Positions 1 through 64,000 of a stretch of 64,000 nucleotides of DNA are shown piece by piece (within the stretch, counting starts at the first letter, position 1; each line of letters opens with the position of its first letter). The stretch covers positions 372,001 through 436,000 of the forward strand of contig JACJNX010000061.1 of the NCBI GenBank assembly GCA_014695255.1, written 5' to 3'. Source of the DNA: Cyanobacteria bacterium FACHB-63. Lineage in GTDB: Bacteria > Cyanobacteriota > Cyanobacteriia > Leptolyngbyales > Leptolyngbyaceae. Below the pieces are notes generated by a model. The model was not told the DNA's origin. It saw only the letters and a list, made by a program, of their open reading frames with translations, and did no database searches. The position numbers and the translations under genes are program-made.

Positions 1-91
1 GGCAGTGAGTTTTACTACTGTGGTAACTATGGGGCGCGAAAGCGCGATCGTGGTTCTGATGTAGATGTTTGCTTGTCAGGTCAGATTGCGA

Positions 92-1816
92 TTACACAGT
101 TAAAGGTTTGAACTGATCGACTGCAATCGCCAAGTGTTTCTCTAATGTTGTTTGCGGTAATGCCCCTTGTAAATGGCTCCAAGGCAACACGCGATCGAGT
201 TCCCAACGATCGAACACATAATGATTCAAATCGGGTAACTGTCCTTTCAGTTCCTTAAATGCCCGTCGATAGCTTCCAAGAGAATCTCCATAGTTGCGGA
301 CGAGTTCCAGAAACTTAGATAGACGGCGATCGCCTCGCGACAAAATTGCTTGGATCACAGACCAGTTATAGCTTTCAGGACGAAAATCAATACCTTGCGA
401 TCGCAGTTGTTTTTGCAGGAATTGTAAGCGTTTTTCAGATTGCGGATTTACACCAAACCATTGAAACGGGGTGTGTGATTTCGGCACAAAGGTACTGCAT
501 CCGAGTGTCAGCCGTAAGCCTGGAGCCGCTTTCTTCAGCGATCGCATCATTGCAACGGTTTGCTCTAAGTCTTCTTGTTCTTCTCCCGGAAGTCCGACCA
601 TGCCGTAAAGCTTCAACGCACTTAACCCGCCTGCTTTGGCATTGATTGCGGCTTGGGTAATTTCATCAGTTGTCAGCTTTTTATTAATAATTTGTCGGAT
701 GCGATCGCTGCCACTTTCAACGGCGATCGTAATAGACTTCGCATCATGTTTTACCAATGTTTGTGTAAGCTTTTCGGTCACAGTATTAGTTCGTACCGAA
801 GATAAGCTTAATCGCACTTGATCAAACTGCGGCTGATTGAGATAGTCAAGTAAGCTCTCAAACTCTGGATGCTGTGTCACCGATGCACCTAGTAAGCCTA
901 ATCGATCGGTGTACTTTAAGCCCTGTTCGATCGCTGGAATCAATGAATCTTCAACATCGGCAATCCGAAACGGTAGAGTAAGATAGCTTGCTAAACAGAA
1001 GCGGCACATCTCCGGACAACTCCGTACCACTTCAACCATAAAGATATTTTCCCAAGCCGCTTTCTCAGTCACAACGGTTGAAGCAGAAAGCGTATTGCCG
1101 CGATAGGTTTGCTTCTGAACTTGAGCGGGAACAGTCGAATCAATTGGAGCAATCGACGCGACTCCACCCTCTGCACTTTCGTAAGTAACTTCATACAAGC
1201 TTGGAACATAGATTCCCGGTACTTGCGCTAGATGCTTTAGTTGTGTGGCGCGATCGGCGTGACGAACTTCTTGATAAGCATTGATAAACGCATCCAGCAG
1301 AATTTCTCCATCTCCAAGCAAGAACACATCAAAGAAATCCGCAAAAGGTTCAGGATTCGCGGTGAGTACCGGGCCACCACCGAAAACGATCGGATGATCA
1401 TCGCTGCGATCGCGACTCCAAATCGGAATATCCAAGGATTCTAACAGTCCCAGAATGTTGACATAATCCAATTCCCAGGACATCGAAAAGCCCAATAGCT
1501 CTGGATTAGACGGCAAAGACTCATGCACATCCGTAAACAATCGCGCCACATCGAGATCCGATCGTGCTGCCAGTGTTGCCCAAACGACTTGATAGCCCAG
1601 TGCCGTAATTCCGACACTGTATTCGTTTGGAAAAGCAAAGATAAGCGGCACTGCGTCTGCGATCAATGTTGCAGGCGTGAACAATAGGCGTTCGGACAAG
1701 AAAGGAAAAGTCACTGGAAAACGTTCAAACTCAAATAGGTTGCGCTTCTTCAGCCTAGCACTCGAATGTGGATGCCGTGGGCAGAACTTTAGCGCGATCG
1801 CTGATATTCCTGCCAA
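92..1816 (-). CDS. Radical SAM protein with B12-binding-like N-terminal region
   Basis: Likely a radical S-adenosylmethionine enzyme that binds a 4Fe-4S cluster and makes a 5'-deoxyadenosyl radical; the substrate is unknown. The cluster motif CPEMCRFC (CxxxCxxC) gives C267, C271 and C274, followed by a region matching the radical SAM barrel. The stretch before it (about residues 45-170, with VGITALGYQ and VFGGGP) resembles the cobalamin-binding-like Rossmann domain of this class, but no DxHxxG motif is present. The start is uncertain. The longest frame opens with TTG and overlaps the upstream glycosyltransferase by 28 bases. A GTG at 1714 or a TTG at 1684 would avoid the overlap and leave the conserved-looking LFTPATL near the N terminus. 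It probably shares a transcript with the upstream genes. Cyanobacteria carry a conserved family like this; its function is not inferred here. Confidence 0.8.
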   Translation of the reverse strand: MAGISAIALKFCPRHPHSSARLKKRNLFEFERFPVTFPFLSERLLFTPATLIADAVPLIFAFPNEYSVGITALGYQVVWATLAARSDLDVARLFTDVHESLPSNPELLGFSMSWELDYVNILGLLESLDIPIWSRDRSDDHPIVFGGGPVLTANPEPFADFFDVFLLGDGEILLDAFINAYQEVRHADRATQLKHLAQVPGIYVPSLYEVTYESAEGGVASIAPIDSTVPAQVQKQTYRGNTLSASTVVTEKAAWENIFMVEVVRSCPEMCRFCLASYLTLPFRIADVEDSLIPAIEQGLKYTDRLGLLGASVTQHPEFESLLDYLNQPQFDQVRLSLSSVRTNTVTEKLTQTLVKHDAKSITIAVESGSDRIRQIINKKLTTDEITQAAINAKAGGLSALKLYGMVGLPGEEQEDLEQTVAMMRSLKKAAPGLRLTLGCSTFVPKSHTPFQWFGVNPQSEKRLQFLQKQLRSQGIDFRPESYNWSVIQAILSRGDRRLSKFLELVRNYGDSLGSYRRAFKELKGQLPDLNHYVFDRWELDRVLPWSHLQGALPQTTLEKHLAIAVDQFKPLTV

Positions 1817-4461
1817 GCCTGTACCAGATTTCCCTGCATCAATCCAGCAACGGCATTCAGGGTATGCAGTTCTTTTAGCTTAGGGTCAAGTGCGATCGCA
1901 GAGTTCAGCGCCTTTTGTGCCGCATGAGGACGAAAATCATACAAATTAACAAAGGCAAGATAAGCATGGGCGATCGGATTTTGCGCATCGAGTTGGGTTA
2001 CGCGCTCAAAAGCGTTGATCGCGGGTTGTACTCGTCGTTTCAAAACATTCGCTAAAGCTAATCCGTAAGTGAACTCTAAATTATCCGGTTCCTGTTGTAG
2101 TCGGTATTCCAGAATTTGTCTTGCTTGTGTGACGTAATCTTGATTTGGATCGTATTGATTGAGTTGTCCGACTTTCGCAAAGATGCGATCGAGCGCCTTA
2201 ATTCCCTGTGGCATAGTCGCAGCGAGGGCGCGGAGTTGAGTCACGGCATCAGCTTCGGGGGCTTCCATCGTAGCGGTTCCGATCGATAAGCGCACATCAG
2301 GACTGTCGATCGCGTAAGTCGCCTGAGTTTCTCGATTGAGATAGGCAACCGTGAGGGTATAAACGCCTTCAGCATTTGGAGGCGGTAATGCAGCAATGCT
2401 CTCGGTAACCTGGAAAGCTGCGTTATCAGAGTTTGCGGGAGGATGCAGAGTGCCAAGCGCGATCGCGTGATCATGAAACCATCGCGCTCTAGGCTCTTTA
2501 TCTCTAGGCTTTTTAGCTGCATTATCTGCAATGCGCGTCCAAGTGATCAATACCGAGCCAGAGCGCAACTGTTTCCAAGAGCCTGACCAACGATAGGTAA
2601 TCGGCATCGGCTTTCCGGGTGCTGCTTGGTTGGGAATGCGAATTTGTTCGAGTTTGACTTGTTCAGCAGGTTGGGGAGAGGGCGCAACGCGCACGGGTGC
2701 GATCGAGCGACGATACAATCCGAGTTTGCTATTGTCGGGAAGTTCCCAGGACTTGTGCAGCAGGAAATCTGGACTATTGGTAATCGCTCGATTAACCGCG
2801 GTATAAGCTTCTGGACGACGAATTGATCCCGCATCGCCTGTTTTTGTCACATACCAGGAGAGCGATCGCGTATCCGGTTCAACCTGTTTTTTGTCCGCTC
2901 CGACCTGCCGCCCATACACTTGATAATTTCTCAAGATGCCAGCGTAATTCAAATTGTGCTGATTCAATTCCGGGAGCGACGGCAGGACTCCGATCGTACT
3001 TTGCAAATATGGTTCTGCGCTAATCACTTCATCCACAACATCCGCTTGATGCCAATTGCTCGAAGGCACTGCATGACGAGCGTGAGCCGTTTGTAAGAAT
3101 CGAGGACTGTATTCAATCGGTAATAGATTCGCGATCATGAAAATGGTGGAAAGCACGATCGCGCCCCAGCGAAAAATGCGTAAGCGATCGGGAAATAACA
3201 GCAATCCTTGTGCAAGTAAAATCGCTAACACAGGTAACAAGGGTGCGATGTAGCGATCGTCTTTGTTCACGTTTGCAGAACAAAGAATGTATGCGCCAAT
3301 CAAAAAGATCAACAACCAGCGAACCGACTGCAACCAAACGTGATGAATCTCGCGACGGTATCCCCGTCTGCCCAAGCCGCCATAATCCGAGATTTTCAGC
3401 CATCGCCCGTCGATCCATTCCCACTGTTCTTGGATCACCGATCGCTTCCAGTACAGCAACAACCCCACTAAGCCCACGACGAATAGCGGTACAGAAACTA
3501 AGGCGGGTAGAGCCTTGAAGTAATAAATCCAAGCCTCGAGACTGGTCAAAGCTGGATCACCTTCTGCGATCGCGCTATCTATCGTTGCGCGTTTTCCCGC
3601 TGTAAGAATAATCAGCCAATTCGTTCGATACCAAGGCAAACAGATCAGGGCCGCAACGACAAGACCTAGAACTAATTGCAGCAATCGCCGCCATGCTTTT
3701 TTTCTAATTGCGACAATGCTAAGCCAAACGATCGGTGTAAACAGAAAAAAGAGTGCAGGTTGTTTTGTCAGAAATGCAAGTCCTAATGAAGTTCCAAATG
3801 CAATCGCATAGAACCACGATCGTAAGGATTGGATTTTCGGAAATGAAAAGGGTTGTACGATCGCAAATGATTGCTTAACGGGTACAGAGGTAGCTTGATC
3901 ATCGACCGCAGACAAATGATGAGATTTAGGCGGGATTGTTTCTGTTGCCCAGAGTGTGAGACAAAAAAACGTCAGCGTGACGATCGCAACCAGCGGAAAA
4001 TCGATCAAATAATCTAACCGAATCACATACAATCCAGGCAATATCAGACACAATGCTAACGACCAGACCGCAACCTGAACGCTAAATAATCGAACCGCTA
4101 ATCCGTAAACTGATGCAAGTAGAATCGCGCTGTATAGCAAATTAACAAGCGTCGATCGATCCTCTCCAGAACCAAATAAATGAATAAACGGTGCAGTCGT
4201 CAGATAAACAAGCGGTGGCATTTTAGAAGAAAGCAACCAAATGCTTGTCCACCAAGTTGAAGAAAACCACTCTGGCTGCTGAAAAGCCCGCCAAAAGTTC
4301 ATTGCGCCTGTTAGATATTCGGCTTGATCCCAAGCAGGAGTCGATCGATCCACGGCAAACCAAATGCGATCGATCACCACTCCAATCGCCCAAACGACTG
4401 CCGCGATCGAGAAGCCTCTTACCCACTTTTGTTCTTGCTGCTTTGCAATCACTCCCGTCAA
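1789..4461 (-). CDS. ArnT/PMT-like membrane glycosyltransferase (GT39 type) with C-terminal TPR domain
   Basis: Integral membrane glycosyltransferase expected to use a polyprenyl-phosphate sugar donor. The first extracytoplasmic loop has PAWDQAEYL (D45, E48), the acidic pair expected at the GT-C active site. RLDYLIDFPLV follows, then about ten hydrophobic segments up to roughly residue 450. A soluble region (about 470-760) follows, and residues about 765-890 are TPR-like (ANVLKRRVQPAINAFERV; AHAYLAFVNLYDFRPHAAQKALNSAIALDP, here quoted in part as LNSAIALDP). At 890 residues it is much longer than a simple GT39 enzyme (about 550). The gene lies 16 bases after the acetyltransferase gene and overlaps the next gene, so these form a likely operon. 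The sugar acceptor (lipid, glycan or protein) cannot be read from the sequence. Confidence 0.82.
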   Translation of the reverse strand: MTGVIAKQQEQKWVRGFSIAAVVWAIGVVIDRIWFAVDRSTPAWDQAEYLTGAMNFWRAFQQPEWFSSTWWTSIWLLSSKMPPLVYLTTAPFIHLFGSGEDRSTLVNLLYSAILLASVYGLAVRLFSVQVAVWSLALCLILPGLYVIRLDYLIDFPLVAIVTLTFFCLTLWATETIPPKSHHLSAVDDQATSVPVKQSFAIVQPFSFPKIQSLRSWFYAIAFGTSLGLAFLTKQPALFFLFTPIVWLSIVAIRKKAWRRLLQLVLGLVVAALICLPWYRTNWLIILTAGKRATIDSAIAEGDPALTSLEAWIYYFKALPALVSVPLFVVGLVGLLLYWKRSVIQEQWEWIDGRWLKISDYGGLGRRGYRREIHHVWLQSVRWLLIFLIGAYILCSANVNKDDRYIAPLLPVLAILLAQGLLLFPDRLRIFRWGAIVLSTIFMIANLLPIEYSPRFLQTAHARHAVPSSNWHQADVVDEVISAEPYLQSTIGVLPSLPELNQHNLNYAGILRNYQVYGRQVGADKKQVEPDTRSLSWYVTKTGDAGSIRRPEAYTAVNRAITNSPDFLLHKSWELPDNSKLGLYRRSIAPVRVAPSPQPAEQVKLEQIRIPNQAAPGKPMPITYRWSGSWKQLRSGSVLITWTRIADNAAKKPRDKEPRARWFHDHAIALGTLHPPANSDNAAFQVTESIAALPPPNAEGVYTLTVAYLNRETQATYAIDSPDVRLSIGTATMEAPEADAVTQLRALAATMPQGIKALDRIFAKVGQLNQYDPNQDYVTQARQILEYRLQQEPDNLEFTYGLALANVLKRRVQPAINAFERVTQLDAQNPIAHAYLAFVNLYDFRPHAAQKALNSAIALDPKLKELHTLNAVAGLMQGNLVQAWQEYQRSR

Positions 4462-4477
4462 TCCCAGTTCACTAAAG

Positions 4478-4921
4478 TCACGGAAATTTGTAGTTCATTT
4501 TGATATGCGGAATCCCCGCTTCTTCAAACTCCTCACCTTCCGTAACAAATCCCAATTTCTGATAGAACACAATGACCGAGGTTTGAGCATGAATGCGTAA
4601 ATCAGAAATATTTTTATCAGCCAAAAATTCTAGAGCAGTTTCTACAATTTTTCTACCAATTCCCTGATTTCTGAAGGTTGCTAAAACTGCAAGCCGCTCT
4701 AATTTTGCGGTGTTTGCATCTAAAAATCGAATCCTTGCCGTCGCGATCGCTCCTTCTCCCCAACACGCTAGAAAATGCGTCGCGGCTTGATCCCGCCCAT
4801 CAAATTCCAGCGCTGCATCTACTCCTTGTTCCTCCTGAAAAACTCGTGTCCGAATCGCGACGATATCGTTGTAATCGCGCTCAAACGATGCGACTTTAAT
4901 GACGAGAGAATTGGCTTGCAT
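4478..4921 (-). CDS. GNAT family N-acetyltransferase
   Basis: Predicted acetyl-CoA-dependent N-acetyltransferase of 147 residues, the usual size for a single GNAT domain. The coenzyme A pyrophosphate loop is visible as RNQGIG within LAVLATFRNQGIGRKIVETA (motif A). It is followed by a motif B-like strand and helix ending in VIVFYQKLGFVTEGEEF. The N-terminal part (IRTRVFQEEQGVDAALEFDGRD) matches the ElaA/YjcF-type GNATs, whose substrates are mostly unknown. It appears to be the first gene of a minus-strand cluster with the glycosyltransferase (16-base gap) and the radical SAM gene. The substrate is not predictable. Confidence 0.88.
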   Translation of the reverse strand: MQANSLVIKVASFERDYNDIVAIRTRVFQEEQGVDAALEFDGRDQAATHFLACWGEGAIATARIRFLDANTAKLERLAVLATFRNQGIGRKIVETALEFLADKNISDLRIHAQTSVIVFYQKLGFVTEGEEFEEAGIPHIKMNYKFP

Positions 4922-5093
4922 GAATAATGTTTGAGCGACAACCTGAGCAACGCAGACTTAAAAGATACTAATTGATCTGGGGCAAATTTCATCAAGATTG
5001 CTGACTCCAAAAGCGGGAATCCGAATGCGGAGAATGCCTGGGATAAGCTGTAGTTGTTACCAAGTTTGATTCTCCACGCATGGAGTGATTGCA

Positions 5094-6347
5094 ATGCAAG
5101 TCGGTTTGAAATGTGCGCTGAGTGATACTCATCTAGACGCTACTCAACCCAGTAGCCAACGACAACTTTCGATCGCAATCGAAGCCACTCCCAGTTCCTC
5201 CGGTCGCACCGTGCCGCTCAATCTCTGTCTGGTACTTGATCAAAGCGGTTCAATGGAAGGACGATCGCTTTCAACCGTTAAACAAGCCGCAGCACGATTA
5301 ATCGATCGCTTGTCGCCGGGAGATCGGTTATCGATCGTCACGTTCAACCACAAAGCCAAAGTCCTCCTGCCAAATCAAATCGTCGATGATCCAAGTCGTC
5401 TCAAAGCAATATTAGATCGGCTCGAAGCCGCGGGTGGAACGGCGATCGATGAAGGTATTCGACTCGGTATCGAAGAAACCGCCAAAGGCAAAAAAGAAAC
5501 GGTTTCGCAAATGTTTGTCCTTACCGATGGCGAAAACGAGCATGGGGATAACGATCGCTGTCTCAAACTCGCTCAGGTTGCAACGGGTCACGGTTTATCG
5601 ATCAATTCCCTCGGATTTGGCGACTTTTGGAATCAAGATGTTTTAGAAAAAATTGCCGATGCAGGAGGGGGAGCGCTCTCGTACATTCAAGAACCTGAAC
5701 AAGCGGTGACAGAATTCGGGCGACTCTTCGATCGCGTTCAATCGATCGGACTCACCAATGCGTTTCTGCACCTCACGCTGACTCCTGGAACTCGTCTCGC
5801 TGAACTCAAACCGATCGCTCAAGTTGCCCCAGACACGATCGAACTCTTGGTGCAGCAAGAAGGAAATTTAGCGATCGTCCGATTAGGCGACTTGATGACC
5901 AATGCGCCGCGTGTAATTCTGGCAAATCTTTATGTCAATCAGCTACCCGAAGGAAGAAACACGATCGCTCAGGTACAAATCAAATACGACAATCCCGCTC
6001 TAGGACAAACTGGAGTTATTTCTGAAACCTTCCCGATTGAAATTGCTGCTCAAGCGCACTATCAACCCCAGCTAAACCCAGAAGTCCAGCAAAGTATTCT
6101 GACCCTTGCGAAGTATCGCCAAACCCAGATTGCCGAAACAAAATTACAGCAGGGAGATCGTCAAGGTGCGGTCACAATGCTGCAAACGGCAGCAAAAACC
6201 GCGCTCCAACTGGGCGATCGCAATGCTGCAACCGTTTTGCAAAATAATGCCACTCAGTTAAATGCAGGCGAAGAATTATCGGAAGCCGATCGCAAAAAAA
6301 CGCGGCTGGTCTCGAAAACTATCTTGCGGGTGGCAGATTCTGAGTAG
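5094..6347 (+). CDS. VWA domain protein
   Basis: Cytoplasmic von Willebrand factor A-type protein of about 417 residues, presumably binding a divalent metal and a protein partner. The MIDAS motif is intact: DQSGS after LNLCLVLDQ, a threonine-bearing loop in the IVTFNHKA region, and TDGEN further on. The VWA domain covers about residues 40-215; the C-terminal half has a beta-rich part and a helical tail (about 330-400). I chose the ATG at 5094 rather than the in-frame GTG at 5085 because TGGAG at 5081-5085 gives a well spaced ribosome site. There is no signal peptide. The 3' end overlaps the convergent gene by 29 bases. Related cyanobacterial VWA proteins are widespread and uncharacterised. 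Confidence 0.85.
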   Translation: MQVGLKCALSDTHLDATQPSSQRQLSIAIEATPSSSGRTVPLNLCLVLDQSGSMEGRSLSTVKQAAARLIDRLSPGDRLSIVTFNHKAKVLLPNQIVDDPSRLKAILDRLEAAGGTAIDEGIRLGIEETAKGKKETVSQMFVLTDGENEHGDNDRCLKLAQVATGHGLSINSLGFGDFWNQDVLEKIADAGGGALSYIQEPEQAVTEFGRLFDRVQSIGLTNAFLHLTLTPGTRLAELKPIAQVAPDTIELLVQQEGNLAIVRLGDLMTNAPRVILANLYVNQLPEGRNTIAQVQIKYDNPALGQTGVISETFPIEIAAQAHYQPQLNPEVQQSILTLAKYRQTQIAETKLQQGDRQGAVTMLQTAAKTALQLGDRNAATVLQNNATQLNAGEELSEADRKKTRLVSKTILRVADSE

Positions 6348-6771
6348 GCGTGGCAAATTCAACTGTCGGTAAAGCGCAAATTTTTTTCGCTATTGCGGGA
6401 TCAGAATAACTAGCCGTTTTCCAAGTTGCAGGAGAACCAACGCCATCAGTGTAGGTGATTGTGTTCGTTCTGCAATTCACATCGGCATACTGAAACTGAA
6501 ACACACCGCTACAAGCCGAACCGCCGTCTTTCGTCATGGTTTGCAGCACAATCAGTTGACGAATATTTTTATCTGAGCGAGCGGGCTTTTCGCTTCGCGC
6601 CACGATAAATTCTGGATCAGCATAAAAAACACAACCATCGCGGCTCTGACGCATCAGCAAATTGTATTTTTTAGTGATAAATTCATACGTCTCCACATCG
6701 GGTAGAGCCGCAATAGCTATACCCTGACTCAACATTGCAAGCGTCACCGCCATCGTTGCCACCGTTTTCAT
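6319..6771 (-). CDS. Exported hypothetical protein
   Basis: Small secreted or periplasmic protein of about 150 residues with no family I recognise. It starts MKTVATMAVTLAMLSQGIAIA, a clear Sec signal peptide with a likely cleavage after the AIA or IAA residues. The mature part has several cysteines (DGCVFYAD, GSACSGVF, VNCRTN, KKICALP) that could form disulfides outside the cytoplasm. I prefer the ATG at 6771 over one seven codons upstream because AAGGGAG lies just before it. The gene converges on the VWA gene and overlaps its last 29 bases. No function is inferred. Confidence 0.7.
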   Translation of the reverse strand: MKTVATMAVTLAMLSQGIAIAALPDVETYEFITKKYNLLMRQSRDGCVFYADPEFIVARSEKPARSDKNIRQLIVLQTMTKDGGSACSGVFQFQYADVNCRTNTITYTDGVGSPATWKTASYSDPAIAKKICALPTVEFATPTQNLPPAR

Positions 6772-6906
6772 ACCTATCTCCCTTAAAACCAATTTGAACG
6801 ATTCTGCCAGATTAAAATTTCTAAATCGAGAGCGAATCGCAGCAAAAACACTATCGATCTGCCGTTACCCTCTACAATGGTTTAACGTAGATCCCCGAAA
6901 AATCCC

Positions 6907-7599
6907 GTGAATAGTGTCCGTACCGTTTCTGATACCAAGCGATCGTTTTACAATCTTCACACCCGCCCGGTGAATTCGATTTTCCGTCGAGTGGTGGAAG
7001 AATTGATGGTCGAAATGCACCTGCTTGCCGTCAACACGGACTTCCGCTACGACCCCTTCTATGCACTGGGTGTGGTGACGACGTTCGATCGCTTTATGCA
7101 GGGATATCGCCCTGAAGCTGACAAAGAATCGATTTTCAGCTCGCTCTGTCGCGCCCTCGAATCCGACCCGCAACAGTATCGCAACGATGCCCAGCACCTC
7201 CTTTCCGCCGCATCGCAAACTCCTTGGGAGAATCTTGTAATTCCCGATAAAGCGGGTGAGTTTCGCGAGGTGTTAGCCGCGATCGCATCAAATCCGAAGT
7301 TCAAATACAGCCGCCTATTTGCGGTTGGCGTGTACACAGTGATCGAAACGGCTAGTCCCGATTCGGTGAAGGATACTGCCAAACTGACTGAAGCCTTGAA
7401 ACAGGTCGGTCAAGCGCTGAATCTGTCGCAAGACAAGATGCAAAAAGATTTGGAACTGTACCGCAGCAATCTAGAGAAAATGACGCAGATTCAAGCGGTG
7501 ATTGCGGATGCGCTGGCTGCTGATCGCAAAAAGCGAGAAGAACGCGCTCAAGCAAAAACCGTCGAACCCTCAAAAGACGAGGCAACTACTGAATCTTAA
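6907..7599 (+). CDS. thf1: Thf1/Psb29, photosystem II biogenesis protein
   Basis: Homologue of THYLAKOID FORMATION1 (Psb29), which in cyanobacteria and plants supports photosystem II assembly and repair by working with the FtsH protease. The start TVSDTKRSFYNLHTRPVNSI and the following VVEELMVEMHLL and FRYDPFYALGVVTTFD are hallmark sequences of the family. The length of 230 residues is normal. The C terminus (about 170-220) is charged and probably coiled coil, as expected. The start is a GTG. The gene is followed by cynS after a spacer of about 180 bases; no shared promoter signal is evident. Confidence 0.95.
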   Translation: MNSVRTVSDTKRSFYNLHTRPVNSIFRRVVEELMVEMHLLAVNTDFRYDPFYALGVVTTFDRFMQGYRPEADKESIFSSLCRALESDPQQYRNDAQHLLSAASQTPWENLVIPDKAGEFREVLAAIASNPKFKYSRLFAVGVYTVIETASPDSVKDTAKLTEALKQVGQALNLSQDKMQKDLELYRSNLEKMTQIQAVIADALAADRKKREERAQAKTVEPSKDEATTES

Positions 7600-7782
7600 T
7601 TAACTGTATTCCTGGATTGCATCGGGAAATCCAAACGATCGTAGAGATGAGTCACTGACTTGTCTCTATTTGTTTTTAAAGGAATCGCGATCGATCCCAA
7701 ATCATCGAACGGTAGCGATCGCAACAAATCTATGGGATCAAATTCGCCTACAAGTAGAACCGACCCGAATTTGATACATCCC

Positions 7783-8223
7783 ATGACTATCCCAGAAATC
7801 ACACAAAAACTCCTAGCCGCCAAGAAGGAGAAGGGGTTGAGCTTCGCCGATCTAGAAACCATGCTAGGACGCGATGAAGTTTGGATTGCGTCCCTGTTTT
7901 ACCGCCAAGCGACGGCTTCTGAAAATGAAGCCTCGAAGCTGTTACACGCTTTGGGATTGAGTCAGGATCTTGCTTCAGAACTCACTCAATCGTCTGTAAA
8001 AGGTTTAGGTCCTGTTGTTCCGACTGACCCGTTGATTTATCGCTTTTACGAGATCATGCAGGTCTACGGAATGCCGATCAAAGAAGTCATTCATGAAAAA
8101 TTCGGGGATGGCATTATGAGCGCGATCGATTTCACCCTCGACATCGAGAAGATCGAAGATCCGAAGGGCGATCGTGTCCTTTTGACCATGAATGGTAAAT
8201 TCCTGCCCTATAAGAAGTGGTAG
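7783..8223 (+). CDS. cynS: Cyanate hydratase (cyanase)
   Basis: Cyanase converts cyanate and bicarbonate to ammonia and two CO2, serving detoxification and nitrogen supply. The 146-residue protein matches the normal size. The N-terminal helical domain ([19 protein letters not shown]) precedes the catalytic domain. The catalytic Arg, Glu and Ser are R87 and E90 in [12 protein letters not shown] and S113 in IMSAIDF. The frame is open 41 codons upstream, but the ATG at 7783 matches the family start (MTIPEITQ). In cyanobacteria cyanase genes are often under nitrogen (NtcA) control; I did not find a clean GTA-N8-TAC site here. Confidence 0.96.
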
Positions 8224-8292
8224 ATTTTTGGAGCGTTCAGCGGAAACTCATCTACACTGGTCACAGTCAATGATCCCGTTGTCTTCGTTGAG

Positions 8293-8976
8293 ATGCCGAT
8301 GCACGCTCCTCATTCTCTCAATTGTGCCTGTCCCGTCCATGACCCCCAAACCAAGCAACGTCAGCTTTTATCTGCGCTGATTGTAGTGGGCAGCTTTGCC
8401 GGAGTGGAAGGTGCGATCGGCTTATCGAGTCACAGTCTCGCGCTGGTGGCGGAGGCAGGACATTTAGTGTCTGATTGTTTTGCGCTGGTGTTGGCATTAT
8501 TAGCGACGCGAATCGCGCAATCCCCGATGCAGTGGGGCTGGATCGGCGAGAATACCGTTACCATCAAACCGAGTCGATCGCCGGAAACTTGGGCAGCTTT
8601 GCTAAATGGAGTTGGACTGGTTGTGGTGTCGCTGTGGATTATCTGGGAGGCGATCGCCCGATTTCAAACGGCATCACCTGAGATTTCTAGCTTACCAATG
8701 CTGATTACTGCGATCGTTGGTTTAGCGGTGAATGGCATTAATATTGCAATTTTGCATCAAGGTAGCGATCACGATTTGAATCTACGTGCGGCATTTTTGC
8801 ACGTCGTCGCGGATGCGTTAGGAGCGATTGGGGTAATTTTTGCAGCGCTCTCCGTTGCCGTTTTTCATTGGATGTGGGCAGATGGCGCAATTAGTTTAGC
8901 GATCGCAGCGTTAATCTTAGTGTCAACGATTCCCCTGATTCGTCAGAGTATTCAAGAGCTACGCCGTTCGCTGTGA
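8293..8976 (+). CDS. Short cation diffusion facilitator-like transporter
   Basis: Membrane protein of the cation diffusion facilitator family, which exchanges divalent metal (usually Zn2+) for protons. The two intramembrane HxxxD metal motifs are present: H57-D61 in EAGHLVSD and H170-D174 in LHVVADALGA. The usual Asp of the ADAGH signature is Glu54. About six hydrophobic segments fill the 227 residues, and the protein ends right after TM6. The cytoplasmic C-terminal domain of typical members (about 80 residues) is therefore missing. The N terminus is Cys/His rich (HAPHSLNCACPVHD). It follows cynS by 69 bases. Transport is likely, but the metal is unknown. Confidence 0.8.
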   Translation: MPMHAPHSLNCACPVHDPQTKQRQLLSALIVVGSFAGVEGAIGLSSHSLALVAEAGHLVSDCFALVLALLATRIAQSPMQWGWIGENTVTIKPSRSPETWAALLNGVGLVVVSLWIIWEAIARFQTASPEISSLPMLITAIVGLAVNGINIAILHQGSDHDLNLRAAFLHVVADALGAIGVIFAALSVAVFHWMWADGAISLAIAALILVSTIPLIRQSIQELRRSL

Positions 8977-8988
8977 TTGGCTTACCCT

Positions 8989-9216
8989 AGTGAAGTGTAT
9001 GAACAGTAAGGAATTCGAGAATATTGGATTGCTGATCCTGATCCATTTGGAGCGGCAAAGTATATTGGTTCTCCAAAACGTCCAACCGTTAGCGTTTACT
9101 CATTGGTAGATGGGGTTTATCAGGTGAAACGGTTTCAGGGGAACGATCGCGTCATTTCCCCCACATTTCCAGATCTGCAACTCACCGCAGAACAGATTCT
9201 CAACGCTGGACGATGA
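8989..9216 (+). pseudogene. Uma2-family (DUF820) nuclease remnant
   Basis: A decayed 3' end of a Uma2-type gene, a PD-(D/E)XK-like family abundant in cyanobacteria. The frame reads SEVYEQ, then a TAA at 9007-9009, then GIREYWIADPDPF, VSVYSLVDGVYQVKRF and ISPTFPDLQLTAEQILNAG before the stop at 9214-9216. GIREYWIxDP and TFPxLxLTxEQIL are typical of the C-terminal half of this family. No start, N-terminal half or catalytic Asp region remains upstream, where cation transporter coding sequence begins immediately. I infer a deletion relic; a functional short peptide is unlikely. Confidence 0.72.
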
Positions 9217-9250
9217 GTGCTTTTATCGCTCTGTTCAGAAAGCACTCATC
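9212..9250. terminator. 12-bp inverted repeat between the Uma2 remnant and the hydrolase gene
   Basis: Perfect complementary arms GATGAGTGCTTT (9212-9223) and AAAGCACTCATC (9239-9250) enclose a 15-base loop. It sits where the plus-strand remnant ends and just before the minus-strand hydrolase gene stops. No strong T run follows on either strand, so a bidirectional terminator is an inference from position and stability. Confidence 0.5.
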
Positions 9251-9260
9251 GCCACTGCAA

Positions 9261-10433
9261 TTAAACTGGAGGCACGATCGGTAAATTGGGATCTTGCTCA
9301 ATACTATGCAAATTGGTCGTATTTACTCGTCCGGCCGTCAAAAAGCGGAACGTCTCCTGATACAGACTTTGCCAGAATCGATTGCTCATATTTTGACTGA
9401 CTTCGGTTGGATCAACCATTGGATGCGGCACGAGATCTTCTTTGGAATACAGGAAGAATCGATGTCCTTCGCCTTCTCCACCGATGCGCTGATAAAAGTC
9501 TTGATTCGTTTCGATATCGGCTGCATCTTCGTTCTCGGTCAAGACTAAGAATGTGGGAATGTTTGAGAGCGATCGCACCGACTTGTCACTCAAGACCACG
9601 CTGCTTCCAAAGCGATCGGCAGCCGTCAAACATCCAACCGGAAATCTCAAATTCGCATCCCAACCCGATTCGCTAATATCCAATGGGCCTGCTAAATTCA
9701 CATACCGCCGCCGTTCTTCTCCGTAGATCTTCAGCAAGGGCGCGTAAGCCACTACGCGCCGGACTCGATCGGGACAAGATGCCGCCAATCCCAAGGCAAC
9801 CGCGCCGCCAACCGACAAGCCCACCGTGAAAATATCTCCCGGCATTGCCGCAAGTTCGTTTAATCTTGCTTGCGCTTCGGTGAGATAGCGTAAATGCGAA
9901 GAAATGAAATAGCGATCGAAATCTGGATCGTCGGGCAATTCTAGGGATCTCATAATGTCAAGCAGTTGCGGCTCAATCAAGACCAATCGTGCCATCAATC
10001 CCATCTGCTGCATGAATCCAGGGCGGGTGGCTCCTGGGTTGTTCATAAAGTTTTTGATATAGGTTTGCAGCACCGGGTCTTTCTGCACTTTCTCTTTGAT
10101 TGGTTCTGCATATTCGGGCTTGAGATCCACCTGACACCAATTCTTTGCCGGATTGATGAGGGAATGTGCTGCGATCGACGGCTGATAAACGTTGAACCCA
10201 TTCCGAAACAGATAGTCTGCTAATCGCCACATCTGATGGGGTTTAGCGCTGAATCCATGAAAAATCATTACCGTGCCGCGAATCGGCTGACCCGGTTCGT
10301 GCAACAGGTAATACGGCAATGCGCCTTCTCTGCATTCGGGATTCTGATTGAGAGATTGGATATAGGCAGCGATCGCAGATTTCGTTTGATTGATTTGCTC
10401 AAGCGTAGGAATTGTATCGGCGGCAATGTTCAT
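9261..10433 (-). CDS. Alpha/beta hydrolase
   Basis: Cytoplasmic alpha/beta-fold hydrolase of 390 residues with unknown substrate. The strand-loop MIFHGFSAKPHQM (about 56-68) supplies the oxyanion hole. The nucleophile elbow GLSVGG places Ser207, and LVPHPMVDP near the C terminus holds the likely catalytic His. A helical insertion (about 95-190) forms a large lid. There is no signal peptide. It lies 20 bases downstream of the DUF924 gene on the same strand, so co-transcription is likely. Esterase or lipase-like activity is possible, but no close characterised relative is recognised. Confidence 0.82.
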   Translation of the reverse strand: MNIAADTIPTLEQINQTKSAIAAYIQSLNQNPECREGALPYYLLHEPGQPIRGTVMIFHGFSAKPHQMWRLADYLFRNGFNVYQPSIAAHSLINPAKNWCQVDLKPEYAEPIKEKVQKDPVLQTYIKNFMNNPGATRPGFMQQMGLMARLVLIEPQLLDIMRSLELPDDPDFDRYFISSHLRYLTEAQARLNELAAMPGDIFTVGLSVGGAVALGLAASCPDRVRRVVAYAPLLKIYGEERRRYVNLAGPLDISESGWDANLRFPVGCLTAADRFGSSVVLSDKSVRSLSNIPTFLVLTENEDAADIETNQDFYQRIGGEGEGHRFFLYSKEDLVPHPMVDPTEVSQNMSNRFWQSLYQETFRFLTAGRVNTTNLHSIEQDPNLPIVPPV

Positions 10434-10453
10434 GATTTTGGCTTAAGAAGGTT

Positions 10454-11011
10454 TCAGAACGACGATCCGGGCTGTTTCAGGAACTCGATTTCTTCTGCGG
10501 TGGAGGAACGACCTAGAATTTGATTGCGGTGAGGAAACCGCCCAAACTGATCGACCACCGCTCGATGGCGCAAAGCGTAATCGTAGGTTTCTTCTAGCTC
10601 AGGATTGCCTTTAAACTGCTCAAACAAACGGACTGATTCATTTTGATCGTCTAAATTTTCACTGTGCTCAAGCGGCAAATAGAAAAAGAACCGCTGCACC
10701 GGGGGAATCTGTTGATCGAATTGCTGAGTGATCCCGTCTTTCGCAATTCCTAAGGCTTTAGCATCGGTTGCAAACGATCGCGCTGTGTTCCGAAACATAT
10801 TGCGCGGAAACTGATCCAACACAATGATCAAAGCTAAACAGCTTTCGGGGGAATTGCTCCAGTCGTCAAGCTGATTCGATGCGGCTTGCTCGTAAAGGGG
10901 GAGAAAACGCGATCGTATTTCCGCATCAAAATCTGGATTTTTGGTAAACCATTCCTTCCGCATTTCCAACTTGTCCCCGAACCAGAACGACAACACTTCA
11001 GCAGCAGACAT
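10454..11011 (-). CDS. DUF924 family protein
   Basis: Conserved 185-residue protein of the DUF924 family, which has an all-helical TPR-like fold and no established biochemical role. The signature parts are visible: VLSFWFGD at the start, LALIIVLDQFPRNMFRNTARSFATD (partly quoted as LDQFPRNMFR) and the motif RFPHRNQILGR near the end. The start at the ATG before SAAEVLSFW fits family members. The gene precedes the alpha/beta hydrolase by 20 bases. Confidence 0.93.
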   Translation of the reverse strand: MSAAEVLSFWFGDKLEMRKEWFTKNPDFDAEIRSRFLPLYEQAASNQLDDWSNSPESCLALIIVLDQFPRNMFRNTARSFATDAKALGIAKDGITQQFDQQIPPVQRFFFYLPLEHSENLDDQNESVRLFEQFKGNPELEETYDYALRHRAVVDQFGRFPHRNQILGRSSTAEEIEFLKQPGSSF

Positions 11012-11143
11012 CTTTTTTCTCCAATCAATTTTTACAAAATTTTGGAACTTTAAAAAGCAAAATTCCCCGAAGCCTCCAGAAACGCCGCGTGAGTTGCACG
11101 ATCGTCTGCCAGAGACTCCGGGAAATTGATTAAGTTGAATGCC

Positions 11144-11629
11144 TTATGACATCGCTTGAATAATGAAATCGAAATAGGGAGCCGCTTCTACTGCATCGGT
11201 TTCACTCAAGAGACCGAGAGAAGCTTCTTTGAGACAACGAATTGCCTCTGCCATTCCCGGAACCGGAACACCGAGCGCGTTATACATTTCCCGCGCTCCG
11301 ATCACCCCAATTTTCTCGATCGGGTCAGTGCTACCGCAGAGGATGCCATAAGTGACTAGGCGCAAATACCAGCCGTAATCGCGTAAGCACAACGCCCGTT
11401 CCCGATTCCCGTAAGCGTTACCGCCTGGAGAAATAAAATCGGGGCGCTTTTTCCACAACTGCTTGCTGGCTTGTTCTACGATTTTCTTTTCGCTCTCAGA
11501 CAGAACACTCGCGATTCGAGTGCGCTGTTCTCCGGTTTGAAAAAACTCTCTTATCCCGTTGAGTTCGCCGCTCGTTGGGTAACGAAGCTCGTCGTCGGCT
11601 TGTAGGATAACTTGGCTAACTACGCTCAT
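11144..11629 (-). CDS. apcD: Allophycocyanin alpha-B chain (ApcD), phycobilisome core terminal emitter
   Basis: ApcD is a minor allophycocyanin subunit in the phycobilisome core. It is one of the terminal emitters and passes excitation mainly towards photosystem I. The 161-residue length and sequence ([34 protein letters not shown]) are typical. Cys81 in [14 protein letters not shown] is the phycocyanobilin attachment site. The C terminus [13 protein letters not shown] is also canonical. The gene stands alone, as apcD usually does, away from apcABC. The upstream 190 bases presumably contain its promoter, but no clear boxes are assigned. Confidence 0.97.
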
Positions 11630-11822
11630 GTTGTTATTGCAGTATCTCAGAAGTCACTTTGTAGTTTACCGAGTTTCGGGCACGATGCGAAAGGGGATTC
11701 TCTCATTTGCCTTGACAAATTGTTACATTTCGTCGTGTGGCGGGTGCGATCGCGGATGCCTCAAATCAACTCAAGAAAATGAGTAGCGAATAAAATAGAG
11801 TTTATTCATTCAATCTAATTCA

Positions 11823-12050
11823 ATGACGATTACGACGAATGATCTTCCTGAAGCTCTGCAAGTAATACTGCTAGAACTTCAACGAACCAATACACCCCTC
11901 ACTGTAATGCATGAGGGCAAACCTATTGCGATCATCACTCCAGCGCAAGCTCATAAGCCCCGTCCTGCTGCTGGGCTTATGAAGGGTCGCGGTGAAATTT
12001 TAGGTGATATCGTTTCTCCCATTGAGCAGCCTTGGGAAGTGCTGCAATGA
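11823..12050 (+). CDS. Phd/YefM-type antitoxin
   Basis: Seventy-five-residue antitoxin of a type II toxin-antitoxin pair. The N-terminal half (LPEALQVILLELQRTNTPLTV and MHEGKPIAIITPA) has the DNA-binding Phd-like fold pattern. The C-terminal half (residues about 45-75) is the flexible part that would clamp the toxin. Its TGA overlaps the ATG of the PIN gene in an ATGA, so the two are translationally coupled. The pair is expected to repress its own promoter. Confidence 0.85.
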   Translation: MTITTNDLPEALQVILLELQRTNTPLTVMHEGKPIAIITPAQAHKPRPAAGLMKGRGEILGDIVSPIEQPWEVLQ

Positions 12051-12436
12051 AAATTCTGCTGGACACGCATACTTGGCTGTGGTATTTGTTTGACGACCCA
12101 CAACTTTCCCAGAACTTGAAGAGCATAATTTCAGACTCTGACACTGAATTGTGGCTAAGTCCTATCACTATCTGGGAAGTCATGCTTCTTGCGGAGAAAG
12201 GAAAGCTATCGTTGCTACCTGATCCGACGACTTGGATCAATCAAGCTCTGCGGGAATTGGAAAGCCAGCAAGCTGTACTCAATCATGAAATTGCGCTCCT
12301 TAGTCGTCAGTTAGCTTGCCCTCACCAAGACCCAGCGGATCGCTTTATTGCTGCTACTGCGATTCACTATGATTTACAACTCGCCACAATGGATCAAAAT
12401 CTAATCAAAACACCTGCTCTCCAAACGATTAATTGA
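12047..12436 (+). CDS. PIN domain toxin (VapC-like)
   Basis: Predicted Mg2+-dependent ribonuclease toxin. The acidic PIN residues are all in place: D6 (MKILLDTHTWLW), E44 (SPITIWEV), D98 (DPADRFIAATA) and D116 (LATMDQ). The 129-residue length is typical. The ATG at 12047 is chosen because it overlaps the antitoxin stop and leaves LLDTH at the N terminus; the frame extends five codons further. The type with LLDTHTWLW is common in cyanobacteria next to Phd-like antitoxins. Confidence 0.92.
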   Translation: MKILLDTHTWLWYLFDDPQLSQNLKSIISDSDTELWLSPITIWEVMLLAEKGKLSLLPDPTTWINQALRELESQQAVLNHEIALLSRQLACPHQDPADRFIAATAIHYDLQLATMDQNLIKTPALQTIN

Positions 12437-12549
12437 GCCGCGATCGCTCCAAAATTCTTCACCCTCCATACATTTCAGGTAGACGTTCTCGGAGGGTAGC
12501 GATCGGTAAGAGGAGATTGTCCTTAATTTCTTGGCAGGTGCGATCGCGC

Positions 12550-13611
12550 TTATGGTTCTTGTTGGCAGGGTAAGCCTAACTGTCGTCGAAGGTTGCCACT
12601 ATACTGCGCTTTTCGCCAGTTGTTAGCAGTTCGGATTTGCTCAGGGGTCAGTCCTTGAGCGTCTGTTAGATTTGCTTTATAGAGATCTGCTCCGTTCATC
12701 TTTACCTTACCAAGCTTTGCTTCACTTAGATCTGCCCCCTTGAGATTGGCATTACTTAGGTCTGCTTCACGTAAATCTGAACCCATAAGCTTTGCGTTAC
12801 CGAGATTCGAGCTACTTAAATTCGTATGTCTAAGTATCGCATTCATAAGAAATGCGTCACCAAGATTCGTTTCAACAAGAATTGCTTGGCTTAAATTTGC
12901 CCCAATAAGATTAGCCTTAAATAAAATTGATCCATACAGCATTGCTCTGCTTAAATCTGCCTTTGCAAGGAGTGCATGACTAAGATTCAAATCGCGCAAA
13001 CGAAGATATTTGTCGTCTAAATTTCTTTTATCGTCTAGCTTCTGTATTGCTGGTCGTCCAATAACAGTTAGCGCTGCTTGCACATCCTGTACTATGGAAA
13101 CTTGTTGACTGCCAGGTTTCTCAGCTTTAAGTAGCCATACCTTTTCTCGAATAAATGAGGTCAAAATCTCCATGATTGTCCAATAGTCTCTTGGTGAATC
13201 TTCAGCGATTCGTCCTAGAGCATAAGTTTCACCGAGGCGAACCGCAATTTTATCATCTCCTTCAGTCCCTAACTGATTGATGGCTTGGGTAAAGCGCTCT
13301 GTAACCTGTTTCTCCTCAGCGACTAATACATTACGTTGCGTTGCCTTTAAGTTCTCGAATGAAACCCAGGCAGTAACGAAAAGGAGAAGTCCTCCAACTG
13401 CTTGAACTAAATTTCCATAAGTTGCGTTATCTAAAGTGATGCGGTCTTTCACCAGCGTCACTTTGTCCTTACCATCTGGTAGGTGAGCAATTTGCCTCTG
13501 GAGGTCACTCACATTCTGACGCTGAATGTGCCAATATCCGCCCAAAAGTGTTGCTGCCAAAAGACCGAGAGCCACGCGACCAATAATCGTCCAAATTTGG
13601 TTCCTCCGCAT
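12550..13611 (-). CDS. Membrane-anchored pentapeptide repeat protein
   Basis: Protein of about 353 residues with two N-terminal membrane segments (IIGRVALGLLAATLLGGYW and NLVQAVGGLLLFVTAWVSF), a linker of the type ERFTQAINQLG...RLGETYALGRIA, then pentapeptide repeats (consensus A(N/D)LxxA) forming a right-handed beta-helix. The same architecture is frequent in cyanobacteria; its role is unknown. I place the start at 13611 because GGAGAG directly precedes that ATG. The frame continues 29 codons upstream into sequence without such a site. The region between this gene and the toxin gene holds no further gene. Confidence 0.8.
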   Translation of the reverse strand: MRRNQIWTIIGRVALGLLAATLLGGYWHIQRQNVSDLQRQIAHLPDGKDKVTLVKDRITLDNATYGNLVQAVGGLLLFVTAWVSFENLKATQRNVLVAEEKQVTERFTQAINQLGTEGDDKIAVRLGETYALGRIAEDSPRDYWTIMEILTSFIREKVWLLKAEKPGSQQVSIVQDVQAALTVIGRPAIQKLDDKRNLDDKYLRLRDLNLSHALLAKADLSRAMLYGSILFKANLIGANLSQAILVETNLGDAFLMNAILRHTNLSSSNLGNAKLMGSDLREADLSNANLKGADLSEAKLGKVKMNGADLYKANLTDAQGLTPEQIRTANNWRKAQYSGNLRRQLGLPCQQEP

Positions 13612-13756
13612 CTCTCCATAGCCTCTTAAACCCTGCTTTGTCTTAATACAGCAGCAGAGCCATGTAGACCGGAGACTGGTTAGAAAGACGTTACTCAACT
13701 CTTTCTAATTAACGCCCCAACAATTTAGGAATTTTAGTCTTAGAGAAAATGAGGGT

Positions 13757-13796
13757 CAAAAAACAGCGATCCTACGTAATTTAGCGATCGCTGTTT
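13757..13796 (-). terminator. Rho-independent terminator of the topoisomerase gene
   Basis: On the minus strand an 11-bp stem AAACAGCGATC / GATCGCTGTTT (13786-13796 with 13761-13771) is followed by a run of six T (13758-13763). It begins 8 bases past the stop codon of the type IIA topoisomerase subunit gene. The stem contains half of a HIP1 site. Confidence 0.8.
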
Positions 13797-13803
13797 CATC
13801 CAT

Positions 13804-16377
13804 CTACTCGATCGCTTCCTCGTCCCCATACAACACAGGCAAGCTCACATGAGTTACGCGCTCAGTTTTGCTGAGTTTGACAATGCGAGTACCGCGATCG
13901 TCTCTTGCACTCAAATCGATCTCGTCTACATCGATCCGGGCTAAGTGATTCTCATTTGTTAACAGGAACACCAGCGATTGAGGTAATACGGCAACGATTC
14001 CCGCCACGACATCTGTTTTGTTGTTGAAGTGGAAGGATTGGGTTCCGAGTTCTCCCGCGCTTGCCCGTCGTAAGGCGTGCACCTCCATGTGTTTCCCATA
14101 GCCCTGCTCAGAAATCATCAAGAACGTATCGTCTTCGTTGGCGATCGCCCAACCAACAATCCGTTCTTTTTTACTTACGCGCATTCCGGTTTGACCCTGA
14201 GAAGTGCGAGTTGCGATCGGAATCTGCAAATCGTTCACCTCAAATCTCAAGACTCGTCCGCTTGAGGTGGCGAGTAAGACTTGTTCTCCAACTTGCACCG
14301 GACTCACACACAAAAGCTGATCGCCCTCTTTGAGCTTCAGAGCGGTGAGTCCCCGTCCGGTTAGATCAGTAAACTCAGAGAGCGGTAATCGTTTGATGCG
14401 TCCTTGTTCGGTGAGCAGCAGGACAAATTGATCCTCGATCGCATCGGGCAGGATGAACGTGCCTGCGATCGAATCTGGTTCTGCTTGTGCGGCAGGCGGC
14501 AGGAGTGCTACAAGCGGTGTACCTTTCGATTTACTATTATTTGCCTGTGGAATGTCGCGGATTTTCACCGCAAAGGCTTTTCCACTGCGCGTAAAGACAA
14601 CTAGCGTTTTACCTGTTGTAGTGAAATCGGTTTGCGTTGCGAAATCGTCTCCGTCTTCGAGTTCTTTCGTTGCGGTGTCATCGTTGCGATTCTTGCTGAC
14701 GCGATCGTACACTTTCGGAGTCATACGCCGTACATATCCGCGCTGTGTCACTTCTACGACTGCGGACTGTTCTTCTTCCTCAAACTCAAATGATAAATTC
14801 GCCGTTGATTTTGCCGCAGGAGTGTCATCTTTTTCGCGCTCCTCGGCTGCAACTTCTGTGGCAGTAACGATTTTAGTTCGTCGATCGTCGCTGTATTTTT
14901 TCTTCAGCGATCGCAGGTCTTTCTTCAGCGCTTTGAGCAATTCACGCCGATCGCTCAACAGCTTATTCAATTCCTGCATTTTCGCTACGAGTTCATCATG
15001 CTCGGTTTGCAGACTTTGACGCTCCATTCCAGTAAGACGACGGAGCGGCATTGAGAGAATTGCGTCAGCTTGTCGCTCGCTCAAATCAAGTCGCTCTTGC
15101 AACTGAAGTTTAGCGGTGCTGCCATCCGGAGCATTCCGCAGAATTTGAATCACGTCATCGAGGTTCGACAGCGCTTTTAACCGACCTTCAACGATGTGAA
15201 GCTGGCTTTCAGCTTGATCGTATTCGTTGCGGTATTGCCGAGTTAGGGTAGTTTCGCGGAACGATAAGAATGAATTCAGTAATTCTCGCAGCGTCATTTG
15301 GCGCGGTTGAGCATTGTCTAACGCCAGCAAAATTACGCCGAAGTTGGTTTGCAGTGGAGTTTGGCGGTAGAGGGCATTGAGAATCTTTTGAGGATTCACA
15401 TCGCGGCGCAGTTCGATCACCACGCGAATCCCTTCACGATCGCTCTCATCCCGCAAGTCCCCAATGCCTTCGATCTTGCCTGTGTTCACAAGCTCAGCGA
15501 TCTTTTCGATTAGTCCTGCCTTATTGACTTGGAAAGGTAGCTCTGTAATCACGATCGCGCTTCTACGATGCTTGCCGCGTCCGGTGCTAACTTCTTCAAG
15601 ATTGGCAATTCCGCGAACGGGAATACTTCCACGTCCAGTTAAGTAAGCTTCTCGAATACCGTTTGTGTCAATAATCTCTCCGCCTGTGGGGAAGTCAGGT
15701 CCCGGAATCAGCGCGAGTAATTCATCATCCGATAAGCTGGGTCGATCGATTAACGCCACCAATCCATCAATCACTTCACCTAAATTATGGGGTGGAATAT
15801 TCGTTGCCATCCCCACCGCGATTCCGGAACTGCCATTTAGCAACAGAATCGGTAATTGTGCGGGTAATACGGTTGGTTCTTGCTGAGAATTATCAAAGTT
15901 ACCAACAAAATCAACCGTTGCTTCGCCAATTTCATTTAATAAAGCTTCATTCCCGATCGCCGATAGCCGCGTTTCGGTGTATCGCATCGCCGCCGCTGGA
16001 TCATTATCGACTGAGCCAAAGTTTCCGTGACCCCCAACCAACGGATAGCGACTAGAAAAGTCCTGCACCATTCGCACCAGCGCATCGTAAACTGCCTGAT
16101 CGCCGTGCGGGTGATATTTACCTAAGACATCCCCGACGACACGGGCGCATTTACGATAAGGTCGATCGGGTGTTAACCCTAATTCATGCATCGCGTATAA
16201 AATACGACGATGGACAGGCTTTAAGCCATCGCGCACATCCGGCAGCGCACGCCCTACGATCACGCTCATGGCATATTCTAGATAGGACTGCTGCATCTCC
16301 GTATGTAGAGCAGTTGGGATCACCTGTCCGGTTGGGAGAATGTTTAACTGTTGTGATTGAGGTTGCGTCCGCGCCAT
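13804..16377 (-). CDS. gyrA: Type IIA DNA topoisomerase subunit A (GyrA/ParC-like)
   Basis: Breakage-reunion subunit of a type IIA topoisomerase, working with a GyrB/ParE ATPase. Conserved parts: [21 protein letters not shown], the catalytic Tyr133 in [12 protein letters not shown], and the helix [15 protein letters not shown]. The C-terminal domain has about six beta-pinwheel blades (for example [36 protein letters not shown]). The GyrA box (QRRGGKG in gyrase) is not present: blade 1 continues as [14 protein letters not shown]. This means it may act as ParC rather than as a supercoiling gyrase. Gln94 occupies the position of the quinolone-contacting Ser83 of E. coli GyrA. The length, 857 residues, is normal. 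Cyanobacteria often carry two such paralogues. Confidence 0.88.
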
Positions 16378-16527
16378 GAGCCTGTTTATCCTGCTGAACT
16401 TTTACAATAGTCGGAGCTTAGGAGGTTCCGAAGAGTCGATCGCTCTTGCCTGAAAATACTAATACAGTTGAGCTACCTTACAATCGTTCTATTTTGCCGT
16501 ATTCAGCGCATTTCGTAAGAGGAATTT

Positions 16528-16929
16528 ATGATGCAAACCGTCCTGATTGTGGAGGATGATCTGATTAATGCGAGAGTCTTCTCCAAAATTCTGACAAAAC
16601 GCGGAGGTCTGGCAGTCAAGCATACTGAGAATGTAGACGAAGTGATTCAGATTGCACAATCCGGGGAGGCAGACATTATCCTGATGGATGTGTCTCTCTC
16701 TCGTAGTATGTACCAAGGTAAAGCAATGAATGGGATTCAGTTGACTCAACTGCTGAAAGCCGATGCCAAAACTGCAACCTTGCCGATCATTTTGGTGACA
16801 GCACACGCGATGGAAGGCGATCGAGAGAACTTTCTGAGTCAAAGCGGTGCAGATGGATATATCTCGAAGCCTGTTGTTGATCATCAAGCTTTTGTGGATC
16901 AGATCACAGCGTTGCTGCCGAAATCGTAA
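16528..16929 (+). CDS. Single-domain response regulator (CheY-like)
   Basis: Stand-alone receiver domain of 133 residues that would be phosphorylated by a histidine kinase encoded elsewhere. Visible residues are the acidic pair E9/D10/D11 in LIVEDD, the phospho-acceptor Asp54 in IILMDVSLS, the Thr in ILVTAHA and the Lys in YISKPVV. No output domain follows. GAGG a few bases upstream supports the first ATG; the second codon is also ATG. It is separated from the divergent topoisomerase gene by about 150 bases. The partner kinase is not in the window. Confidence 0.9.
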   Translation: MMQTVLIVEDDLINARVFSKILTKRGGLAVKHTENVDEVIQIAQSGEADIILMDVSLSRSMYQGKAMNGIQLTQLLKADAKTATLPIILVTAHAMEGDRENFLSQSGADGYISKPVVDHQAFVDQITALLPKS

Positions 16930-17100
16930 CAGCATGGCGTTCATCGCACAAATACATTGGTACTATTCTAGCGCGATTTTGCCCCGGTCGAGTGATTCGG
17001 GGGTTGGGTTGTAGCTATTGAGAAAGCGCTGGATCTGATAGACGAAGTCAAGCTGTACTTGTCCGTTTGGGATGAGATGAAGGTTGGATCTGTGAGTGGT

Positions 17101-17619
17101 TTAAGATTCAGCGAGATATTGCTTGTAACCCAATTCATCAAGTTTCGCTTGTTTTCCGCGCACCATTTCTGCAAGGCTTTGACGGTAAGCTTGCACTTTT
17201 GCAAATAACTCGGCATCGTGACTTGCGAGAATTTGCACCGCGAGCAGTCCCGCGTTTTTGGCATTGCCGATCGCAACTGTTGCCACCGGAATTCCCGCAG
17301 GCATTTGCACGATCGAGTACAGCGAATCCACTCCTTGCAGCGTTTTTGTTTGTACGGGAACCCCGATCACAGGTAGAGCGGTCATCGATGCCACCATTCC
17401 CGGTAAATGTGCTGCGCCTCCTGCCCCCGCAATAATGACTTTCAATCCTCTTGTGTGCGCTTGTTTTGCATACTCCATCATTCGCTCTGGGGTACGGTGG
17501 GCTGAGACAATTTCGACCTCACAAGAGACACCGAATTCTTCGCAAACCGCAATCGCAGCCTGCATGGTCGGCAGATCAGAATCACTGCCCATAATTATTC
17601 CAATCAACGGTTGAGTCAT
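17101..17619 (-). CDS. purE: 5-(carboxyamino)imidazole ribonucleotide mutase PurE
   Basis: Class I PurE converts N5-CAIR to CAIR in purine synthesis, after PurK. Hallmarks are [13 protein letters not shown] (substrate phosphate loop), SAHRTPERM with the catalytic His, [12 protein letters not shown], and [10 protein letters not shown]. Length 172 residues is typical. It is divergent from nagA with only 38 bases between start codons, so both promoters must overlap or lie inside the opposite gene. purK is not in the window. Confidence 0.96.
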
Positions 17620-17657
17620 ATGCGAAGATCCAAAACAAATGCAATCAAGTGTGACAA

Positions 17658-18827
17658 ATGCGCTTTTTGATTATCAATGCTCAAGTACCCGGTTTCCAGG
17701 GATTGCAGCAAATTTTGATCGATGAGGTGGTTTTAGAAATTGCGCCTCGGATTGAAATAACGGCTCCGATCGTCGATGTTGCAGGCGATTGGATTTCTCT
17801 GGGTGGCATTGATTTACAGATTAATGGCGCATTGGGATTAGCATTTCCAGATCTCAATTGGGAGAACCGCTACCAGTTAGAGAAGATCTGTCAGTTTCTC
17901 TGGGATCAGGGCGTGGATGGATTTTTGCCCACGATCGTGACGACTTCAATCGAGAACATTCAACGATCGCTCTCGGTTCTTGCAGACTCTGATCTGCCTC
18001 AAATTCTGGGTGTCCATCTCGAAGGACCTTTTCTCAATCCCCAGAAGCGCGGCGCACATCCCGAAGAATTTCTGCTGCCGCTTGATGTGGAAACTGTGAA
18101 GCGGGTGTTCGGTGATTATGCAGAGATTGTCAAAGTGATCACACTGGCTCCCGAACTTGATCCAACAGGTGAAGCGATCACCTATCTCAAATCTTTGGGA
18201 ATTACGGTGAGTTTGGGACATTCGCAAGCCACTGCCGCTCAAGCACAGCAAGCCTTTGATCAAGGCGCTTCGATGGTGACTCATGCTTTTAACGCGATGC
18301 CGAGTCTGCATCATCGAGAACCGGGACTGCTTGGAGCCGCGATCGCTAACCCAAATGCGTATTGCGGTTTGATTGCAGATGGACAGCACGTTTCACCCAT
18401 TATGATCGAGATTTTGCTGCGCTCTAGTCGGTACGATCGCGGAGTTTTTCTAGTCAGCGACGCGCTTTCGCCGCTTGGATTACCGGATGGGCGCTACCCT
18501 TGGGATTCGCGTGAGATTGAGGTGATTCACGGGACAGCAAGATTACTCGACGGCACACTTGCGGGAACAACGCGATCGCTCTTGTCTGGAGTGCAGAATT
18601 TAGTGAACTGGAATATCTGTGATCTTGGAACGGCGATCGCGCTTGCAACAACCGCCCCACGCGCTGCGATCGATCTACCTCATTCCTTCCTGAAGCAATC
18701 TGCTAATCTCTTACGCTGGGGGAAAAACGGAACGATCGCACCGCAGCGGCTCACATTTGACAAAAACTTGGGCTTTGTTGCGAATAGCAAAAGCAACTAT
18801 TTTGGGCTTGAGGAAAGCTGCGATTAA
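17658..18827 (+). CDS. nagA: N-acetylglucosamine-6-phosphate deacetylase
   Basis: NagA removes acetate from GlcNAc-6-phosphate, recycling amino sugars from cell wall or environment. Amidohydrolase features are in order: [12 protein letters not shown] (family version of the metal loop), [17 protein letters not shown] with the metal-binding Glu, LGHSQA and THAFNAM with metal or substrate His residues, and LVSDA with the catalytic Asp. The length of 389 residues is normal. The gene is divergent from purE. No nagB or PTS genes are nearby, so it probably serves peptidoglycan amino-sugar turnover. Confidence 0.94.
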
Positions 18828-18897
18828 GCTTCGATTGGAGATTATTCAGTGAGATCGTCTTCGCAATTCGCTGATCAAAACCATCATAGGGATGAAC

Positions 18898-18929
18898 GAA
18901 GTGGCTACAGCGATCGCCGTAGCCACTTC
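18898..18929. terminator. 11-bp hairpin with a HIP1 site in its loop
   Basis: Perfect arms GAAGTGGCTAC (18898-18908) and GTAGCCACTTC (18919-18929) flank a 10-base loop that contains most of a GCGATCGC octamer. It lies between the convergent nagA and the 175-residue hypothetical gene, so it likely ends transcription from one or both sides. No T run follows. Confidence 0.45.
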
Positions 18930-19000
18930 AATTAGGTAGGAATTGGAGTCATTAGGGTTGAAGCCTTCAGCTTATTGACCACCGTTTAGCCAGCGCAGGT

Positions 19001-19528
19001 TTAGAGTATTTTAGAAGAATGATGAAAGGAGAGCGCTTCTAGGTTCTCTGGACTCCAACGATCGTAATACTGAGTTTTTTGAAGCTGCGCTGACGCAGCC
19101 TGAAGTTTAGTTCTCGACTGCACCACAAGATTGATAAAAGGATCTTGCCGTGTAAATACGCCTGCAACGTTAAACGAATCGTCAGGATGTCCTCCAAATG
19201 CAACTAATCCCACAAAAGCAAGTTGATCGTTTAGCTCGCTTAATAACTGATTAAAGTCGCTCAAAGAAAACGCAGTCGGGCAAGGATGAATGAGCATTAG
19301 AACAGCAAGATTTGGCGTTTGATAAAACTGATCAATTGCAGTCATCATTTCTGAGTTAGCCTTCGTCACCGACACACGATCAAAAGCAGAAACAATGAAT
19401 TGAATTTGCTGGCTCAATCTGGCTTGTCGCGCAAACGGACAAATTGGCAGATTTCCAAATACAGGATGTGACTGCTCTAGCGTTGTCGAAATATAATCCA
19501 GCATTTGAGCAATAATGGCTGACTCCAA
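19001..19528 (-). CDS. Conserved hypothetical protein with CPFA motif
   Basis: A 175-residue soluble protein I cannot place firmly. It has NLPICPFARQARL near residue 27, which recalls DUF1415-like proteins where a CPF motif follows an N-terminal helix, and a second cysteine in LIHPCPTAFS. The centre is hydrophobic and looks like a mixed alpha/beta domain (LAFVGLVAFGGHPDDSF). It has no signal peptide or membrane segment. It converges on nagA. A perfect AT-rich palindrome lies 17 bases upstream of its start codon and could be its operator. Confidence 0.65.
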   Translation of the reverse strand: MESAIIAQMLDYISTTLEQSHPVFGNLPICPFARQARLSQQIQFIVSAFDRVSVTKANSEMMTAIDQFYQTPNLAVLMLIHPCPTAFSLSDFNQLLSELNDQLAFVGLVAFGGHPDDSFNVAGVFTRQDPFINLVVQSRTKLQAASAQLQKTQYYDRWSPENLEALSFHHSSKIL

Positions 19529-19545
19529 AGCATATTCCTCTTAAT

Positions 19546-19567
19546 ATTTATAAATATATTTATAAAT
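19546..19567. promoter_or_regulatory. Perfect 22-bp AT-rich palindrome, candidate operator
   Basis: The 22 bases equal their own reverse complement. They consist of two copies of the ten-base palindrome ATTTATAAAT separated by AT. The element is 17 bases upstream of the minus-strand hypothetical gene starting at 19528, where a promoter and operator are expected. It contains TATAAAT-like -10 sequences on both strands. Regulation is inferred from symmetry and position only. Confidence 0.4.
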
Positions 19568-19874
19568 GAAGTCGTTTGTGATTATCCACAGCGAGACTGG
19601 GAGAGTGGCAGCGATGGGACAAGGATTCGGTCAAGATAAGATCGAACAGCGACACGCCAAACTGGAACAGGAGAAAGATTTGTTGGTGCGCTTGGGCGAG
19701 GTGATTGAGTAGGAAGCCGCCGTTGCCATCGCCGCAATCGCGATGTTGCTGTAGCGAAGCTCCGCGTTGTCCACGCAAACGCGGGACGATCCATTGCGCC
19801 AGAGTCGCTTCGTCTATGCAGAAGGTGCTCGCCCTTCCGCAACCCCTATTCATGCAACAACACCAAGAACCTGC
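19568..19874. other. Gene-free stretch with decayed sequence
   Basis: No convincing gene. A 45-codon plus-strand frame starts inside the palindrome (MKSFVIIHSETG, then KLEQEKDLLVRLGEVIE and a stop at about 19710). It looks protein-like but has no clear ribosome site. The following bases contain GCGGAGCTTCGCTAC-type short repeat sequence (minus strand) common in cyanobacterial spacers. I suspect a degraded insertion, but no transposase motif is left. Confidence 0.3.
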
Positions 19875-19875
19875 A

Positions 19876-19904
19876 TAAAAAACGGGGCACGGTTCAGGTG
19901 CCCC
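19876..19904 (-). terminator. Rho-independent terminator of the candidate small RNA
   Basis: On the minus strand the arms GGGGCAC and GTGCCCC (19898-19904 and 19884-19890) with a 7-base loop are followed by GTTTTTTAT. No protein gene on this strand ends here, so the terminator implies a non-coding transcript arriving from about 20030. Confidence 0.75.
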
Positions 19905-20030
19905 CAAGATACTCAGATTGACTTGTCAAAGCAAAAGTTCCCTCACAGCCTCAAACGAACCCGTAGAACTACGAGCAACTGTTGAGGTATTCGGGGTTTT
20001 GCCTCTCCGTAGAATACCTGAGTGATTTAT
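19876..20030 (-). ncRNA. Candidate structured small RNA, 6S-like
   Basis: Upstream of the terminator the sequence folds into one long irregular hairpin. Paired blocks (plus-strand coordinates): ACTCAG 19911-19916 with CTGAGT 20018-20023; GCAAAA 19931-19936 with TTTTGC 19997-20002; CCTCAA 19949-19954 with TTGAGG 19982-19987; and the tip CGTA 19962-19965 with TACG 19970-19973. The outermost helix and the next are separated by a large bubble of 14 and 15 bases. One side of it can itself fold (TTGAC/GTCAA). A closing stem, a central bubble and a long distal arm with a size near 150-190 bases are the known design of 6S RNA, which binds RNA polymerase. The call rests on hand-folding only; another structured RNA is possible. 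The 5' end and promoter are not resolved. Confidence 0.45.
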
Positions 20031-20222
20031 GTCATAGGTGCCGCCCTATGAAAATTTCATCAGAACCTCATGTTTCTACGGAAATTATTAGCAATTCAAA
20101 AATTCTCTTGATTGCTGATTGAGAAAAATTGCTGCGAATCGGCTCATTTAACTTTTTCGTAGGTCGGGGACATCGAGTAATACGATAGGTAAAAGGGAAT
20201 CAACAAAAAGAAACACAGATTT

Positions 20223-20903
20223 ATGAACGGAGTCGATGACAAAACCGAAGTGCGTGAGTATTTCAACGCGACGGGCTTCGATCGCTGGCGCAGAATTTAT
20301 GGCGATGGTGAGGTGAATAAAGTCCAGCTTGATATCCGCACTGGGCATCAACAGACGGTTGATACCCTGCTTGGCTGGCTCAGAAGTGATGGGAATCTAG
20401 CTGATTTGACGATTTGCGATGCGGGTTGCGGGGTTGGGAGCTTGAGCATTCCGCTCGCGCAAGAAGGCGCGAAGCTGTTTTCTAGCGATATTTCCGAGAA
20501 AATGGTGGGTGAAGCAAAGGAGCGATCGATCGAGCTTGGACTTCAAGACAATCCGACTTTCGCGGTACAAGACTTAGAAACGCTCAGCGGCAAGTATCAC
20601 ACAGTTGTTTGTTTGGATGTCTTGATTCACTATCCGACAGAACAAGCGACCGATATGATCAAGCATTTGGCAAGTTTGGCGGACGATCGTTTGATTTTGA
20701 GTTTTGCGCCGAAGACCTTTTTGCTGACGATTCTGAAGCGGATCGGGGAGTTCTTTCCGGGTCCAAGTAAGACGACTCGCGCTTATCAGCATCGTGAAGC
20801 CGATATTGTGAAAGTGTTGGAAAGCTGTGGCTTTAAAATTCAGCGCAAAGCAATGACCAGCACGAAATTCTATTTTTCGCGAATGCTGGAAGCAGTGCGT
20901 TAA
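20223..20903 (+). CDS. chlM: Magnesium-protoporphyrin IX methyltransferase
   Basis: ChlM transfers a methyl group from S-adenosylmethionine to the C13 propionate of Mg-protoporphyrin IX in chlorophyll synthesis. The SAM-binding glycine loop is CDAGCGVGSLSIPLA (about residue 65), followed by the acidic strand end SSDIS. Other family sequences are REYFNATGFDRWRRIYGD near the start and LDVLIHYP and FAPKTFLLTILKRIGE further on. The length of 226 residues is normal. The gene is transcribed away from the candidate small RNA and converges with the DUF4336 gene. Confidence 0.96.
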   Translation: MNGVDDKTEVREYFNATGFDRWRRIYGDGEVNKVQLDIRTGHQQTVDTLLGWLRSDGNLADLTICDAGCGVGSLSIPLAQEGAKLFSSDISEKMVGEAKERSIELGLQDNPTFAVQDLETLSGKYHTVVCLDVLIHYPTEQATDMIKHLASLADDRLILSFAPKTFLLTILKRIGEFFPGPSKTTRAYQHREADIVKVLESCGFKIQRKAMTSTKFYFSRMLEAVR

Positions 20904-20944
20904 ACATACACAAGTTCGATAAGTCTCTGTATCGTTCCGCGCCT

Positions 20945-20974
20945 ACAGGATAGGGAAAAATCCTTATCCTGTTT
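20945..20974. terminator. Bidirectional terminator between chlM and DUF4336
   Basis: Arms ACAGGATA (20945-20952) and TATCCTGT (20965-20972) with an inner GGG/TCC pairing form a hairpin followed on the plus strand by TTTCTCT. It sits 42 bases after chlM and 4 bases before the convergent stop codon. Confidence 0.65.
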
Positions 20975-20976
20975 CT

Positions 20977-22161
20977 CTAGAGCTTATCTTTTGGCGGTGG
21001 TGTCACTTTCGTTTTAATCAAGCCCTGTTCAAGTTGTTTCAACAGTGCAAAATCCTCATCGGGCAGAGTTCGATCGCCGTTCTTCTCCAGAAAATTAAAC
21101 GCCGCCCGAAACTCTTTAGCATCGGCTGAGATCGGTGCTTCTAAATGACAGGGAATCACGCGCTCAAAGTCCCAACTGGCGACTTTTTCCGCCCAATCAA
21201 TTACAATCTGCGGTTCCCGATTCAGGATCAATCTCTGCAAAATTGGAGCCACGATCAATCGATGTTTTCGTAATGCCTCAAACGATCGCTGCCACCCCGC
21301 CTTCCAGTGGAACGGATACCAACCAAATAAGGCTTTTTTCGAGCGATTAGGCGCTTTGGCGACTTCACGTACCGACGGAACTAAATCGGCAACCTCTAAA
21401 CCACTGGGCTGAAAGTAAAACGTAAATAATGCAACGCGCTGCCAACCCTTACGGCGATTGGCTTCGGTATCTTCAATTCCCTCCGCTCCCGTCTCACGTG
21501 CATGAAACAACAACGGGTAAGGATCAATTTGCAGGATTTCTGGGGCAACTTCTGGAATCGATACAACAGAATCCGTCACCATCAGCGTTTTAGAGCGTCG
21601 ATCGAACAATGCGATTTCTTCAAATGGTCCTAATCCCAATCGAATCGGACCTAATTTTGCATAGTCAAACTGGTCGCCAAAGGGAACTGATCGACCATCA
21701 AGTAAATGCGTTCGATCGCGAGGAAAGCCCAACCAAGACAACGGTAAATTAACCGGATAGCTCCATTGATCCGGTGCAACATAAATTTGAGCATTAGGAA
21801 ACTTTCGAGCGAATGGCGGAATAAATACTTTATGCTCTAAACCTGAAGCAGTTGGAAGAATAATATATTTAACGTCGCCGTGAACGGAAACAATGTCATC
21901 GAGTAATCGCAAGCATTCAACCGTTGGGGCAACAGGTGCATAGACTAAAAGCCCACCTGCATCGAGCTTTACAACCGTCATCCGAATCGGTGTAACAACG
22001 TAGAAAATTCCCTGAAGCTGTTCAAATATCCAAACAGCATTTTCGACGACTTCGCGCCTGATCGTCCGACGCTGGCTATAGGGATAAATTGGCACTGTAA
22101 ACCAATAAAACCACGATCGCTCACGCGGACTGATTTGACTTTCTTGCACCGATCGCATCAT
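20977..22161 (-). CDS. DUF4336 domain protein (metallo-beta-lactamase-like)
   Basis: A 394-residue cytoplasmic protein of the DUF4336 family found across cyanobacteria and plastid-bearing eukaryotes. The fold is related to metallo-beta-lactamases: TVVKLDAGGLLVYAPVAPT is the first beta strand region, and ILPTASGLEHKVFIPPFARKFP corresponds to the region that holds the metal-binding HxHxDH in true enzymes. Here only single His residues remain, so hydrolase activity is doubtful. FALFDRRSKTL-like sequence (EIALFDRRSKTLMVTDS) follows, and the C-terminal part has VIPCHLEAP. Two ATG codons lie at the start; I use the first. Confidence 0.85.
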   Translation of the reverse strand: MMRSVQESQISPRERSWFYWFTVPIYPYSQRRTIRREVVENAVWIFEQLQGIFYVVTPIRMTVVKLDAGGLLVYAPVAPTVECLRLLDDIVSVHGDVKYIILPTASGLEHKVFIPPFARKFPNAQIYVAPDQWSYPVNLPLSWLGFPRDRTHLLDGRSVPFGDQFDYAKLGPIRLGLGPFEEIALFDRRSKTLMVTDSVVSIPEVAPEILQIDPYPLLFHARETGAEGIEDTEANRRKGWQRVALFTFYFQPSGLEVADLVPSVREVAKAPNRSKKALFGWYPFHWKAGWQRSFEALRKHRLIVAPILQRLILNREPQIVIDWAEKVASWDFERVIPCHLEAPISADAKEFRAAFNFLEKNGDRTLPDEDFALLKQLEQGLIKTKVTPPPKDKL

Positions 22162-22648
22162 TGCCCAGACTCTTATTCACCTGATCTAGTCTCTCACGCA
22201 TCCTGAAACGATAGCGCATTCAGAAATAAATGCAGTTTCAATCACCAACACCGAACCACAGAGTAAGCATCTGGCTTCTAGGCTTGCGAAGTCGCCCAGC
22301 GTCTGTTTGGTAACTGTTTGGTAACGAGTAACCTTTATGATAGCGGCACGATCAAATTACGCTCAAAGTCATTGGCATATAGTTCCGATCGCTCGTCTTA
22401 GGTATCAGCCCGAAAGTAGCGCGATCGCACTTCGGTAAGGAATATGAGGAGCGATCGTCAATTGAACTAACGATGCCCATTACCCGCCGTAGACAGCCTC
22501 TGCCATAATTGGCTCTCGACGATCAGCGTGCATGGGCGTTGTTCTGCAGCGTTCTCTAGTATGTTTTCTCCTGTTGTTAAAGAGATTCAAACCCATCGGT
22601 GCATCATGATAGAGCAAGCAGCGATAAACTTTTATCTTCGTAAAATAA
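22162..22648. other. Gene-free spacer entering the accessory island
   Basis: No convincing coding region. It contains a short duplication GTTTGGTAACTGTTTGGTAAC (22303-22323 region, two tandem copies of about 10 bases), a copy of the island's direct repeat at 22421-22473, and several partial HIP1 sites. Short frames here lack ribosome sites or family resemblance. Confidence 0.5.
22421..22473 (+). repeat. Island direct repeat, copy 1
   Basis: First of four related sequences with the pattern GCGATCGCACTT-(n)-GAATATGAGGA-GCGATC-(n)-TGAACTAACGA. This copy reads GCGATCGCACTTCGGTAAGG, then AATATGAGGAGCGATCGTCA, then ATTGAACTAACGA. It lies 175 bases downstream of the DUF5615 gene stop. Confidence 0.8.
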
Positions 22649-22936
22649 TTAGATCGCGCTGAACTCTCGACGCAGCAAATTTTCAATTTCTAATGTCGAA
22701 CAGTTTCCCCGTCGAATCCAAATGACTTTTGGTGGATTCCCAAATACTAAGCTCCGATCGTGCATATCAGCATCTTTCGAGACAATCATCAAATCATTGT
22801 CTTTTGCATAATCCCAAACGATTGGGTCGATTGTTGCTTTCATACCCACATCTCGAACGTGAAGCGAGTTTGGAAAAAGATCGCTCAGACGGTTCGGTAA
22901 TTTAGGCGACAGGTTTTCATCAAAGAGCAGTTTCAT
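22649..22936 (-). CDS. DUF5615 PIN-like toxin
   Basis: Predicted toxin or nuclease of a two-gene module. DUF5615 is a Mut7-C-like branch of the PIN fold. Conserved acidic residues are D7 and E8 (LLFDENLSPKL), with a further cluster in IVSKDADMHDRS. The 95-residue length is usual. Its ATG overlaps the stop of the DUF433 gene in an ATGA, so translation is coupled. DUF433/DUF5615 pairs are widespread in cyanobacteria as presumed toxin-antitoxin systems; few have been tested. Confidence 0.9.
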   Translation of the reverse strand: MKLLFDENLSPKLPNRLSDLFPNSLHVRDVGMKATIDPIVWDYAKDNDLMIVSKDADMHDRSLVFGNPPKVIWIRRGNCSTLEIENLLRREFSAI

Positions 22937-23163
22937 GCAGAGGATGGCGTAGCCATAAACCGACGCTCACGGTCAGCAGCGTATGCAATGCAAGCCTTTA
23001 AATCTTCTCGCGTTAGATCGGGGAAATCGTCGAGGATTTCTGCTTCAGTCATGTCAGAGGCTAGGTACTCAAGCACTTCATAGACTGTAATACGCAAACC
23101 ACGAACACAAGGTTTACCGCCACGTTTCTCAGGTTCGATTGTGATGATATCTCGGTAGTTCAT
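22933..23163 (-). CDS. DUF433 antitoxin
   Basis: DUF433 protein of 76 residues with an HTH-like DNA-binding fold, the presumed antitoxin and repressor for the DUF5615 partner. The motif IEPEKRGGKPCVRGLRITVYEVLEYLA (here given in part) and the DFPDLTREDLKACIAYA helix are canonical. It is the first gene of the pair and overlaps the toxin by 4 bases. Confidence 0.93.
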   Translation of the reverse strand: MNYRDIITIEPEKRGGKPCVRGLRITVYEVLEYLASDMTEAEILDDFPDLTREDLKACIAYAADRERRFMATPSSA

Positions 23164-23262
23164 AGATTTTTATGGTCATTAGTTGCAGTTATTCGTATAT
23201 CTTACCGAAATAAAGAAAGTCAGAAAATTTACGGAATATCAATCCTTTAACGCTCACGATAG

Positions 23263-23306
23263 CTTTTTCAGTTGTATGGTCGAAAGCGCTAGTACAACTG
23301 AAAAGG
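23263..23306. repeat. 14-bp inverted repeat (one G-T pair)
   Basis: Arms TTTTCAGTTGTA (23265-23276) and TACAACTGAAAA (23293-23304) are perfectly complementary and extend by two more pairs (one G-T). The loop is 16 bases. GATAGC just outside the left arm also matches GCTATC further right, so a larger stem with an internal loop is possible. It lies about 100 bases upstream of the DUF433 start and could be an operator or a relic of a small palindromic element. Confidence 0.6.
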
Positions 23307-23388
23307 ATCAACGATCGCTATCCACGAGGCGCGAAACCTCTGTTCGCAAAGATTTTTACAAGACTACCTTTGATATCAATTTGATTCC

Positions 23389-23442
23389 GCGATCGCACTT
23401 TGACGAGGAATATGAGGAGCGATCATAAACTGAACTAACGAC
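23389..23442 (+). repeat. Island direct repeat, copy 2
   Basis: Reads GCGATCGCACTTTGACGAGG, then AATATGAGGAGCGATCATAA, then ACTGAACTAACGA. It is in the same orientation as copy 1 and lies 66 bases downstream of the aspartic protease gene stop. Confidence 0.85.
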
Positions 23443-23508
23443 AAAGTTGAACGGCGACGAGAGAACGATAGGTTAGACCGTGCTTCACAAGCAGGTCTTA
23501 AACTACAA

Positions 23509-23877
23509 TCACAGGGCTTCAATTTTAACGATGCCACCCTCAACATTATCAATTTGTAATCGATACCCGTAGAGTATTGCCATTCCTAGCAGGGGTTCCG
23601 TCTCTGATGCTGCTATATCGATTGTGCGATATTGCCCATCCCAAATTACTGTTGCAGCGTAGAAGTCGAACAAGACTTCGCTACCATCTCCCAGGGTTGC
23701 TGTATTGGAAGTTCGCCAAGGTAGCCCAAGTCGAATGATCTGTTCAGAGGGCAGAGATAGGAAGCCATCAAATCCAGTGTCGATTACAGTATTAATGGCT
23801 TCTCGTTGTCCAGATGAGTTACCAACAATAAGGGGAAGCGTGGCTTCACGACGCACATTCACAACTCCGTAAATCAT
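23509..23877 (-). CDS. Retropepsin-like (clan AA) aspartic protease
   Basis: Predicted single-domain aspartic protease of 122 residues. The active-site motif is D33-T-G in NTVIDTGFDGFLSLP, with the hydrophobic strands of the family after it (GDGSEVLFDFYAATVIWDG, PLLGMAILYGYRLQID). Such proteins act as homodimers, each giving one Asp. I place the start at 23877 because that ATG overlaps the stop of the upstream 91-residue gene in an ATGA and leaves MIYGVVNVRREA at the N terminus; the open frame goes 22 codons further. No membrane segment or signal is seen. The target is unknown. Confidence 0.85.
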   Translation of the reverse strand: MIYGVVNVRREATLPLIVGNSSGQREAINTVIDTGFDGFLSLPSEQIIRLGLPWRTSNTATLGDGSEVLFDFYAATVIWDGQYRTIDIAASETEPLLGMAILYGYRLQIDNVEGGIVKIEAL

Positions 23878-24149
23878 TGATTCTGCTTCAGACTCCGTGA
23901 ACCAAAATGATAAACGGCGCGATGTCCGATGCGAATTGTCCAAGGCTGGGCATCGGGGATGCGTTCAAAGAGCGGATCGGTTGCAGCCATGATAGTATCC
24001 CCAACCTCATAGTCTCCGGTTTCGATGTCGATCGCTACAATTTTGCCCTCGTTTCCGGCTTCAACTTGTTGGCGAATACCAGATTCATAGAGTTCTTGCC
24101 CACGTCGAGCCAACTCTTCTTTGCTGTAACGCCGTTGTCGAATTACCAT
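23874..24149 (-). CDS. Small partner protein of the aspartic protease
   Basis: A 91-residue protein without a named family that I recognise. It begins VIRQRRYSKEELARRGQELYE, a basic helical segment. A compact beta-rich part follows (GKIVAIDIETGDYEVGD; PWTIRIGHRAVYHFG). It is translationally coupled to the protease (ATGA overlap), the same layout as the neighbouring toxin-antitoxin pair. A role as regulator, substrate or antitoxin-like partner of the protease is inferred from gene order only. Confidence 0.75.
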   Translation of the reverse strand: MVIRQRRYSKEELARRGQELYESGIRQQVEAGNEGKIVAIDIETGDYEVGDTIMAATDPLFERIPDAQPWTIRIGHRAVYHFGSRSLKQNQ

Positions 24150-24331
24150 AGAGCGACCTTATTTTACTGTCTATTCTACTTCAACTGCCCAATCAACAGC
24201 CTTAGAACTTAGTGGATTGAGTCACTTCTGCTGATGCAAAAGCACAACCGATAGCGATCGATTCACAAGACTGACCTTTCGTCGTTGAAGAGCTAAAAAG
24301 CAGAAAGCATGTCCTGTTTCAAGTTAATTCT

Positions 24332-24385
24332 GCGATCGCACTTTGGCGAGAAATATTAGAAGCGATCGTAAGCTGAACTAACGAC
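24332..24385 (+). repeat. Island direct repeat, copy 3
   Basis: Reads GCGATCGCACTTTGGCGAGA, then AATATTAGAAGCGATCGTAA, then GCTGAACTAACGA. It is followed by CTCCATTCACC, which resembles the bases after copy 1 (TGCCCATTACC), so the repeated unit may be slightly longer. Confidence 0.8.
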
Positions 24386-24403
24386 TCCATTCACCTTAAT
24401 GCC

Positions 24404-24449
24404 GCGATCGCGCTTCGACGAAGAATATGAGGATCGATCGTAAACTGAA
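24404..24449 (+). repeat. Island direct repeat, copy 4 (shortened)
   Basis: Reads GCGATCGCGCTTCGACGAAG, then AATATGAGGATCGATCGTAA, then ACTGAA, where similarity stops. It is 18 bases after copy 3 and 76 bases downstream of the nuclease-like gene stop. Confidence 0.75.
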
Positions 24450-24525
24450 AAGCGGTCGCGATCACCGGACGCTAATAACCTTCGCACCCAAGGGATAATA
24501 CAGATATTCTAATGCATTGCGGTTG

Positions 24526-25590
24526 TTAAGTTGGCGGTAATTGTTTCTTTGTTATTTCATCTGACTGAACATAGCCATATTTTCTAGCCAGTTCTTCTAA
24601 ATCTTTTTTGTACGGATTGTACAAGTTGTTGGACTCTGAATTAAGGTTTATATGAGCTACCCAAGGGTTACTGTGGTCTGAGTGCTCAGCATCGCCAGCA
24701 AAGCCTAGCTCTTGGCGTATGGCATTCCAGAAATCAATAATGTAATCTGCCTGCCATTTACCGTTAGCACCAAGGCACCGACGGAATTCATTGACTACTT
24801 GAATATTTTCACAAGCAATGATCAATTTTGAATAACAGCTGCGAACACGAGATGCAAACTTAAAGCCATCATTGGAACAACCAATTACAGACCTAGGTAA
24901 CAGATGATAGGCAAAGTACTCATCGACAAGATCAAGTGCCTCCAAACATGCCTCTTGCTTTAGAGTTTGCTGATTAGCACCAATCGAACCTTGAAGTTGG
25001 ATTGCTACTTCGCGTGCAACACTTGTCATTGCACCAGGATATGCACTCAGAACCCACTTCTCAAGCTTGGTCTTGAACTCATCTCGTTTTTGAGGCTCAG
25101 AACCTGTGGATACTTCTTCCAGTGAGTTAGTTAGTGTACGTATCAATAGTTCCCGTGCTAAGGCGGGAATGGCAGAGTACCCGTACTTGATTAGCCAATC
25201 TTCAAGATGATGTGCAGCAGCTGCAACTAGGGTACGAGGAATCTGCGGTACTGGTTCGGGTACAGTGACCCTCCCAATCTTACTGATCTCTGCTAAAGCA
25301 ACTTTAGACCCTAAATTTCCGACAAGAACAAGACGATATTCATCTGCCTCTACGCTATTTTCAAGCTCCCTTGCATAGCTCTCAATTTCTGCCTTCTGAA
25401 ACGACTTTGCCGTACTCTTAACTTGAATTGCTCGTTTGCGATCATTGCTTAAGTAAAAGATTAGGTCAGCCTTTTCTTCATCTCCACCGGGTTCGAGACG
25501 GATAGACATCCATTCTTCATCCGACATCGCTTCAAACAATGCGATTAGGGTCTGAACGAGGTAGCCACGAATTGATTCTCGTCCGCTCAT
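24526..25590 (-). CDS. Putative PD-(D/E)xK-like nuclease with unknown C-terminal region
   Basis: A 354-residue cytoplasmic protein. The N-terminal about 100 residues look like the nuclease domain seen in defence proteins of the Cap4/DUF4297 kind: RGYLVQTLIALFEAM, an acidic segment with E33 and D42 (LEPGGDEEKADLIFYL), and then Q56-V-K58 in RAIQVKSTAKSF, matching D-(x)n-(E/Q)xK. The rest (about 110-354) is helical with scattered Cys/Trp and no family that I recognise; it could be a sensor or binding region. It stands alone behind its own promoter region, beside toxin-antitoxin type pairs. A defence role is inferred from domain type and location. Confidence 0.6.
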   Translation of the reverse strand: MSGRESIRGYLVQTLIALFEAMSDEEWMSIRLEPGGDEEKADLIFYLSNDRKRAIQVKSTAKSFQKAEIESYARELENSVEADEYRLVLVGNLGSKVALAEISKIGRVTVPEPVPQIPRTLVAAAAHHLEDWLIKYGYSAIPALARELLIRTLTNSLEEVSTGSEPQKRDEFKTKLEKWVLSAYPGAMTSVAREVAIQLQGSIGANQQTLKQEACLEALDLVDEYFAYHLLPRSVIGCSNDGFKFASRVRSCYSKLIIACENIQVVNEFRRCLGANGKWQADYIIDFWNAIRQELGFAGDAEHSDHSNPWVAHINLNSESNNLYNPYKKDLEELARKYGYVQSDEITKKQLPPT

Positions 25591-25704
25591 TATTCCTCCA
25601 TTAGCAAGCTTGTAGGAGTCGATCTACACTCTCTACACTAAATTTTCCGCATAGCGCCTCAGATCACTTGACTAGGCTGATCGACCTACACAACTTCCTC
25701 TTCT

Positions 25705-26181
25705 CTAATTCGGAACTCGATATCGACTGGCAATAAACGAGAAGAATCGGTAGTAGTTGCTAAACTGCCCACTCGGAGCGATGCCGCGCCAGTGATATTC
25801 CCTGTCTTTATGGTCGATCGTTAACATCATCGTGCTAGTCTGCGCCTCGACCTTCACCTCTAATCGTCCGGGTATCCCCTGCGCCGTTGTAAAGTTCGTC
25901 GGCTGCGATTTTTGAGTCGATCGCTTCAACTTCGCCCAACTGCGAATCTCAAACCCCGCATTCTTCGGATCACTAAACGCAATACCATCCTGATTTTCCG
26001 GGGGAATCGAATCGATCCAGCCCTCTGGATACAAAAACTCAAAGCCAAATCGAGGATTCCGGTAGGTCTGCCAACGGTCAGGAATCGCACTCTCCAAGGA
26101 TTGCGATCGCTCCCAAGGCAAGCCATTGCAACCTGTTAGCCCAATCACTCCAACTAAAATCCAACTCAAACCCTGCTTCAT
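25705..26181 (-). CDS. Lipoprotein
   Basis: Predicted lipid-anchored exported protein of about 158 residues. It starts MKQGLSWILVGVIGLTGC, a signal peptide ending in the lipobox LTGC. The mature domain (YRNPRFGFEFLYPEGW and later VEAQTSTMMLTIDHKDREYHW) resembles the PsbP/DUF1795-like fold of small cyanobacterial lipoproteins, where FGFxFxYPxxW is common. I use the ATG at 26181; the frame is open 28 codons further but the signal peptide sits right after this start. The gene is divergent from the ribbon-helix-helix gene. Confidence 0.8.
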   Translation of the reverse strand: MKQGLSWILVGVIGLTGCNGLPWERSQSLESAIPDRWQTYRNPRFGFEFLYPEGWIDSIPPENQDGIAFSDPKNAGFEIRSWAKLKRSTQKSQPTNFTTAQGIPGRLEVKVEAQTSTMMLTIDHKDREYHWRGIAPSGQFSNYYRFFSFIASRYRVPN

Positions 26182-26291
26182 AATGTAAACGAATGTAACA
26201 ATAATGCCGTCATGCTGGCATACCGTCTTGACAGCTTCCCAATCTGCCAGATATCGTAATTGCATACCCGGGTAAAACGACTGAAAGTTCT

Positions 26292-26624
26292 ATGCAAGAC
26301 AAGCAGAAAGTTACGTTGTATCTCCCGCCCGAATTGCACCGCAAGCTAAAAATCCAAGCGGCGATGAGTTCAGAGGCGATGTCAGTCCTCGCAGAGAGGG
26401 CGCTCGACTTTTACCTCACATACCCGGAGGTTGTTGAGCAGCAAGAAGAAGCTCATGGTCAAACCCATCGGATTTACGACTGTCCCAGTTGTACCACTCC
26501 GGTAGTCCTAAGAAACGGCGAGTTGACTGCTTTAGGGCACTCCTCCAACGCTGTAACTCAGGATGAGCTATCGACCGTTTCGATCGGGTCTTCCAGCGAA
26601 GAGAAGGTTGTCGTTCCCTGCTAG
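26292..26624 (+). CDS. Ribbon-helix-helix DNA-binding protein
   Basis: A 110-residue protein with an N-terminal ribbon-helix-helix domain (KVTLYLPPELHRKLKIQAAM, then SVLAERALDFYL), a dimeric DNA-binding fold. The C-terminal half carries CPSC and a terminal Cys but has no clear fold. It lies 71 bases upstream of ycf46 on the same strand, so it may regulate or accompany that gene. RHH proteins in this position relative to ycf46 occur in cyanobacteria as I recall it, but the function is not established. Confidence 0.8.
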   Translation: MQDKQKVTLYLPPELHRKLKIQAAMSSEAMSVLAERALDFYLTYPEVVEQQEEAHGQTHRIYDCPSCTTPVVLRNGELTALGHSSNAVTQDELSTVSIGSSSEEKVVVPC

Positions 26625-26695
26625 TATCTACCGCAGAGTTCGCAGTCTGATCGGTTCGCTTCACACATCTGCACCGTTGTTAGTGGGTCGCGGTT

Positions 26696-28204
26696 ATGCA
26701 AGAAGAGCTAAATATCCTGTTACAGGCTCAATATCCTTTAATTTATCTTGTAACTTCGGAAGAAGAGCGGGCAGAGCAAGCGATCTCGATTCTTGCTCAG
26801 ATGAAACCTTCCAAGCGGTTGTATTTGTGGACAGTGACTCACGGGATTGTGGAGTACGGTCAGCCCCGCAGCGTGACCCAGCACAACACAGTTTCTCCAG
26901 AGGCTGCGATCGAGTGGGTGATGCGTCAGCGCGAGCCCGGCATCTTTGTTTTCAAGGATTTGCACCCGTTTATTGATTCCCCTGCGGTGACTCGGTGGTT
27001 GCGCGACGCGATCGCCAGCTTCAAGGGAACGCAAAAAGCGATCGTGCTGATGTCTCCGATGCAAAACATCCCGATCGAGTTGGAGAAAGAAGTCGTTGTC
27101 ATGGACTTCCCCCTCCCCAATATGGCTGAGTTGAATCAAGTTCTCACCGCTCAACTCGATCTAGTTCGCACTCGTCGGATTACGACCGAGACGCGCGAAA
27201 AGCTTCTGAAAGCGGCGTTAGGTCTGACCCGCGATGAGGCGGAAAAAGTTTATCGTAAAGCTCAGGTGACCGCCGGACGCTTAACCGAAGAAGAAGTTGA
27301 CATCGTTCTTTCTGAGAAGAAGCAACTGATTCGACGCAACGGCATTCTAGAGTACATCGAAGAAGATGAAACGATCGATTCGGTGGGTGGACTCGATGAA
27401 CTGAAGCACTGGTTAAGGCAGCGATCGGACGCTTTCACCGAAAGAGCGAGAGAGTATGGACTGCCCCAACCCAAAGGAATGCTGATTCTGGGTGTTCCCG
27501 GTTGCGGAAAGTCGCTGATTGCCAAGACGACCTCGCGGTTGTGGGGATTACCTCTGCTGCGGTTAGATATGGGTCGAGTTTACGATGGTTCGATGGTAGG
27601 TCGATCAGAGGCGAACCTCCGCAACGCGCTTAAAACTGCGGAATCGATTTCACCCGCCATCCTATTCATCGATGAAATGGATAAAGCGTTCGCTGGAACC
27701 ACTGGATCAGCCGATTCCGATGGTGGCACCTCCAGTCGAATCTTTGGTTCCTTCCTGACCTGGATGCAGGAGAAGACCTCTCCAGTGTTTGTGATGGCGA
27801 CTGCGAATCGAGTCGAGCGCCTTCCGGGAGAATTCCTTAGAAAAGGTCGATTTGACGAAATCTTCTTCGTTGACCTTCCGACTGCTGAAGAGCGTAAAGA
27901 GATTTTCCGAATTCACCTCGCGAAACGCCGCCGAGAGATCGAACGCTTCGATCTCGACCAGCTCGCAAACGTTTGCGACGGCTTCTCGGGAGCGGAAATT
28001 GAGCAAGCCTTAGTGGCAGCCATGTACGAGGCATTTGCTCAAGATCGAGAGTTTACCCAATTGGACATCATCGCGGCATCGAGAGCAACTCTGCCGCTGT
28101 CCAAGACAATGACTGAGCAGGTTACAGCCCTTAGGGATTGGGCTAGGCAGCGTGCGCGACCTGCGGCAGCCTCAGTTGCTGAATATCAGCGACTTGAGTT
28201 CTAA
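26696..28204 (+). CDS. ycf46: AAA ATPase Ycf46
   Basis: Ycf46 is an AAA+ ATPase conserved in cyanobacteria and in red-lineage plastids. In Synechocystis it has been linked to CO2 uptake and photosynthesis. The N-terminal about 220 residues are the family-specific domain (PLIYLVTSEEERAE; WVMRQREPGIFVFKDLHPF). The AAA core follows with Walker A at 266-273 (GVPGCGKS), Walker B ILFIDEMDKAF, and sensor and arginine-finger region FLRKGRFDEIFFVDLP. At 502 residues it is full length. Ycf35 follows after about 160 bases with a hairpin between, so both could share a transcript. Confidence 0.95.
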   Translation: MQEELNILLQAQYPLIYLVTSEEERAEQAISILAQMKPSKRLYLWTVTHGIVEYGQPRSVTQHNTVSPEAAIEWVMRQREPGIFVFKDLHPFIDSPAVTRWLRDAIASFKGTQKAIVLMSPMQNIPIELEKEVVVMDFPLPNMAELNQVLTAQLDLVRTRRITTETREKLLKAALGLTRDEAEKVYRKAQVTAGRLTEEEVDIVLSEKKQLIRRNGILEYIEEDETIDSVGGLDELKHWLRQRSDAFTERAREYGLPQPKGMLILGVPGCGKSLIAKTTSRLWGLPLLRLDMGRVYDGSMVGRSEANLRNALKTAESISPAILFIDEMDKAFAGTTGSADSDGGTSSRIFGSFLTWMQEKTSPVFVMATANRVERLPGEFLRKGRFDEIFFVDLPTAEERKEIFRIHLAKRRREIERFDLDQLANVCDGFSGAEIEQALVAAMYEAFAQDREFTQLDIIAASRATLPLSKTMTEQVTALRDWARQRARPAAASVAEYQRLEF

Positions 28205-28210
28205 AAGGCT

Positions 28211-28235
28211 TTTGTCCTGCTTCCCACAGGACAAA
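28211..28235. other. Hairpin between ycf46 and ycf35
   Basis: TTTGTCCTG (28211-28219) and CAGGACAAA (28227-28235) form a perfect 9-bp stem with a 7-base loop right after the ycf46 stop. There is no T run, so it may stabilise the ycf46 message or act as a weak terminator. Confidence 0.5.
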
Positions 28236-28363
28236 GGGCTGGGCGAGCGTCCAGCAGTATGAACACCCGTCTTGTAGCTTGAGTACGCAAGTACCCGGAG
28301 TTACAAAACATCTAAAACCTAAACGTTGTCGTTGTTATCAACTTTCCACGGAGGAAACCTAAA

Positions 28364-28717
28364 ATGTCTCACTTTAGCACTCTTCGCACCAAAATCACTG
28401 ACGCTGAAATCCTCAAGTCCTCGCTCCGCGATCTGGGCATCTCGGTTAAGACCGAGGCTGATGTCCGTGGCTACAACGGTCAGCGCGTTCGTTCTGACAT
28501 TGTTGCAGTTCTCGACGGCGAATATGATTTGGGCTGGTCGCGTAATGCTGATGGTTCGTTCGACCTGATCGCTGACCTCTGGGGTGTTGCTAAGAAGCAC
28601 AACCAAACCGAGCTAATCAACTCGATCAACCAGAAGTACGCTGTGAACAAGACCTTGGCTGAAGTCAAGCGCCCTGGCTTGAACAATGCAAACGTGAAAT
28701 TGGTTGTTCAAAAATAG
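28364..28717 (+). CDS. ycf35: Ycf35 (DUF1257) protein
   Basis: A 117-residue member of the Ycf35/DUF1257 family, conserved in cyanobacteria and algal plastids with no settled function. SHFSTLRTKITDAEILKSSL at the start and the later YDLGWSRNADGSFDLIAD are family hallmarks. GGAGG eleven bases before the ATG is a strong ribosome site. Codon use is highly biased and a strong terminator follows, both suggesting good expression. Confidence 0.94.
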   Translation: MSHFSTLRTKITDAEILKSSLRDLGISVKTEADVRGYNGQRVRSDIVAVLDGEYDLGWSRNADGSFDLIADLWGVAKKHNQTELINSINQKYAVNKTLAEVKRPGLNNANVKLVVQK

Positions 28718-28741
28718 TTTCTCTGCGCGTTCCCAAGCTGG

Positions 28742-28773
28742 CGGGTTAACTTCTTTAGTTAACCCGTTTTTTT
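28742..28773 (+). terminator. Rho-independent terminator after ycf35
   Basis: Perfect 9-bp stem CGGGTTAAC / GTTAACCCG with a 7-base loop, followed by seven T. Confidence 0.92.
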
Positions 28774-28785
28774 GTGGACTAGTTC

Positions 28786-29349
28786 TTAGCTTCTTTCGGA
28801 TAGCTTAATCAGCATTGTCACGTGCATATACCACTCTTCAGATTGAGAGTCGTACTGTAAACTAAAGTCTCCCAAGCTTCCCTCTACTTGATTTTCAACT
28901 ATATATTTGACTGCCTTAACAATACTGTTAGGAAGCGTTTCTCTTGCTTCATCAGGATGATATTTATTTAAGACTATGCCTAACTTGCTACTACCCAAAT
29001 CAACTGTCAATACTAAATCTGTTTGCTGGCGACGACACACAAAAGCATTAGGATAGTCTTTCAATAAGTCATCAGTTACTGCGACTATTGTGGTGATGTC
29101 TTCCTCTAATTTAAAGAACCAGGATGCCACCTCTTCACGATGACTTTCTCCCAGTTCTTCAAGAGCATCACCGTCGAGAAGACCATCTAAATACTTTCTA
29201 ATAAGTGGTGCAACAACAAATGAGGCTACTAATCCAATTGCAGGTGACACTGGTGAAAGAAAAATGTCGCCACTACCTTTAGCGAGCAGTGTCCGCTCTC
29301 CACCAAGCCTATCTTCTAGAGATAGCAAGAACTGTTTTGAGTCATCCAC
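28786..29349 (-). CDS. Hypothetical protein
   Basis: A 187-residue protein that I do not recognise. It has one moderately hydrophobic segment (about residues 33-52, IGLVASFVVAPLIRKYL) and a helical acidic middle. The second half is beta-rich (DLVLTVDLGSSKLGIVLN; SLQYDSQSEEWYMHVTMLI). There is no signal peptide. The composition is more AT-rich than its neighbours, as is the spacer upstream, which hints at a recently acquired or fast-evolving gene. It converges with ycf35. Confidence 0.6.
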   Translation of the reverse strand: MDDSKQFLLSLEDRLGGERTLLAKGSGDIFLSPVSPAIGLVASFVVAPLIRKYLDGLLDGDALEELGESHREEVASWFFKLEEDITTIVAVTDDLLKDYPNAFVCRRQQTDLVLTVDLGSSKLGIVLNKYHPDEARETLPNSIVKAVKYIVENQVEGSLGDFSLQYDSQSEEWYMHVTMLIKLSERS

Positions 29350-29664
29350 AAAATCGGAATCGCCAGGACTATATCTTTAGAACAATGAAACCGTCTCTAA
29401 TTTAGACTTAGTTTTACTATGTCTGTTAAATTCTTCCGAATAACTAGAACTTTTCATGCCGATATTCTGATTATTAGATTTTTACCATTCACTACTCTAA
29501 AGCCAAAACTTCTTAAACCCCTATTTGCTTTATAGCTTCATTAAATTTCGATATTCACCCTTAAGGAACAATCCATATACACAAGAGTAAACTGCCCAGT
29601 CGAATGATTGAGCTGAGCAATTGAGCTTAGTTGAGCGGCAAATTTTATTTCGTAAGAAGCAGAT
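29350..29664. other. AT-rich gene-free spacer
   Basis: About 315 bases with no open frame of note, no strong repeat and few HIP1 sites. It separates two minus-strand genes and must contain the promoter of the hypothetical gene downstream. Confidence 0.5.
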
Positions 29665-30186
29665 TCACTCTGGAAGATTCAGAAGTTCTGAAGGTTCCAT
29701 CTTCTCGTACTTCTCAAACGGTTGATGAATCCAAGGATTATGCTCTAAATAATCGACGTAGTAATCCGGTTTGATTACAGAACAAGCTTTGCACCAGAGA
29801 ACGGCAGTCCGAACCTCTTCGATATAGAAACCGTAATGTCGATCGAGCCAAGGAATCGCCTTTTGCAACGTCACTCCCGAATCCACCAGATCATCAACCA
29901 GTAAAACATGACTACCCATACCCAGCGTCGTCATGGTGAGATCTTTTGAAAACACCAGCGTACTTCTCGATTGACTCCCGCTCCGATATGAGGAAGTCGA
30001 TAAAATCGCCAGAGGCACATCGAAGATACGGGCAAGCACATCGCCGATACGCAATCCGCCCTTTGCTAAGCAGACGATTTGATTAAACTGCCAGTCCGAT
30101 CGATAAATCTGAGCCGCAAGCTTTTCGATTAACAGATGATAATCTGACCAACTGACATGAAGATCGGACTGAGTGGAATCGGGCAT
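29665..30186 (-). CDS. Phosphoribosyltransferase
   Basis: Type I phosphoribosyltransferase domain of 173 residues. The PRPP-binding loop is VLLVDDLVDSGVTL, and LAKGGLRIGDVLAR is the first substrate loop. Sequence around it (ILSTSSYRSGSQSRS; WIHQPFEKYEK) resembles xanthine or hypoxanthine-guanine phosphoribosyltransferases of the Gpt-like group, so purine base salvage is likely. I use the ATG at 30186 instead of the TTG that opens the frame 11 codons upstream. It is divergent from the transporter gene. Confidence 0.88.
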   Translation of the reverse strand: MPDSTQSDLHVSWSDYHLLIEKLAAQIYRSDWQFNQIVCLAKGGLRIGDVLARIFDVPLAILSTSSYRSGSQSRSTLVFSKDLTMTTLGMGSHVLLVDDLVDSGVTLQKAIPWLDRHYGFYIEEVRTAVLWCKACSVIKPDYYVDYLEHNPWIHQPFEKYEKMEPSELLNLPE

Positions 30187-30287
30187 AGTGGAGTCAAAAA
30201 TAGATAAGTTTTTCTGCAACCTGCGGATTACACAGGTGAAGACGATGAAAATAATACAACTGTTACCCCGGATTCTGCGACTTTGTT

Positions 30288-31718
30288 ATGAATAATTCTG
30301 CTAACGAGCCGATTTCTGAAAAACTCGACCTCAAAACAAAAATTGCTTATGGAGCTGGAGATTTAGGTCCTGCGATTACAGCAAATATTTTGATTTTCTA
30401 CCTCTCGCCGTTTCTGACGGATGTTGCCGGACTCAATCCTGGACTGGCTGGACAAACACAATTGGTCGGGAAGGTTTGGGATGCGGTCAACGATCCGATG
30501 GTTGGGGTGATGAGCGATAAGACTCGATCTCGCCTCGGTCGCCGCTACCCCTGGATTTTGGCGGGTGCAATTCCGTTCGGGTTTTTCTTTTTCCTGCAAT
30601 GGATTGTGCCAAAGTTTAGCGACAATCCAGACGCGCAGCAGTGGGGATTGTTTTGGTATTACACCTTTATTTCGATCGCGTTCGGGTGGCTCTATACGGT
30701 GGTGAATTTGCCTTACACAGCACTCACGCCGGAGATGACGCAGGATTACGATGAGCGCACCAGCTTAAACAGTTACCGATTTGCGTTCTCGATCGGCGGC
30801 AGCATTCTCTCAGTCGTGCTGGTCGGTATTATTGGATCGATGTTTCCCGAAGTGCGACAGCGCTATCTGGTGATTGGCGCGGTCTGTGCGGTTTTAGGTT
30901 CGTTGCCGTTGTTTTGGTGTGTTTGGGGAACGTTTGATCGAATGAAAGCGATCGGGCTACAGCGTCCTGAATCAGAGCAACCTGTCTCGATTCCGATCGC
31001 GCAACAAATCAGAATTGCCTTCAGCAACCGTCCGTTTCTATTTGTCGTTGGGATTTATCTATGTTCGTGGCTCAGTTTTCAGCTTACGGCGGCGATTATT
31101 CCTTACTTTGTCGGAAGCTGGATGAGGCTGAATAGTCCGTGGGCAGTTCCAACCGTGGTGTTAGCCGTGCAACTGACTGCGATGCTCGTTCTTCCGCTGT
31201 GGAATGCAGCGAGTCAGCGAATTGGAAAACGGGGCGTTTATGCAGCGGGCATGGTGCTGTGGATTATTGCACAAGGCGGGTTGTTCTTTTTGCAGCCGGG
31301 ACAGTTGACCTTGATGTATGTGTTGGCAGTGATGTCAGGATTTGGGGTATCGGTCGCGTATTTGATTCCCTGGTCGATGTTGCCGGATGTGATCGAACTC
31401 GATGAACTGCAAACCGGACAGCGCCGCGAAGGAATTTTCTATAGCTTTGTGACGTTTCTGCAAAAGGTTTCTTTGGGGATTGCGGTGGCGATCGTGCTGC
31501 AAAGTTTAGGTTGGGCAGGATACGTCAAGCCAACGGATGCAGTTCCGCTGCCTGTTCAGCCAGACGATGTGTTGTTAGCGATTCGACTGTCGATCGGTCC
31601 GGTTCCCACGATCGCGTTGCTCATTGGCATGGTGTTGGTGTATTTTTACCCGATCACGCGAGAAGTTCATGCAGAAATTCGCCTGAAACTTCATGAGCGC
31701 AAGCACAACCCGTCTTAA
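30288..31718 (+). CDS. GPH-family MFS transporter (sugar/cation symporter type)
   Basis: Twelve-helix inner-membrane transporter of 476 residues in the glycoside-pentoside-hexuronide (MelB-like) branch of the major facilitator superfamily. Landmarks are KIAYGAGDLGPAITANIL at the start, VWDAVNDPMVGVMSDKTRSRLGRRYPW (partly quoted as NDPMVGVMSDKTRSRLGRR), LPYTALTPEMTQDYDERTSL and the second-half IPWSMLPDVIELDELQTGQR. These are strongly conserved in the family. The solute is unknown; cyanobacterial members are often simply annotated as MFS transporters. Confidence 0.9.
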   Translation: MNNSANEPISEKLDLKTKIAYGAGDLGPAITANILIFYLSPFLTDVAGLNPGLAGQTQLVGKVWDAVNDPMVGVMSDKTRSRLGRRYPWILAGAIPFGFFFFLQWIVPKFSDNPDAQQWGLFWYYTFISIAFGWLYTVVNLPYTALTPEMTQDYDERTSLNSYRFAFSIGGSILSVVLVGIIGSMFPEVRQRYLVIGAVCAVLGSLPLFWCVWGTFDRMKAIGLQRPESEQPVSIPIAQQIRIAFSNRPFLFVVGIYLCSWLSFQLTAAIIPYFVGSWMRLNSPWAVPTVVLAVQLTAMLVLPLWNAASQRIGKRGVYAAGMVLWIIAQGGLFFLQPGQLTLMYVLAVMSGFGVSVAYLIPWSMLPDVIELDELQTGQRREGIFYSFVTFLQKVSLGIAVAIVLQSLGWAGYVKPTDAVPLPVQPDDVLLAIRLSIGPVPTIALLIGMVLVYFYPITREVHAEIRLKLHERKHNPS

Positions 31719-31812
31719 GGTGCGCCGTCTTGAGTTGCGAAAAGTGTAACCGATCGCACGATTCATCCCATGCAATGTCAAAGTAGGTACATTCTTAAGT
31801 ACGGCAATTGTG

Positions 31813-32562
31813 ATGATGAGTCCAGTTCAGAAATCCATTCAGAAGTCACCTTGGCAACGGTTAAGCGCCATCCCAATGGCGATCGGTATTGTTAGCTTAT
31901 CGATGATTAGTCCGGTTCAGGCTCAGGAGAAATTGGTGCGAACCTTAACTGTTACAGGTCGCGGGTTTGAAGATATCCAAACGACTTTGGCGCAAGTGCG
32001 ATTGGGGGTCGAAGTCCAAGGCAAAACCGCTAATGACGTGCAACAAGAAGTGGCTCGCCGATCGAATGCAGTCGTCACCTTCTTGCGATCGCGCCAAGTG
32101 GATAAGCTCGAAACCACGGGGATCAATTTGAGTCCTCGCTACGATTACAACAACAATCGTCAAACCTTAGTCGGTTATACCGGATCGAATAATGTTTCGT
32201 TTCGAGTTCCGACCGAACGGTCAGGTGAGATCATCGATGAAGCGGTGAAGCGAGGCGCAAGTCGGATCGATGGGGTCAGCTTTGTCGCGTCAGATGAAGC
32301 GATCGCCACTGCCCAAAAACAAGCGCTCCGTAAAGCCACTCAAGAGGCACAAGCTCAAGCAGATGCAGTATTTAGTGCTTTGAATCTAACCCGTAAAGAC
32401 ATTGTGAATGTTCAGGTGAATGGAGCCTCTGCACCGCCCCCCATTTTCCGGGATGCTGCGGTAATGGAGTTACGAAATGCCAAGGTTCAAGCCGCTCCGA
32501 GTCCGGTCGTTGGGGGAGAACAACGAGTCGAGGGATCGGTCACATTACAAATCAGTTACTAA
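31813..32562 (+). CDS. SIMPL domain (DUF541) exported protein
   Basis: Exported protein of about 249 residues from the SIMPL family, a periplasmic or outer-membrane associated fold with unclear function. The signal peptide (about residues 15-38, AIPMAIGIVSLSMISPVQAQ) is followed by LTVTGRGFEDIQTTLAQVRLGVE, KTANDVQQEVARRS and GVSFVASDE, typical of SIMPL. Three consecutive possible start codons (GTG ATG ATG) occur; I use the first ATG. It is followed 13 bases later by the YqiA-like esterase gene. Confidence 0.88.
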   Translation: MMSPVQKSIQKSPWQRLSAIPMAIGIVSLSMISPVQAQEKLVRTLTVTGRGFEDIQTTLAQVRLGVEVQGKTANDVQQEVARRSNAVVTFLRSRQVDKLETTGINLSPRYDYNNNRQTLVGYTGSNNVSFRVPTERSGEIIDEAVKRGASRIDGVSFVASDEAIATAQKQALRKATQEAQAQADAVFSALNLTRKDIVNVQVNGASAPPPIFRDAAVMELRNAKVQAAPSPVVGGEQRVEGSVTLQISY

Positions 32563-32575
32563 GTTCGACGGAGAG

Positions 32576-33202
32576 ATGAAATATTTTTATTTGCATGGAT
32601 TTGCTTCAAGTCCACGATCGACCAAAGCTCGTCAACTTTGCGATCGCTTTCAATCGATTCATCTCTCCCTAGAAATTCCAGATCTAAATCAAAACGATTT
32701 TCAACATCTCACCCTGACCCGCCAGATTCAGCAGGTTAAAAGCCTGTTGCGCGACGAACCTGTAACGCTGATTGGTTCTAGCTTTGGGGGATTAACTGCC
32801 GCTTGGATTGCTGAGCAATGTGAGCAAATCGATCGTGTCGTTCTGCTTGCACCTGCATTTAATTATTTAAATCATTGGCTTCCCACATTCGGCTCCTCTG
32901 AACTAGAGCGATGGCGATCCGGGGTGCCAATTTTGATCTATCACTACGGCACAGGTGGATCATTGCCTTTGAATTACGATATTGTTTCAGATCTCAAAAA
33001 ATACGACGAATCCCAGATTAAGAGACCTATTCCAACCTTAGTCTTACATGGAGTCCACGATGAAGTGATTCCGATCGCTCAAAGTCGTCTGTATGGAAAA
33101 GACCGATCGTGGGTGAATTTGATTGAATTGGACAGCGATCACAGCCTAGTAAATCAAGAAGCGCAGATTTGGCAAGCGATTCGAGAATTTTGCAGCTTAT
33201 AG
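32576..33202 (+). CDS. YqiA/YcfP-like esterase
   Basis: Small alpha/beta hydrolase of 208 residues. MKYFYLHGFASSPRSTKARQ at the start, the nucleophile elbow IGSSFGG, LHGVHDEVIP with the acid residue and DSDHSL with the catalytic His match the YqiA/UPF0227 esterase group. GGAGAG just before the ATG at 32576 fixes the start; the open frame begins inside the SIMPL gene. The two genes are 13 bases apart and likely co-transcribed. The natural substrate is unknown. Confidence 0.88.
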   Translation: MKYFYLHGFASSPRSTKARQLCDRFQSIHLSLEIPDLNQNDFQHLTLTRQIQQVKSLLRDEPVTLIGSSFGGLTAAWIAEQCEQIDRVVLLAPAFNYLNHWLPTFGSSELERWRSGVPILIYHYGTGGSLPLNYDIVSDLKKYDESQIKRPIPTLVLHGVHDEVIPIAQSRLYGKDRSWVNLIELDSDHSLVNQEAQIWQAIREFCSL

Positions 33203-33368
33203 AATCTTAGTGACGCGATCGTACTTGACTAATGGTAAGTTATAGAACAAACACACTATGAACCTTTACATCTTCTAACTGGCGGGTAAATCTGCTCAAA
33301 AGTAGGGTTTACAGAATTCAGATTTTTGAGGATCATCTATCTTGCAAGAGACAAGTTTATCTCTGAAC

Positions 33369-33395
33369 TTTCGCTATGTTTGAAAGATAGCGAAA
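33369..33395. other. 9-bp hairpin upstream of the CAAD protein
   Basis: TTTCGCTAT (33369-33377) and ATAGCGAAA (33387-33395) pair perfectly across a 9-base loop, 85 bases before the start codon of the CURT1-like gene. It lies in a 278-base spacer that has no other feature. Its role in the leader is unknown. Confidence 0.45.
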
Positions 33396-33480
33396 ATTAA
33401 AGCTGAATTCTGCTACTGTCCGAATGCTGGAATTTTGCTCCAGCGAGACAAACTAAGTTATTGTTTCCAAGGTATTTAGT

Positions 33481-33909
33481 ATGGAACCTGAAGTGAAAGA
33501 AATGGAAGCCTCCACCGTCGAAACTCCGACGATCAAAATGGACGAAGCTGGAACGCTTGCGCCTGTCTCTAGCAATTCAAGCAGCGAACAGTGGCGCGAA
33601 ATCGCCGACAAGACTTATTCGGTTTTGGCATCGCTGCCCGAATATCTCGGTCGATTTTTCTCAGAGTACCGTAAACCTTTGGTGACAGTCGGACTGATTT
33701 TTGGTTCGATCGTTTCGGTCAAGCTCACCCTCGCCCTTTTAGGTGCGATCAACGATGTTCCCCTATTACAGCCGACCTTTGAACTGGTAGGACTGGGTTA
33801 CAGCATCTGGTTTGTGTATCGATATTTGCTGAAAGCTTCCAACCGGGAGGAGTTAGGGCAGGAGTTCAACAAGCTCAAAGACCAAGTGGTTGGTCGTGTG
33901 ACTCAGTAG
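33481..33909 (+). CDS. curT: CAAD domain protein (CURT1-like thylakoid curvature protein)
   Basis: Thylakoid membrane protein of 142 residues with a CAAD domain. CURT1/CurT proteins bend thylakoid membranes and affect photosystem II assembly zones. An acidic N-terminal region (1-40) is followed by an amphipathic helix (EQWREIADKTYSVLASLPEYLGRFF), two membrane helices (LVTVGLIFGSIVSVKLTLALL; PLLQPTFELVGLGYSIWFVYRYLL) and a C-terminal helix (REELGQEFNKLKDQVVG). This order is diagnostic. A strong terminator follows, so it is monocistronic. Confidence 0.92.
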   Translation: MEPEVKEMEASTVETPTIKMDEAGTLAPVSSNSSSEQWREIADKTYSVLASLPEYLGRFFSEYRKPLVTVGLIFGSIVSVKLTLALLGAINDVPLLQPTFELVGLGYSIWFVYRYLLKASNREELGQEFNKLKDQVVGRVTQ

Positions 33910-33936
33910 AGCGCAGTTGCAACGGTCGTGAAATCG

Positions 33937-33965
33937 GGGGGTTGTAAATCAGCCCCCTGTTTTTG
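33937..33965 (+). terminator. Rho-independent terminator after the CURT1-like gene
   Basis: GGGGGTTG (33937-33944) pairs with CAGCCCCC (33950-33957), one pair being G-T, and TGTTTTTG follows. Confidence 0.85.
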
Positions 33966-34100
33966 TTGAATTGGCTGGCACACGATGGCTTGACCTCGAA
34001 GCCCGATTCCTTCATAGTTTTTTGATATCAGCACTGCTCGATTCAAGCAGAATTTGTTAGGATCAGGCACTTTAAGATCAAAATAACGATCATATTTTTG

Positions 34101-34802
34101 ATGCAACCTTTAGCGGCTATGCACTTTTGTAAACACCTAATCAGACAATTACTCGTGATCGGCGCTTTTGGTTTAATTGCGCTGCCCGCATCGGCGCAGT
34201 TGAGCGATGCTCAAGTCGATCGAATTGTGGAAGCCCTACGCCAAGCCTCAAAACCCGAAAAGCCGAACACCGGACTATTCAGCGATTGGCAGGTCAAGCC
34301 CGACAATATCCCACACTGGTCAAAAGCCTGTACCGGACGATCGCTCTCTCCCTCTGAGTTTGAAGCAAATTCGGGCATTGCTCGATCAATTGTGACTTGC
34401 ATCGTGCGCGATGTGCTGAAGGAAGAAGCAAAAGCGATCGGCAATAATGAAACGGCTGCGGTTCAACGAGTCGCAGCTTGGTGGATGACGGGCGACGCAA
34501 ATAAATTCAATGCGCGGGAAATCGCGCCTTATGTGCAAAAAGCACTGAGAGCCTATCAGCCTGCCGTTGCTGAAAAGCCTGAGAAACCGACCCGCAGCGA
34601 AACATTCTACGATCGCTACATGAACGCGGGCTATGCCGCCGCTCAGCGCAAAGATCAAAAAGCGGCTCGACTTTACTTCCAACGGGCACTCGATGAGCGT
34701 CCACAGGATCAATTTGCCCTGCAAGCCATCCGCAATCTAGGGACTGCAAATCGCAACTCTAACCGCACTACTCCATCCACAGAAAAACCGACTAACCGCT
34801 AG
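34101..34802 (+). CDS. Exported hypothetical protein with C-terminal TPR-like repeat
   Basis: Exported protein of about 233 residues. A signal peptide (HLIRQLLVIGAFGLIALPASAQ, ending ASA-Q) leads into a domain with two cysteines (SKACTGRSLSP; VTCIVRDVL) and a conserved WWMTGD segment. A Pro-rich linker and one TPR-like unit (AGYAAAQRKDQKAARLYFQRAL) come at the C terminus. The domain before the TPR is common in cyanobacterial hypothetical proteins. It is 7 bases upstream of another exported protein gene. Confidence 0.75.
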   Translation: MQPLAAMHFCKHLIRQLLVIGAFGLIALPASAQLSDAQVDRIVEALRQASKPEKPNTGLFSDWQVKPDNIPHWSKACTGRSLSPSEFEANSGIARSIVTCIVRDVLKEEAKAIGNNETAAVQRVAAWWMTGDANKFNAREIAPYVQKALRAYQPAVAEKPEKPTRSETFYDRYMNAGYAAAQRKDQKAARLYFQRALDERPQDQFALQAIRNLGTANRNSNRTTPSTEKPTNR

Positions 34803-34809
34803 TGAAAAT

Positions 34810-35271
34810 ATGAACGCTTTGAAATTGGTAAATCGCTCTGCTGCATTCTTGAGTAGCGCTGCTTTACTTTTGGGAGCAACGATCCTACCGATGCGATCGA
34901 CCCTGGCTCAGACGGCTCAATGGACGAAGATCACAGAAAATTCGGTTAAAGATCAGTTTTTTGTCGATACCAGTTCGATTCAGCGAAATGGATCGATCGT
35001 CTGGTACTGGGAATACCGCCAGTTTCCAGAAGCGAATAATGCGCTACTTGATGTGAAAGTAGATCAGCCTGTATATGGTGCGGTGATGCGCTGGTCGGCG
35101 GATTGTACCGCTCAATCGCAGCGTCTCAGAAAAGTGAATGCTTACACAACGAATCGGAAGCTGATTCAAAAATTCGACTACGGTGATACGGGAATGTTGC
35201 TGCAACCGAAGGCAGGAAGCAGTACGCATAAAGTGATGGAGTTTGTGTGTCGATCGCCCGAAAAAAAGTAG
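34810..35271 (+). CDS. Exported hypothetical protein (surface-adhesin E-like)
   Basis: Exported 153-residue protein with a signal peptide (LSSAALLLGATILPMRSTLAQ). The mature part WTKITENSVKDQFFVDTSSIQRNGS, here quoted in part, with later DCTAQSQRLRKVNAY has the pattern of the CNP1-like/surface-adhesin E family, in which a short beta domain with two Cys follows the signal (C in ADCTAQ and FVCRSP). The 7-base gap to the previous gene suggests one transcript. Function is unknown. Confidence 0.75.
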   Translation: MNALKLVNRSAAFLSSAALLLGATILPMRSTLAQTAQWTKITENSVKDQFFVDTSSIQRNGSIVWYWEYRQFPEANNALLDVKVDQPVYGAVMRWSADCTAQSQRLRKVNAYTTNRKLIQKFDYGDTGMLLQPKAGSSTHKVMEFVCRSPEKK

Positions 35272-35278
35272 CATTCGA

Positions 35279-36313
35279 TTAACACCGCCATCGTAAAACC
35301 TGCTCTTTTACAGGGTTTACAAACGATCGCATCTCAGTTTGCGATCGCGTAAATTCCGCTTTTAATTGGTAATACCACCGCGCCTGAGTATCTGCATCTT
35401 TAATTAGCATTAATCCAGGATTGTGCTTTAACCCAATTTGCTGCTTGACCACCATCTCGCGGTCTTGATTTAGAAATGTCCGAGTTGCTGGAACCAAAAA
35501 CGGTTTGAGCAGATTAAACCAAGGAATGGTTGAATAAAACAGCGTTGTCACCTCAGTTTCGTTGTCATTCAGTGGGGTCATCGTTGTTAGATTACAAACG
35601 CGATGCTGCTTGGTAATCACTTGCTCAAACCGCACGCCCGGAAGCTGAAACGAAATCTCGACCTCTGGATCACCGCCCACTAAATCGTAGAGCAGCGTTG
35701 ATCGCTCTAGTTTGTGCCGCCGCATCGTGAACCCCAACGGAGAGGGATCAAAGGTTCTCACTTCTTCCGCTAAGGTTGGATCAGAACGCCACCACCACGA
35801 TTGGTGGACAAACGGTACATGAGCAGGGTCCATTAATCCAACGATCGCATGATCGAGATACGCAGGGAAATTCATCACGACTACAGCTTGATAAGTGCTA
35901 TCAAATCCTGGAACCTGCGGCGGTTCATCTTCGGGAAAGCTCTGATCATCAGTTCCCATAAAAATCCAGACATTCCCCTGAAGCTCTCGCACCGGATACG
36001 ATCGCACCCGAAATCGAGAAAAATCAAGCGTTTGATCCTCGGTCAAGGCTGGAATTGCCGTACATTGTCCAGCTTGATCAAATCGCCAGCCGTGATAGGC
36101 ACATTCCACTTCAGCGCCGTCAAATCGTCCACAGCTTAAGGGAACTGCGCGATGCGGACAAATGTCTCGCAGCGCGAAAACGTCACCCGATCGCGTTCGT
36201 CCGAATAAAATCGGTTCGTTTAGAAGAGTTTTTGCGATCGTCTGTCCCGGTTTAAGCGATCCGCCCGGAAGTGCGTAATACCAAAGATTCCGAAGAAAGA
36301 GCGGTTTATCCAT
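35279..36313 (-). CDS. Rieske-type aromatic ring-hydroxylating oxygenase
   Basis: Oxygenase alpha subunit-like protein of 344 residues. The Rieske 2Fe-2S ligands are C52/H54 (DICPHRAVPL) and C71/H74 (ECAYHGW). The mononuclear iron site is D162, H165 and H170 in MDPAHVPFVHQ. This makes a full two-domain oxygenase of the PAO/vanillate demethylase-like class, which needs a separate reductase. The ATG at 36313 is 2 bases after the stop of the LptF/G gene, giving tight coupling. The substrate is unknown; chlorophyll or lipid derivatives are possible. No transmembrane C terminus typical of plant pheophorbide oxygenase is seen. Confidence 0.88.
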   Translation of the reverse strand: MDKPLFLRNLWYYALPGGSLKPGQTIAKTLLNEPILFGRTRSGDVFALRDICPHRAVPLSCGRFDGAEVECAYHGWRFDQAGQCTAIPALTEDQTLDFSRFRVRSYPVRELQGNVWIFMGTDDQSFPEDEPPQVPGFDSTYQAVVVMNFPAYLDHAIVGLMDPAHVPFVHQSWWWRSDPTLAEEVRTFDPSPLGFTMRRHKLERSTLLYDLVGGDPEVEISFQLPGVRFEQVITKQHRVCNLTTMTPLNDNETEVTTLFYSTIPWFNLLKPFLVPATRTFLNQDREMVVKQQIGLKHNPGLMLIKDADTQARWYYQLKAEFTRSQTEMRSFVNPVKEQVLRWRC

Positions 36314-36315
36314 GC

Positions 36316-37470
36316 TTATCGTGCTGCCCGTACCAATAGCCAACTCACCGCGCTCAGTCCTACCACCGTGGGCAACCAAGCCGCCAGAACTGGGGTGAAA
36401 ATCTCCAATCGCCCGAACGCATCACACACGAATGAAAGCAGGTAATACGTAAAGATAATCAAAATGCTAATCGCAAAACTGGTGCCTTTACCGCCGCGTC
36501 GAGGACGAGTTCCCAGCGTTGCCCCTGCCAACCCAAAGACTAAACAGACAAACGGAAACGCGATTTTTTGCTGAATCCTCATTGTGAGCTGGTTGACGCT
36601 CTTTTGGTTGCCGCTCTGCTCCACCAGCTTGATATAATCCTGCACCTCAGCAATATTCATCTCAGCGGAATCGGTTTTACGGGTGGCAAGGTCGAGCGGG
36701 GTGCGGGGGAGTTGGATCTGCTGCCGCTCGAATTTGAGGATATTTCGATATGAGCCATTTGGATCGACGAGATAAATCGTGCCATCGGAAAAGTCCCAGG
36801 TTTGCTGCTCGAAGTTCCATTGAGCAGAATTAGCGGTGATAATCTGATTCAGTCCTTCTTGCGAAAAATCCAGCACCGTTAAGCTTTTCATTTGCACTCC
36901 GTCGAATCGCTGGGCGTAAAAGATCCGCTCAAGCTGCTGCTGTGAAGCTCCATCCTGCTGCTTCACCTCGCGATACTGCTGGAACACAATGTTCTTTTCG
37001 GTAAACTTCGGCTTGTCTTGCTTTAGGGCTTGCTCTAGAGTGACCCCCGCTTGATATTTCGCGGCAGGAACGATCGCTTCATTAAAGGCAAACGTCAGCA
37101 GCGACACCAAAAAGCTCAGCACCACCGCAGGCACAATCAAGCGATAAATGCTGATCCCCGCACTCCGGAGCGCAATCAGTTCGCTATCCGTAGACAGACG
37201 GCTATACACCATTAAGGCAGAAAGCAGCGTTGCCATCGGAAACGACAGCGCAATAAATTCTGGTGTTCTTAACAGGAGAACACGGGCTGCGATCGCGATC
37301 GGCAGTCCCAGTTCGGTCATCTGGCGGATGAGATCGAAAATCGCCCCAACCGACACCAAAATCGACGAAAACGCCGCTACGCCAAAGATAAACGGACTTG
37401 CTAGTTGACGAGTGATATAGCGATCGAGCACAGAAATCGGCGATCGCAGTCGGAAGGAAGCGGAAGACAT
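36316..37470 (-). CDS. lptF: LptF/LptG family LPS export permease
   Basis: Membrane component of the Lpt exporter that extracts lipopolysaccharide from the inner membrane. The 384-residue protein has the YjgP/YjgQ plan: TM helices near the N terminus (DRYITRQLASPFIFGV; VGAIFDLIRQMTELGL), a coupling-helix region (YSRLSTDSELIALRSAGIS), a large periplasmic beta-jellyroll (about 150-275) and three more helices at the C terminus. Cyanobacteria often have one permease gene, which would act as a homodimer. It is 6 bases after lptB. Confidence 0.9.
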   Translation of the reverse strand: MSSASFRLRSPISVLDRYITRQLASPFIFGVAAFSSILVSVGAIFDLIRQMTELGLPIAIAARVLLLRTPEFIALSFPMATLLSALMVYSRLSTDSELIALRSAGISIYRLIVPAVVLSFLVSLLTFAFNEAIVPAAKYQAGVTLEQALKQDKPKFTEKNIVFQQYREVKQQDGASQQQLERIFYAQRFDGVQMKSLTVLDFSQEGLNQIITANSAQWNFEQQTWDFSDGTIYLVDPNGSYRNILKFERQQIQLPRTPLDLATRKTDSAEMNIAEVQDYIKLVEQSGNQKSVNQLTMRIQQKIAFPFVCLVFGLAGATLGTRPRRGGKGTSFAISILIIFTYYLLSFVCDAFGRLEIFTPVLAAWLPTVVGLSAVSWLLVRAAR

Positions 37471-37476
37471 AGGGCT

Positions 37477-38205
37477 TTAACGCTGGAAGTTATCTCCAAG
37501 GTAATACTGACGGACTAAGGGATTATTGTAAAGTTCCTCAGCGCTGCCAGAGGCGAGAATCTGACCGTCTCGCATAATGTAGGCGCGATCGATGATCGCT
37601 AGAGTTTCACGAACATTGTGATCGGTAATCAGAATGCCCATCTGGCGATCGCGCAGTTGAGCGATGATCTCTTGAATTTCGGCAACGGCGATCGGATCAA
37701 CCCCGGCAAACGGTTCATCGAGAAAGAGAAATTTCGGGCCTTCGACTCCGGCTGCCAGCGCTCTTGCCAGTTCGGTGCGGCGGCGTTCTCCCCCAGAAAC
37801 CTGAATACCTAGCGACGAGGCAACTTTTTCGAGCCGAAATTCTTTTAGCAGGTTGTTGAGGCGATCGCGCCATTGCCAGCGCGGAACTTTGGTTTGTTCT
37901 AGCACCAGCAGAATGTTGTCTCGCACGGTTAAATACCGAAAGATACTGGGTTCCTGCGCCAGATAGCCAATCCCTAAATGAGCGCGTTTGTTAATCGGTA
38001 GGTCGGTTACATCTTGATCGTTCAGCCAAACTTTACCGCTATCGGGCTTTTCTAACCCAGTTGCGATATAGAATGTCGTCGTTTTCCCGGCTCCATTTGG
38101 CCCCAACAGCCCAACCACTTCGCCTTGAGCGACTGACAAACTAACCCGGTTGACGATCAAGCGATCGCCAAACGATTTGTGAATGTTTTCTAGAACGATT
38201 CTCAA
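37477..38205 (-). CDS. lptB: LptB ABC transporter ATPase
   Basis: Cytoplasmic ATPase of the LPS exporter, 242 residues. Walker A is GPNGAGKTTT, the signature is VSGGERRRTEL, Walker B is FLFLDEPFAGVDP, and the H-loop is LITDHNVRETL. The latter two strings and LAQEPSIFRYLTVRDNI are diagnostic for LptB. It lies between lptA and the permease with gaps of 39 and 6 bases. Confidence 0.96.
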   Translation of the reverse strand: MRIVLENIHKSFGDRLIVNRVSLSVAQGEVVGLLGPNGAGKTTTFYIATGLEKPDSGKVWLNDQDVTDLPINKRAHLGIGYLAQEPSIFRYLTVRDNILLVLEQTKVPRWQWRDRLNNLLKEFRLEKVASSLGIQVSGGERRRTELARALAAGVEGPKFLFLDEPFAGVDPIAVAEIQEIIAQLRDRQMGILITDHNVRETLAIIDRAYIMRDGQILASGSAEELYNNPLVRQYYLGDNFQR

Positions 38206-38244
38206 AACCCGCTCCTGGGACTATCAACAGAGAAAGACAACTGG

Positions 38245-38727
38245 TTAGCGATTCTTAGACTGAAACTGCGGTCTTGGACTGAACGGGGCGGGAGTTGCGG
38301 GTGCAGGCTGGGCAGGTGTCGCGGGAGCTTCAATCAGATAAATGGCTTCGACTTGCTTGTTGGGTTGGGGCAGCGCGACAAATCGCCCTTCATCGACTAG
38401 GTAGGTAATGACTTCTCCGCGCAGGCTGTTGCCTTGTTGCAGCACGTAGACATCGCCCGATAGCACGATGCGCCGCTCGTTGCTGTAGTAAATCGCTTGG
38501 GCAGAAGTCGCTTGAATTTGACGGGCGGGGTAGTTAATTTGTACATTGCCCTTTGCCACCACCACTCCAGTTTTAGCATTGGCTTCGGTGGTGTTGGCTC
38601 GGAGGGTGAGCGGGGTTGAACTAGCGGCGGGAGCTTGAGCAGAACTACTGCCAGCAGCAATCACCGAGGCAGCAAGAATCGGAAGAAAGAAGAGCGATCG
38701 GAGACGAAGCATGGCTGAGGACTGCAT
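38245..38727 (-). CDS. lptA: LptA/OstA-like periplasmic protein
   Basis: Periplasmic bridge protein of the LPS export path. The signal peptide (RSLFFLPILAASVIAAGSSSAQA) is followed by the OstA beta-jellyroll signature (GVVVAKGNVQINYPARQIQATS and IVLSGDVYVLQQGNSLRGE, partly quoted as GVVVAKGNVQINYPARQIQA). The C-terminal tail is Pro/Ala-rich (about 135-160) and unusual for LptA. I use the ATG at 38727; another ATG five codons later is possible. First gene of the lptA-lptB-lptF-Rieske cluster. Confidence 0.85.
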   Translation of the reverse strand: MQSSAMLRLRSLFFLPILAASVIAAGSSSAQAPAASSTPLTLRANTTEANAKTGVVVAKGNVQINYPARQIQATSAQAIYYSNERRIVLSGDVYVLQQGNSLRGEVITYLVDEGRFVALPQPNKQVEAIYLIEAPATPAQPAPATPAPFSPRPQFQSKNR

Positions 38728-38879
38728 AAAGGATCGGGATGACCTCGAATATATCACTGTAAGAAAGTTAATCAAATTTGATCAACTGCATCTTTGAATA
38801 TTCCGTCAATTCAATTTCAATATAGTGTGCTGAATCTAACGACGAATGGCGAGCCTAACAAGTTTCAGATCAAGTCTAT

Positions 38880-39290
38880 CTAACGCTTTTGGATCGTTGG
38901 CGGGCATAAGAAAATGCGATCGTCACCGTCTTGTGGTGGATCGGCAGTGAGAACGATTTGAGCGACGCGATCGGCTCCAACCGCTTGAATTTCGCTCAGC
39001 AATTCAGAAGCATCATCGATCAATTGCTCCACGTCTATTCCGCCATATTCCGGTTGATACTCTCGCAAACGGTTAGAGCCTTCCGCCATCAGAATCACAG
39101 CACCTCGCCAGTTGTGATTTCCCAGGTGATATAGCCCGACTGCGATCTGTAGAATGCCCTGATAAAACTTTTTCTCGAACACCGGAGCTTCGATCCAAAT
39201 CGCTTCTAGCGTGTCGTGACAAGCGTAAAATTCACCCTGATTAAACTGATCGATGCCCTGCCAAAATTCTTCTGAAACTTCGGTTTCCAT
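38880..39290 (-). CDS. DUF309 family protein
   Basis: Helical 136-residue protein of the DUF309 family. FYACHDTLEAIWIEAP and FYQGILQIAVGLYHLGNHNWRGA (partly quoted as LQIAVGLYHLGNHN) are the two signature helices, with His and Glu residues that could bind metal. No biochemical role is established. AGGAGAG before the ATG at 39290 fixes the start, 7 bases after the DUF58 gene stop, so both are likely one operon. Confidence 0.9.
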   Translation of the reverse strand: METEVSEEFWQGIDQFNQGEFYACHDTLEAIWIEAPVFEKKFYQGILQIAVGLYHLGNHNWRGAVILMAEGSNRLREYQPEYGGIDVEQLIDDASELLSEIQAVGADRVAQIVLTADPPQDGDDRIFLCPPTIQKR

Positions 39291-39297
39291 CTCTCTC

Positions 39298-40425
39298 CTA
39301 AACTTTATCCTGTAATTGCGACTGCAACGATCGCTCCCTCCCCACCACAATCCCCAGACGCGCTGAACTCGGTATGCGATCGCCCCACAACACCCAGCGG
39401 CTATCGTTTGGTAAAGTGTTCAAGCTTTGTGGATTTTGCGTTAACCAAACGACTGATGCATCTGGCAACAGAGAGAATTGTGTTTCTTCGCTGGGCTGAA
39501 TTTCTGCCAAGGTTTCTAACACGGCTGAACGTCCCCGAATTAGTCCGGTTCCTGCTGTCCAGAGTCGGATCGGTAGGGCTTGACGATCGCCATAAAAATA
39601 CAGCGATGCCGCTGCGGTCACAGCTTCTTCAAACGCTTCTGTATCCCATTCGGTGGCACTGTCGATCGCAACCACGATCTCCCGCCCACTGGTGAAGGTT
39701 TCCAACTCGCGCACCCGTAACTCTCCGTAGCGAGCACTACTGCGCCAGTGAATCATCCGCATCGGATCGCCCCAACGGTAGGGTCTGAGCGATCGCGTCA
39801 TGCCCTCGGTAGCTGGAATCGGGCACTGCGCTTGAAGCTGCAAACTGCTTTGTTGTCCAAGTTGATCGATTAAAGGACAGCGTTGCAGGGGGAGAACGGT
39901 CGGGTAAATCAGCGCGATCGCATCGATTTGAAAAGATTTGCGCGACCAAAACAACCCCAAGGGGGCAGCTGTGCGTAATCGAACTTCGTGCCATCGGTAA
40001 ATGCCGCGCCGCGTTGCAGGGTGCTGATACACCCAGTAGTAGGAATTGTTGGGGTTAATCAACTCAACTACGCGCTGAACGGGCGATCCCAGCACCGAAG
40101 GGATCAAATCTTTTGCTTGAATGAGTGATTTACGCTGGCGGGTTGAGTTTTGGATCAATAGCTCGATCGTCACAAGTTCTCCGACGCTTACAGGCTGAAT
40201 CGGGCGGCGGGTGAGCGTGAGTCCTTGCAGGGTTCGCCGGGAGAGAACGGCTGCGATCGCCATCAGCGCAAACACAACGCCGCTCATGACATACAGCCAG
40301 CCTGCCATCGAGTTGGTCGCTGCGAGAAAGAAAAATAGCCCCATCGCTCCCAGAAGCCAGCCGCTATAAGCAGGATTTGTCCATCGAGATTCGAGCCAAT
40401 CGGTCAGCCGAGTAACGCTACGCAT
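39298..40425 (-). CDS. DUF58 domain protein
   Basis: A 375-residue membrane-anchored protein. Two N-terminal helices (SGWLLGAMGLFFFLAA; LYVMSGVVFALMAIAAVL) precede a beta domain. The DUF58 signature RPYRWGDPMRMIHWRSSARYGELRVRE (given in part: DPMRMIHWRSSARYG) is at about 225-250, followed by a VWA-like fold (REIVVAIDSATEW). Members typically work with MoxR ATPases; none is adjacent here. It leads the DUF309 gene. Confidence 0.92.
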   Translation of the reverse strand: MRSVTRLTDWLESRWTNPAYSGWLLGAMGLFFFLAATNSMAGWLYVMSGVVFALMAIAAVLSRRTLQGLTLTRRPIQPVSVGELVTIELLIQNSTRQRKSLIQAKDLIPSVLGSPVQRVVELINPNNSYYWVYQHPATRRGIYRWHEVRLRTAAPLGLFWSRKSFQIDAIALIYPTVLPLQRCPLIDQLGQQSSLQLQAQCPIPATEGMTRSLRPYRWGDPMRMIHWRSSARYGELRVRELETFTSGREIVVAIDSATEWDTEAFEEAVTAAASLYFYGDRQALPIRLWTAGTGLIRGRSAVLETLAEIQPSEETQFSLLPDASVVWLTQNPQSLNTLPNDSRWVLWGDRIPSSARLGIVVGRERSLQSQLQDKV

Positions 40426-40705
40426 GATTCTATGAAGGATTTACAAAGAAGACTAAGTTGAGGATGCACAGACTGAGCCACTGGCAAACCTTTGTCGAAC
40501 CTTTTACTGCAAGTGCTTCAGTAATTTCTAGTAAGGTCGATCGCACCTTCCGTGATTTTACGCTCACAAACTTTTTGCAAACTTAGTTTCTCCGTGTTTA
40601 TACGATGCAGAATTTCCGCTACAGTCGTAAAAATCAAAGTACTTCTCACATTGCCCCCGATTTGCCCATTGCTTCCGATCATGGTCTTCCTGTCAGCCTG
40701 AGTTT

Positions 40706-41950
40706 ATGACACAAAACCCCAGTAATGAGCCAATCCGATCACGATCGTTTGATCCGGCGATCGCCCAACCCAACGTTCCGCCACCGCCGATGATGCCGAC
40801 GCGAGTGAATCGGGAGCAGTTGGCTACACCGACGATTCGCCAGATGGTACGAGATGCTTTTGCAAAACAGGCATCTGATATTCATCTTCGGGTTGGAGAA
40901 CCGCCGCGCTATCGAGTGGGCGGGCAAATGGTACGTCAGTCTCAGCCTGCGATTTCTCCAGAACTGTTTGATCAGTTTCTCTCGGAAATTCTCACTCTGG
41001 AACAACGTGATCGATTTCGGCAAGAAAAAGAACTCGATACCGCAATTCACTATCCGGGATTGCTGCGCTGTCGAGTGAACTGCTTTGAGAGTTTGACGGG
41101 TGGCGCGATCGTGCTGCGGCTAATTTCGTTGAAAGTGCCGTCGATCGATTATCTAGGGTTGCCTTCGGTGCTGAAATATCTTGTCAGTCATCAGCAAGGA
41201 TTAATTCTGGTGACAGGACCTACCGGATCAGGAAAATCGACTTCGATCGCAGCCATGATTCGTCACCTGAACGAAACCGAGCAGCGGCATGTTGTGACCA
41301 TCGAAGAGCCGATCGAATATGTTCACACCTCTGAGAAATGTTTGATTAGCCAGCGAGAAGTTGGCTTACATACGCATGAATTTCATCAAGCTTTGAGAGC
41401 AGTATTGCGTGAAGATCCGGACGTAATTTTGATTGGGGAAATGCGCGATCGCGTGACGATCGATACGGCATTAAAGGCGGCACAAACCGGACACTTAGTG
41501 TTAGGAACCCTGCATACGCGCGGTGCAATTCCGACACTCAACCGCTTACTCAATGTCTACAGTCCTGATGAGCAGGCTGCAATGAAAATTCAGATTGTAG
41601 ACTCTTTACTTGCCATTATTTCTCAGCAGCTATTACCCACAACAGACGGTCAAAGAACAGCGGCGCACGAAATTCTAATTAACACGTCCGCCATGCAAGA
41701 TTACTTGATTAAAGGCAACGAAATTGATGCGTTCCGATTGATGGAAACGGATACGAATGAAGGAATGCAGGTGATGAATCAAGCGCTGTGTGAGTTGATT
41801 CTACTGGGTAAGATTACGCCAGAAGATGCGGTGAAAGCCTCACCAGATCTCAGTGATTTGCGTCGTCGAGTCCGGAACGAGGGATATGATCCAGGGCGTT
41901 CTGCGAACCGTGAATTTGATCTTTTGGCACGGGAATATCGTCCGGTTTAA
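40706..41950 (+). CDS. pilT: PilT-like twitching motility ATPase
   Basis: Hexameric secretion-type ATPase that retracts type IV pili. The 414-residue protein has an N-terminal disordered Pro-rich stretch (1-40), the PilT N-terminal domain (ASDIHLRVGEPPRYRVGG), Walker A GPTGSGKST, the Asp box in VVTIEEPIEY, Walker B DVILIGEMRD and the His box TGHLVLGTLHT. The variant GEMRDRVTIDTAL and the C terminus DLRRRVRNEGYDPG differ slightly from PilT1, so it may be a PilT2-type paralogue, as seen in Synechocystis phototaxis. No pil genes are adjacent. Confidence 0.88.
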   Translation: MTQNPSNEPIRSRSFDPAIAQPNVPPPPMMPTRVNREQLATPTIRQMVRDAFAKQASDIHLRVGEPPRYRVGGQMVRQSQPAISPELFDQFLSEILTLEQRDRFRQEKELDTAIHYPGLLRCRVNCFESLTGGAIVLRLISLKVPSIDYLGLPSVLKYLVSHQQGLILVTGPTGSGKSTSIAAMIRHLNETEQRHVVTIEEPIEYVHTSEKCLISQREVGLHTHEFHQALRAVLREDPDVILIGEMRDRVTIDTALKAAQTGHLVLGTLHTRGAIPTLNRLLNVYSPDEQAAMKIQIVDSLLAIISQQLLPTTDGQRTAAHEILINTSAMQDYLIKGNEIDAFRLMETDTNEGMQVMNQALCELILLGKITPEDAVKASPDLSDLRRRVRNEGYDPGRSANREFDLLAREYRPV

Positions 41951-42009
41951 ACCACCAGCTAAGAGAGTATTTGAGAAGTATGAAAAGTCTCTTCGCTCTC
42001 GTTGTACTC

Positions 42010-42135
42010 CCGTCCTGAAATGAATTTCGGGCTAATGGTGGAAAATCTACTGAAGTAGACTGAGCGAGAGTTTCACGTTCTAAGTCCATTTCTAATGGAC
42101 TTTCGCCGATTAGCCCGAAATTCATTTCAGGGCGG
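42010..42135. mobile_element. MITE/REP-like palindromic element
   Basis: Perfect 23-bp arms at 42014-42036 (starting CCTGAAATGAATTTC) and 42109-42131 (ending TCATTTCAGG), extended outward by four more pairs to CCGT.../...GCGG. The arms flank about 72 bases. The interior carries a smaller hairpin AGTCCATT-TCT-AATGGACT (42083-42101). No coding sequence lies inside. It sits between the pilT gene and the oxygenase gene. Palindromes of this style, including nested AGTCC.../...GGACT hairpins, are dispersed in cyanobacterial genomes and are thought to be mobilised in trans. Confidence 0.75.
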
Positions 42136-42235
42136 ACTGTGGCAACGATCGGAAACTTTTCAAACATCCTCTAAAATGATTTACTTATCTTGATCGATTT
42201 GGTATGAAATGGGTGCATCACGATCGAACTCTACT

Positions 42236-42847
42236 ATGTCTTGCTATCAACCCACCCAATTCATTCAACTTCGTAATTTTCTATCGTTAGAAGAGCGCAC
42301 CAATTTGTTAAATTATGTCCTTGACCGCGAGGATCAATTTGTCGCGACTACAACCTCAACAGGTGCGATCGACTATCGGCAATCCAGTATTCTTTACTTC
42401 TTCAAAGAATACGAGAACTGGATGATTGAGAAAATTAGACCAGTCATTCCAGCTTTGATAGAAAGCTGGAACATTCAAGCTTCTTCGATTTCCCAAATTG
42501 AGATTCAACTCACAGCCCATAATGACGGAAACTATTACAAAACTCACAACGATAATGGAAGCGAAGAAGCTGCAAATCGAATCATCTCCTACGTCTATTA
42601 TTTTTATCGACAGCCTAAGAACTTCTCCGGCGGTGCATTAAGAATATACGATCTAAATTTAGAAAATAGCTCCTATATTCAAGCCGATTCTTATCAAGAT
42701 ATTGAACCCATTAACAATAGTATTGTGTTCTTTCCCAGTCATTTCCTCCATGAAGTGCTACCTGTGTCTTGTCGATCGCGCCGCTTTGCCGATAGCCGCT
42801 TCACCCTGAATGGTTGGATTCGTTGCGAAACGTCACACTATGACTAA
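42236..42847 (+). CDS. 2-oxoglutarate/Fe(II)-dependent oxygenase
   Basis: Oxygenase of about 203 residues with the HxD...H iron triad: H and D in YYKTHNDNGS, the distal His in FFPSHFLHEVLPV, and the 2-oxoglutarate-binding Arg in RSRRFADSRFTLNGWIR. The surrounding sequence (IQLTAHNDGNYYKTH; RIISYVYYFYRQPKNFSGG) is similar to prolyl 4-hydroxylase-like 2OG-Fe(II) enzymes. The ATG at 42236 starts SCYQPTQFIQL; one at 42209 is also possible. Substrate unknown. The repeat element is just upstream. Confidence 0.85.
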   Translation: MSCYQPTQFIQLRNFLSLEERTNLLNYVLDREDQFVATTTSTGAIDYRQSSILYFFKEYENWMIEKIRPVIPALIESWNIQASSISQIEIQLTAHNDGNYYKTHNDNGSEEAANRIISYVYYFYRQPKNFSGGALRIYDLNLENSSYIQADSYQDIEPINNSIVFFPSHFLHEVLPVSCRSRRFADSRFTLNGWIRCETSHYD

Positions 42848-42879
42848 AATTAAAAGCGTTGCTAATGCTTGAGACACCT

Positions 42880-43140
42880 ATGAGTCCGAACGTTGAAATC
42901 TACACCTGGAGCACCTGCCCCTTCTGCATCCGCGCCAAAGCTCTGCTCGATCGCAAAGGCGTTCAATACACCGAATACTGTCTAGACGGCGACGAACCCG
43001 GACGCGCAAAAATGGCAGAACGCTCCAACGGTCGCCGCTCTGTCCCCCAGATTTTCATCAACGACCAGCACATTGGCGGCTGTGATGATATTCACGCTCT
43101 AGAGCGATCGGGCAAACTTGATCCGCTGCTGGCGGCATAG
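42880..43140 (+). CDS. grxC: Glutaredoxin 3
   Basis: Dithiol glutaredoxin of 86 residues that uses glutathione to reduce disulfides and mixed disulfides. The active site CPFC lies in YTWSTCPFCIRAKALL. The glutathione-binding RRSVPQIFIND loop (with the cis-Pro) and GGCDDIHAL are present. I use the ATG at 42880; two earlier in-frame ATGs add up to seven residues. It directly precedes gshB, the usual cyanobacterial order, so glutathione supply and use are linked. Confidence 0.95.
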   Translation: MSPNVEIYTWSTCPFCIRAKALLDRKGVQYTEYCLDGDEPGRAKMAERSNGRRSVPQIFINDQHIGGCDDIHALERSGKLDPLLAA

Positions 43141-43155
43141 TTGATCCGAAGATGG

Positions 43156-43241
43156 GTAGGGAGTGGGGAGCAAGAACTGTAACTTCACTTTTCCCGCTTG
43201 AAAAGCGTAACTCCATCTACTCCCTACTCCCCACTCCCTAC
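43156..43241. repeat. 15-bp inverted repeat in the grxC-gshB spacer
   Basis: GTAGGGAGTGGGGAG (43156-43170) and CTCCCCACTCCCTAC (43227-43241) are perfectly complementary and flank 56 bases. Strings of this kind (GGGGAGTGGGGAG variants) are dispersed repeats in many cyanobacterial spacers. If transcribed it would put a large hairpin just ahead of gshB. Confidence 0.75.
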
Positions 43242-43257
43242 TACATATGTAACTACC

Positions 43258-44226
43258 GTGAAAATTGCATTCATCATCGACCCCATCGATCGCCTCGATC
43301 CCACCCACGACACCAGCGTGGCGTTTATGGAAGCAGCACAACAGCTAGGGCACGAAGTCTGGATCACCCAGGCAAATCGGCTCAGCGTCGTTGAAGGGAA
43401 AGCTTGGGCAACGCTCGAACGAGTCAAACTGGTTCCCGTCACTCTGGGCGATAATCGCTGGGTTGCCGTCGATCGTTGGTTTGAAATCGAGCCGCCCACC
43501 TTTGCGCCGCTCGAAACGATGGATGCCGTGTTTATGCGAACCGATCCTCCCGTCAACACCGCCTATCTCTACGCAACCTACATCCTCGACTACATCGACC
43601 CGACCAAAACCAAAGTCATTAACTCCCCCTCCGGCATCCGGGCAGCGAATGAAAAAATGTATGCGCTGCAATTTACCGAAGCGATTCCCGAAACGATCGT
43701 GACGCAAGAAAAGCGCGTGATTCTGCAATTTCTCGAACAACAAGGAACCGCTGTCCTCAAACCTTTAGGCGGCAAAGCGGGGGAAGGCATTCTCTTTCTG
43801 CAATCGGGCGATCGCAACCTCAATTCCATGATCGAAATTAGCACCCACCAAGGGACACTCCCGATCATGGTACAAACCTATCTCCCGCAAGCCAAAGACG
43901 GCGACAAGAGAATTATTCTGTTAAACGGAGAACCGATTGGAGCCGTCAATCGCATTCCCACAGGCAACGAATTTCGCGGCAATATGGCAGTCGGCGGACG
44001 GAGCGCCCAAACTGACATCACCGATCGAGAACGCGAAATCTGTGCCCAACTCGCTCCAACCTTACAGAAAGACGGTCTATTTTTCGTGGGAATTGACGTG
44101 ATTGGTGGATACCTCACCGAAGTCAATGTCACCAGTCCGACCGGAATTCGCGAAGTTGATCGACTCGACAACACTCAGTTAGCGGTGCAGGTGATTCAAT
44201 CGATCGAGCTTGTGAAACAGAAATAA
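43258..44226 (+). CDS. gshB: Glutathione synthetase
   Basis: ATP-grasp ligase joining gamma-glutamylcysteine and glycine to glutathione. The start is a GTG at 43258 giving KIAFIIDPIDRLDPTHDTS, the normal N terminus. The open frame begins 20 codons earlier inside the inverted repeat, which should not be translated. Conserved parts are NSPSGIRAANEKMYAL, the ATP-grasp loop LKPLGGKAGEGI, and the Mg/ATP site YLTEVNVTSPTGIREVD. Length is 322 residues. It follows grxC. Confidence 0.96.
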   Translation: MKIAFIIDPIDRLDPTHDTSVAFMEAAQQLGHEVWITQANRLSVVEGKAWATLERVKLVPVTLGDNRWVAVDRWFEIEPPTFAPLETMDAVFMRTDPPVNTAYLYATYILDYIDPTKTKVINSPSGIRAANEKMYALQFTEAIPETIVTQEKRVILQFLEQQGTAVLKPLGGKAGEGILFLQSGDRNLNSMIEISTHQGTLPIMVQTYLPQAKDGDKRIILLNGEPIGAVNRIPTGNEFRGNMAVGGRSAQTDITDREREICAQLAPTLQKDGLFFVGIDVIGGYLTEVNVTSPTGIREVDRLDNTQLAVQVIQSIELVKQK

Positions 44227-44497
44227 AGTGTTTCCGCGACTCAAAAGAAGGTAGCCAGCGACAAGCCCCCTTGCGCTAACTACCTCTAGCAAGGGCGACC
44301 TACCAACCCTTGTTGCACCCAAGCTAACCTAACGAATCAACTGCATCGGTCAAGGCACAGTAAAGAAATTGCAACCAGACGATGAAGATATGACAGAATC
44401 GGGAAACTTTAGTCTCAGCCGACGATCGAATCTACTCCCTGTTGGTATCGTGCTTCTTAGTCAAAGCGTTCTGTCTATCAGACTAATTTGAACTGCA

Positions 44498-46714
44498 ATG
44501 AGTAAACCCTTCACGCGACCACTCGGATTTTGCAGAAAAATCTCAACCCGGCTGCGACGGAGCGCCAAATTTTGGCTTCCTGCCTCTGTTATTGCAGGCT
44601 GCGTGATTGGAGTCCGATTCACCGGCGCGCTCCAATCCTGGGAACTCGGCAGTCTCGATATCTTCTTTCGGCTGCGTCCGCTTGAAGCCGTGGACGATCG
44701 CATCATCATTGTCGGCATTCGCGAAGAAGAGTTGCAGCGCTATAGATGGCCGATCGGCGATCGCACGTTGGCAAGACTGCTGGAAACCATTCAGTCTGCA
44801 AAGCCCCGTGCGATCGGGCTAGATATCTATCGTGATGTTCGAGTTGATGACGGACACGCCGAACTGGTGACCACCTTCAGAACGATGCCGAACCTGATTG
44901 GAATTCAGCAAATGCCTGATTCATCCGGGCGAGGGGTTGCACCTCCACCCGTACTGGAGGAGCTAAAACAGGTCGGTTTTAACAACGTGATCTATGATGC
45001 CGATCGCAAAATTCGACGGGCGCTACTGTACTGGTTTGATGCTGACAAGCGCAAGCATCGCAGCTTTTCCATGCAATTGGCGCTGCTATATCTCAAAGAA
45101 AAGGGCATTCAAGAAGAAGGCGCGAAGCACGATCGTAGACAGTTGCAGCTCGGACAGGCAGTGTTTCAACGCTTTCAGTCTAGCGATGGAGTTTACGCGA
45201 ATGCCGATGCGGGTGGATATCAGATTTTGGCAAACTTCCGGGGTGGGGCGAGACGCTTTCGCACGGTTTGGATGCAAGACATTCTGGAGGGTAAGGTTCC
45301 TGCTGAGAAACTGCGCGATCGAATTGTGTTAATCGGCTCATTTGCCCCCAGCCTGAAGGATTTTTCTGCGACCTCGTATTCTGGCAGCATCAATCGTCCC
45401 CCCGAAGATGTCGCGGGAGTGGAGATTCAGGCGAATATTATTAGCCAGATTCTGAGTGAAACGCTGGATGGGCGGACGCAGCTTAAGTCTTGGAGTGAGC
45501 CGATCGATGTGATTTGGATCTGGGTCTGGTCGATCGTGGGTATCAGCGTGAGCTGGCATTTGCGGCTTCCTCAACGAAATTTGATTGCTGTGGTTGTGAT
45601 TGGTAGCGGTCTGGTTGCAATCTGCTACGGCTTATTTCTGGCAGGCTGGATTGTGCCATTAATTCCGGCAGGCATTGTACTGTCCGCCTCCACTGCTGCG
45701 GTGATTGCTGCGATCGCGCATTCTGAAGAAGAATTGAAGCGATCGAAGGAATTTTTACATTCCATTATTCAGTCGATTCCTGATCCGGTCTTTGTGAAGG
45801 ATCAACAGCATCGCTGGATTGTGCTAAATGAGGCTTACTCGAAGCTTCTCGGAAAGCCGATTTCCGAGGTGATTGAAAAGTCAGATTATGAAGTCTTTCC
45901 AGAACATGAAGCGGAAGTGTTTTGGCAGCAAGATGATCTGGTTTTCAAACATGGGAATGAAATAGAACACGAAGAAGAATTCACCAATGCAAATGGAATC
46001 ACGTATAAAATTGCTACGAAACGATCGCAGCATAAAGATGCAGCAGGCAATCTTTTTTTAGTCGGTGTAATTCGAGATATTACACAGCGAAAAACGATCG
46101 AAGCTCAACTCAGACAAACCGCAGAGGAATTATCTCAGTCGAACGCGCAACTCCGCTTAAGTCAAGAGCGATTAAACTACATTGCAAATCACGATGTATT
46201 AACCGGATTACCCAATCGTGCATTGCTTTACGATCGCATTACTCAAGCGTTGGGGATTGCCAGATCAAACGATCAAATTCTGGCACTGATGTTCATCGAT
46301 TTAGATGGATTTAAACAGATTAATGATCGGTTAGGTCATCCGATCGGTGATTTATTGTTGCAAGCAGTTGCGAAACGATTGACCGGATGTTTAAGAGCGA
46401 GTGACACGGTTGCGCGATTGGGTGGAGATGAGTTCGTTGTGCTACTGCCCACGATTCCAGGTGTACAGGATGTCGCACAAGTTGGACGCAAAATTCTCAA
46501 CACCTTATCGCAAGCCTTCGCGATTTCGGGAGAAACATTATCTGTCACGGCAAGCATTGGGATTTCCTTGTTTCCCAATCACAGCGAGCGCTTAGAAACA
46601 CTGATTGAACTGGCAGACAAAGCCATGTATGAGGCAAAAAAAACCGGCAAAGGTCGATTTGCATTTGCCGATCCGCTTCCGGTTGAAAATTCAAATGTGG
46701 GCGATCGTGATTAA
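44498..46714 (+). CDS. CHASE2-PAS-GGDEF diguanylate cyclase
   Basis: Membrane sensor of 738 residues predicted to make cyclic di-GMP. An N-terminal membrane helix (about 25-45) leads to an extracytoplasmic CHASE2 domain (DDRIIIVGIREEELQRYRWP, partly DDRIIIVGI), then three transmembrane helices at about 345-410. A PAS domain (about 420-540; VIRDITQRKTIEA at its end) links to GGDEF (about 565-730). The catalytic motif GGDEF is intact and the inhibitory I-site RASD lies five residues upstream, so product feedback is expected. Its stop codon overlaps the convergent Usp gene by 4 bases. Confidence 0.93.
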   Translation: MSKPFTRPLGFCRKISTRLRRSAKFWLPASVIAGCVIGVRFTGALQSWELGSLDIFFRLRPLEAVDDRIIIVGIREEELQRYRWPIGDRTLARLLETIQSAKPRAIGLDIYRDVRVDDGHAELVTTFRTMPNLIGIQQMPDSSGRGVAPPPVLEELKQVGFNNVIYDADRKIRRALLYWFDADKRKHRSFSMQLALLYLKEKGIQEEGAKHDRRQLQLGQAVFQRFQSSDGVYANADAGGYQILANFRGGARRFRTVWMQDILEGKVPAEKLRDRIVLIGSFAPSLKDFSATSYSGSINRPPEDVAGVEIQANIISQILSETLDGRTQLKSWSEPIDVIWIWVWSIVGISVSWHLRLPQRNLIAVVVIGSGLVAICYGLFLAGWIVPLIPAGIVLSASTAAVIAAIAHSEEELKRSKEFLHSIIQSIPDPVFVKDQQHRWIVLNEAYSKLLGKPISEVIEKSDYEVFPEHEAEVFWQQDDLVFKHGNEIEHEEEFTNANGITYKIATKRSQHKDAAGNLFLVGVIRDITQRKTIEAQLRQTAEELSQSNAQLRLSQERLNYIANHDVLTGLPNRALLYDRITQALGIARSNDQILALMFIDLDGFKQINDRLGHPIGDLLLQAVAKRLTGCLRASDTVARLGGDEFVVLLPTIPGVQDVAQVGRKILNTLSQAFAISGETLSVTASIGISLFPNHSERLETLIELADKAMYEAKKTGKGRFAFADPLPVENSNVGDRD

Positions 46715-47556
46715 CTAACGGTTCGCGTTAACAGCACCGGACAGTTTGCATACACCCGCACATAGTCAGATAGTGATGTTCCCAACAGGCGATCGAGATC
46801 TGGCAGTCCTTTAGCCACCGAAGGTCTGCGATCGGGTGATCCGAGCATCAATAAATCTGCTTTTGTTTCATCAGCGACCCGGCAAATCGCTTGACCTGCC
46901 TTACCGACTGCTGTAACTGCGCGGTAGCTCACACCGTACTGCTTCGCTTGAGCGATCGCTTCTGCAAAAACCGGATTTTTCTCGGCTTCGGCTCCGGCTC
47001 GTTCACTCGCTTTGGGATCAGAATCGATGTGGATCAGCGTCAACTGTCCGCCTTTGATATCCCGGATGAGAGAGAGTGCCAAAGTAAGACACTGCTTTGA
47101 GGCTTCGGATTTGTCGATCGCCACTGCAATTCGATTGATTGCCCGCACATAGATGTCATCTTTGACCAGCAGCATCGGACGTGACGAAAGCTGAAATACA
47201 TACTGACTGACGGAATTTTCCAAAATCGAAACCAGTCGCTTGAGGCCTCGCGATCCCATGATAATCAAGTCTGCATTCACTTCGTCGGCGGCTTTTAGCA
47301 CTTCCGTTTTGGGATCGCCCTGCCGCAGCATTGCCGAAACGTGATTCGGTTCTAGTTTGAGCGACTGTACCGCCTGTGCCAGCACTTTTCCGCCTTCTTC
47401 CCACTTTTCGGTCATCGCGTCTGCGCTAGTTTGCGGGGGAACGACGTGCAGCACTGTTACCATAGCTCGCTGGATCGACGGAATCGCCATCAGCGCTTTC
47501 AGCATATCCTCGGAACGTCCTGTACCCGAATCCGCTAATAAAATTTTTTCGATCAT
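46711..47556 (-). CDS. Tandem universal stress protein
   Basis: Two Usp domains in one 281-residue chain. Domain 1 (1-140) has KILLADSGTGRSEDML and the nucleotide-binding MGSRGLKRLVSILENSVSQ motif (G-2x-G-9x-S type). Domain 2 (about 150-281) starts INRIAVAIDKSEASKQCL and ends with MLGSPDRR...LLGTSLSDYV, with a less canonical loop. Tandem Usp proteins are common in cyanobacteria. A role in stress responses is assumed from the family. It converges on the cyclase gene with a 4-base overlap. Confidence 0.9.
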   Translation of the reverse strand: MIEKILLADSGTGRSEDMLKALMAIPSIQRAMVTVLHVVPPQTSADAMTEKWEEGGKVLAQAVQSLKLEPNHVSAMLRQGDPKTEVLKAADEVNADLIIMGSRGLKRLVSILENSVSQYVFQLSSRPMLLVKDDIYVRAINRIAVAIDKSEASKQCLTLALSLIRDIKGGQLTLIHIDSDPKASERAGAEAEKNPVFAEAIAQAKQYGVSYRAVTAVGKAGQAICRVADETKADLLMLGSPDRRPSVAKGLPDLDRLLGTSLSDYVRVYANCPVLLTRTVS

Positions 47557-47693
47557 CGCTTCGCCTCGTTTCTGCGTAGACTTTAAAACAGAGTGGTGTT
47601 TAGAGATCGAGAGTGATTTTTCTCGGTCTGCGCCTGTTTCAAGTCTAGGCGGTGGCGCTACTCTGTGTTCATTATGGTTTGTAAAGGACGATC

Positions 47694-48158
47694 GTGTCTC
47701 AATCCCCTCACCTACCCACTTCAGATCTAGTTCCTGCGCCGATCGCGCCTAATTGGTTTGATTATCCGATCACGGTCTACGCTCACCATACGGATTTTGC
47801 CGGGATTGTTTGGCACGGTAGCTATATTGCTTGGCTGGAAGAAGCCCGGATCGAGTTTCTCAAGTCGCGTGGCATTGATTTCGCGCAGTTGGTAGAAATG
47901 GGCTGCAATTTGCCTGTGATTGATCTCTCGATTCGCTATCATCAGTCGCTTCGCATGGGAATGAAGGCGATCGTGAGAACGCAATTGATGCCGATCGAGG
48001 GTGTCAAGCTTCCGGTTGGGTATGAGATTCGCTCGCTCGATCATACGGTGCTGTATGTCAGCGGTCGGGTGGTGCTGGTGGCAGTGGATATGGAGAAAGG
48101 CAAGATTTTAAGACGACTGCCGCCAACGGTTCAAAGTGCTTTAGCGATCGTGCGTTAA
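47694..48158 (+). CDS. Hotdog acyl-CoA thioesterase (DHNA-CoA thioesterase-like)
   Basis: Thioesterase of the 4-hydroxybenzoyl-CoA type, 154 residues. VYAHHTDFAGIVWHGSYIAWLEEAR holds the catalytic Asp and hotdog helix (quoted in part: HTDFAGIVWHGSY). Cyanobacterial proteins of this kind hydrolyse 1,4-dihydroxy-2-naphthoyl-CoA in phylloquinone synthesis, an established activity of Slr0204. Assignment here is by resemblance, since other acyl-CoA thioesterases share the motif. The start is a GTG, with AAGGA a few bases upstream. No other men genes are in the window. Confidence 0.82.
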   Translation: MSQSPHLPTSDLVPAPIAPNWFDYPITVYAHHTDFAGIVWHGSYIAWLEEARIEFLKSRGIDFAQLVEMGCNLPVIDLSIRYHQSLRMGMKAIVRTQLMPIEGVKLPVGYEIRSLDHTVLYVSGRVVLVAVDMEKGKILRRLPPTVQSALAIVR

Positions 48159-48356
48159 AGAGTTAGGGAAAGACTTCTATCGCTCTAAAGCAACGGCAGA
48201 CGAATCACAGGATGAGCAAGCCTGAGTGTGGCTAAATTCTAGTGAGAAAAGAAATGTATTTCCGTGCAGTCTGAACTTCAGCAGGCATCATTTGCGCGAT
48301 GTTGGGGAAGTCTAGGGGGATACACCGGAAGTGCGTCTTTGATTTGAGAAGTTCTC

Positions 48357-49019
48357 ATGAAGCAAGAATTCTACAGCCCTGACGATCGTTACGCTGCGTT
48401 TCCGGCATCTGTGAATCCACCGGATGCCTTGGCTGAGTTTTGGGATGGACTCGATGAGGAAAATTCTGAAGACTCGCAGAGCAACAGAAACGAGACGTTA
48501 ACGATCGAGCGCGATGCTCAGGCGACGATCGAGCCACCGCCCGGACTGCCGGATGCGAAGCCCCGCTACATTCAAGGTGTTGTCATCGGGACACAAGCTT
48601 ACCTTGTGACCAACTTGCTCAAACAGGAATCGATCACCCTGAGACAGTCGCAAAGGGTCTGGACGATCGGGCGGAATCGATCGGCAGCGCTCCCTCTGCA
48701 AGATCGCAAATTATCGCGTCGTCATGCGGTGATTCTGTATCGCGAGGGTCGTTTTTATCTGATCGATCTCAACAGCATGAATGGGTCTTACGTCAATGGT
48801 GTTCGCGTTCAACAGCGCCAGCTACTTCACGATGGAGATTGCATCTGCGTGGGAAGCACTCGATTTTTCTTTTTCGTCAGTGTCCAAGAACGGGCGGCTC
48901 AAGCGCTACACCCTGAAGTGCTGGAGCGGTTAAACAATGCAGAAGCGCGGAACGGTGCATTTATTGACTTCTCGGAACTCCAAGAAGAGATTTCGTTCAA
49001 TCTGAATAAAGCGGATTAG
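48357..49019 (+). CDS. FHA domain protein
   Basis: A 220-residue protein with an FHA phosphothreonine-binding domain at about residues 85-175. Conserved residues are in [13 protein letters not shown] (Gly-Arg), KLSRRHAVI (Ser, Arg, His) and [12 protein letters not shown] (Asn-Gly). The N terminus (1-75) is acidic and probably disordered; the C-terminal tail has a short helix. It likely docks to a protein phosphorylated by a Ser/Thr kinase. The stop overlaps the convergent dehydrogenase gene by 4 bases. Confidence 0.9.
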
Positions 49020-50494
49020 AATTGCCGCGTCCAATCTTGCCAGCGTTCGACAATCACTTTCGTTTGGGTGAAAAATTCGATCGCCTGCCAGCCCTGACCG
49101 TGGAGATCTCCGAAGAAGCTTTCTTTCCAGCCGCTAAACGGAAAGAATGCCATCGGTGCGGCAACGCCAATATTGATGCCGATGTTTCCGGCTTCAGCTT
49201 CATAGCGGAATTTGCGGGCAGCGGCTCCGCTGGAGGTAAAGAGCGATGCCATGTTGCCGTACTGACTGCGATTAATCAGGGCGATCGCATCGTCGATCGA
49301 GTCCAAGTGAATCAGACTCAGCACCGGACCAAAAATCTCAGTCTGAGCGATTTTCCCGGTCGGATCGATGTTTTGCAGAATGGTTGGGCGAACAAAATAG
49401 CCGTTTTCGTAGCCGGAAATTTGCGCCGATCGACCATCGACTAAAATATTTGCGCCTTCGGTTTCAGCTTGATTAATGATCGATTCGATCCGGGTTTTAC
49501 TTTGATTGTTGATGACAGGTCCCATTTGCACTCCTGTATCGAGTCCGAATCCGACTTGTCGAGTGGTAGCAGCTTCGGCGATCGCATCCGTAAAAGTGGT
49601 TTTGGCACTGCCGACGGTGATGGCGATCGAGGCGGCTAAACAGCGCTGACCCGCACAGCCAAAAGCACTATCCGCCATGATTTTCGTAGTCATGGTAATG
49701 TCTGCATCGGGCAGAACAATCACCGGATTTTTGGCACCCCCTTGACACTGCGATCGTTTCCCGTTTGCGGCGGCTCGACTGTAGACATACTTCGCAACTG
49801 GGCTGGAACCGACAAAGCTAATGGCTCGAATGTTTGGATGATCGAGCAAGGCATCAACGACTTCTTTCGCACCATTGACTAAATTGATCACACCCTTGGG
49901 TAAGCCTGTTTGCTCGATCAGATTAAAAATCTTTTGCATTGTGAGCGGCACTCGCTCAGAAGGCTTGATGATGCAGGTATTGCCACAGGCGATCGCATAC
50001 GGCATAAACCAAAAGGGAATCATTCCCGGAAAGTTAAACGGCGTAATGATTGCGGTGACTCCCAAAGGTTGCCGGATCATGTGTTCATCAATACCACGGG
50101 CAATGTCTTCGGAGTTGTAGCCCTGCATCAGAATTGGAATGCCGCAAGCGACTTCAACATTTTCGATCGCTCGTCGCATTTCGCCTTTGGATTCTGCGAT
50201 CGTTTTACCGCATTCGAGGGTGATGGTTTGGGCGATGTCCTCGTAGTGTTCTTCGAGTAGTGCTTTGAGCTTGAAAAGGTACTGAACGCGCTCGGTTGCG
50301 GGGGTGCGTCTCCAAGTCGGAAAGGCAGCTTGAGCGGCGTTGGCAGCGCGATCGACTTCGCTTGCAGGAGAGAGAGGAACCTTGCTGAGGACTTCGATCG
50401 TGGCGGGGTTAATGACTTCTAGATAAGTTTCGGCAGTCGGTGTAGACCATTCACCATTAATGTAGTTTTGAACGATCGAAGAAGATTGCGTCAT
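49016..50494 (-). CDS. mmsA: CoA-acylating methylmalonate-semialdehyde dehydrogenase
   Basis: Aldehyde dehydrogenase family enzyme of 492 residues matching the MmsA/IolA branch, which converts methylmalonate or malonate semialdehyde to propionyl- or acetyl-CoA with NAD+. The NAD region [20 protein letters not shown] (20 residues), [14 protein letters not shown], the nucleophile Cys in GCAGQRCLA and [14 protein letters not shown] are typical. One point is unusual: [12 protein letters not shown] has Gln-Gly where other ALDHs have a Glu before Leu-Gly-Gly, which is normal for this branch that lacks the general-base Glu. No valine or inositol catabolic neighbours are present. Confidence 0.92.
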
Positions 50495-50617
50495 GATTTT
50501 TCCTCACTCTCAGCTTCGATCATAATGGGCGATCGCGATTAGCTAAAGTCGATGCAGTCATTCGGCGTTTCAGCGAATTCACGGTAGATTAAGAACTTGC
50601 CCTCTCACAATGTGTTT

Positions 50618-53600
50618 ATGCACCGAATCGCTGCGACTCCTGGAGGTTGGACTCCTGATCTCGAAGGCGTTGTGTTTATCGAGCAAGCTCCTGCCCCGAT
50701 CGTGGTGATCACGGCAGCAGATACCGATATTCAAACGCTCTCAAGTGCGATTACTCAATTGCCTTCTGGATTTCCCGAAGTGCGGGGCGTGAATTTGCTT
50801 CAGCTTCAGCAGCAATTGACGATCGATACCTATGCAGAAGAGGTGTTAGAAGCAGCAAAGGTGATTGTGCTGCGGATTATTGGGGGGCGATCGTATTGGT
50901 CGTATGGTTTGGAAGTCGTGCGCGAAACGGCGGAGCAATCGGGGGCGACTTTGATTGTGCTGCCAGGGGACGATCGACCGGATTTAGATCTGATGAGCCA
51001 TTCGACGGTTCCGTTTGCTCAGGTTGAGCGAGTTTGGCGCTATTTCAACGAAGGTGGAGTCGAGAACTATCGCAATGCGATCCAGTTTTTAGCGAAGACT
51101 TATTTGGGCGTTGAGGCTGAATTCGCTGATCCACAGGTTGTGCCGCGTGTGGGATTGTATCGAACAGGTGAGCAATGCAGCTATCGATCGGGTAAATGTT
51201 GCAGCGTTCGCAAAGTTGGAATTTTGTTTTATCGCGCTCATTATCTTTCGGGTAATACTGCAGTGATCGATGACCTGTGTGCGGCGTTGTGCGATCGTGA
51301 TTTATGTCCTGTTCCCATTTTTGTTTCTTCGCTGCGTGATCCGGATGTTCAAAGTGAATTGCTGACTTGTTTTCAACCGAAGGATCGACCAAGTATCGAT
51401 ATTCTTCTGAATACGACAAGCTTTTCATTGGGTTCTGCGATTCCGTTTGGAATGACTGCTGCGGCAGATGCGCCAGAGTTGTGGCAATCGTTAGATATTC
51501 CAGTGCTTCAAGTAATTTTAAGCGGTGGCACATTGGAACAATGGCAAGCACAACTGCGGGGACTTTCGCCGCGAGATACTGCAATTAATGTGGCATTGCC
51601 TGAAGTGGATGGACGGATTATTAGTCGAGCAATTTCGTTTAAGGCGGTGCAGGCAAAACATCCGGAGTTGCAAACGGAAGTTGTCACTTATCAGGCGGTG
51701 CGCGATCGGGTCGAATTCGTTGCGGATTTAACTCGAAATTGGGTCGAATTGCGACGGAGTGAGAAGCGCGATCGTAAAGTTGCGCTGATTTTAGCGAATT
51801 ACCCAACTCGCGATGGTCGCCTAGCCAATGGTGTTGGTTTGGATACACCTGCAAGCTGTATTGAAATTCTCAAAGCGCTACAACACGAAGGATATACAGT
51901 TGATAACATTCCTGAGAATGGAGACGAATTAGTTCTGCGATTAACAAAGGGCGTGACAAATGATCCAGAAGCGAGAGAATTACGTAATGTGAATCAATTG
52001 CTACCGTTAGCAGAATATCAAACGTATTTTTCAACATTACCGCTATCGGTTCAAGCGTCGATCGGCGATCGCTGGAATTCAGCCGCAGAATCGTTTGCGA
52101 TTCCTGGAATTCAGCTTGGTAATGTGTTCGTTGGAATTCAACCTGCACGCGGATATGATCTCGATCCGTCTTTGAACTATCACGCTCCAGATTTAGAACC
52201 CACGCATCAATATTTAGCGTTCTACTACTGGGTGAGAGAAACCTTCGGCGCACAAGCGATCGTTCACGTTGGCAAACACGGAAATCTCGAATGGCTTCCG
52301 GGAAAAAGTGTGGCGCTTTCTGAGAATTGTTTTCCTGAAATTGCGATCGGCGCTCTCCCGCATTTTTATCCATTTATCGTCAATGATCCGGGTGAAGGCT
52401 CCCAAGCTAAACGTCGCGCCCAAGCGGTGATTCTCGATCATCTTACGCCACCGATGACTCGCGCAGAGCTTTATGGCGGCTTGCAAAAATTAGAGGCGCT
52501 GATCGATGAATATTACGAAGCGCAAAATCTTGATCCATCCCGGTTAAATGTGGTTCGCGATCGTATTATCGCTCTGGTTGAACAAGATAATCTTAAATCT
52601 GAACTTCCCAGCGATGCAGATTCGATTCTCGATTTGATTACGGATACCGATCGTTATCTCTGCGAATTGAAAGAAGCGCAGATTCGAGATGGATTACATA
52701 TTTTTGGAAAATGTCCAGAAGGGCGGCAGTTGAGAGATTTGATTGTGGCGATCGCACGTCATCCGCAGCCCGATCGAATTGGGCTAACCCGCGCTATTGC
52801 TGAAGAGTGGGGACTTGATTTTGATCCGTTGACTGCTGATCCGGCAGAACTTTTAGACGAGCCGTTTGAAGTGATTCGCTACGATGAGGAATCCGGGAAG
52901 CCCCCTAAATCCCCCAGAATGGGGGACTTTGAGAGCAAAGAGATCTCCGGGCTGCAAGAGAATTTACAACCTTCAGAGTCCCCCACGAGTGGGGGATTTA
53001 GGGGGCAAGAAGCCGACCCAATCGCAGCGCGAAAAATCCGAACCGTCGGAGACGCGATCGCCGCGATCGAAACCGAAGCTGCAAACTTAGTCGATCGCCT
53101 ACTTCAGCAAGACATCCCCCAAAAACGCGCCTACACCGCCGAACTCAACTGGATTCAATCCTTTTTGCTTCCCGCTTTACAAAGCACTCATCAAGAAATC
53201 GACTTCCTTCTACATGGCTTAAATGGTGGCTACGTCCCCGCCGCACCATCGGGCGCACCTACGCGCGGACGACCCGAAGTTTTACCCACCGGACGGAATT
53301 TCTATTCGGTTGATATCCGATCGATTCCCACCGAAAGCGCGTGGCAAGTCGGACGTAAAGCCGCAGAAGCGATCGTCGAACGCTACACCCAAGAAAACGG
53401 AGAATACCCACGCACGATCGGGCTTTCCATCTGGGGAACTTCAACGATGCGAACAGGTGGAGACGATTTAGCGGAAGCCTTAGCATTACTTGGAGTTCAG
53501 CCTGTTTGGGATGGCATTTCTCGCCGCGTGGTTGATTTTGAAATTTTGCCGTTATTGGTGCTTGATCGTCCGCGTGTCGATGTGACATTGAGAATTTCGG

Positions 53601-54502
53601 GATTTTTCCGCGATGCGTTTCCGAATTTGATCGATTTATTTGATCAAGCGGTGAGTGCAGTTGCTCAACTCGATGAACCCCCCGATCAAAATCCCCTAGC
53701 CGCTCAAGCCAAACAAGAATCAGAAGTTTGGCAAACATCCGGCTTGAGTGCGGAACTTGCCGATCGACGATCGCGCCATCGCATTTTCGGCTCAAAACCG
53801 GGTGCATACGGGGCTGGACTTCAGGGATTAATTGAATCCCAAAATTGGGAAACCGATGAAGATCTCGCTCGCGCTTACATTAACTGGAGTAGTTACGCTT
53901 ACAGTAGTTCTGGTGTTGCTCAATCTGCTCCTGAAGCATTCCAGAATCGATTGAACCAGATGCAAATTGTTCTACAAAATCAGGATAACCAGGAACATGA
54001 TCTACTGGATTCCGATGATTATTATCAATTTCAAGGTGGATTAACCGCAGCCATTCGATCGACCCAAGGCAAAAATCCCACGACTTATTTTGGCGATCAT
54101 TCCCTGCCTGAAAATCCGAAGATCCGATCGCTCAAACAACAAATTGCACGAGTCTATCGATCGCGGGTGATCAATCCCAAATGGATTGCAGGCGCAATGC
54201 GACACGGCTATAAAGGCGCCTTTGAACTAGCAGCGACGATCGATTTTCTCTTCGCCTACGATGCCACGGCTCAATGCGTTGAAGACTATATGTTTCAAGG
54301 CGTTGCTGAAGCGTATCTATTCGATTCGACTGTGCAGAACTTCATTCAATCTAAAAATCCTTGGGCACTGCGAGATATGGCAGAACGATTGCTCGAAGCG
54401 AATCAGCGCGGATTCTGGCAGCAAGCCAACGAGAAAACCTTAGAGCAACTAAGAGAGATCGTGCTTGAAGCAGAAGGCGTGATCGAAGGACAAATCTCCT
54501 AA
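50618..54502 (+). CDS. cobN: Cobaltochelatase CobN (with in-frame repeat insertion)
   Basis: Large subunit of the ATP-dependent cobalt chelatase that inserts cobalt into the corrin ring, related to the ChlH/BchH magnesium chelatase subunit. VHVGKHGNLEWLPGKSVALS (20 residues) and FYYWVRETFGAQA are characteristic, and the C terminus has IAGAMRHGYKGAFELA and AYDATAQCVEDYMFQGV. At about 1294 residues it is full length. The frame opens with a TTG seven codons upstream, but the ATG at 50618 gives the usual MHRIAATPGGW. Residues about 761-796 are encoded by a palindromic repeat (52900-53006) that leaves the frame open; they form a Pro/Ser/Gly-rich linker between two conserved regions. CobST-type partners are not in the window. 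Confidence 0.95.
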   Translation: MHRIAATPGGWTPDLEGVVFIEQAPAPIVVITAADTDIQTLSSAITQLPSGFPEVRGVNLLQLQQQLTIDTYAEEVLEAAKVIVLRIIGGRSYWSYGLEVVRETAEQSGATLIVLPGDDRPDLDLMSHSTVPFAQVERVWRYFNEGGVENYRNAIQFLAKTYLGVEAEFADPQVVPRVGLYRTGEQCSYRSGKCCSVRKVGILFYRAHYLSGNTAVIDDLCAALCDRDLCPVPIFVSSLRDPDVQSELLTCFQPKDRPSIDILLNTTSFSLGSAIPFGMTAAADAPELWQSLDIPVLQVILSGGTLEQWQAQLRGLSPRDTAINVALPEVDGRIISRAISFKAVQAKHPELQTEVVTYQAVRDRVEFVADLTRNWVELRRSEKRDRKVALILANYPTRDGRLANGVGLDTPASCIEILKALQHEGYTVDNIPENGDELVLRLTKGVTNDPEARELRNVNQLLPLAEYQTYFSTLPLSVQASIGDRWNSAAESFAIPGIQLGNVFVGIQPARGYDLDPSLNYHAPDLEPTHQYLAFYYWVRETFGAQAIVHVGKHGNLEWLPGKSVALSENCFPEIAIGALPHFYPFIVNDPGEGSQAKRRAQAVILDHLTPPMTRAELYGGLQKLEALIDEYYEAQNLDPSRLNVVRDRIIALVEQDNLKSELPSDADSILDLITDTDRYLCELKEAQIRDGLHIFGKCPEGRQLRDLIVAIARHPQPDRIGLTRAIAEEWGLDFDPLTADPAELLDEPFEVIRYDEESGKPPKSPRMGDFESKEISGLQENLQPSESPTSGGFRGQEADPIAARKIRTVGDAIAAIETEAANLVDRLLQQDIPQKRAYTAELNWIQSFLLPALQSTHQEIDFLLHGLNGGYVPAAPSGAPTRGRPEVLPTGRNFYSVDIRSIPTESAWQVGRKAAEAIVERYTQENGEYPRTIGLSIWGTSTMRTGGDDLAEALALLGVQPVWDGISRRVVDFEILPLLVLDRPRVDVTLRISGFFRDAFPNLIDLFDQAVSAVAQLDEPPDQNPLAAQAKQESEVWQTSGLSAELADRRSRHRIFGSKPGAYGAGLQGLIESQNWETDEDLARAYINWSSYAYSSSGVAQSAPEAFQNRLNQMQIVLQNQDNQEHDLLDSDDYYQFQGGLTAAIRSTQGKNPTTYFGDHSLPENPKIRSLKQQIARVYRSRVINPKWIAGAMRHGYKGAFELAATIDFLFAYDATAQCVEDYMFQGVAEAYLFDSTVQNFIQSKNPWALRDMAERLLEANQRGFWQQANEKTLEQLREIVLEAEGVIEGQIS
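52900..53006. repeat. Palindromic repeat inserted in frame within cobN
   Basis: Arms GCCCCCTAAATCCCCCA (52900-52916) and TGGGGGATTTAGGGGGC (52990-53006) are a perfect 17-bp inverted repeat. Just inside, TGGGGGACTTTGA (52919-52931) and TCAGAGTCCCCCA (about 52974-52985) pair with one mismatch. CCCCCTAAATCCCCC palindromes are dispersed in cyanobacterial spacers. Here the element is translated without a stop. Confidence 0.85.
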
Positions 54503-54699
54503 AATCCCAGCAGCGACACTTTGATCCAACGGCGCGATCGTCCGGTTGAGGTCGCTTCTGAAACTTGCAGCGCAATCTTTAATTCGCTCAGAGGCTTAGC
54601 AGTTTGAGCGATCGGCGTATTGAAACACAGGGCGATCGCAATCACCAACACTAATGTCCAAGACAACGGAAATTTAAACAAGGGCAAAGGGCGATCCAT
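54499..54699 (-). CDS. Small exported hypothetical protein
   Basis: A 66-residue frame with a plausible signal sequence (FPLSWTLVLVIAIALCFNTPIAQ) and a short charged tail ending RRWIKVSLLGF. Its stop codon overlaps the cobN stop by 4 bases in a CTAA, the same arrangement as two other convergent pairs in the window. There is no clear ribosome site, and I know no family, so it may not be real. Confidence 0.4.
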   Translation of the reverse strand: MDRPLPLFKFPLSWTLVLVIAIALCFNTPIAQTAKPLSELKIALQVSEATSTGRSRRWIKVSLLGF

Positions 54700-54810
54700 T
54701 ATTTCAGTGCAAACAGCTTGATCATTATGGCTGAAATTTAGAGTGTTGATTCACCAACCTCAATCTGTTGATCTTATAGAATCGAACAGCACCAAATTCT
54801 CTTAGGCGGT

Positions 54811-55392
54811 ATGCCCGATCGCTATCTCCTGTTCTACAAACCGTACAACGTCCTGTGCCAATTTACTGACGATTCGCCTCCTTCAGAACCCCGCCTGACC
54901 CTCAAAGACTTTATTCCGGTTCCAAATGTTTATCCAGTCGGGCGGCTCGATCAAGATAGCGAAGGCTTGATGCTGCTAACAAGCAATGGGCAACTCCAAC
55001 ATCGTCTCAGCGACCCAAAATTCCACCACACCAAAACCTACTGGGTGCAAGTTGAAAACATTCCAACGGAGCGCGAGATCGCTCAATTGCGCCAAGGTGT
55101 GACAATTCAGAACTATCGCACTCGTCCGGCAATCGTCGATCGGCTCGATGAACCCGATCTACCTCCTCGCGATCCACCGATTCGATTTCGCAAAAACATT
55201 CCAACTGCTTGGCTCGAAATCACGCTAACCGAGGGAAAAAATCGCCAAGTTCGACGTATGACTGCAGCCGTGGGATTTCCCACGCTCAGACTGATCCGAG
55301 TTGCGATCGCCCAACTCCGCCTCACCGATTTAGCTCCAGGTCAATGGCGCGACTTAACCCCTGAAGAGATGAAGTTACTCCGCGCTCCTTAA
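54811..55392 (+). CDS. RluE-like 23S rRNA pseudouridine synthase
   Basis: Pseudouridine synthase of the RsuA family, 193 residues, without an S4 domain, as in RluE, which modifies 23S rRNA. The catalytic Asp is in [26 protein letters not shown] and [17 protein letters not shown] are the other two family motifs. The start matches the family. The closest functional assignment (RluE, U2457 in E. coli) is by architecture. Confidence 0.93.
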
Positions 55393-55475
55393 GTTCCTCA
55401 AATTTTTCTTCTAAAAGGTGTAGACAATTCAATATTACACTTGTAGTATAGAAACACAGATTTTTACTTAGGACT

Positions 55476-55718
55476 ATGACTCGTTCCATCTCGTCGTGCC
55501 ACCTCAAACCGTCTCACTCACCCAGACAAGGGTGCGCGGTATTGGCGCGGCTATGGATGTTAACGGCATGGCTTGGACTGAGTGTGCAGGCGATTCACTT
55601 CGCTAGCTTCGCTACACCAGCAGGTGTTCGTCCATTCGACCTTTACGGCAGCAAAGAACAAAAATTTAATCTATTCAACACAAAAAGCGGGTGGTGTTTC
55701 CGTCTAACACCAATCTGA
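55476..55718 (+). CDS. Possible small protein ahead of a terminator
   Basis: An 80-residue frame with one hydrophobic stretch (ARLWMLTAWLGLSVQAIHFASF) and no known family. A very stable terminator lies 30 bases after its stop, so something in this interval is transcribed. The DNA includes short repeat sequence (TTCGCTAGCTTCGCTAC) that argues against a conserved gene. It could equally be a non-coding RNA. Confidence 0.25.
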   Translation: MTRSISSCHLKPSHSPRQGCAVLARLWMLTAWLGLSVQAIHFASFATPAGVRPFDLYGSKEQKFNLFNTKSGWCFRLTPI

Positions 55719-55747
55719 GGTAGCCCATCAGGATACAGAGTTCTGAT

Positions 55748-55785
55748 AACCCCCGCTCAAACCACTGAGACGGGGGTTAATTTTT
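55748..55785 (+). terminator. Rho-independent terminator
   Basis: AACCCCCGCTCA (55748-55759) pairs with TGAG-A-CGGGGGTT (55766-55778, one bulged A), followed by AATTTTT. The nearest annotated upstream gene on this strand is the pseudouridine synthase, 350 bases away, so a transcript reaching here from the small frame is likely. Confidence 0.85.
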
Positions 55786-55809
55786 CGCCAATTTCAATGG
55801 AGCAAACGG

Positions 55810-56193
55810 ATGTTAAAGCTCACCTATACCGAATTTGGACTGCACTTAGAGCGCGTCACGGTTTCCTTAGAGGCGCTAGTTTCTCAGCGAGTCGTTCTGG
55901 CATTACGAACCGGACAAACGCTGCATATCGAGCCAAGCCGAGCCGCATTTTTACTGTCGATCGCCGCTCCTGGGTTTGCAGAGTTAGAAAAGCTGGCGCG
56001 GTTAGAGCAGGTCGCCGTGTCGATCGTGCCTGTCGATGATCAGTTTGTCGAAGTGAGCGTAGAAGGAAGCTGGATTGCAACGACAGTGGAAGCACACTCT
56101 GGAATGTTTGTTACTGCACTCAGCGATCGTACCGAGTTCTTTGTCTACAAACTCTGGCAAGCCACTCAACTGCAAGCCTCTCCGTTGGTGTAA
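55810..56193 (+). CDS. Conserved hypothetical protein
   Basis: A 127-residue soluble protein, probably a conserved cyanobacterial family, without a function known to me. The first half is beta-rich (LTYTEFGLHLERV; LEALVSQRVVLALRTG), with IEPSRAAFLLSIAAPG and SIVPVDDQFVEVSVEGSW after. The start has GGAG upstream (55800-55803). It has no membrane segment. It converges on the pentapeptide protein gene. Confidence 0.75.
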   Translation: MLKLTYTEFGLHLERVTVSLEALVSQRVVLALRTGQTLHIEPSRAAFLLSIAAPGFAELEKLARLEQVAVSIVPVDDQFVEVSVEGSWIATTVEAHSGMFVTALSDRTEFFVYKLWQATQLQASPLV

Positions 56194-56232
56194 TCGGCGT
56201 TCAGGATTTGGAAATGCTCCGATCCTGTATGC

Positions 56233-57720
56233 CTACCGAACGTGGAATCCTTGCAGAAAATCGATCGCTTCAATCTGCGTTGGGGGTACAAAGGTCGGAG
56301 GCTGAGCCAGAAATGCAAACTCTGCCTCCGCTTCAGAGTATTTAATTCGACGTTTACCAAACTGTGGATTGTCATACAGCAAAATGGAGCGATTCGCTGA
56401 GTTGAATAACGTCGATCGCGTCGGAGCGCGGAAAAATCGGATTTTCTGAATTGCGATCGGAATTGCCCGTAAAAGTTTTGCGGTGTCCATTTTCTGAATC
56501 GACTGGCTCAGCGTGGTCACAAGCGTCTGAAACATCTGTAAGCTTTCTGGAGTGTGGCTCACAGCTTGCATGGGAATCGATCGCACCAGTGTCGTTAATG
56601 CTTGCTGCGTCAAGTTCGCATCGGCAAACGGCAAAATGGCGATAAACGCAGTCCAAAATAGGTCTTGGTCGCGGTCGAGTTGAAATCTCAAAACAGTTCT
56701 TTGTTTGTGAGTTTGGATCTGAGGCGGTACGATCGCGCTGCCTTGTCGAGCGAATTGCTGATAAGCCACAGCTAACGCACAATGAGCATCCGAACTGAGT
56801 CGATCGTCGATCACCACTTCGACGACCGGTGGCGTTTCATGAAAGTATTCGCTCGGATCTTGGCTAATAAAGCGGTAGATTTGGCTTTGATCTCCGTTTT
56901 GACTCAAATCAATCCAGTGACAAGTGGCTCCAGTCGTTTTAATGCCATACGGGGTAACAGCGTGGAGTTTTGCGCCCGTAAGATTTGAGCCGCTCAAGTC
57001 TGCGCCTGTCCAATCAGCAAACGCCAGATTCGATCGTGATAAATCGACGTGGACTAAGGTGGCATCTAGCAGCGTGGCATGACTGAGATTGGCTCCTGTC
57101 AGATTCGCGCCGCTTAATTTTGCCCCACTTAAATCCGCCCAGCGCAGATCCGCCCCGCTCAAATCTGCCCAGCGTAAATTTGCCCCTTGCAGGTTCGCAC
57201 CTTGCAAGTTTGCTCGATTGAGAGTTGCCTGCCGCAGTTCTGCCTGCCGCAAATCGGTTCCAGACAAATCTGCACTGCTCAAATCACAACTGCTGAGATT
57301 TGCAGCGTGTAAATTGGCAGAAATCAGCTTGGCGTACCGTACATCTGATCGATTCAGGTTGGCTCGATTGAGATTCGCGCCGCGAAGTTTAGCATCCCGC
57401 AGATCTGCGCCACTCAGATCGGCTCCTTGTAAATTTGCAGCGCTAAAATCGGCGCGAGTCAGTTCTGCTTTGCTGAGGTCGGCTTGCTCAAGGTCAGTAT
57501 GCCGGAAGTCTGCCAGGATAAGATTTGCACCATGAAATTTAGCCTTCTGGCAAATCGAATGGCTAAAATCTGCGCTGGTGAGTTTTGCCGCCTTGAAGTT
57601 GGCATTCCGCAGGGTCGATCGACTTAAATTCACGCCTGGAAGATTCACCCCACTGAGATTTAGCTCCGAAAATTCCCGGATATTATCAGCGTATTTTTCC
57701 AGCAGTTCCTCAGCATTCAT
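56233..57720 (-). CDS. Pentapeptide repeat protein with C-terminal domain
   Basis: A 495-residue protein. Residues about 20-265 are pentapeptide repeats (ANLxGADLxxA type; example LSGADLRDAKLRGANLNRAN), folding as a right-handed quadrilateral beta-helix. Residues about 285-495 are a separate domain with a segment CALAVAYQQFARQGSAIVPP and a C-terminal stretch rich in hydrophobic residues. Some cyanobacterial proteins have this build; the role is unknown. There is no membrane helix or signal peptide. Confidence 0.88.
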   Translation of the reverse strand: MNAEELLEKYADNIREFSELNLSGVNLPGVNLSRSTLRNANFKAAKLTSADFSHSICQKAKFHGANLILADFRHTDLEQADLSKAELTRADFSAANLQGADLSGADLRDAKLRGANLNRANLNRSDVRYAKLISANLHAANLSSCDLSSADLSGTDLRQAELRQATLNRANLQGANLQGANLRWADLSGADLRWADLSGAKLSGANLTGANLSHATLLDATLVHVDLSRSNLAFADWTGADLSGSNLTGAKLHAVTPYGIKTTGATCHWIDLSQNGDQSQIYRFISQDPSEYFHETPPVVEVVIDDRLSSDAHCALAVAYQQFARQGSAIVPPQIQTHKQRTVLRFQLDRDQDLFWTAFIAILPFADANLTQQALTTLVRSIPMQAVSHTPESLQMFQTLVTTLSQSIQKMDTAKLLRAIPIAIQKIRFFRAPTRSTLFNSANRSILLYDNPQFGKRRIKYSEAEAEFAFLAQPPTFVPPTQIEAIDFLQGFHVR

Positions 57721-57809
57721 GCGCCTGTTTTGATCCTCATCCTAGAAATTTGGGTGGCTTTAGCGTTAACGTACCCAGATGTAGGTCAGAGTAAAGCGAT
57801 AAGGAAAAG

Positions 57810-58649
57810 ATGATGCAGATTGGAATCGTGGGACTGGGATTGATTGGTGGATCACTGGGACTGGATTTGCGATCGCAGGGACATACGGTTCTGGGTGTGA
57901 GTCGAAAACCGAGAACCTGTGAGATTGCAGTAGCGCGGGGTGCAGTTGATGTAGCTGAAACCGATGTGTCGCTGCTCTCCGATACTGATGTGATTTTTAT
58001 TTGTACGCCGATCGCTCAGATTGTTCCGACCGTGCAGCAATTAATTCCGCATCTCATGCCAAGCACCGTTTTAACCGATGTGGGTTCGGTGAAGGCTGCG
58101 ATCGTGAACGAGATCACACCGTTATGGAGCAATTTTGTCGGCGGGCATCCGATGGCAGGCACAGCAGATAGCGGGATTGAAGCGGCAGTGCATGGATTGT
58201 TTGTTGGAAATCCATACGTCTTAACCCCGACTAAAACGACACCCGAAGCCGCGATCGCACGAGTTGAATTGTTGTTGCGTTCGTTGCAGGTGAAATTGTT
58301 TCATTGCGAACCTGAAGCCCACGATCGGGCAGTCGCTTCGATTTCTCATCTGCCTGTGATGGTCAGTGCAAGTTTAGTTGCGACTTGTTTGGATGAGTCA
58401 GATCCGAAGGTGTTAAAGCTAACTCAAGCCTTAGCGAGTTCTGGATTTCGAGACACTAGCCGGGTCGGAGGCGGTAATCCGGAATTGGGGCTAATGATGG
58501 CGCAGTACAACAAGCCAGAGGTGCTGCGATCGCTGTTGTCCTATCATAAGCACCTCGATTACATCATTGATCTGATTGAACAGGAGCGCTGGGCAGAGCT
58601 TAAAGCAATCTTCAGCCGAACTCAAGAAGGGCGATCGAGGTTTTTGTAA
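57810..58649 (+). CDS. tyrA: Prephenate/arogenate dehydrogenase
   Basis: TyrA, the oxidative step of tyrosine synthesis, 279 residues. In cyanobacteria it is usually an NADP-dependent arogenate dehydrogenase. The nucleotide loop is GLGLIGGSLGLDL, followed by GVSRKP, which fits NADP preference (basic residues after the second strand). VGGHPMAGTADSG holds the catalytic His. There is no ACT or mutase domain. It is followed by glcD after 77 bases. Confidence 0.95.
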   Translation: MMQIGIVGLGLIGGSLGLDLRSQGHTVLGVSRKPRTCEIAVARGAVDVAETDVSLLSDTDVIFICTPIAQIVPTVQQLIPHLMPSTVLTDVGSVKAAIVNEITPLWSNFVGGHPMAGTADSGIEAAVHGLFVGNPYVLTPTKTTPEAAIARVELLLRSLQVKLFHCEPEAHDRAVASISHLPVMVSASLVATCLDESDPKVLKLTQALASSGFRDTSRVGGGNPELGLMMAQYNKPEVLRSLLSYHKHLDYIIDLIEQERWAELKAIFSRTQEGRSRFL

Positions 58650-58726
58650 TGCTCAATCCACAAGATCACAAATGCTGCCATCCGGTTTGTAAGGGCTAAT
58701 TTTTGATAGGTTAAGGGTGACGTTGT

Positions 58727-60208
58727 ATGGGCATGATCATGACGGCGGTAAGCACTCAACCCAATTGGCAAGCGATTACACGCGACTTTGAAGCCATTGT
58801 TGGAAAGTCTGGAGTCGTGCGGAAACGCGAAGAATTGTTGGTTTATGAGTGCGACGGCTTGACCAGCTATCGAGAACGTCCGGCAATCGTCGTTCTTCCT
58901 CGCACAACCGAAGAAGTCGCGGCGGTGGTTAAAGTGTGCGATCGCTATCAAATGCCGTTTGTGGCACGAGGATCAGGCACGGGATTATCGGGTGGAGCTT
59001 TACCGATCGAGAACTGCGTTTTGATTGTGACTTCGCTGATGCGGAAGATTCTCAAGGTTGATCTAGAAAATCAGCGCGTTGTGGTTCAGCCAGGAGTGAT
59101 TAATAGCTGGGTGACGCAGACGGTCAGCGGCGCGGGATTCTACTATGCGCCTGATCCATCGAGTCAGATTATTTGCTCGATCGGCGGGAACGTCGCGGAA
59201 AATTCGGGCGGGGTGCATTGCCTCAAATACGGGGTGACGACGAATCACGTTTTGGGCGTGAAGATTGTGACACCGGATGGGTCGATCGTCGATCTAGGCG
59301 GTGAAATTCCTGAGATGCCGGGATATGACTTAACGGGTGTGTTTGTCGGTTCGGAAGGAACGCTCGGCATTGCCACCGAAGTCACGCTCAAGATTCTCAA
59401 AACGCCAGAATCGATTCGCGTTCTCTTAGCAGACTTTACCAGTGTAGAAGCCGCAGGTGCAACCGTTTCCGACATTATTAGTGCAGGCATCATTCCCGGT
59501 GGGATGGAAATGATGGATAACATGAGCATTAATGCGGTCGAAGATGTAGTTGCGACAGGCTGTTATCCGCGGGATGCGACTGCAATTTTGCTCGTCGAAG
59601 TGGATGGATTAGAAGTCGAAGCCCAGGTCAACAGTCAGCGAGTCGCAGAAATCTGCAAGCAGAATGGGGCGCGTAACGTTACCGTTGCCACCGCAGCCGA
59701 GGAACGTCTTACGATTTGGAAAGGTCGTAAGGCAGCATTCGCTGCAATGGGCAAAATGAGTCCTGATTACTATGTGCAAGATGGAGTCATTCCTAGAACG
59801 AAGCTGGAATATGTGCTGAGTGAAATTGAAGCATTAGGCACAAAGCATGGCTACAAAGTGGCAAATGTTTTCCATGCGGGAGACGGGAATTTGCATCCGT
59901 TGATTCTGTACGATAATGCAATTCCCGGTGCATTAGAGCAAGTTGAAGAATTAGGCGGCGAGATTTTGAAACTATGCGTCAAAGTAGGCGGTAGTATCTC
60001 CGGAGAACACGGCATCGGAGCTGATAAGCGCTGCTATATGCCGGAAATGTTTACACCTGCGGATTTGGAAACGATGCAATGGGTAAGACAAGCCTTTGAC
60101 CCGAAGGGCATTGCCAATCCGACGAAGTTATTTCCGACTCCCCGGACTTGCGGAGAAGCAGCCAAAGCGTATGGACAAAAGACCTTTGAAAACGTCGATC
60201 GCTTTTAG
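58727..60208 (+). CDS. glcD: Glycolate oxidase/dehydrogenase subunit GlcD
   Basis: FAD-linked glycolate dehydrogenase, which oxidises glycolate to glyoxylate in photorespiration. The FAD-binding region has VARGSGTGLSGGALP and CSIGGNVAENSGGVHCLKYG (20 residues), and the FAD-linked C-terminal domain has VFHAGDGNLHPLI and SGEHGIGADKR. Three ATGs are clustered at the start (58727, 58733, 58739). Length 493 is normal. Other subunits (GlcE, GlcF) are not adjacent, which is usual in cyanobacteria. Confidence 0.95.
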   Translation: MGMIMTAVSTQPNWQAITRDFEAIVGKSGVVRKREELLVYECDGLTSYRERPAIVVLPRTTEEVAAVVKVCDRYQMPFVARGSGTGLSGGALPIENCVLIVTSLMRKILKVDLENQRVVVQPGVINSWVTQTVSGAGFYYAPDPSSQIICSIGGNVAENSGGVHCLKYGVTTNHVLGVKIVTPDGSIVDLGGEIPEMPGYDLTGVFVGSEGTLGIATEVTLKILKTPESIRVLLADFTSVEAAGATVSDIISAGIIPGGMEMMDNMSINAVEDVVATGCYPRDATAILLVEVDGLEVEAQVNSQRVAEICKQNGARNVTVATAAEERLTIWKGRKAAFAAMGKMSPDYYVQDGVIPRTKLEYVLSEIEALGTKHGYKVANVFHAGDGNLHPLILYDNAIPGALEQVEELGGEILKLCVKVGGSISGEHGIGADKRCYMPEMFTPADLETMQWVRQAFDPKGIANPTKLFPTPRTCGEAAKAYGQKTFENVDRF

Positions 60209-60247
60209 GTTTTACAATTGAATACATGATGTATTGCGGATTGTGTC

Positions 60248-61144
60248 ATGCAGGTCGCTTCTTCGATCGAGTCGGTTCCGGGACAGTATTGGAATTGGCG
60301 GAATGAGCCAGTTTACTATGTGCGAATGGGGGAGCGGAAAAATCGCCCCCCGTTATTGTTGATTCACGGGTTTGGAGCTTCCACCGATCACTGGCGCAAA
60401 AATGTGATCGGTTTAAGTTCCGAGTTTGAGGTTTGGGCGATCGATCTATTGGGCTTTGGGCGATCGTCAAAACCAGATTGGCGCTATAGTGGTGAGCTTT
60501 GGCGCGATCAGATTCACGAATTTGTGAATGAGGTGATCGGTGCGCCTGCGGTGCTTGCCGGAAATTCACTCGGCGGATACGTCGCGCTCACAGTTGCCTC
60601 TCAGCGTTCCGAATCCGCAGCGGGGTTAATTCTGATTAACAGTGCAGGTCCGTTTACTGATATTCAAGGCACCACCAAACCTGATCCGATTCGTCAGGTG
60701 ATGGGTAGCTTTGTGATGACACTGTTTCATCAAGATTGGGCGAGTTGGTTGCTGTTTCAATATGTACGGCAGAAATCGGTAATTCGGAACACGCTGCAAA
60801 AGGTATATCTCGATCAGAGCGCGGTTACCGATCGCTTAATCGAAGAGATTCAGCGCCCTGCTTTTGATACCGGAGCGGAAAAGGTCTTTGCTTCAGTGTT
60901 CCGCACTCCCCAAGGTGAAAAGGTTGATGTATTACTGCATCAATTGACTCGACCGCTCTTAATGCTCTGGGGTGAAGGCGATCCGTGGATTAATGCACGA
61001 GAGCGGGGGGCAAAGTTCCGCAGCTATCATCCACAGCTAACGGAATACTATCTGAATGCAGGGCATTGTCCGCATGATGAAATTCCCGATCATGTCAACC
61101 AATTGATTCAAGATTGGGTGGTTGATCAAGTCATTCAAGCTTGA
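60248..61144 (+). CDS. Alpha/beta hydrolase
   Basis: Alpha/beta hydrolase of 298 residues. LLLIHGFGASTDHW has the oxyanion hole, AGNSLGGYVAL the nucleophile Ser107, LMLWGEGDPWI the acid and NAGHCPHDEIPDH the catalytic His. The sequence around DLLGFGRSSKP and the GNSLGG elbow resemble plant pheophytinase and chloroplast-type esterases, so a pigment or ester substrate is possible but not shown. The 3' end overlaps the convergent Rpn-like gene by 10 bases. Confidence 0.87.
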   Translation: MQVASSIESVPGQYWNWRNEPVYYVRMGERKNRPPLLLIHGFGASTDHWRKNVIGLSSEFEVWAIDLLGFGRSSKPDWRYSGELWRDQIHEFVNEVIGAPAVLAGNSLGGYVALTVASQRSESAAGLILINSAGPFTDIQGTTKPDPIRQVMGSFVMTLFHQDWASWLLFQYVRQKSVIRNTLQKVYLDQSAVTDRLIEEIQRPAFDTGAEKVFASVFRTPQGEKVDVLLHQLTRPLLMLWGEGDPWINARERGAKFRSYHPQLTEYYLNAGHCPHDEIPDHVNQLIQDWVVDQVIQA

Positions 61145-61911
61145 GAACTGTCAGCCGATTGGATTGCTTGGATTTGCTCGATCGAGAGCTTTGTAATCCG
61201 AGCAATCACCTTGATCGCCATGCCTTCTTGCAGCATTGCGATTGCAATTTCTCTTTGCGTTTGTTCTCTTCCTTCTTCCCTTCCTTCTTCGACCAGTGCT
61301 TGGTAAGTGACAGATTCTTTCATAATGTCCTGCCTTAGAAGTCGCTGAACAACATTCTTATCTAATAGTAATCCAGCCAAGATGAATGCGGAGGCAGCGA
61401 CATTTTGCTGCGTTTCTTTGTTTGGTATGCGCTCGATCACTTGGGCGACTTGCTGAAGCACTTGAGTACGATCGCTCGTTTGGCTCAGGGTTGCAAACGG
61501 TAGAAGTCCAGGAGACCGCAAGAAAAGATCTGTCGGTTGCTCCCAAAGCCGAATTACACCGAAATTATGCCGAGTTTCCTCTAGAACAAAGCTCGATTGT
61601 TGCACCAGTTCTGAAGTCGTGGGCTGGAGATAAATCACAAATTGACGCACCGTTTTACTCGCAAATCGGCGGTAGAGCCGAACGCGATAATCGAGCATTC
61701 TGAAGGGAATCGTTGCTCTGGGTTCGGTTTGAAATTCGAGATGCAGCACGGTTGCTTCAGATTGCAGCAAAATTAAGCTATCGGCGCGGATCGGTTCAAG
61801 CGATAGTTCCGATGGGCTGAGTTCGGTTAGCTCGATCGCTTCTCCCAAAAGCCACGAGGCAAAATCGCTAGAAAAGGTTTCAGCTAGAAACTTGCAGATA
61901 TTGCCGTACAT
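61135..61911 (-). CDS. Rpn-like PD-(D/E)XK nuclease family protein
   Basis: A 258-residue protein of the Rpn/transposase_31-type group, very common in cyanobacteria. Its N-terminal nuclease fold has D44 and E59-x-Q61 in VLHLEFQTE, the latter replacing ExK. The middle has FVIYLQPTT, and the C-terminal part contains the EEGREEGREQTQREIA repeat and a degenerate HTH-like tail (MAIKVIARITKLSIEQIQAI). Rpn proteins promote RecA-independent recombination in E. coli. There is no transposon context here. Confidence 0.85.
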   Translation of the reverse strand: MYGNICKFLAETFSSDFASWLLGEAIELTELSPSELSLEPIRADSLILLQSEATVLHLEFQTEPRATIPFRMLDYRVRLYRRFASKTVRQFVIYLQPTTSELVQQSSFVLEETRHNFGVIRLWEQPTDLFLRSPGLLPFATLSQTSDRTQVLQQVAQVIERIPNKETQQNVAASAFILAGLLLDKNVVQRLLRQDIMKESVTYQALVEEGREEGREQTQREIAIAMLQEGMAIKVIARITKLSIEQIQAIQSADSSQA

Positions 61912-62099
61912 ACTTTACCTGAGTGAACCAGTTATCGAAGAGGATTCGCGGCTTGCTAGATTAGGGATAAGGGCTATCTCAATCAATCCCAGCAAGCGGC
62001 TTCCAATTTGTAGCTTTGGCTACGAGTGAATCGGGACTTTCTGTAGTTGGTCTTAAAGAACTCCACGGTTAAGAAATGCCTTCTTAAGATAGAAGTAAG

Positions 62100-62132
62100 C
62101 ACTCTCTCGTCTTGACTACGCTACAGAGAGTG
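62100..62132. other. Hairpin in the fbp leader
   Basis: CACTCTCT (62100-62107) pairs with AGAGAGTG (62125-62132) across a 17-base loop, 40 bases before the fbp start codon and outside its ribosome site. The upstream spacer (61912-62099) shows no gene. Confidence 0.45.
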
Positions 62133-62171
62133 TGAATGTGAAAACCCTGAATCTCAGGGGAGGAAACTCGA

Positions 62172-63224
62172 ATGGCCGATGCTTATCCGCAGCTTACCGA
62201 TCGCGACACTCTGCTCGATCGAGACTGCACGACTCTCTCGCGTCATGTGCTAGAACAACTCCAAAGTTTTTCAGCCGAAGCACAAGATCTCAGCGCCATC
62301 ATGACGCGCATTGCGCTTGCCGGAAAGCTGATTGCGCGTCGCCTCAGTCGAGCTGGACTGATGGAAGGGGTTCTAGGCTTTACGGGCGATACCAATGTGC
62401 AAGGCGAATCCGTTAAACGGATGGATGTTTACGCCAACGAGGTGTTTATCTCTGTATTCAAGCAAAGCGGTTTAGTCTGCCGTCTCGCTTCTGAAGAAAT
62501 GGAGCAGCCTTACTACATTCCAGAAAACTGCCCGATCGGTCGCTATACCTTGCTGTATGACCCGATCGATGGTTCCTCGAATGTGGATATCAACATCAAC
62601 GTGGGATCGATCTTTGCGATTCGGCAGCAAGAAGGCGAGGATACTGACGGACAAGCGCAGGACTTGTTGCAGAATGGGCGCAACCAGCTTGCCGCAGGCT
62701 ACATTCTGTATGGACCGAGTACGATGCTGGTGTATTCGATCGGCAATGGAGTTCACTCATTTGTGCTTGATCCCAGCTTGGGCGAGTTCATTCTGGCAGA
62801 CGAAAACATTCGCATTCCCGATCACGGACCGATCTACAGTGTGAATGAAGGGAACTTCTGGCAGTGGGAAGAGTCGTACCGCGATTTTATTCGCTATGTG
62901 CATCGGCATGAAGGTTATACCGCCCGCTACGGTGGCGCATTGATCGGGGACTTTCATCGCATTCTCTATCAAGGCGGCGTGTTCCTTTATCCCGGCACTG
63001 GAAAGCAACCGGAGGGTAAGCTGCGCCTGCTGTACGAAGCCTCACCCTTAGCCTTTTTGGTTGAGCAGGCAGGTGGACGGGCTAGCACTGGAACTCAAGA
63101 CATTCTGGATTTTGTGCCCGATCGACTTCATGCCAGAGTGCCGTTGATTATTGGCAGTAAAAACGATGTTGCGCTGGTTGAATCATTTGTAAAAGAGCGC
63201 ATTCGAGAAAAAGCCGTTTTGTAA
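62172..63224 (+). CDS. fbp: Class 1 fructose-1,6-bisphosphatase
   Basis: Fructose-1,6-bisphosphatase of 350 residues, hydrolysing fructose 1,6-bisphosphate in gluconeogenesis and the Calvin cycle. [17 protein letters not shown] is the metal and phosphate site; [11 protein letters not shown] is the upstream acidic loop, and [21 protein letters not shown] (partly [13 protein letters not shown]) is the sugar-phosphate region. GGGGAGG precedes the start. It is followed by tal after 40 bases. In several cyanobacteria fbp-tal-zwf-opcA form an operon, and this pair fits. Confidence 0.96.
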
Positions 63225-63264
63225 AGCGTAGTTCACCACACACCTTAATAGGAGCAGATTCCCA

Positions 63265-64000
63265 ATGACAAATCATCTTCTAGAAATCAAAGATTACGGT
63301 CAAAGCATTTGGATGGACAACTTGACCCGCGATCTGATTCAGTCGGGCGAACTCAAGCGCATGATCGACGATCGAGGGTTGCGCGGTATTACTTCCAATC
63401 CTGCAATCTTTGAAAAAGCAATTAACGGAAACAAGATTTACGATGCGGACATTGAGGCAGGCATCAACGCTGGAAAGCCACTGCTTGATATCTATGAATC
63501 GCTGATTTTCGAGGATATTCGCAATGCGTGTGATATCCTCGCTGGAATCTACGAAGAGTCAGGCGGATTGGATGGCTATGTCAGCATTGAAGTTCCGCCA
63601 AACATCGCGAATGACACTGAGAAAACAATCAGCGAAGCTCGACGCTATTACAAAGAAATTGGTCGCCCGAACGTGATGATCAAGATTCCGGGAACTTCAG
63701 CAGGTTTGCCCGCCGTTGAACAAGTGATCTCAGAAGGCATCAATGTTAACGTTACTCTGCTGTTCTCAGTTCAAAGCTATATCAACACCGCATGGGCTTA
63801 CATTCGTGGACTAGAGAAACGAGTCGAAAAAGGTGAAGACATCAGCAAGCTCGCGTCAGTTGCCAGCTTCTTCCTCAGCCGGATTGATAGCAAGATCGAT
63901 GAAATGATCGATGCGAAACTAGCTAAGGGCGCAGATATGTTGCAAGAAGAAGCCAAACTGGCTGCAGTTAAAGGCAAGGTGGCGATCGCAAACGCCAAAG
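63265..64000 (+). CDS. tal: Transaldolase, 5' part (runs off the window)
   Basis: The first 245 codons of a transaldolase, which moves dihydroxyacetone between sugar phosphates in the pentose phosphate pathway. RGITSNPAIFEKAI contains the N-terminal signature and NVMIKIPGTSAG the Schiff-base Lys140. AGGAG lies upstream of the ATG at 63265. The reading frame stays open to the window end, so the C terminus is not seen. Expected to continue into zwf/opcA. Confidence 0.94.
   Translation, partial: MTNHLLEIKDYGQSIWMDNLTRDLIQSGELKRMIDDRGLRGITSNPAIFEKAINGNKIYDADIEAGINAGKPLLDIYESLIFEDIRNACDILAGIYEESGGLDGYVSIEVPPNIANDTEKTISEARRYYKEIGRPNVMIKIPGTSAGLPAVEQVISEGINVNVTLLFSVQSYINTAWAYIRGLEKRVEKGEDISKLASVASFFLSRIDSKIDEMIDAKLAKGADMLQEEAKLAAVKGKVAIANAK

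Follow-up and report, generated by a model that had tools for sequence, protein, structure and literature searches.

Introduction

Rickettsia palindromic elements (RPEs) measure about 105–150 bp and lie both between genes and, fused in frame, within conserved proteins; in-frame fusions through intragenic MITEs are reckoned not unusual in two accounts (PMC2229807, PMC10969869), one of which mentions Anabaena MITEs beside the intragenic ones (PMC10969869). Mutations at inverted repeats have been described separately. One study reports that template switching in yeast coding genes leaves arms homogenized and spacers inverted (PMC8604942), and loop inversions in bacterial rRNA genes are called rare in another (PMC8794818).

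Here we describe a palindromic repeat in a window of 64,000 nucleotides from Cyanobacteria bacterium FACHB-63 (contig JACJNX010000061.1, positions 372,001 to 436,000); coordinates below are those of the window unless a contig or locus is named, and seven other genomes of the genus are labelled G001 to G007. The repeat is like the RPEs, by description and not by sequence, in standing between genes and in frame inside conserved proteins, and by analogy it would work like them. It also compares by description with cyanobacterial MITEs (MITEb and MITEe of Anabaena PCC 7120; Nezha), being short and non-autonomous. Unlike the RPEs, it has a cyanobacterial host, and terminal repeats together with unambiguous target duplications mark its intact copies, whereas one account gives the RPE a 12-bp terminal repeat and a question-marked duplication. 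Its use of several reading frames, the many cofactor enzymes among its hosts and the loop inversion between orthologues are further features to set against RPEs. Homogenized arms and inverted loops or spacers are shared with template-switch mutations at inverted repeats; the differences are that a putatively translated mobile element is involved here and that 4 of 10 orthologous hairpins are exactly inverted in one species pair. No description of this cyanobacterial family was found among the titles and abstract openings of the literature searched.

Results

The gene concerned is cobN (50597..54502, plus strand), an open reading frame of 1301 aa encoding the cobaltochelatase subunit CobN, as identified by the NCBIfam profile TIGR02257 (1671 bits against a cut-off of 822). 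Since the family profile starts at residue 8, the true start is probably ATG at 50618 rather than TTG at 50597. Inverted-repeat comparison places two arms of 17 nt, 100% complementary and 73 nt apart, at 52900–52916 (GCCCCCTAAATCCCCCA) and 52990–53006 (TGGGGGATTTAGGGGGC), which confirms the perfect 17-bp repeat that the original prediction, made from the sequence alone, had seen in the cobN frame. The nested palindrome it reported resolves into two small hairpins, CCCCC-AGAAT-GGGGG at 52911–52925 and CCCCC-ACGAGT-GGGGG at 52980–52995, and the frame does run through the palindrome without a stop. The prediction had counted about 36 added residues. This figure is too low, as the sequence outside the arms is common to other copies and belongs to the same repeat: the in-frame insert extends from 52857 to 53036 on the plus strand (ends approximate, by about 10 nt each way), and the linker has 78 residues here against 21 in G004 (the latter counted by hand on the alignment), a net gain of 57. 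The arms are bordered by what look like remnants of terminal repeats. The left one, TTCGCTACG at 52857–52899 (compare TTCGCTTCG in intact copies), was recognized by eye against G006 copies and from outer pairing in the fold; the reverse complement of the right one, AAGAAGCCG...CGCAGCGCGAAAAATCC at 53007–53036, resembles by eye the ends of the intact elements that we call family B. As a single strand, the 171 nt from 52870 to 53040 fold into one long imperfect hairpin of -80.2 kcal/mol (z -7.5), equalled by 0 of 200 shuffles, with outer base pairs extending well past the 17-bp arms. The palindrome is not a product of chance, because its fold beats all 200 shuffles and its arm pattern recurs across genomes that hold 0–2 matches each to the reversed pattern.

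The CobN segment was matched in 57 of the 58 genomes searched, FACHB-63 included. In the two closest relatives, G006 (93%) and G001 (89%), the match runs through the insert, so that assembly error, which the prediction had named as a way in which it could fail, is ruled out as its source. Alignment with related strains, the check proposed at the outset, gave both flanks and no insert in G002, G004, G005 and G007 of the same genus, where an empty linker reads, for example, DPAEPLND-QFRTVGD. The cobN fragment of G003 stops before the site and was left out of the tree. In the resulting tree of five CobN proteins, FACHB-63 and G006 form a clade with support 1.0, which G001 joins at 0.77; because of this grouping, the simplest reading is a single insertion in the common ancestor of the three, where the branch making it one event has support of only 0.77. 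That same value could be cited for another reading, in which CobN possessed the linker residues from early on as a native part, palindromic by chance, and the sister species lost them. The linker spans 19–106 residues in the 92 of 109 CobN sequences in which it could be parsed, and changes in its length are therefore common. This reading is nonetheless scarcely credible, as 34 examined sites of the FACHB-63 genome contain the same sequence and one sister genome has as many as 271 arms, and both core arms (at most 3 substitutions) are confined, among the 92 linkers, to FACHB-63, G006 and G001 (the last represented twice, also as locus L275). The proposal that a mobile element landed in a tolerant linker, where it would create new protein sequence, is upheld by the empty sites of four species, the filled sites of two others, the many copies and the 19–106-residue range.

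One core arm was also found in the CobN linker of G018, from another genus of the same family, and its palindrome looks independent. Two genomes of other genera have related palindromes in cobN: G018 in this same linker (L012) and G013, by eye, about 35 residues further on (L013). The CobN linker region of other cyanobacteria holds further inverted repeats: Symploca (L341) has one of 23 bp, L287, L296 and L304 have repeats of the CGCAAAG type, and L309 and L343 have others. Because such repeats occupy the same region, insertions may land there recurrently. Inverted repeats of at least 9 bases were counted in the linker region of 28 of 91 CobN genes (one being a run of N), against 14 in an upstream control, a scan too unspecific to carry weight by itself.

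A DNA search of the FACHB-63 genome gave 60 matches, and the exact 13-bp core occurs 31 times; the reversed core reads identically backwards and is void as a control. The arm pattern (at most 3 mismatches) does have a usable control: it was found 22 times in FACHB-63, 117 in G006, 271 in G003, 61 in G001, 38 in G004, 35 in G007 and 8 each in G002 and G005, compared with the 0–2 reversed matches in each of these eight genomes. The highest count, that of G003, comes from a fragmented assembly of 1060 contigs; G003 is perhaps the genome in which the palindrome is most active.

In G006, 44 stretches contain 47 two-armed and 19 one-armed copies. By their ends, the two-armed copies comprise 12 of family B, 18 of family A and 17 mixed or unclear. 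Family B elements are 192–199 bp long with ends ACGTNAGTTCGACG.., and ACGTNAGTTCGA ends (at most 3 mismatches) flank both sides in these 12 of 47; a 7-bp target duplication is perfect in 7/12 and matches at 6/7 positions in one more. Family A elements (n = 18) are 133–158 bp long with ends TACC(A/G)AAT.. and a 3-bp duplication, TNA, perfect in 14/18. These are the properties of MITEs: terminal inverted repeats, a target duplication of fixed length, size below 200 bp, many copies and no internal transposase gene. Since two-armed copies in G006 carry A, B or hybrid ends, mobile ends of two types make use of one hairpin core. An A end is clearly paired with a B end at L121:5732-5816 and L251:1633-1717, with a possible third hybrid at L262:1565-1661, pointing to exchange at the common core; another script-flagged hybrid, L248:3129, was judged a false match. 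By eye, the cobN copy has flanks similar to type B, and the insert looks like a decayed, old MITE common to three species. At its insertion site only terminal-repeat remnants are readable now, and no target duplication.

A full transposon of family B would have ACGTNAGTTCGAC ends and 7-bp duplications. None was found in FACHB-63, nor by exact pattern in FACHB-63, G004, G006 and G007 (G003 was left out); the search for family-B ends returned MITE copies and a lone terminal repeat (L479) with neither partner nor transposase nearby. A search of plasmids gave one match, of 42/141 bases, on a Gloeocapsa plasmid. We also observed, at G000:C157:6905-7004 (L477, L469), a relative of about 100 bp with the same terminal repeats, a 7-bp duplication by eye and a different GC-rich center without the CCCCC core. 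REPINs are paired inverted hairpins with many copies per genome, and the inverted hairpin pairs seen here at high copy number resemble them; on this reading the element would be a unit of REP/REPIN or IS200/IS605 type, and a Y1 (RAYT/TnpA) transposase would be its mover. We rejected this mover as very improbable: G006 has 117 arms yet no Y1_Tnp match, none of the genus's 23 Y1_Tnp loci has an arm within about 1.5 kb on either side, and intact copies have long terminal repeats and duplications of 7 or 3 bp, which Y1 transposition is not known to produce.

The prediction had also held that palindromes of this kind are normally intergenic and had suggested looking for the element elsewhere in the genome. 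It is indeed present elsewhere, and the first statement holds as a tendency and not strictly: of 34 sites surveyed in FACHB-63 (the weak matches C57:3289 and C138:482630 aside), 29 are intergenic by our reading, and five lie inside genes. Eight sites had been flagged within open reading frames of at least 100 aa, and those accepted are in CobN, MenC, MenE (a best match below the families' cut-offs), MenD and CobB. The arm at C13:92760 was rejected because it is upstream of PurQ, whose profile starts at residue 43, as were C117:74026 (112 aa) and C141:105064 (142 aa), in short, apparently low-complexity frames. At 19 of the 29 intergenic sites an arm stands at most 70 nt from the 3' end of the neighboring open reading frame (hand count), and the intergenic hairpins may serve to terminate transcription or to form mRNA ends. 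The peptides encoded by the arms (SPLNPPRVGDFE, KSPxxGGFRG) are present or absent by species in the same linkers, in one-arm or two-arm forms; CobB of G011, from another genus, has the two-arm form.

Arm-bearing open reading frames were flagged in G006 (5, from 62 sites of 117 genome matches), G007 (7, from 31 sites; 35/35 matches covered), G004 (4, from 32 sites; 33/38 covered) and G001 (14, from 56 sites that double-count some overlapping loci; all but four of 61 covered), G003, G002 and G005 being outside the survey. Further accepted hosts in these sister species are CbiD, BioF, an EgtB-like enzyme (below cut-off), two GT4 glycosyltransferases that may be one family, a CheA-like kinase, an aldehyde-dehydrogenase-like protein, a HAD-like protein, DUF6816 and an unknown 611-residue protein. 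The palindrome has thereby entered several unrelated conserved proteins in frame, as an RPE-like coding element does, and its in-gene copies use several reading frames.

Enzymes of cofactor or related small-molecule metabolism make up 8 of 15 host families, versus 1 of 40 arm-free open reading frames picked at random from the retrieved stretches (Fisher p 4e-5), a post hoc category set after the genes had been seen and in which the placing of the EgtB-like enzyme was our choice. The single cofactor control is MenE of G007, which adjoins an arm-bearing MenC; one HisC- or CobD-like control was scored as non-cofactor, and several controls have no family match. A stricter, hand-picked set of 10 hosts gives p 7e-7. 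Before counting, we dropped frames that were short or had the arm in their first 30 residues, where the true start is doubtful (the rejected FACHB-63 frames and those of L248, L355, L362, two of L365, L374, L385, L402, L425 and L444), and kept, despite doubt, the HAD-like frame of L269 and the DUF6816 frame of L389, in which residue 40 is the place of the arm. An apparent preference for cofactor-making enzymes emerges from this count.

Intact elements differ in how readily they could be read through. Among family B, all six frames are closed in 11 of 12 (mean number open 0.08 vs 0.30 when shuffled), and 11 of 18 in family A have at least one open (mean 0.67 vs 0.42). In the cobN copy the frame in use is the only open one. 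Given how rarely family B is open, this copy must have been unusual or have changed after insertion; more generally, insertions surviving in genes would be those already open or later opened.

Divergence within the insert differs from that of the remaining gene. In the comparison with G006, dN is 0.243 and dS 0.286 for the insert (ratio 0.85), and 0.017 and 0.236 for the rest of cobN (0.07); the comparison with G001 gives ratios of 0.50 for the insert and 0.06 for the rest. Judged by these rates, the protein sequence of the insert would be almost unconstrained. An adapted part of CobN, for instance a regulatory or binding loop under protein selection, could account for a frame preserved in three species and for the different inverted repeats that some other cyanobacteria have in the same linker region. 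Such elevated ratios, and the tolerance of multi-residue changes caused by loop inversion, make it improbable.

The stems have changed at 1 of 54 nt, versus 32 of 112 insert nt outside stems and loops (p 1.5e-5, hand counts). G006 has ATTCT in place of the loop AGAAT and ACTCGT in place of ACGAGT, in each case the exact reverse complement, and in CobN inversion replaces RM by IL and TS by TR. Among 10 orthologous arms compared between FACHB-63 and G006, 4 loops are exact inversions, 2 are inversions with a 1-nt length change and 4 are unchanged; an eleventh, in MenD, missed by the script, shows by eye an inversion plus one substitution. The flipped protein-coding hairpins of this pair are two in CobN and one in CobB, all exact, and the one in MenD with its further substitution. 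Elsewhere, the left CobN arm is exactly inverted between G006 and G001, and one of two arms in the EgtB-like gene is exactly inverted between G007 and G004, the other being unchanged. In more distant pairs loops mostly differ in other ways, some being unchanged, and inversions are clear only in the closest pairs. Template switching in replication is the most likely origin of flipped loops between fixed stems. Gene conversion from other genomic copies, as opposed to a switch within the hairpin, would also give identical stems and flipped loops, and donors are available because genomes hold many copies in either loop orientation. We consider it unlikely. In cobN of FACHB-63 and G006 both loops are inverted, yet the adjacent spacer and flanks retain a divergence of their own, and in both genomes the left loop has 5 nt and the right one 6 nt, so that conversion would have to end near each loop.

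The insert is probably a disordered loop of about 57 residues. The solved CobN structure 7c6o aligns to residues 76–723 and 848–1297, leaving the insert out, and 9uk9 aligns to 9–751 and then from 784, weakly at first. In an AlphaFold model of CobN 103–1301 built from 37 sequences (mean pLDDT 64.4; 359/1199 residues below 50), model residues 658–710, that is CobN 760–812, are a single coil with pLDDT below 50. The model agrees weakly with a flexible loop, other stretches being equally low.

Discussion

With a probability of about 0.83, we favor the reading that a family-B element entered the cobN linker ancestrally, is translated, drifts freely and has had its loops flipped by template switching. 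A non-autonomous, strongly palindromic, transposon-like element would have inserted into the variable linker in the ancestor of FACHB-63, G006 and G001, moved presumably by a transposase. It would have stayed because it was stop-free in the cobN frame, from the outset or later, and its length kept the frame. Probably translated as a loop of some 57 residues, the insert would then have drifted almost freely at the protein level as its stems remained near-identical and its loops flipped, likely by template switching. The same family has entered other enzymes as well, including those of cobalamin, phylloquinone and biotin synthesis. More tentatively, and with somewhat less than even odds, the palindrome may enter cofactor enzymes recurrently (cobalamin, phylloquinone, biotin, ergothioneine-like) and serve there as a recoding cassette, its stems held and its loops flipped.

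With this locus, free-living photosynthetic bacteria supply a further case in which DNA derived from a transposon would become protein sequence of conserved enzymes, and the empty, half-filled and filled orthologous sites let the steps be followed. Palindromes of this kind could serve as fixed test sites at which template switching in protein-coding DNA is made directly observable, as loop orientation can be scored between closely related strains. If the cofactor preference holds, it would be a general pointer to which proteins tolerate new loops, and if the recoding-cassette reading is true, adjacent residues of working enzymes would be swapped in single mutational steps.
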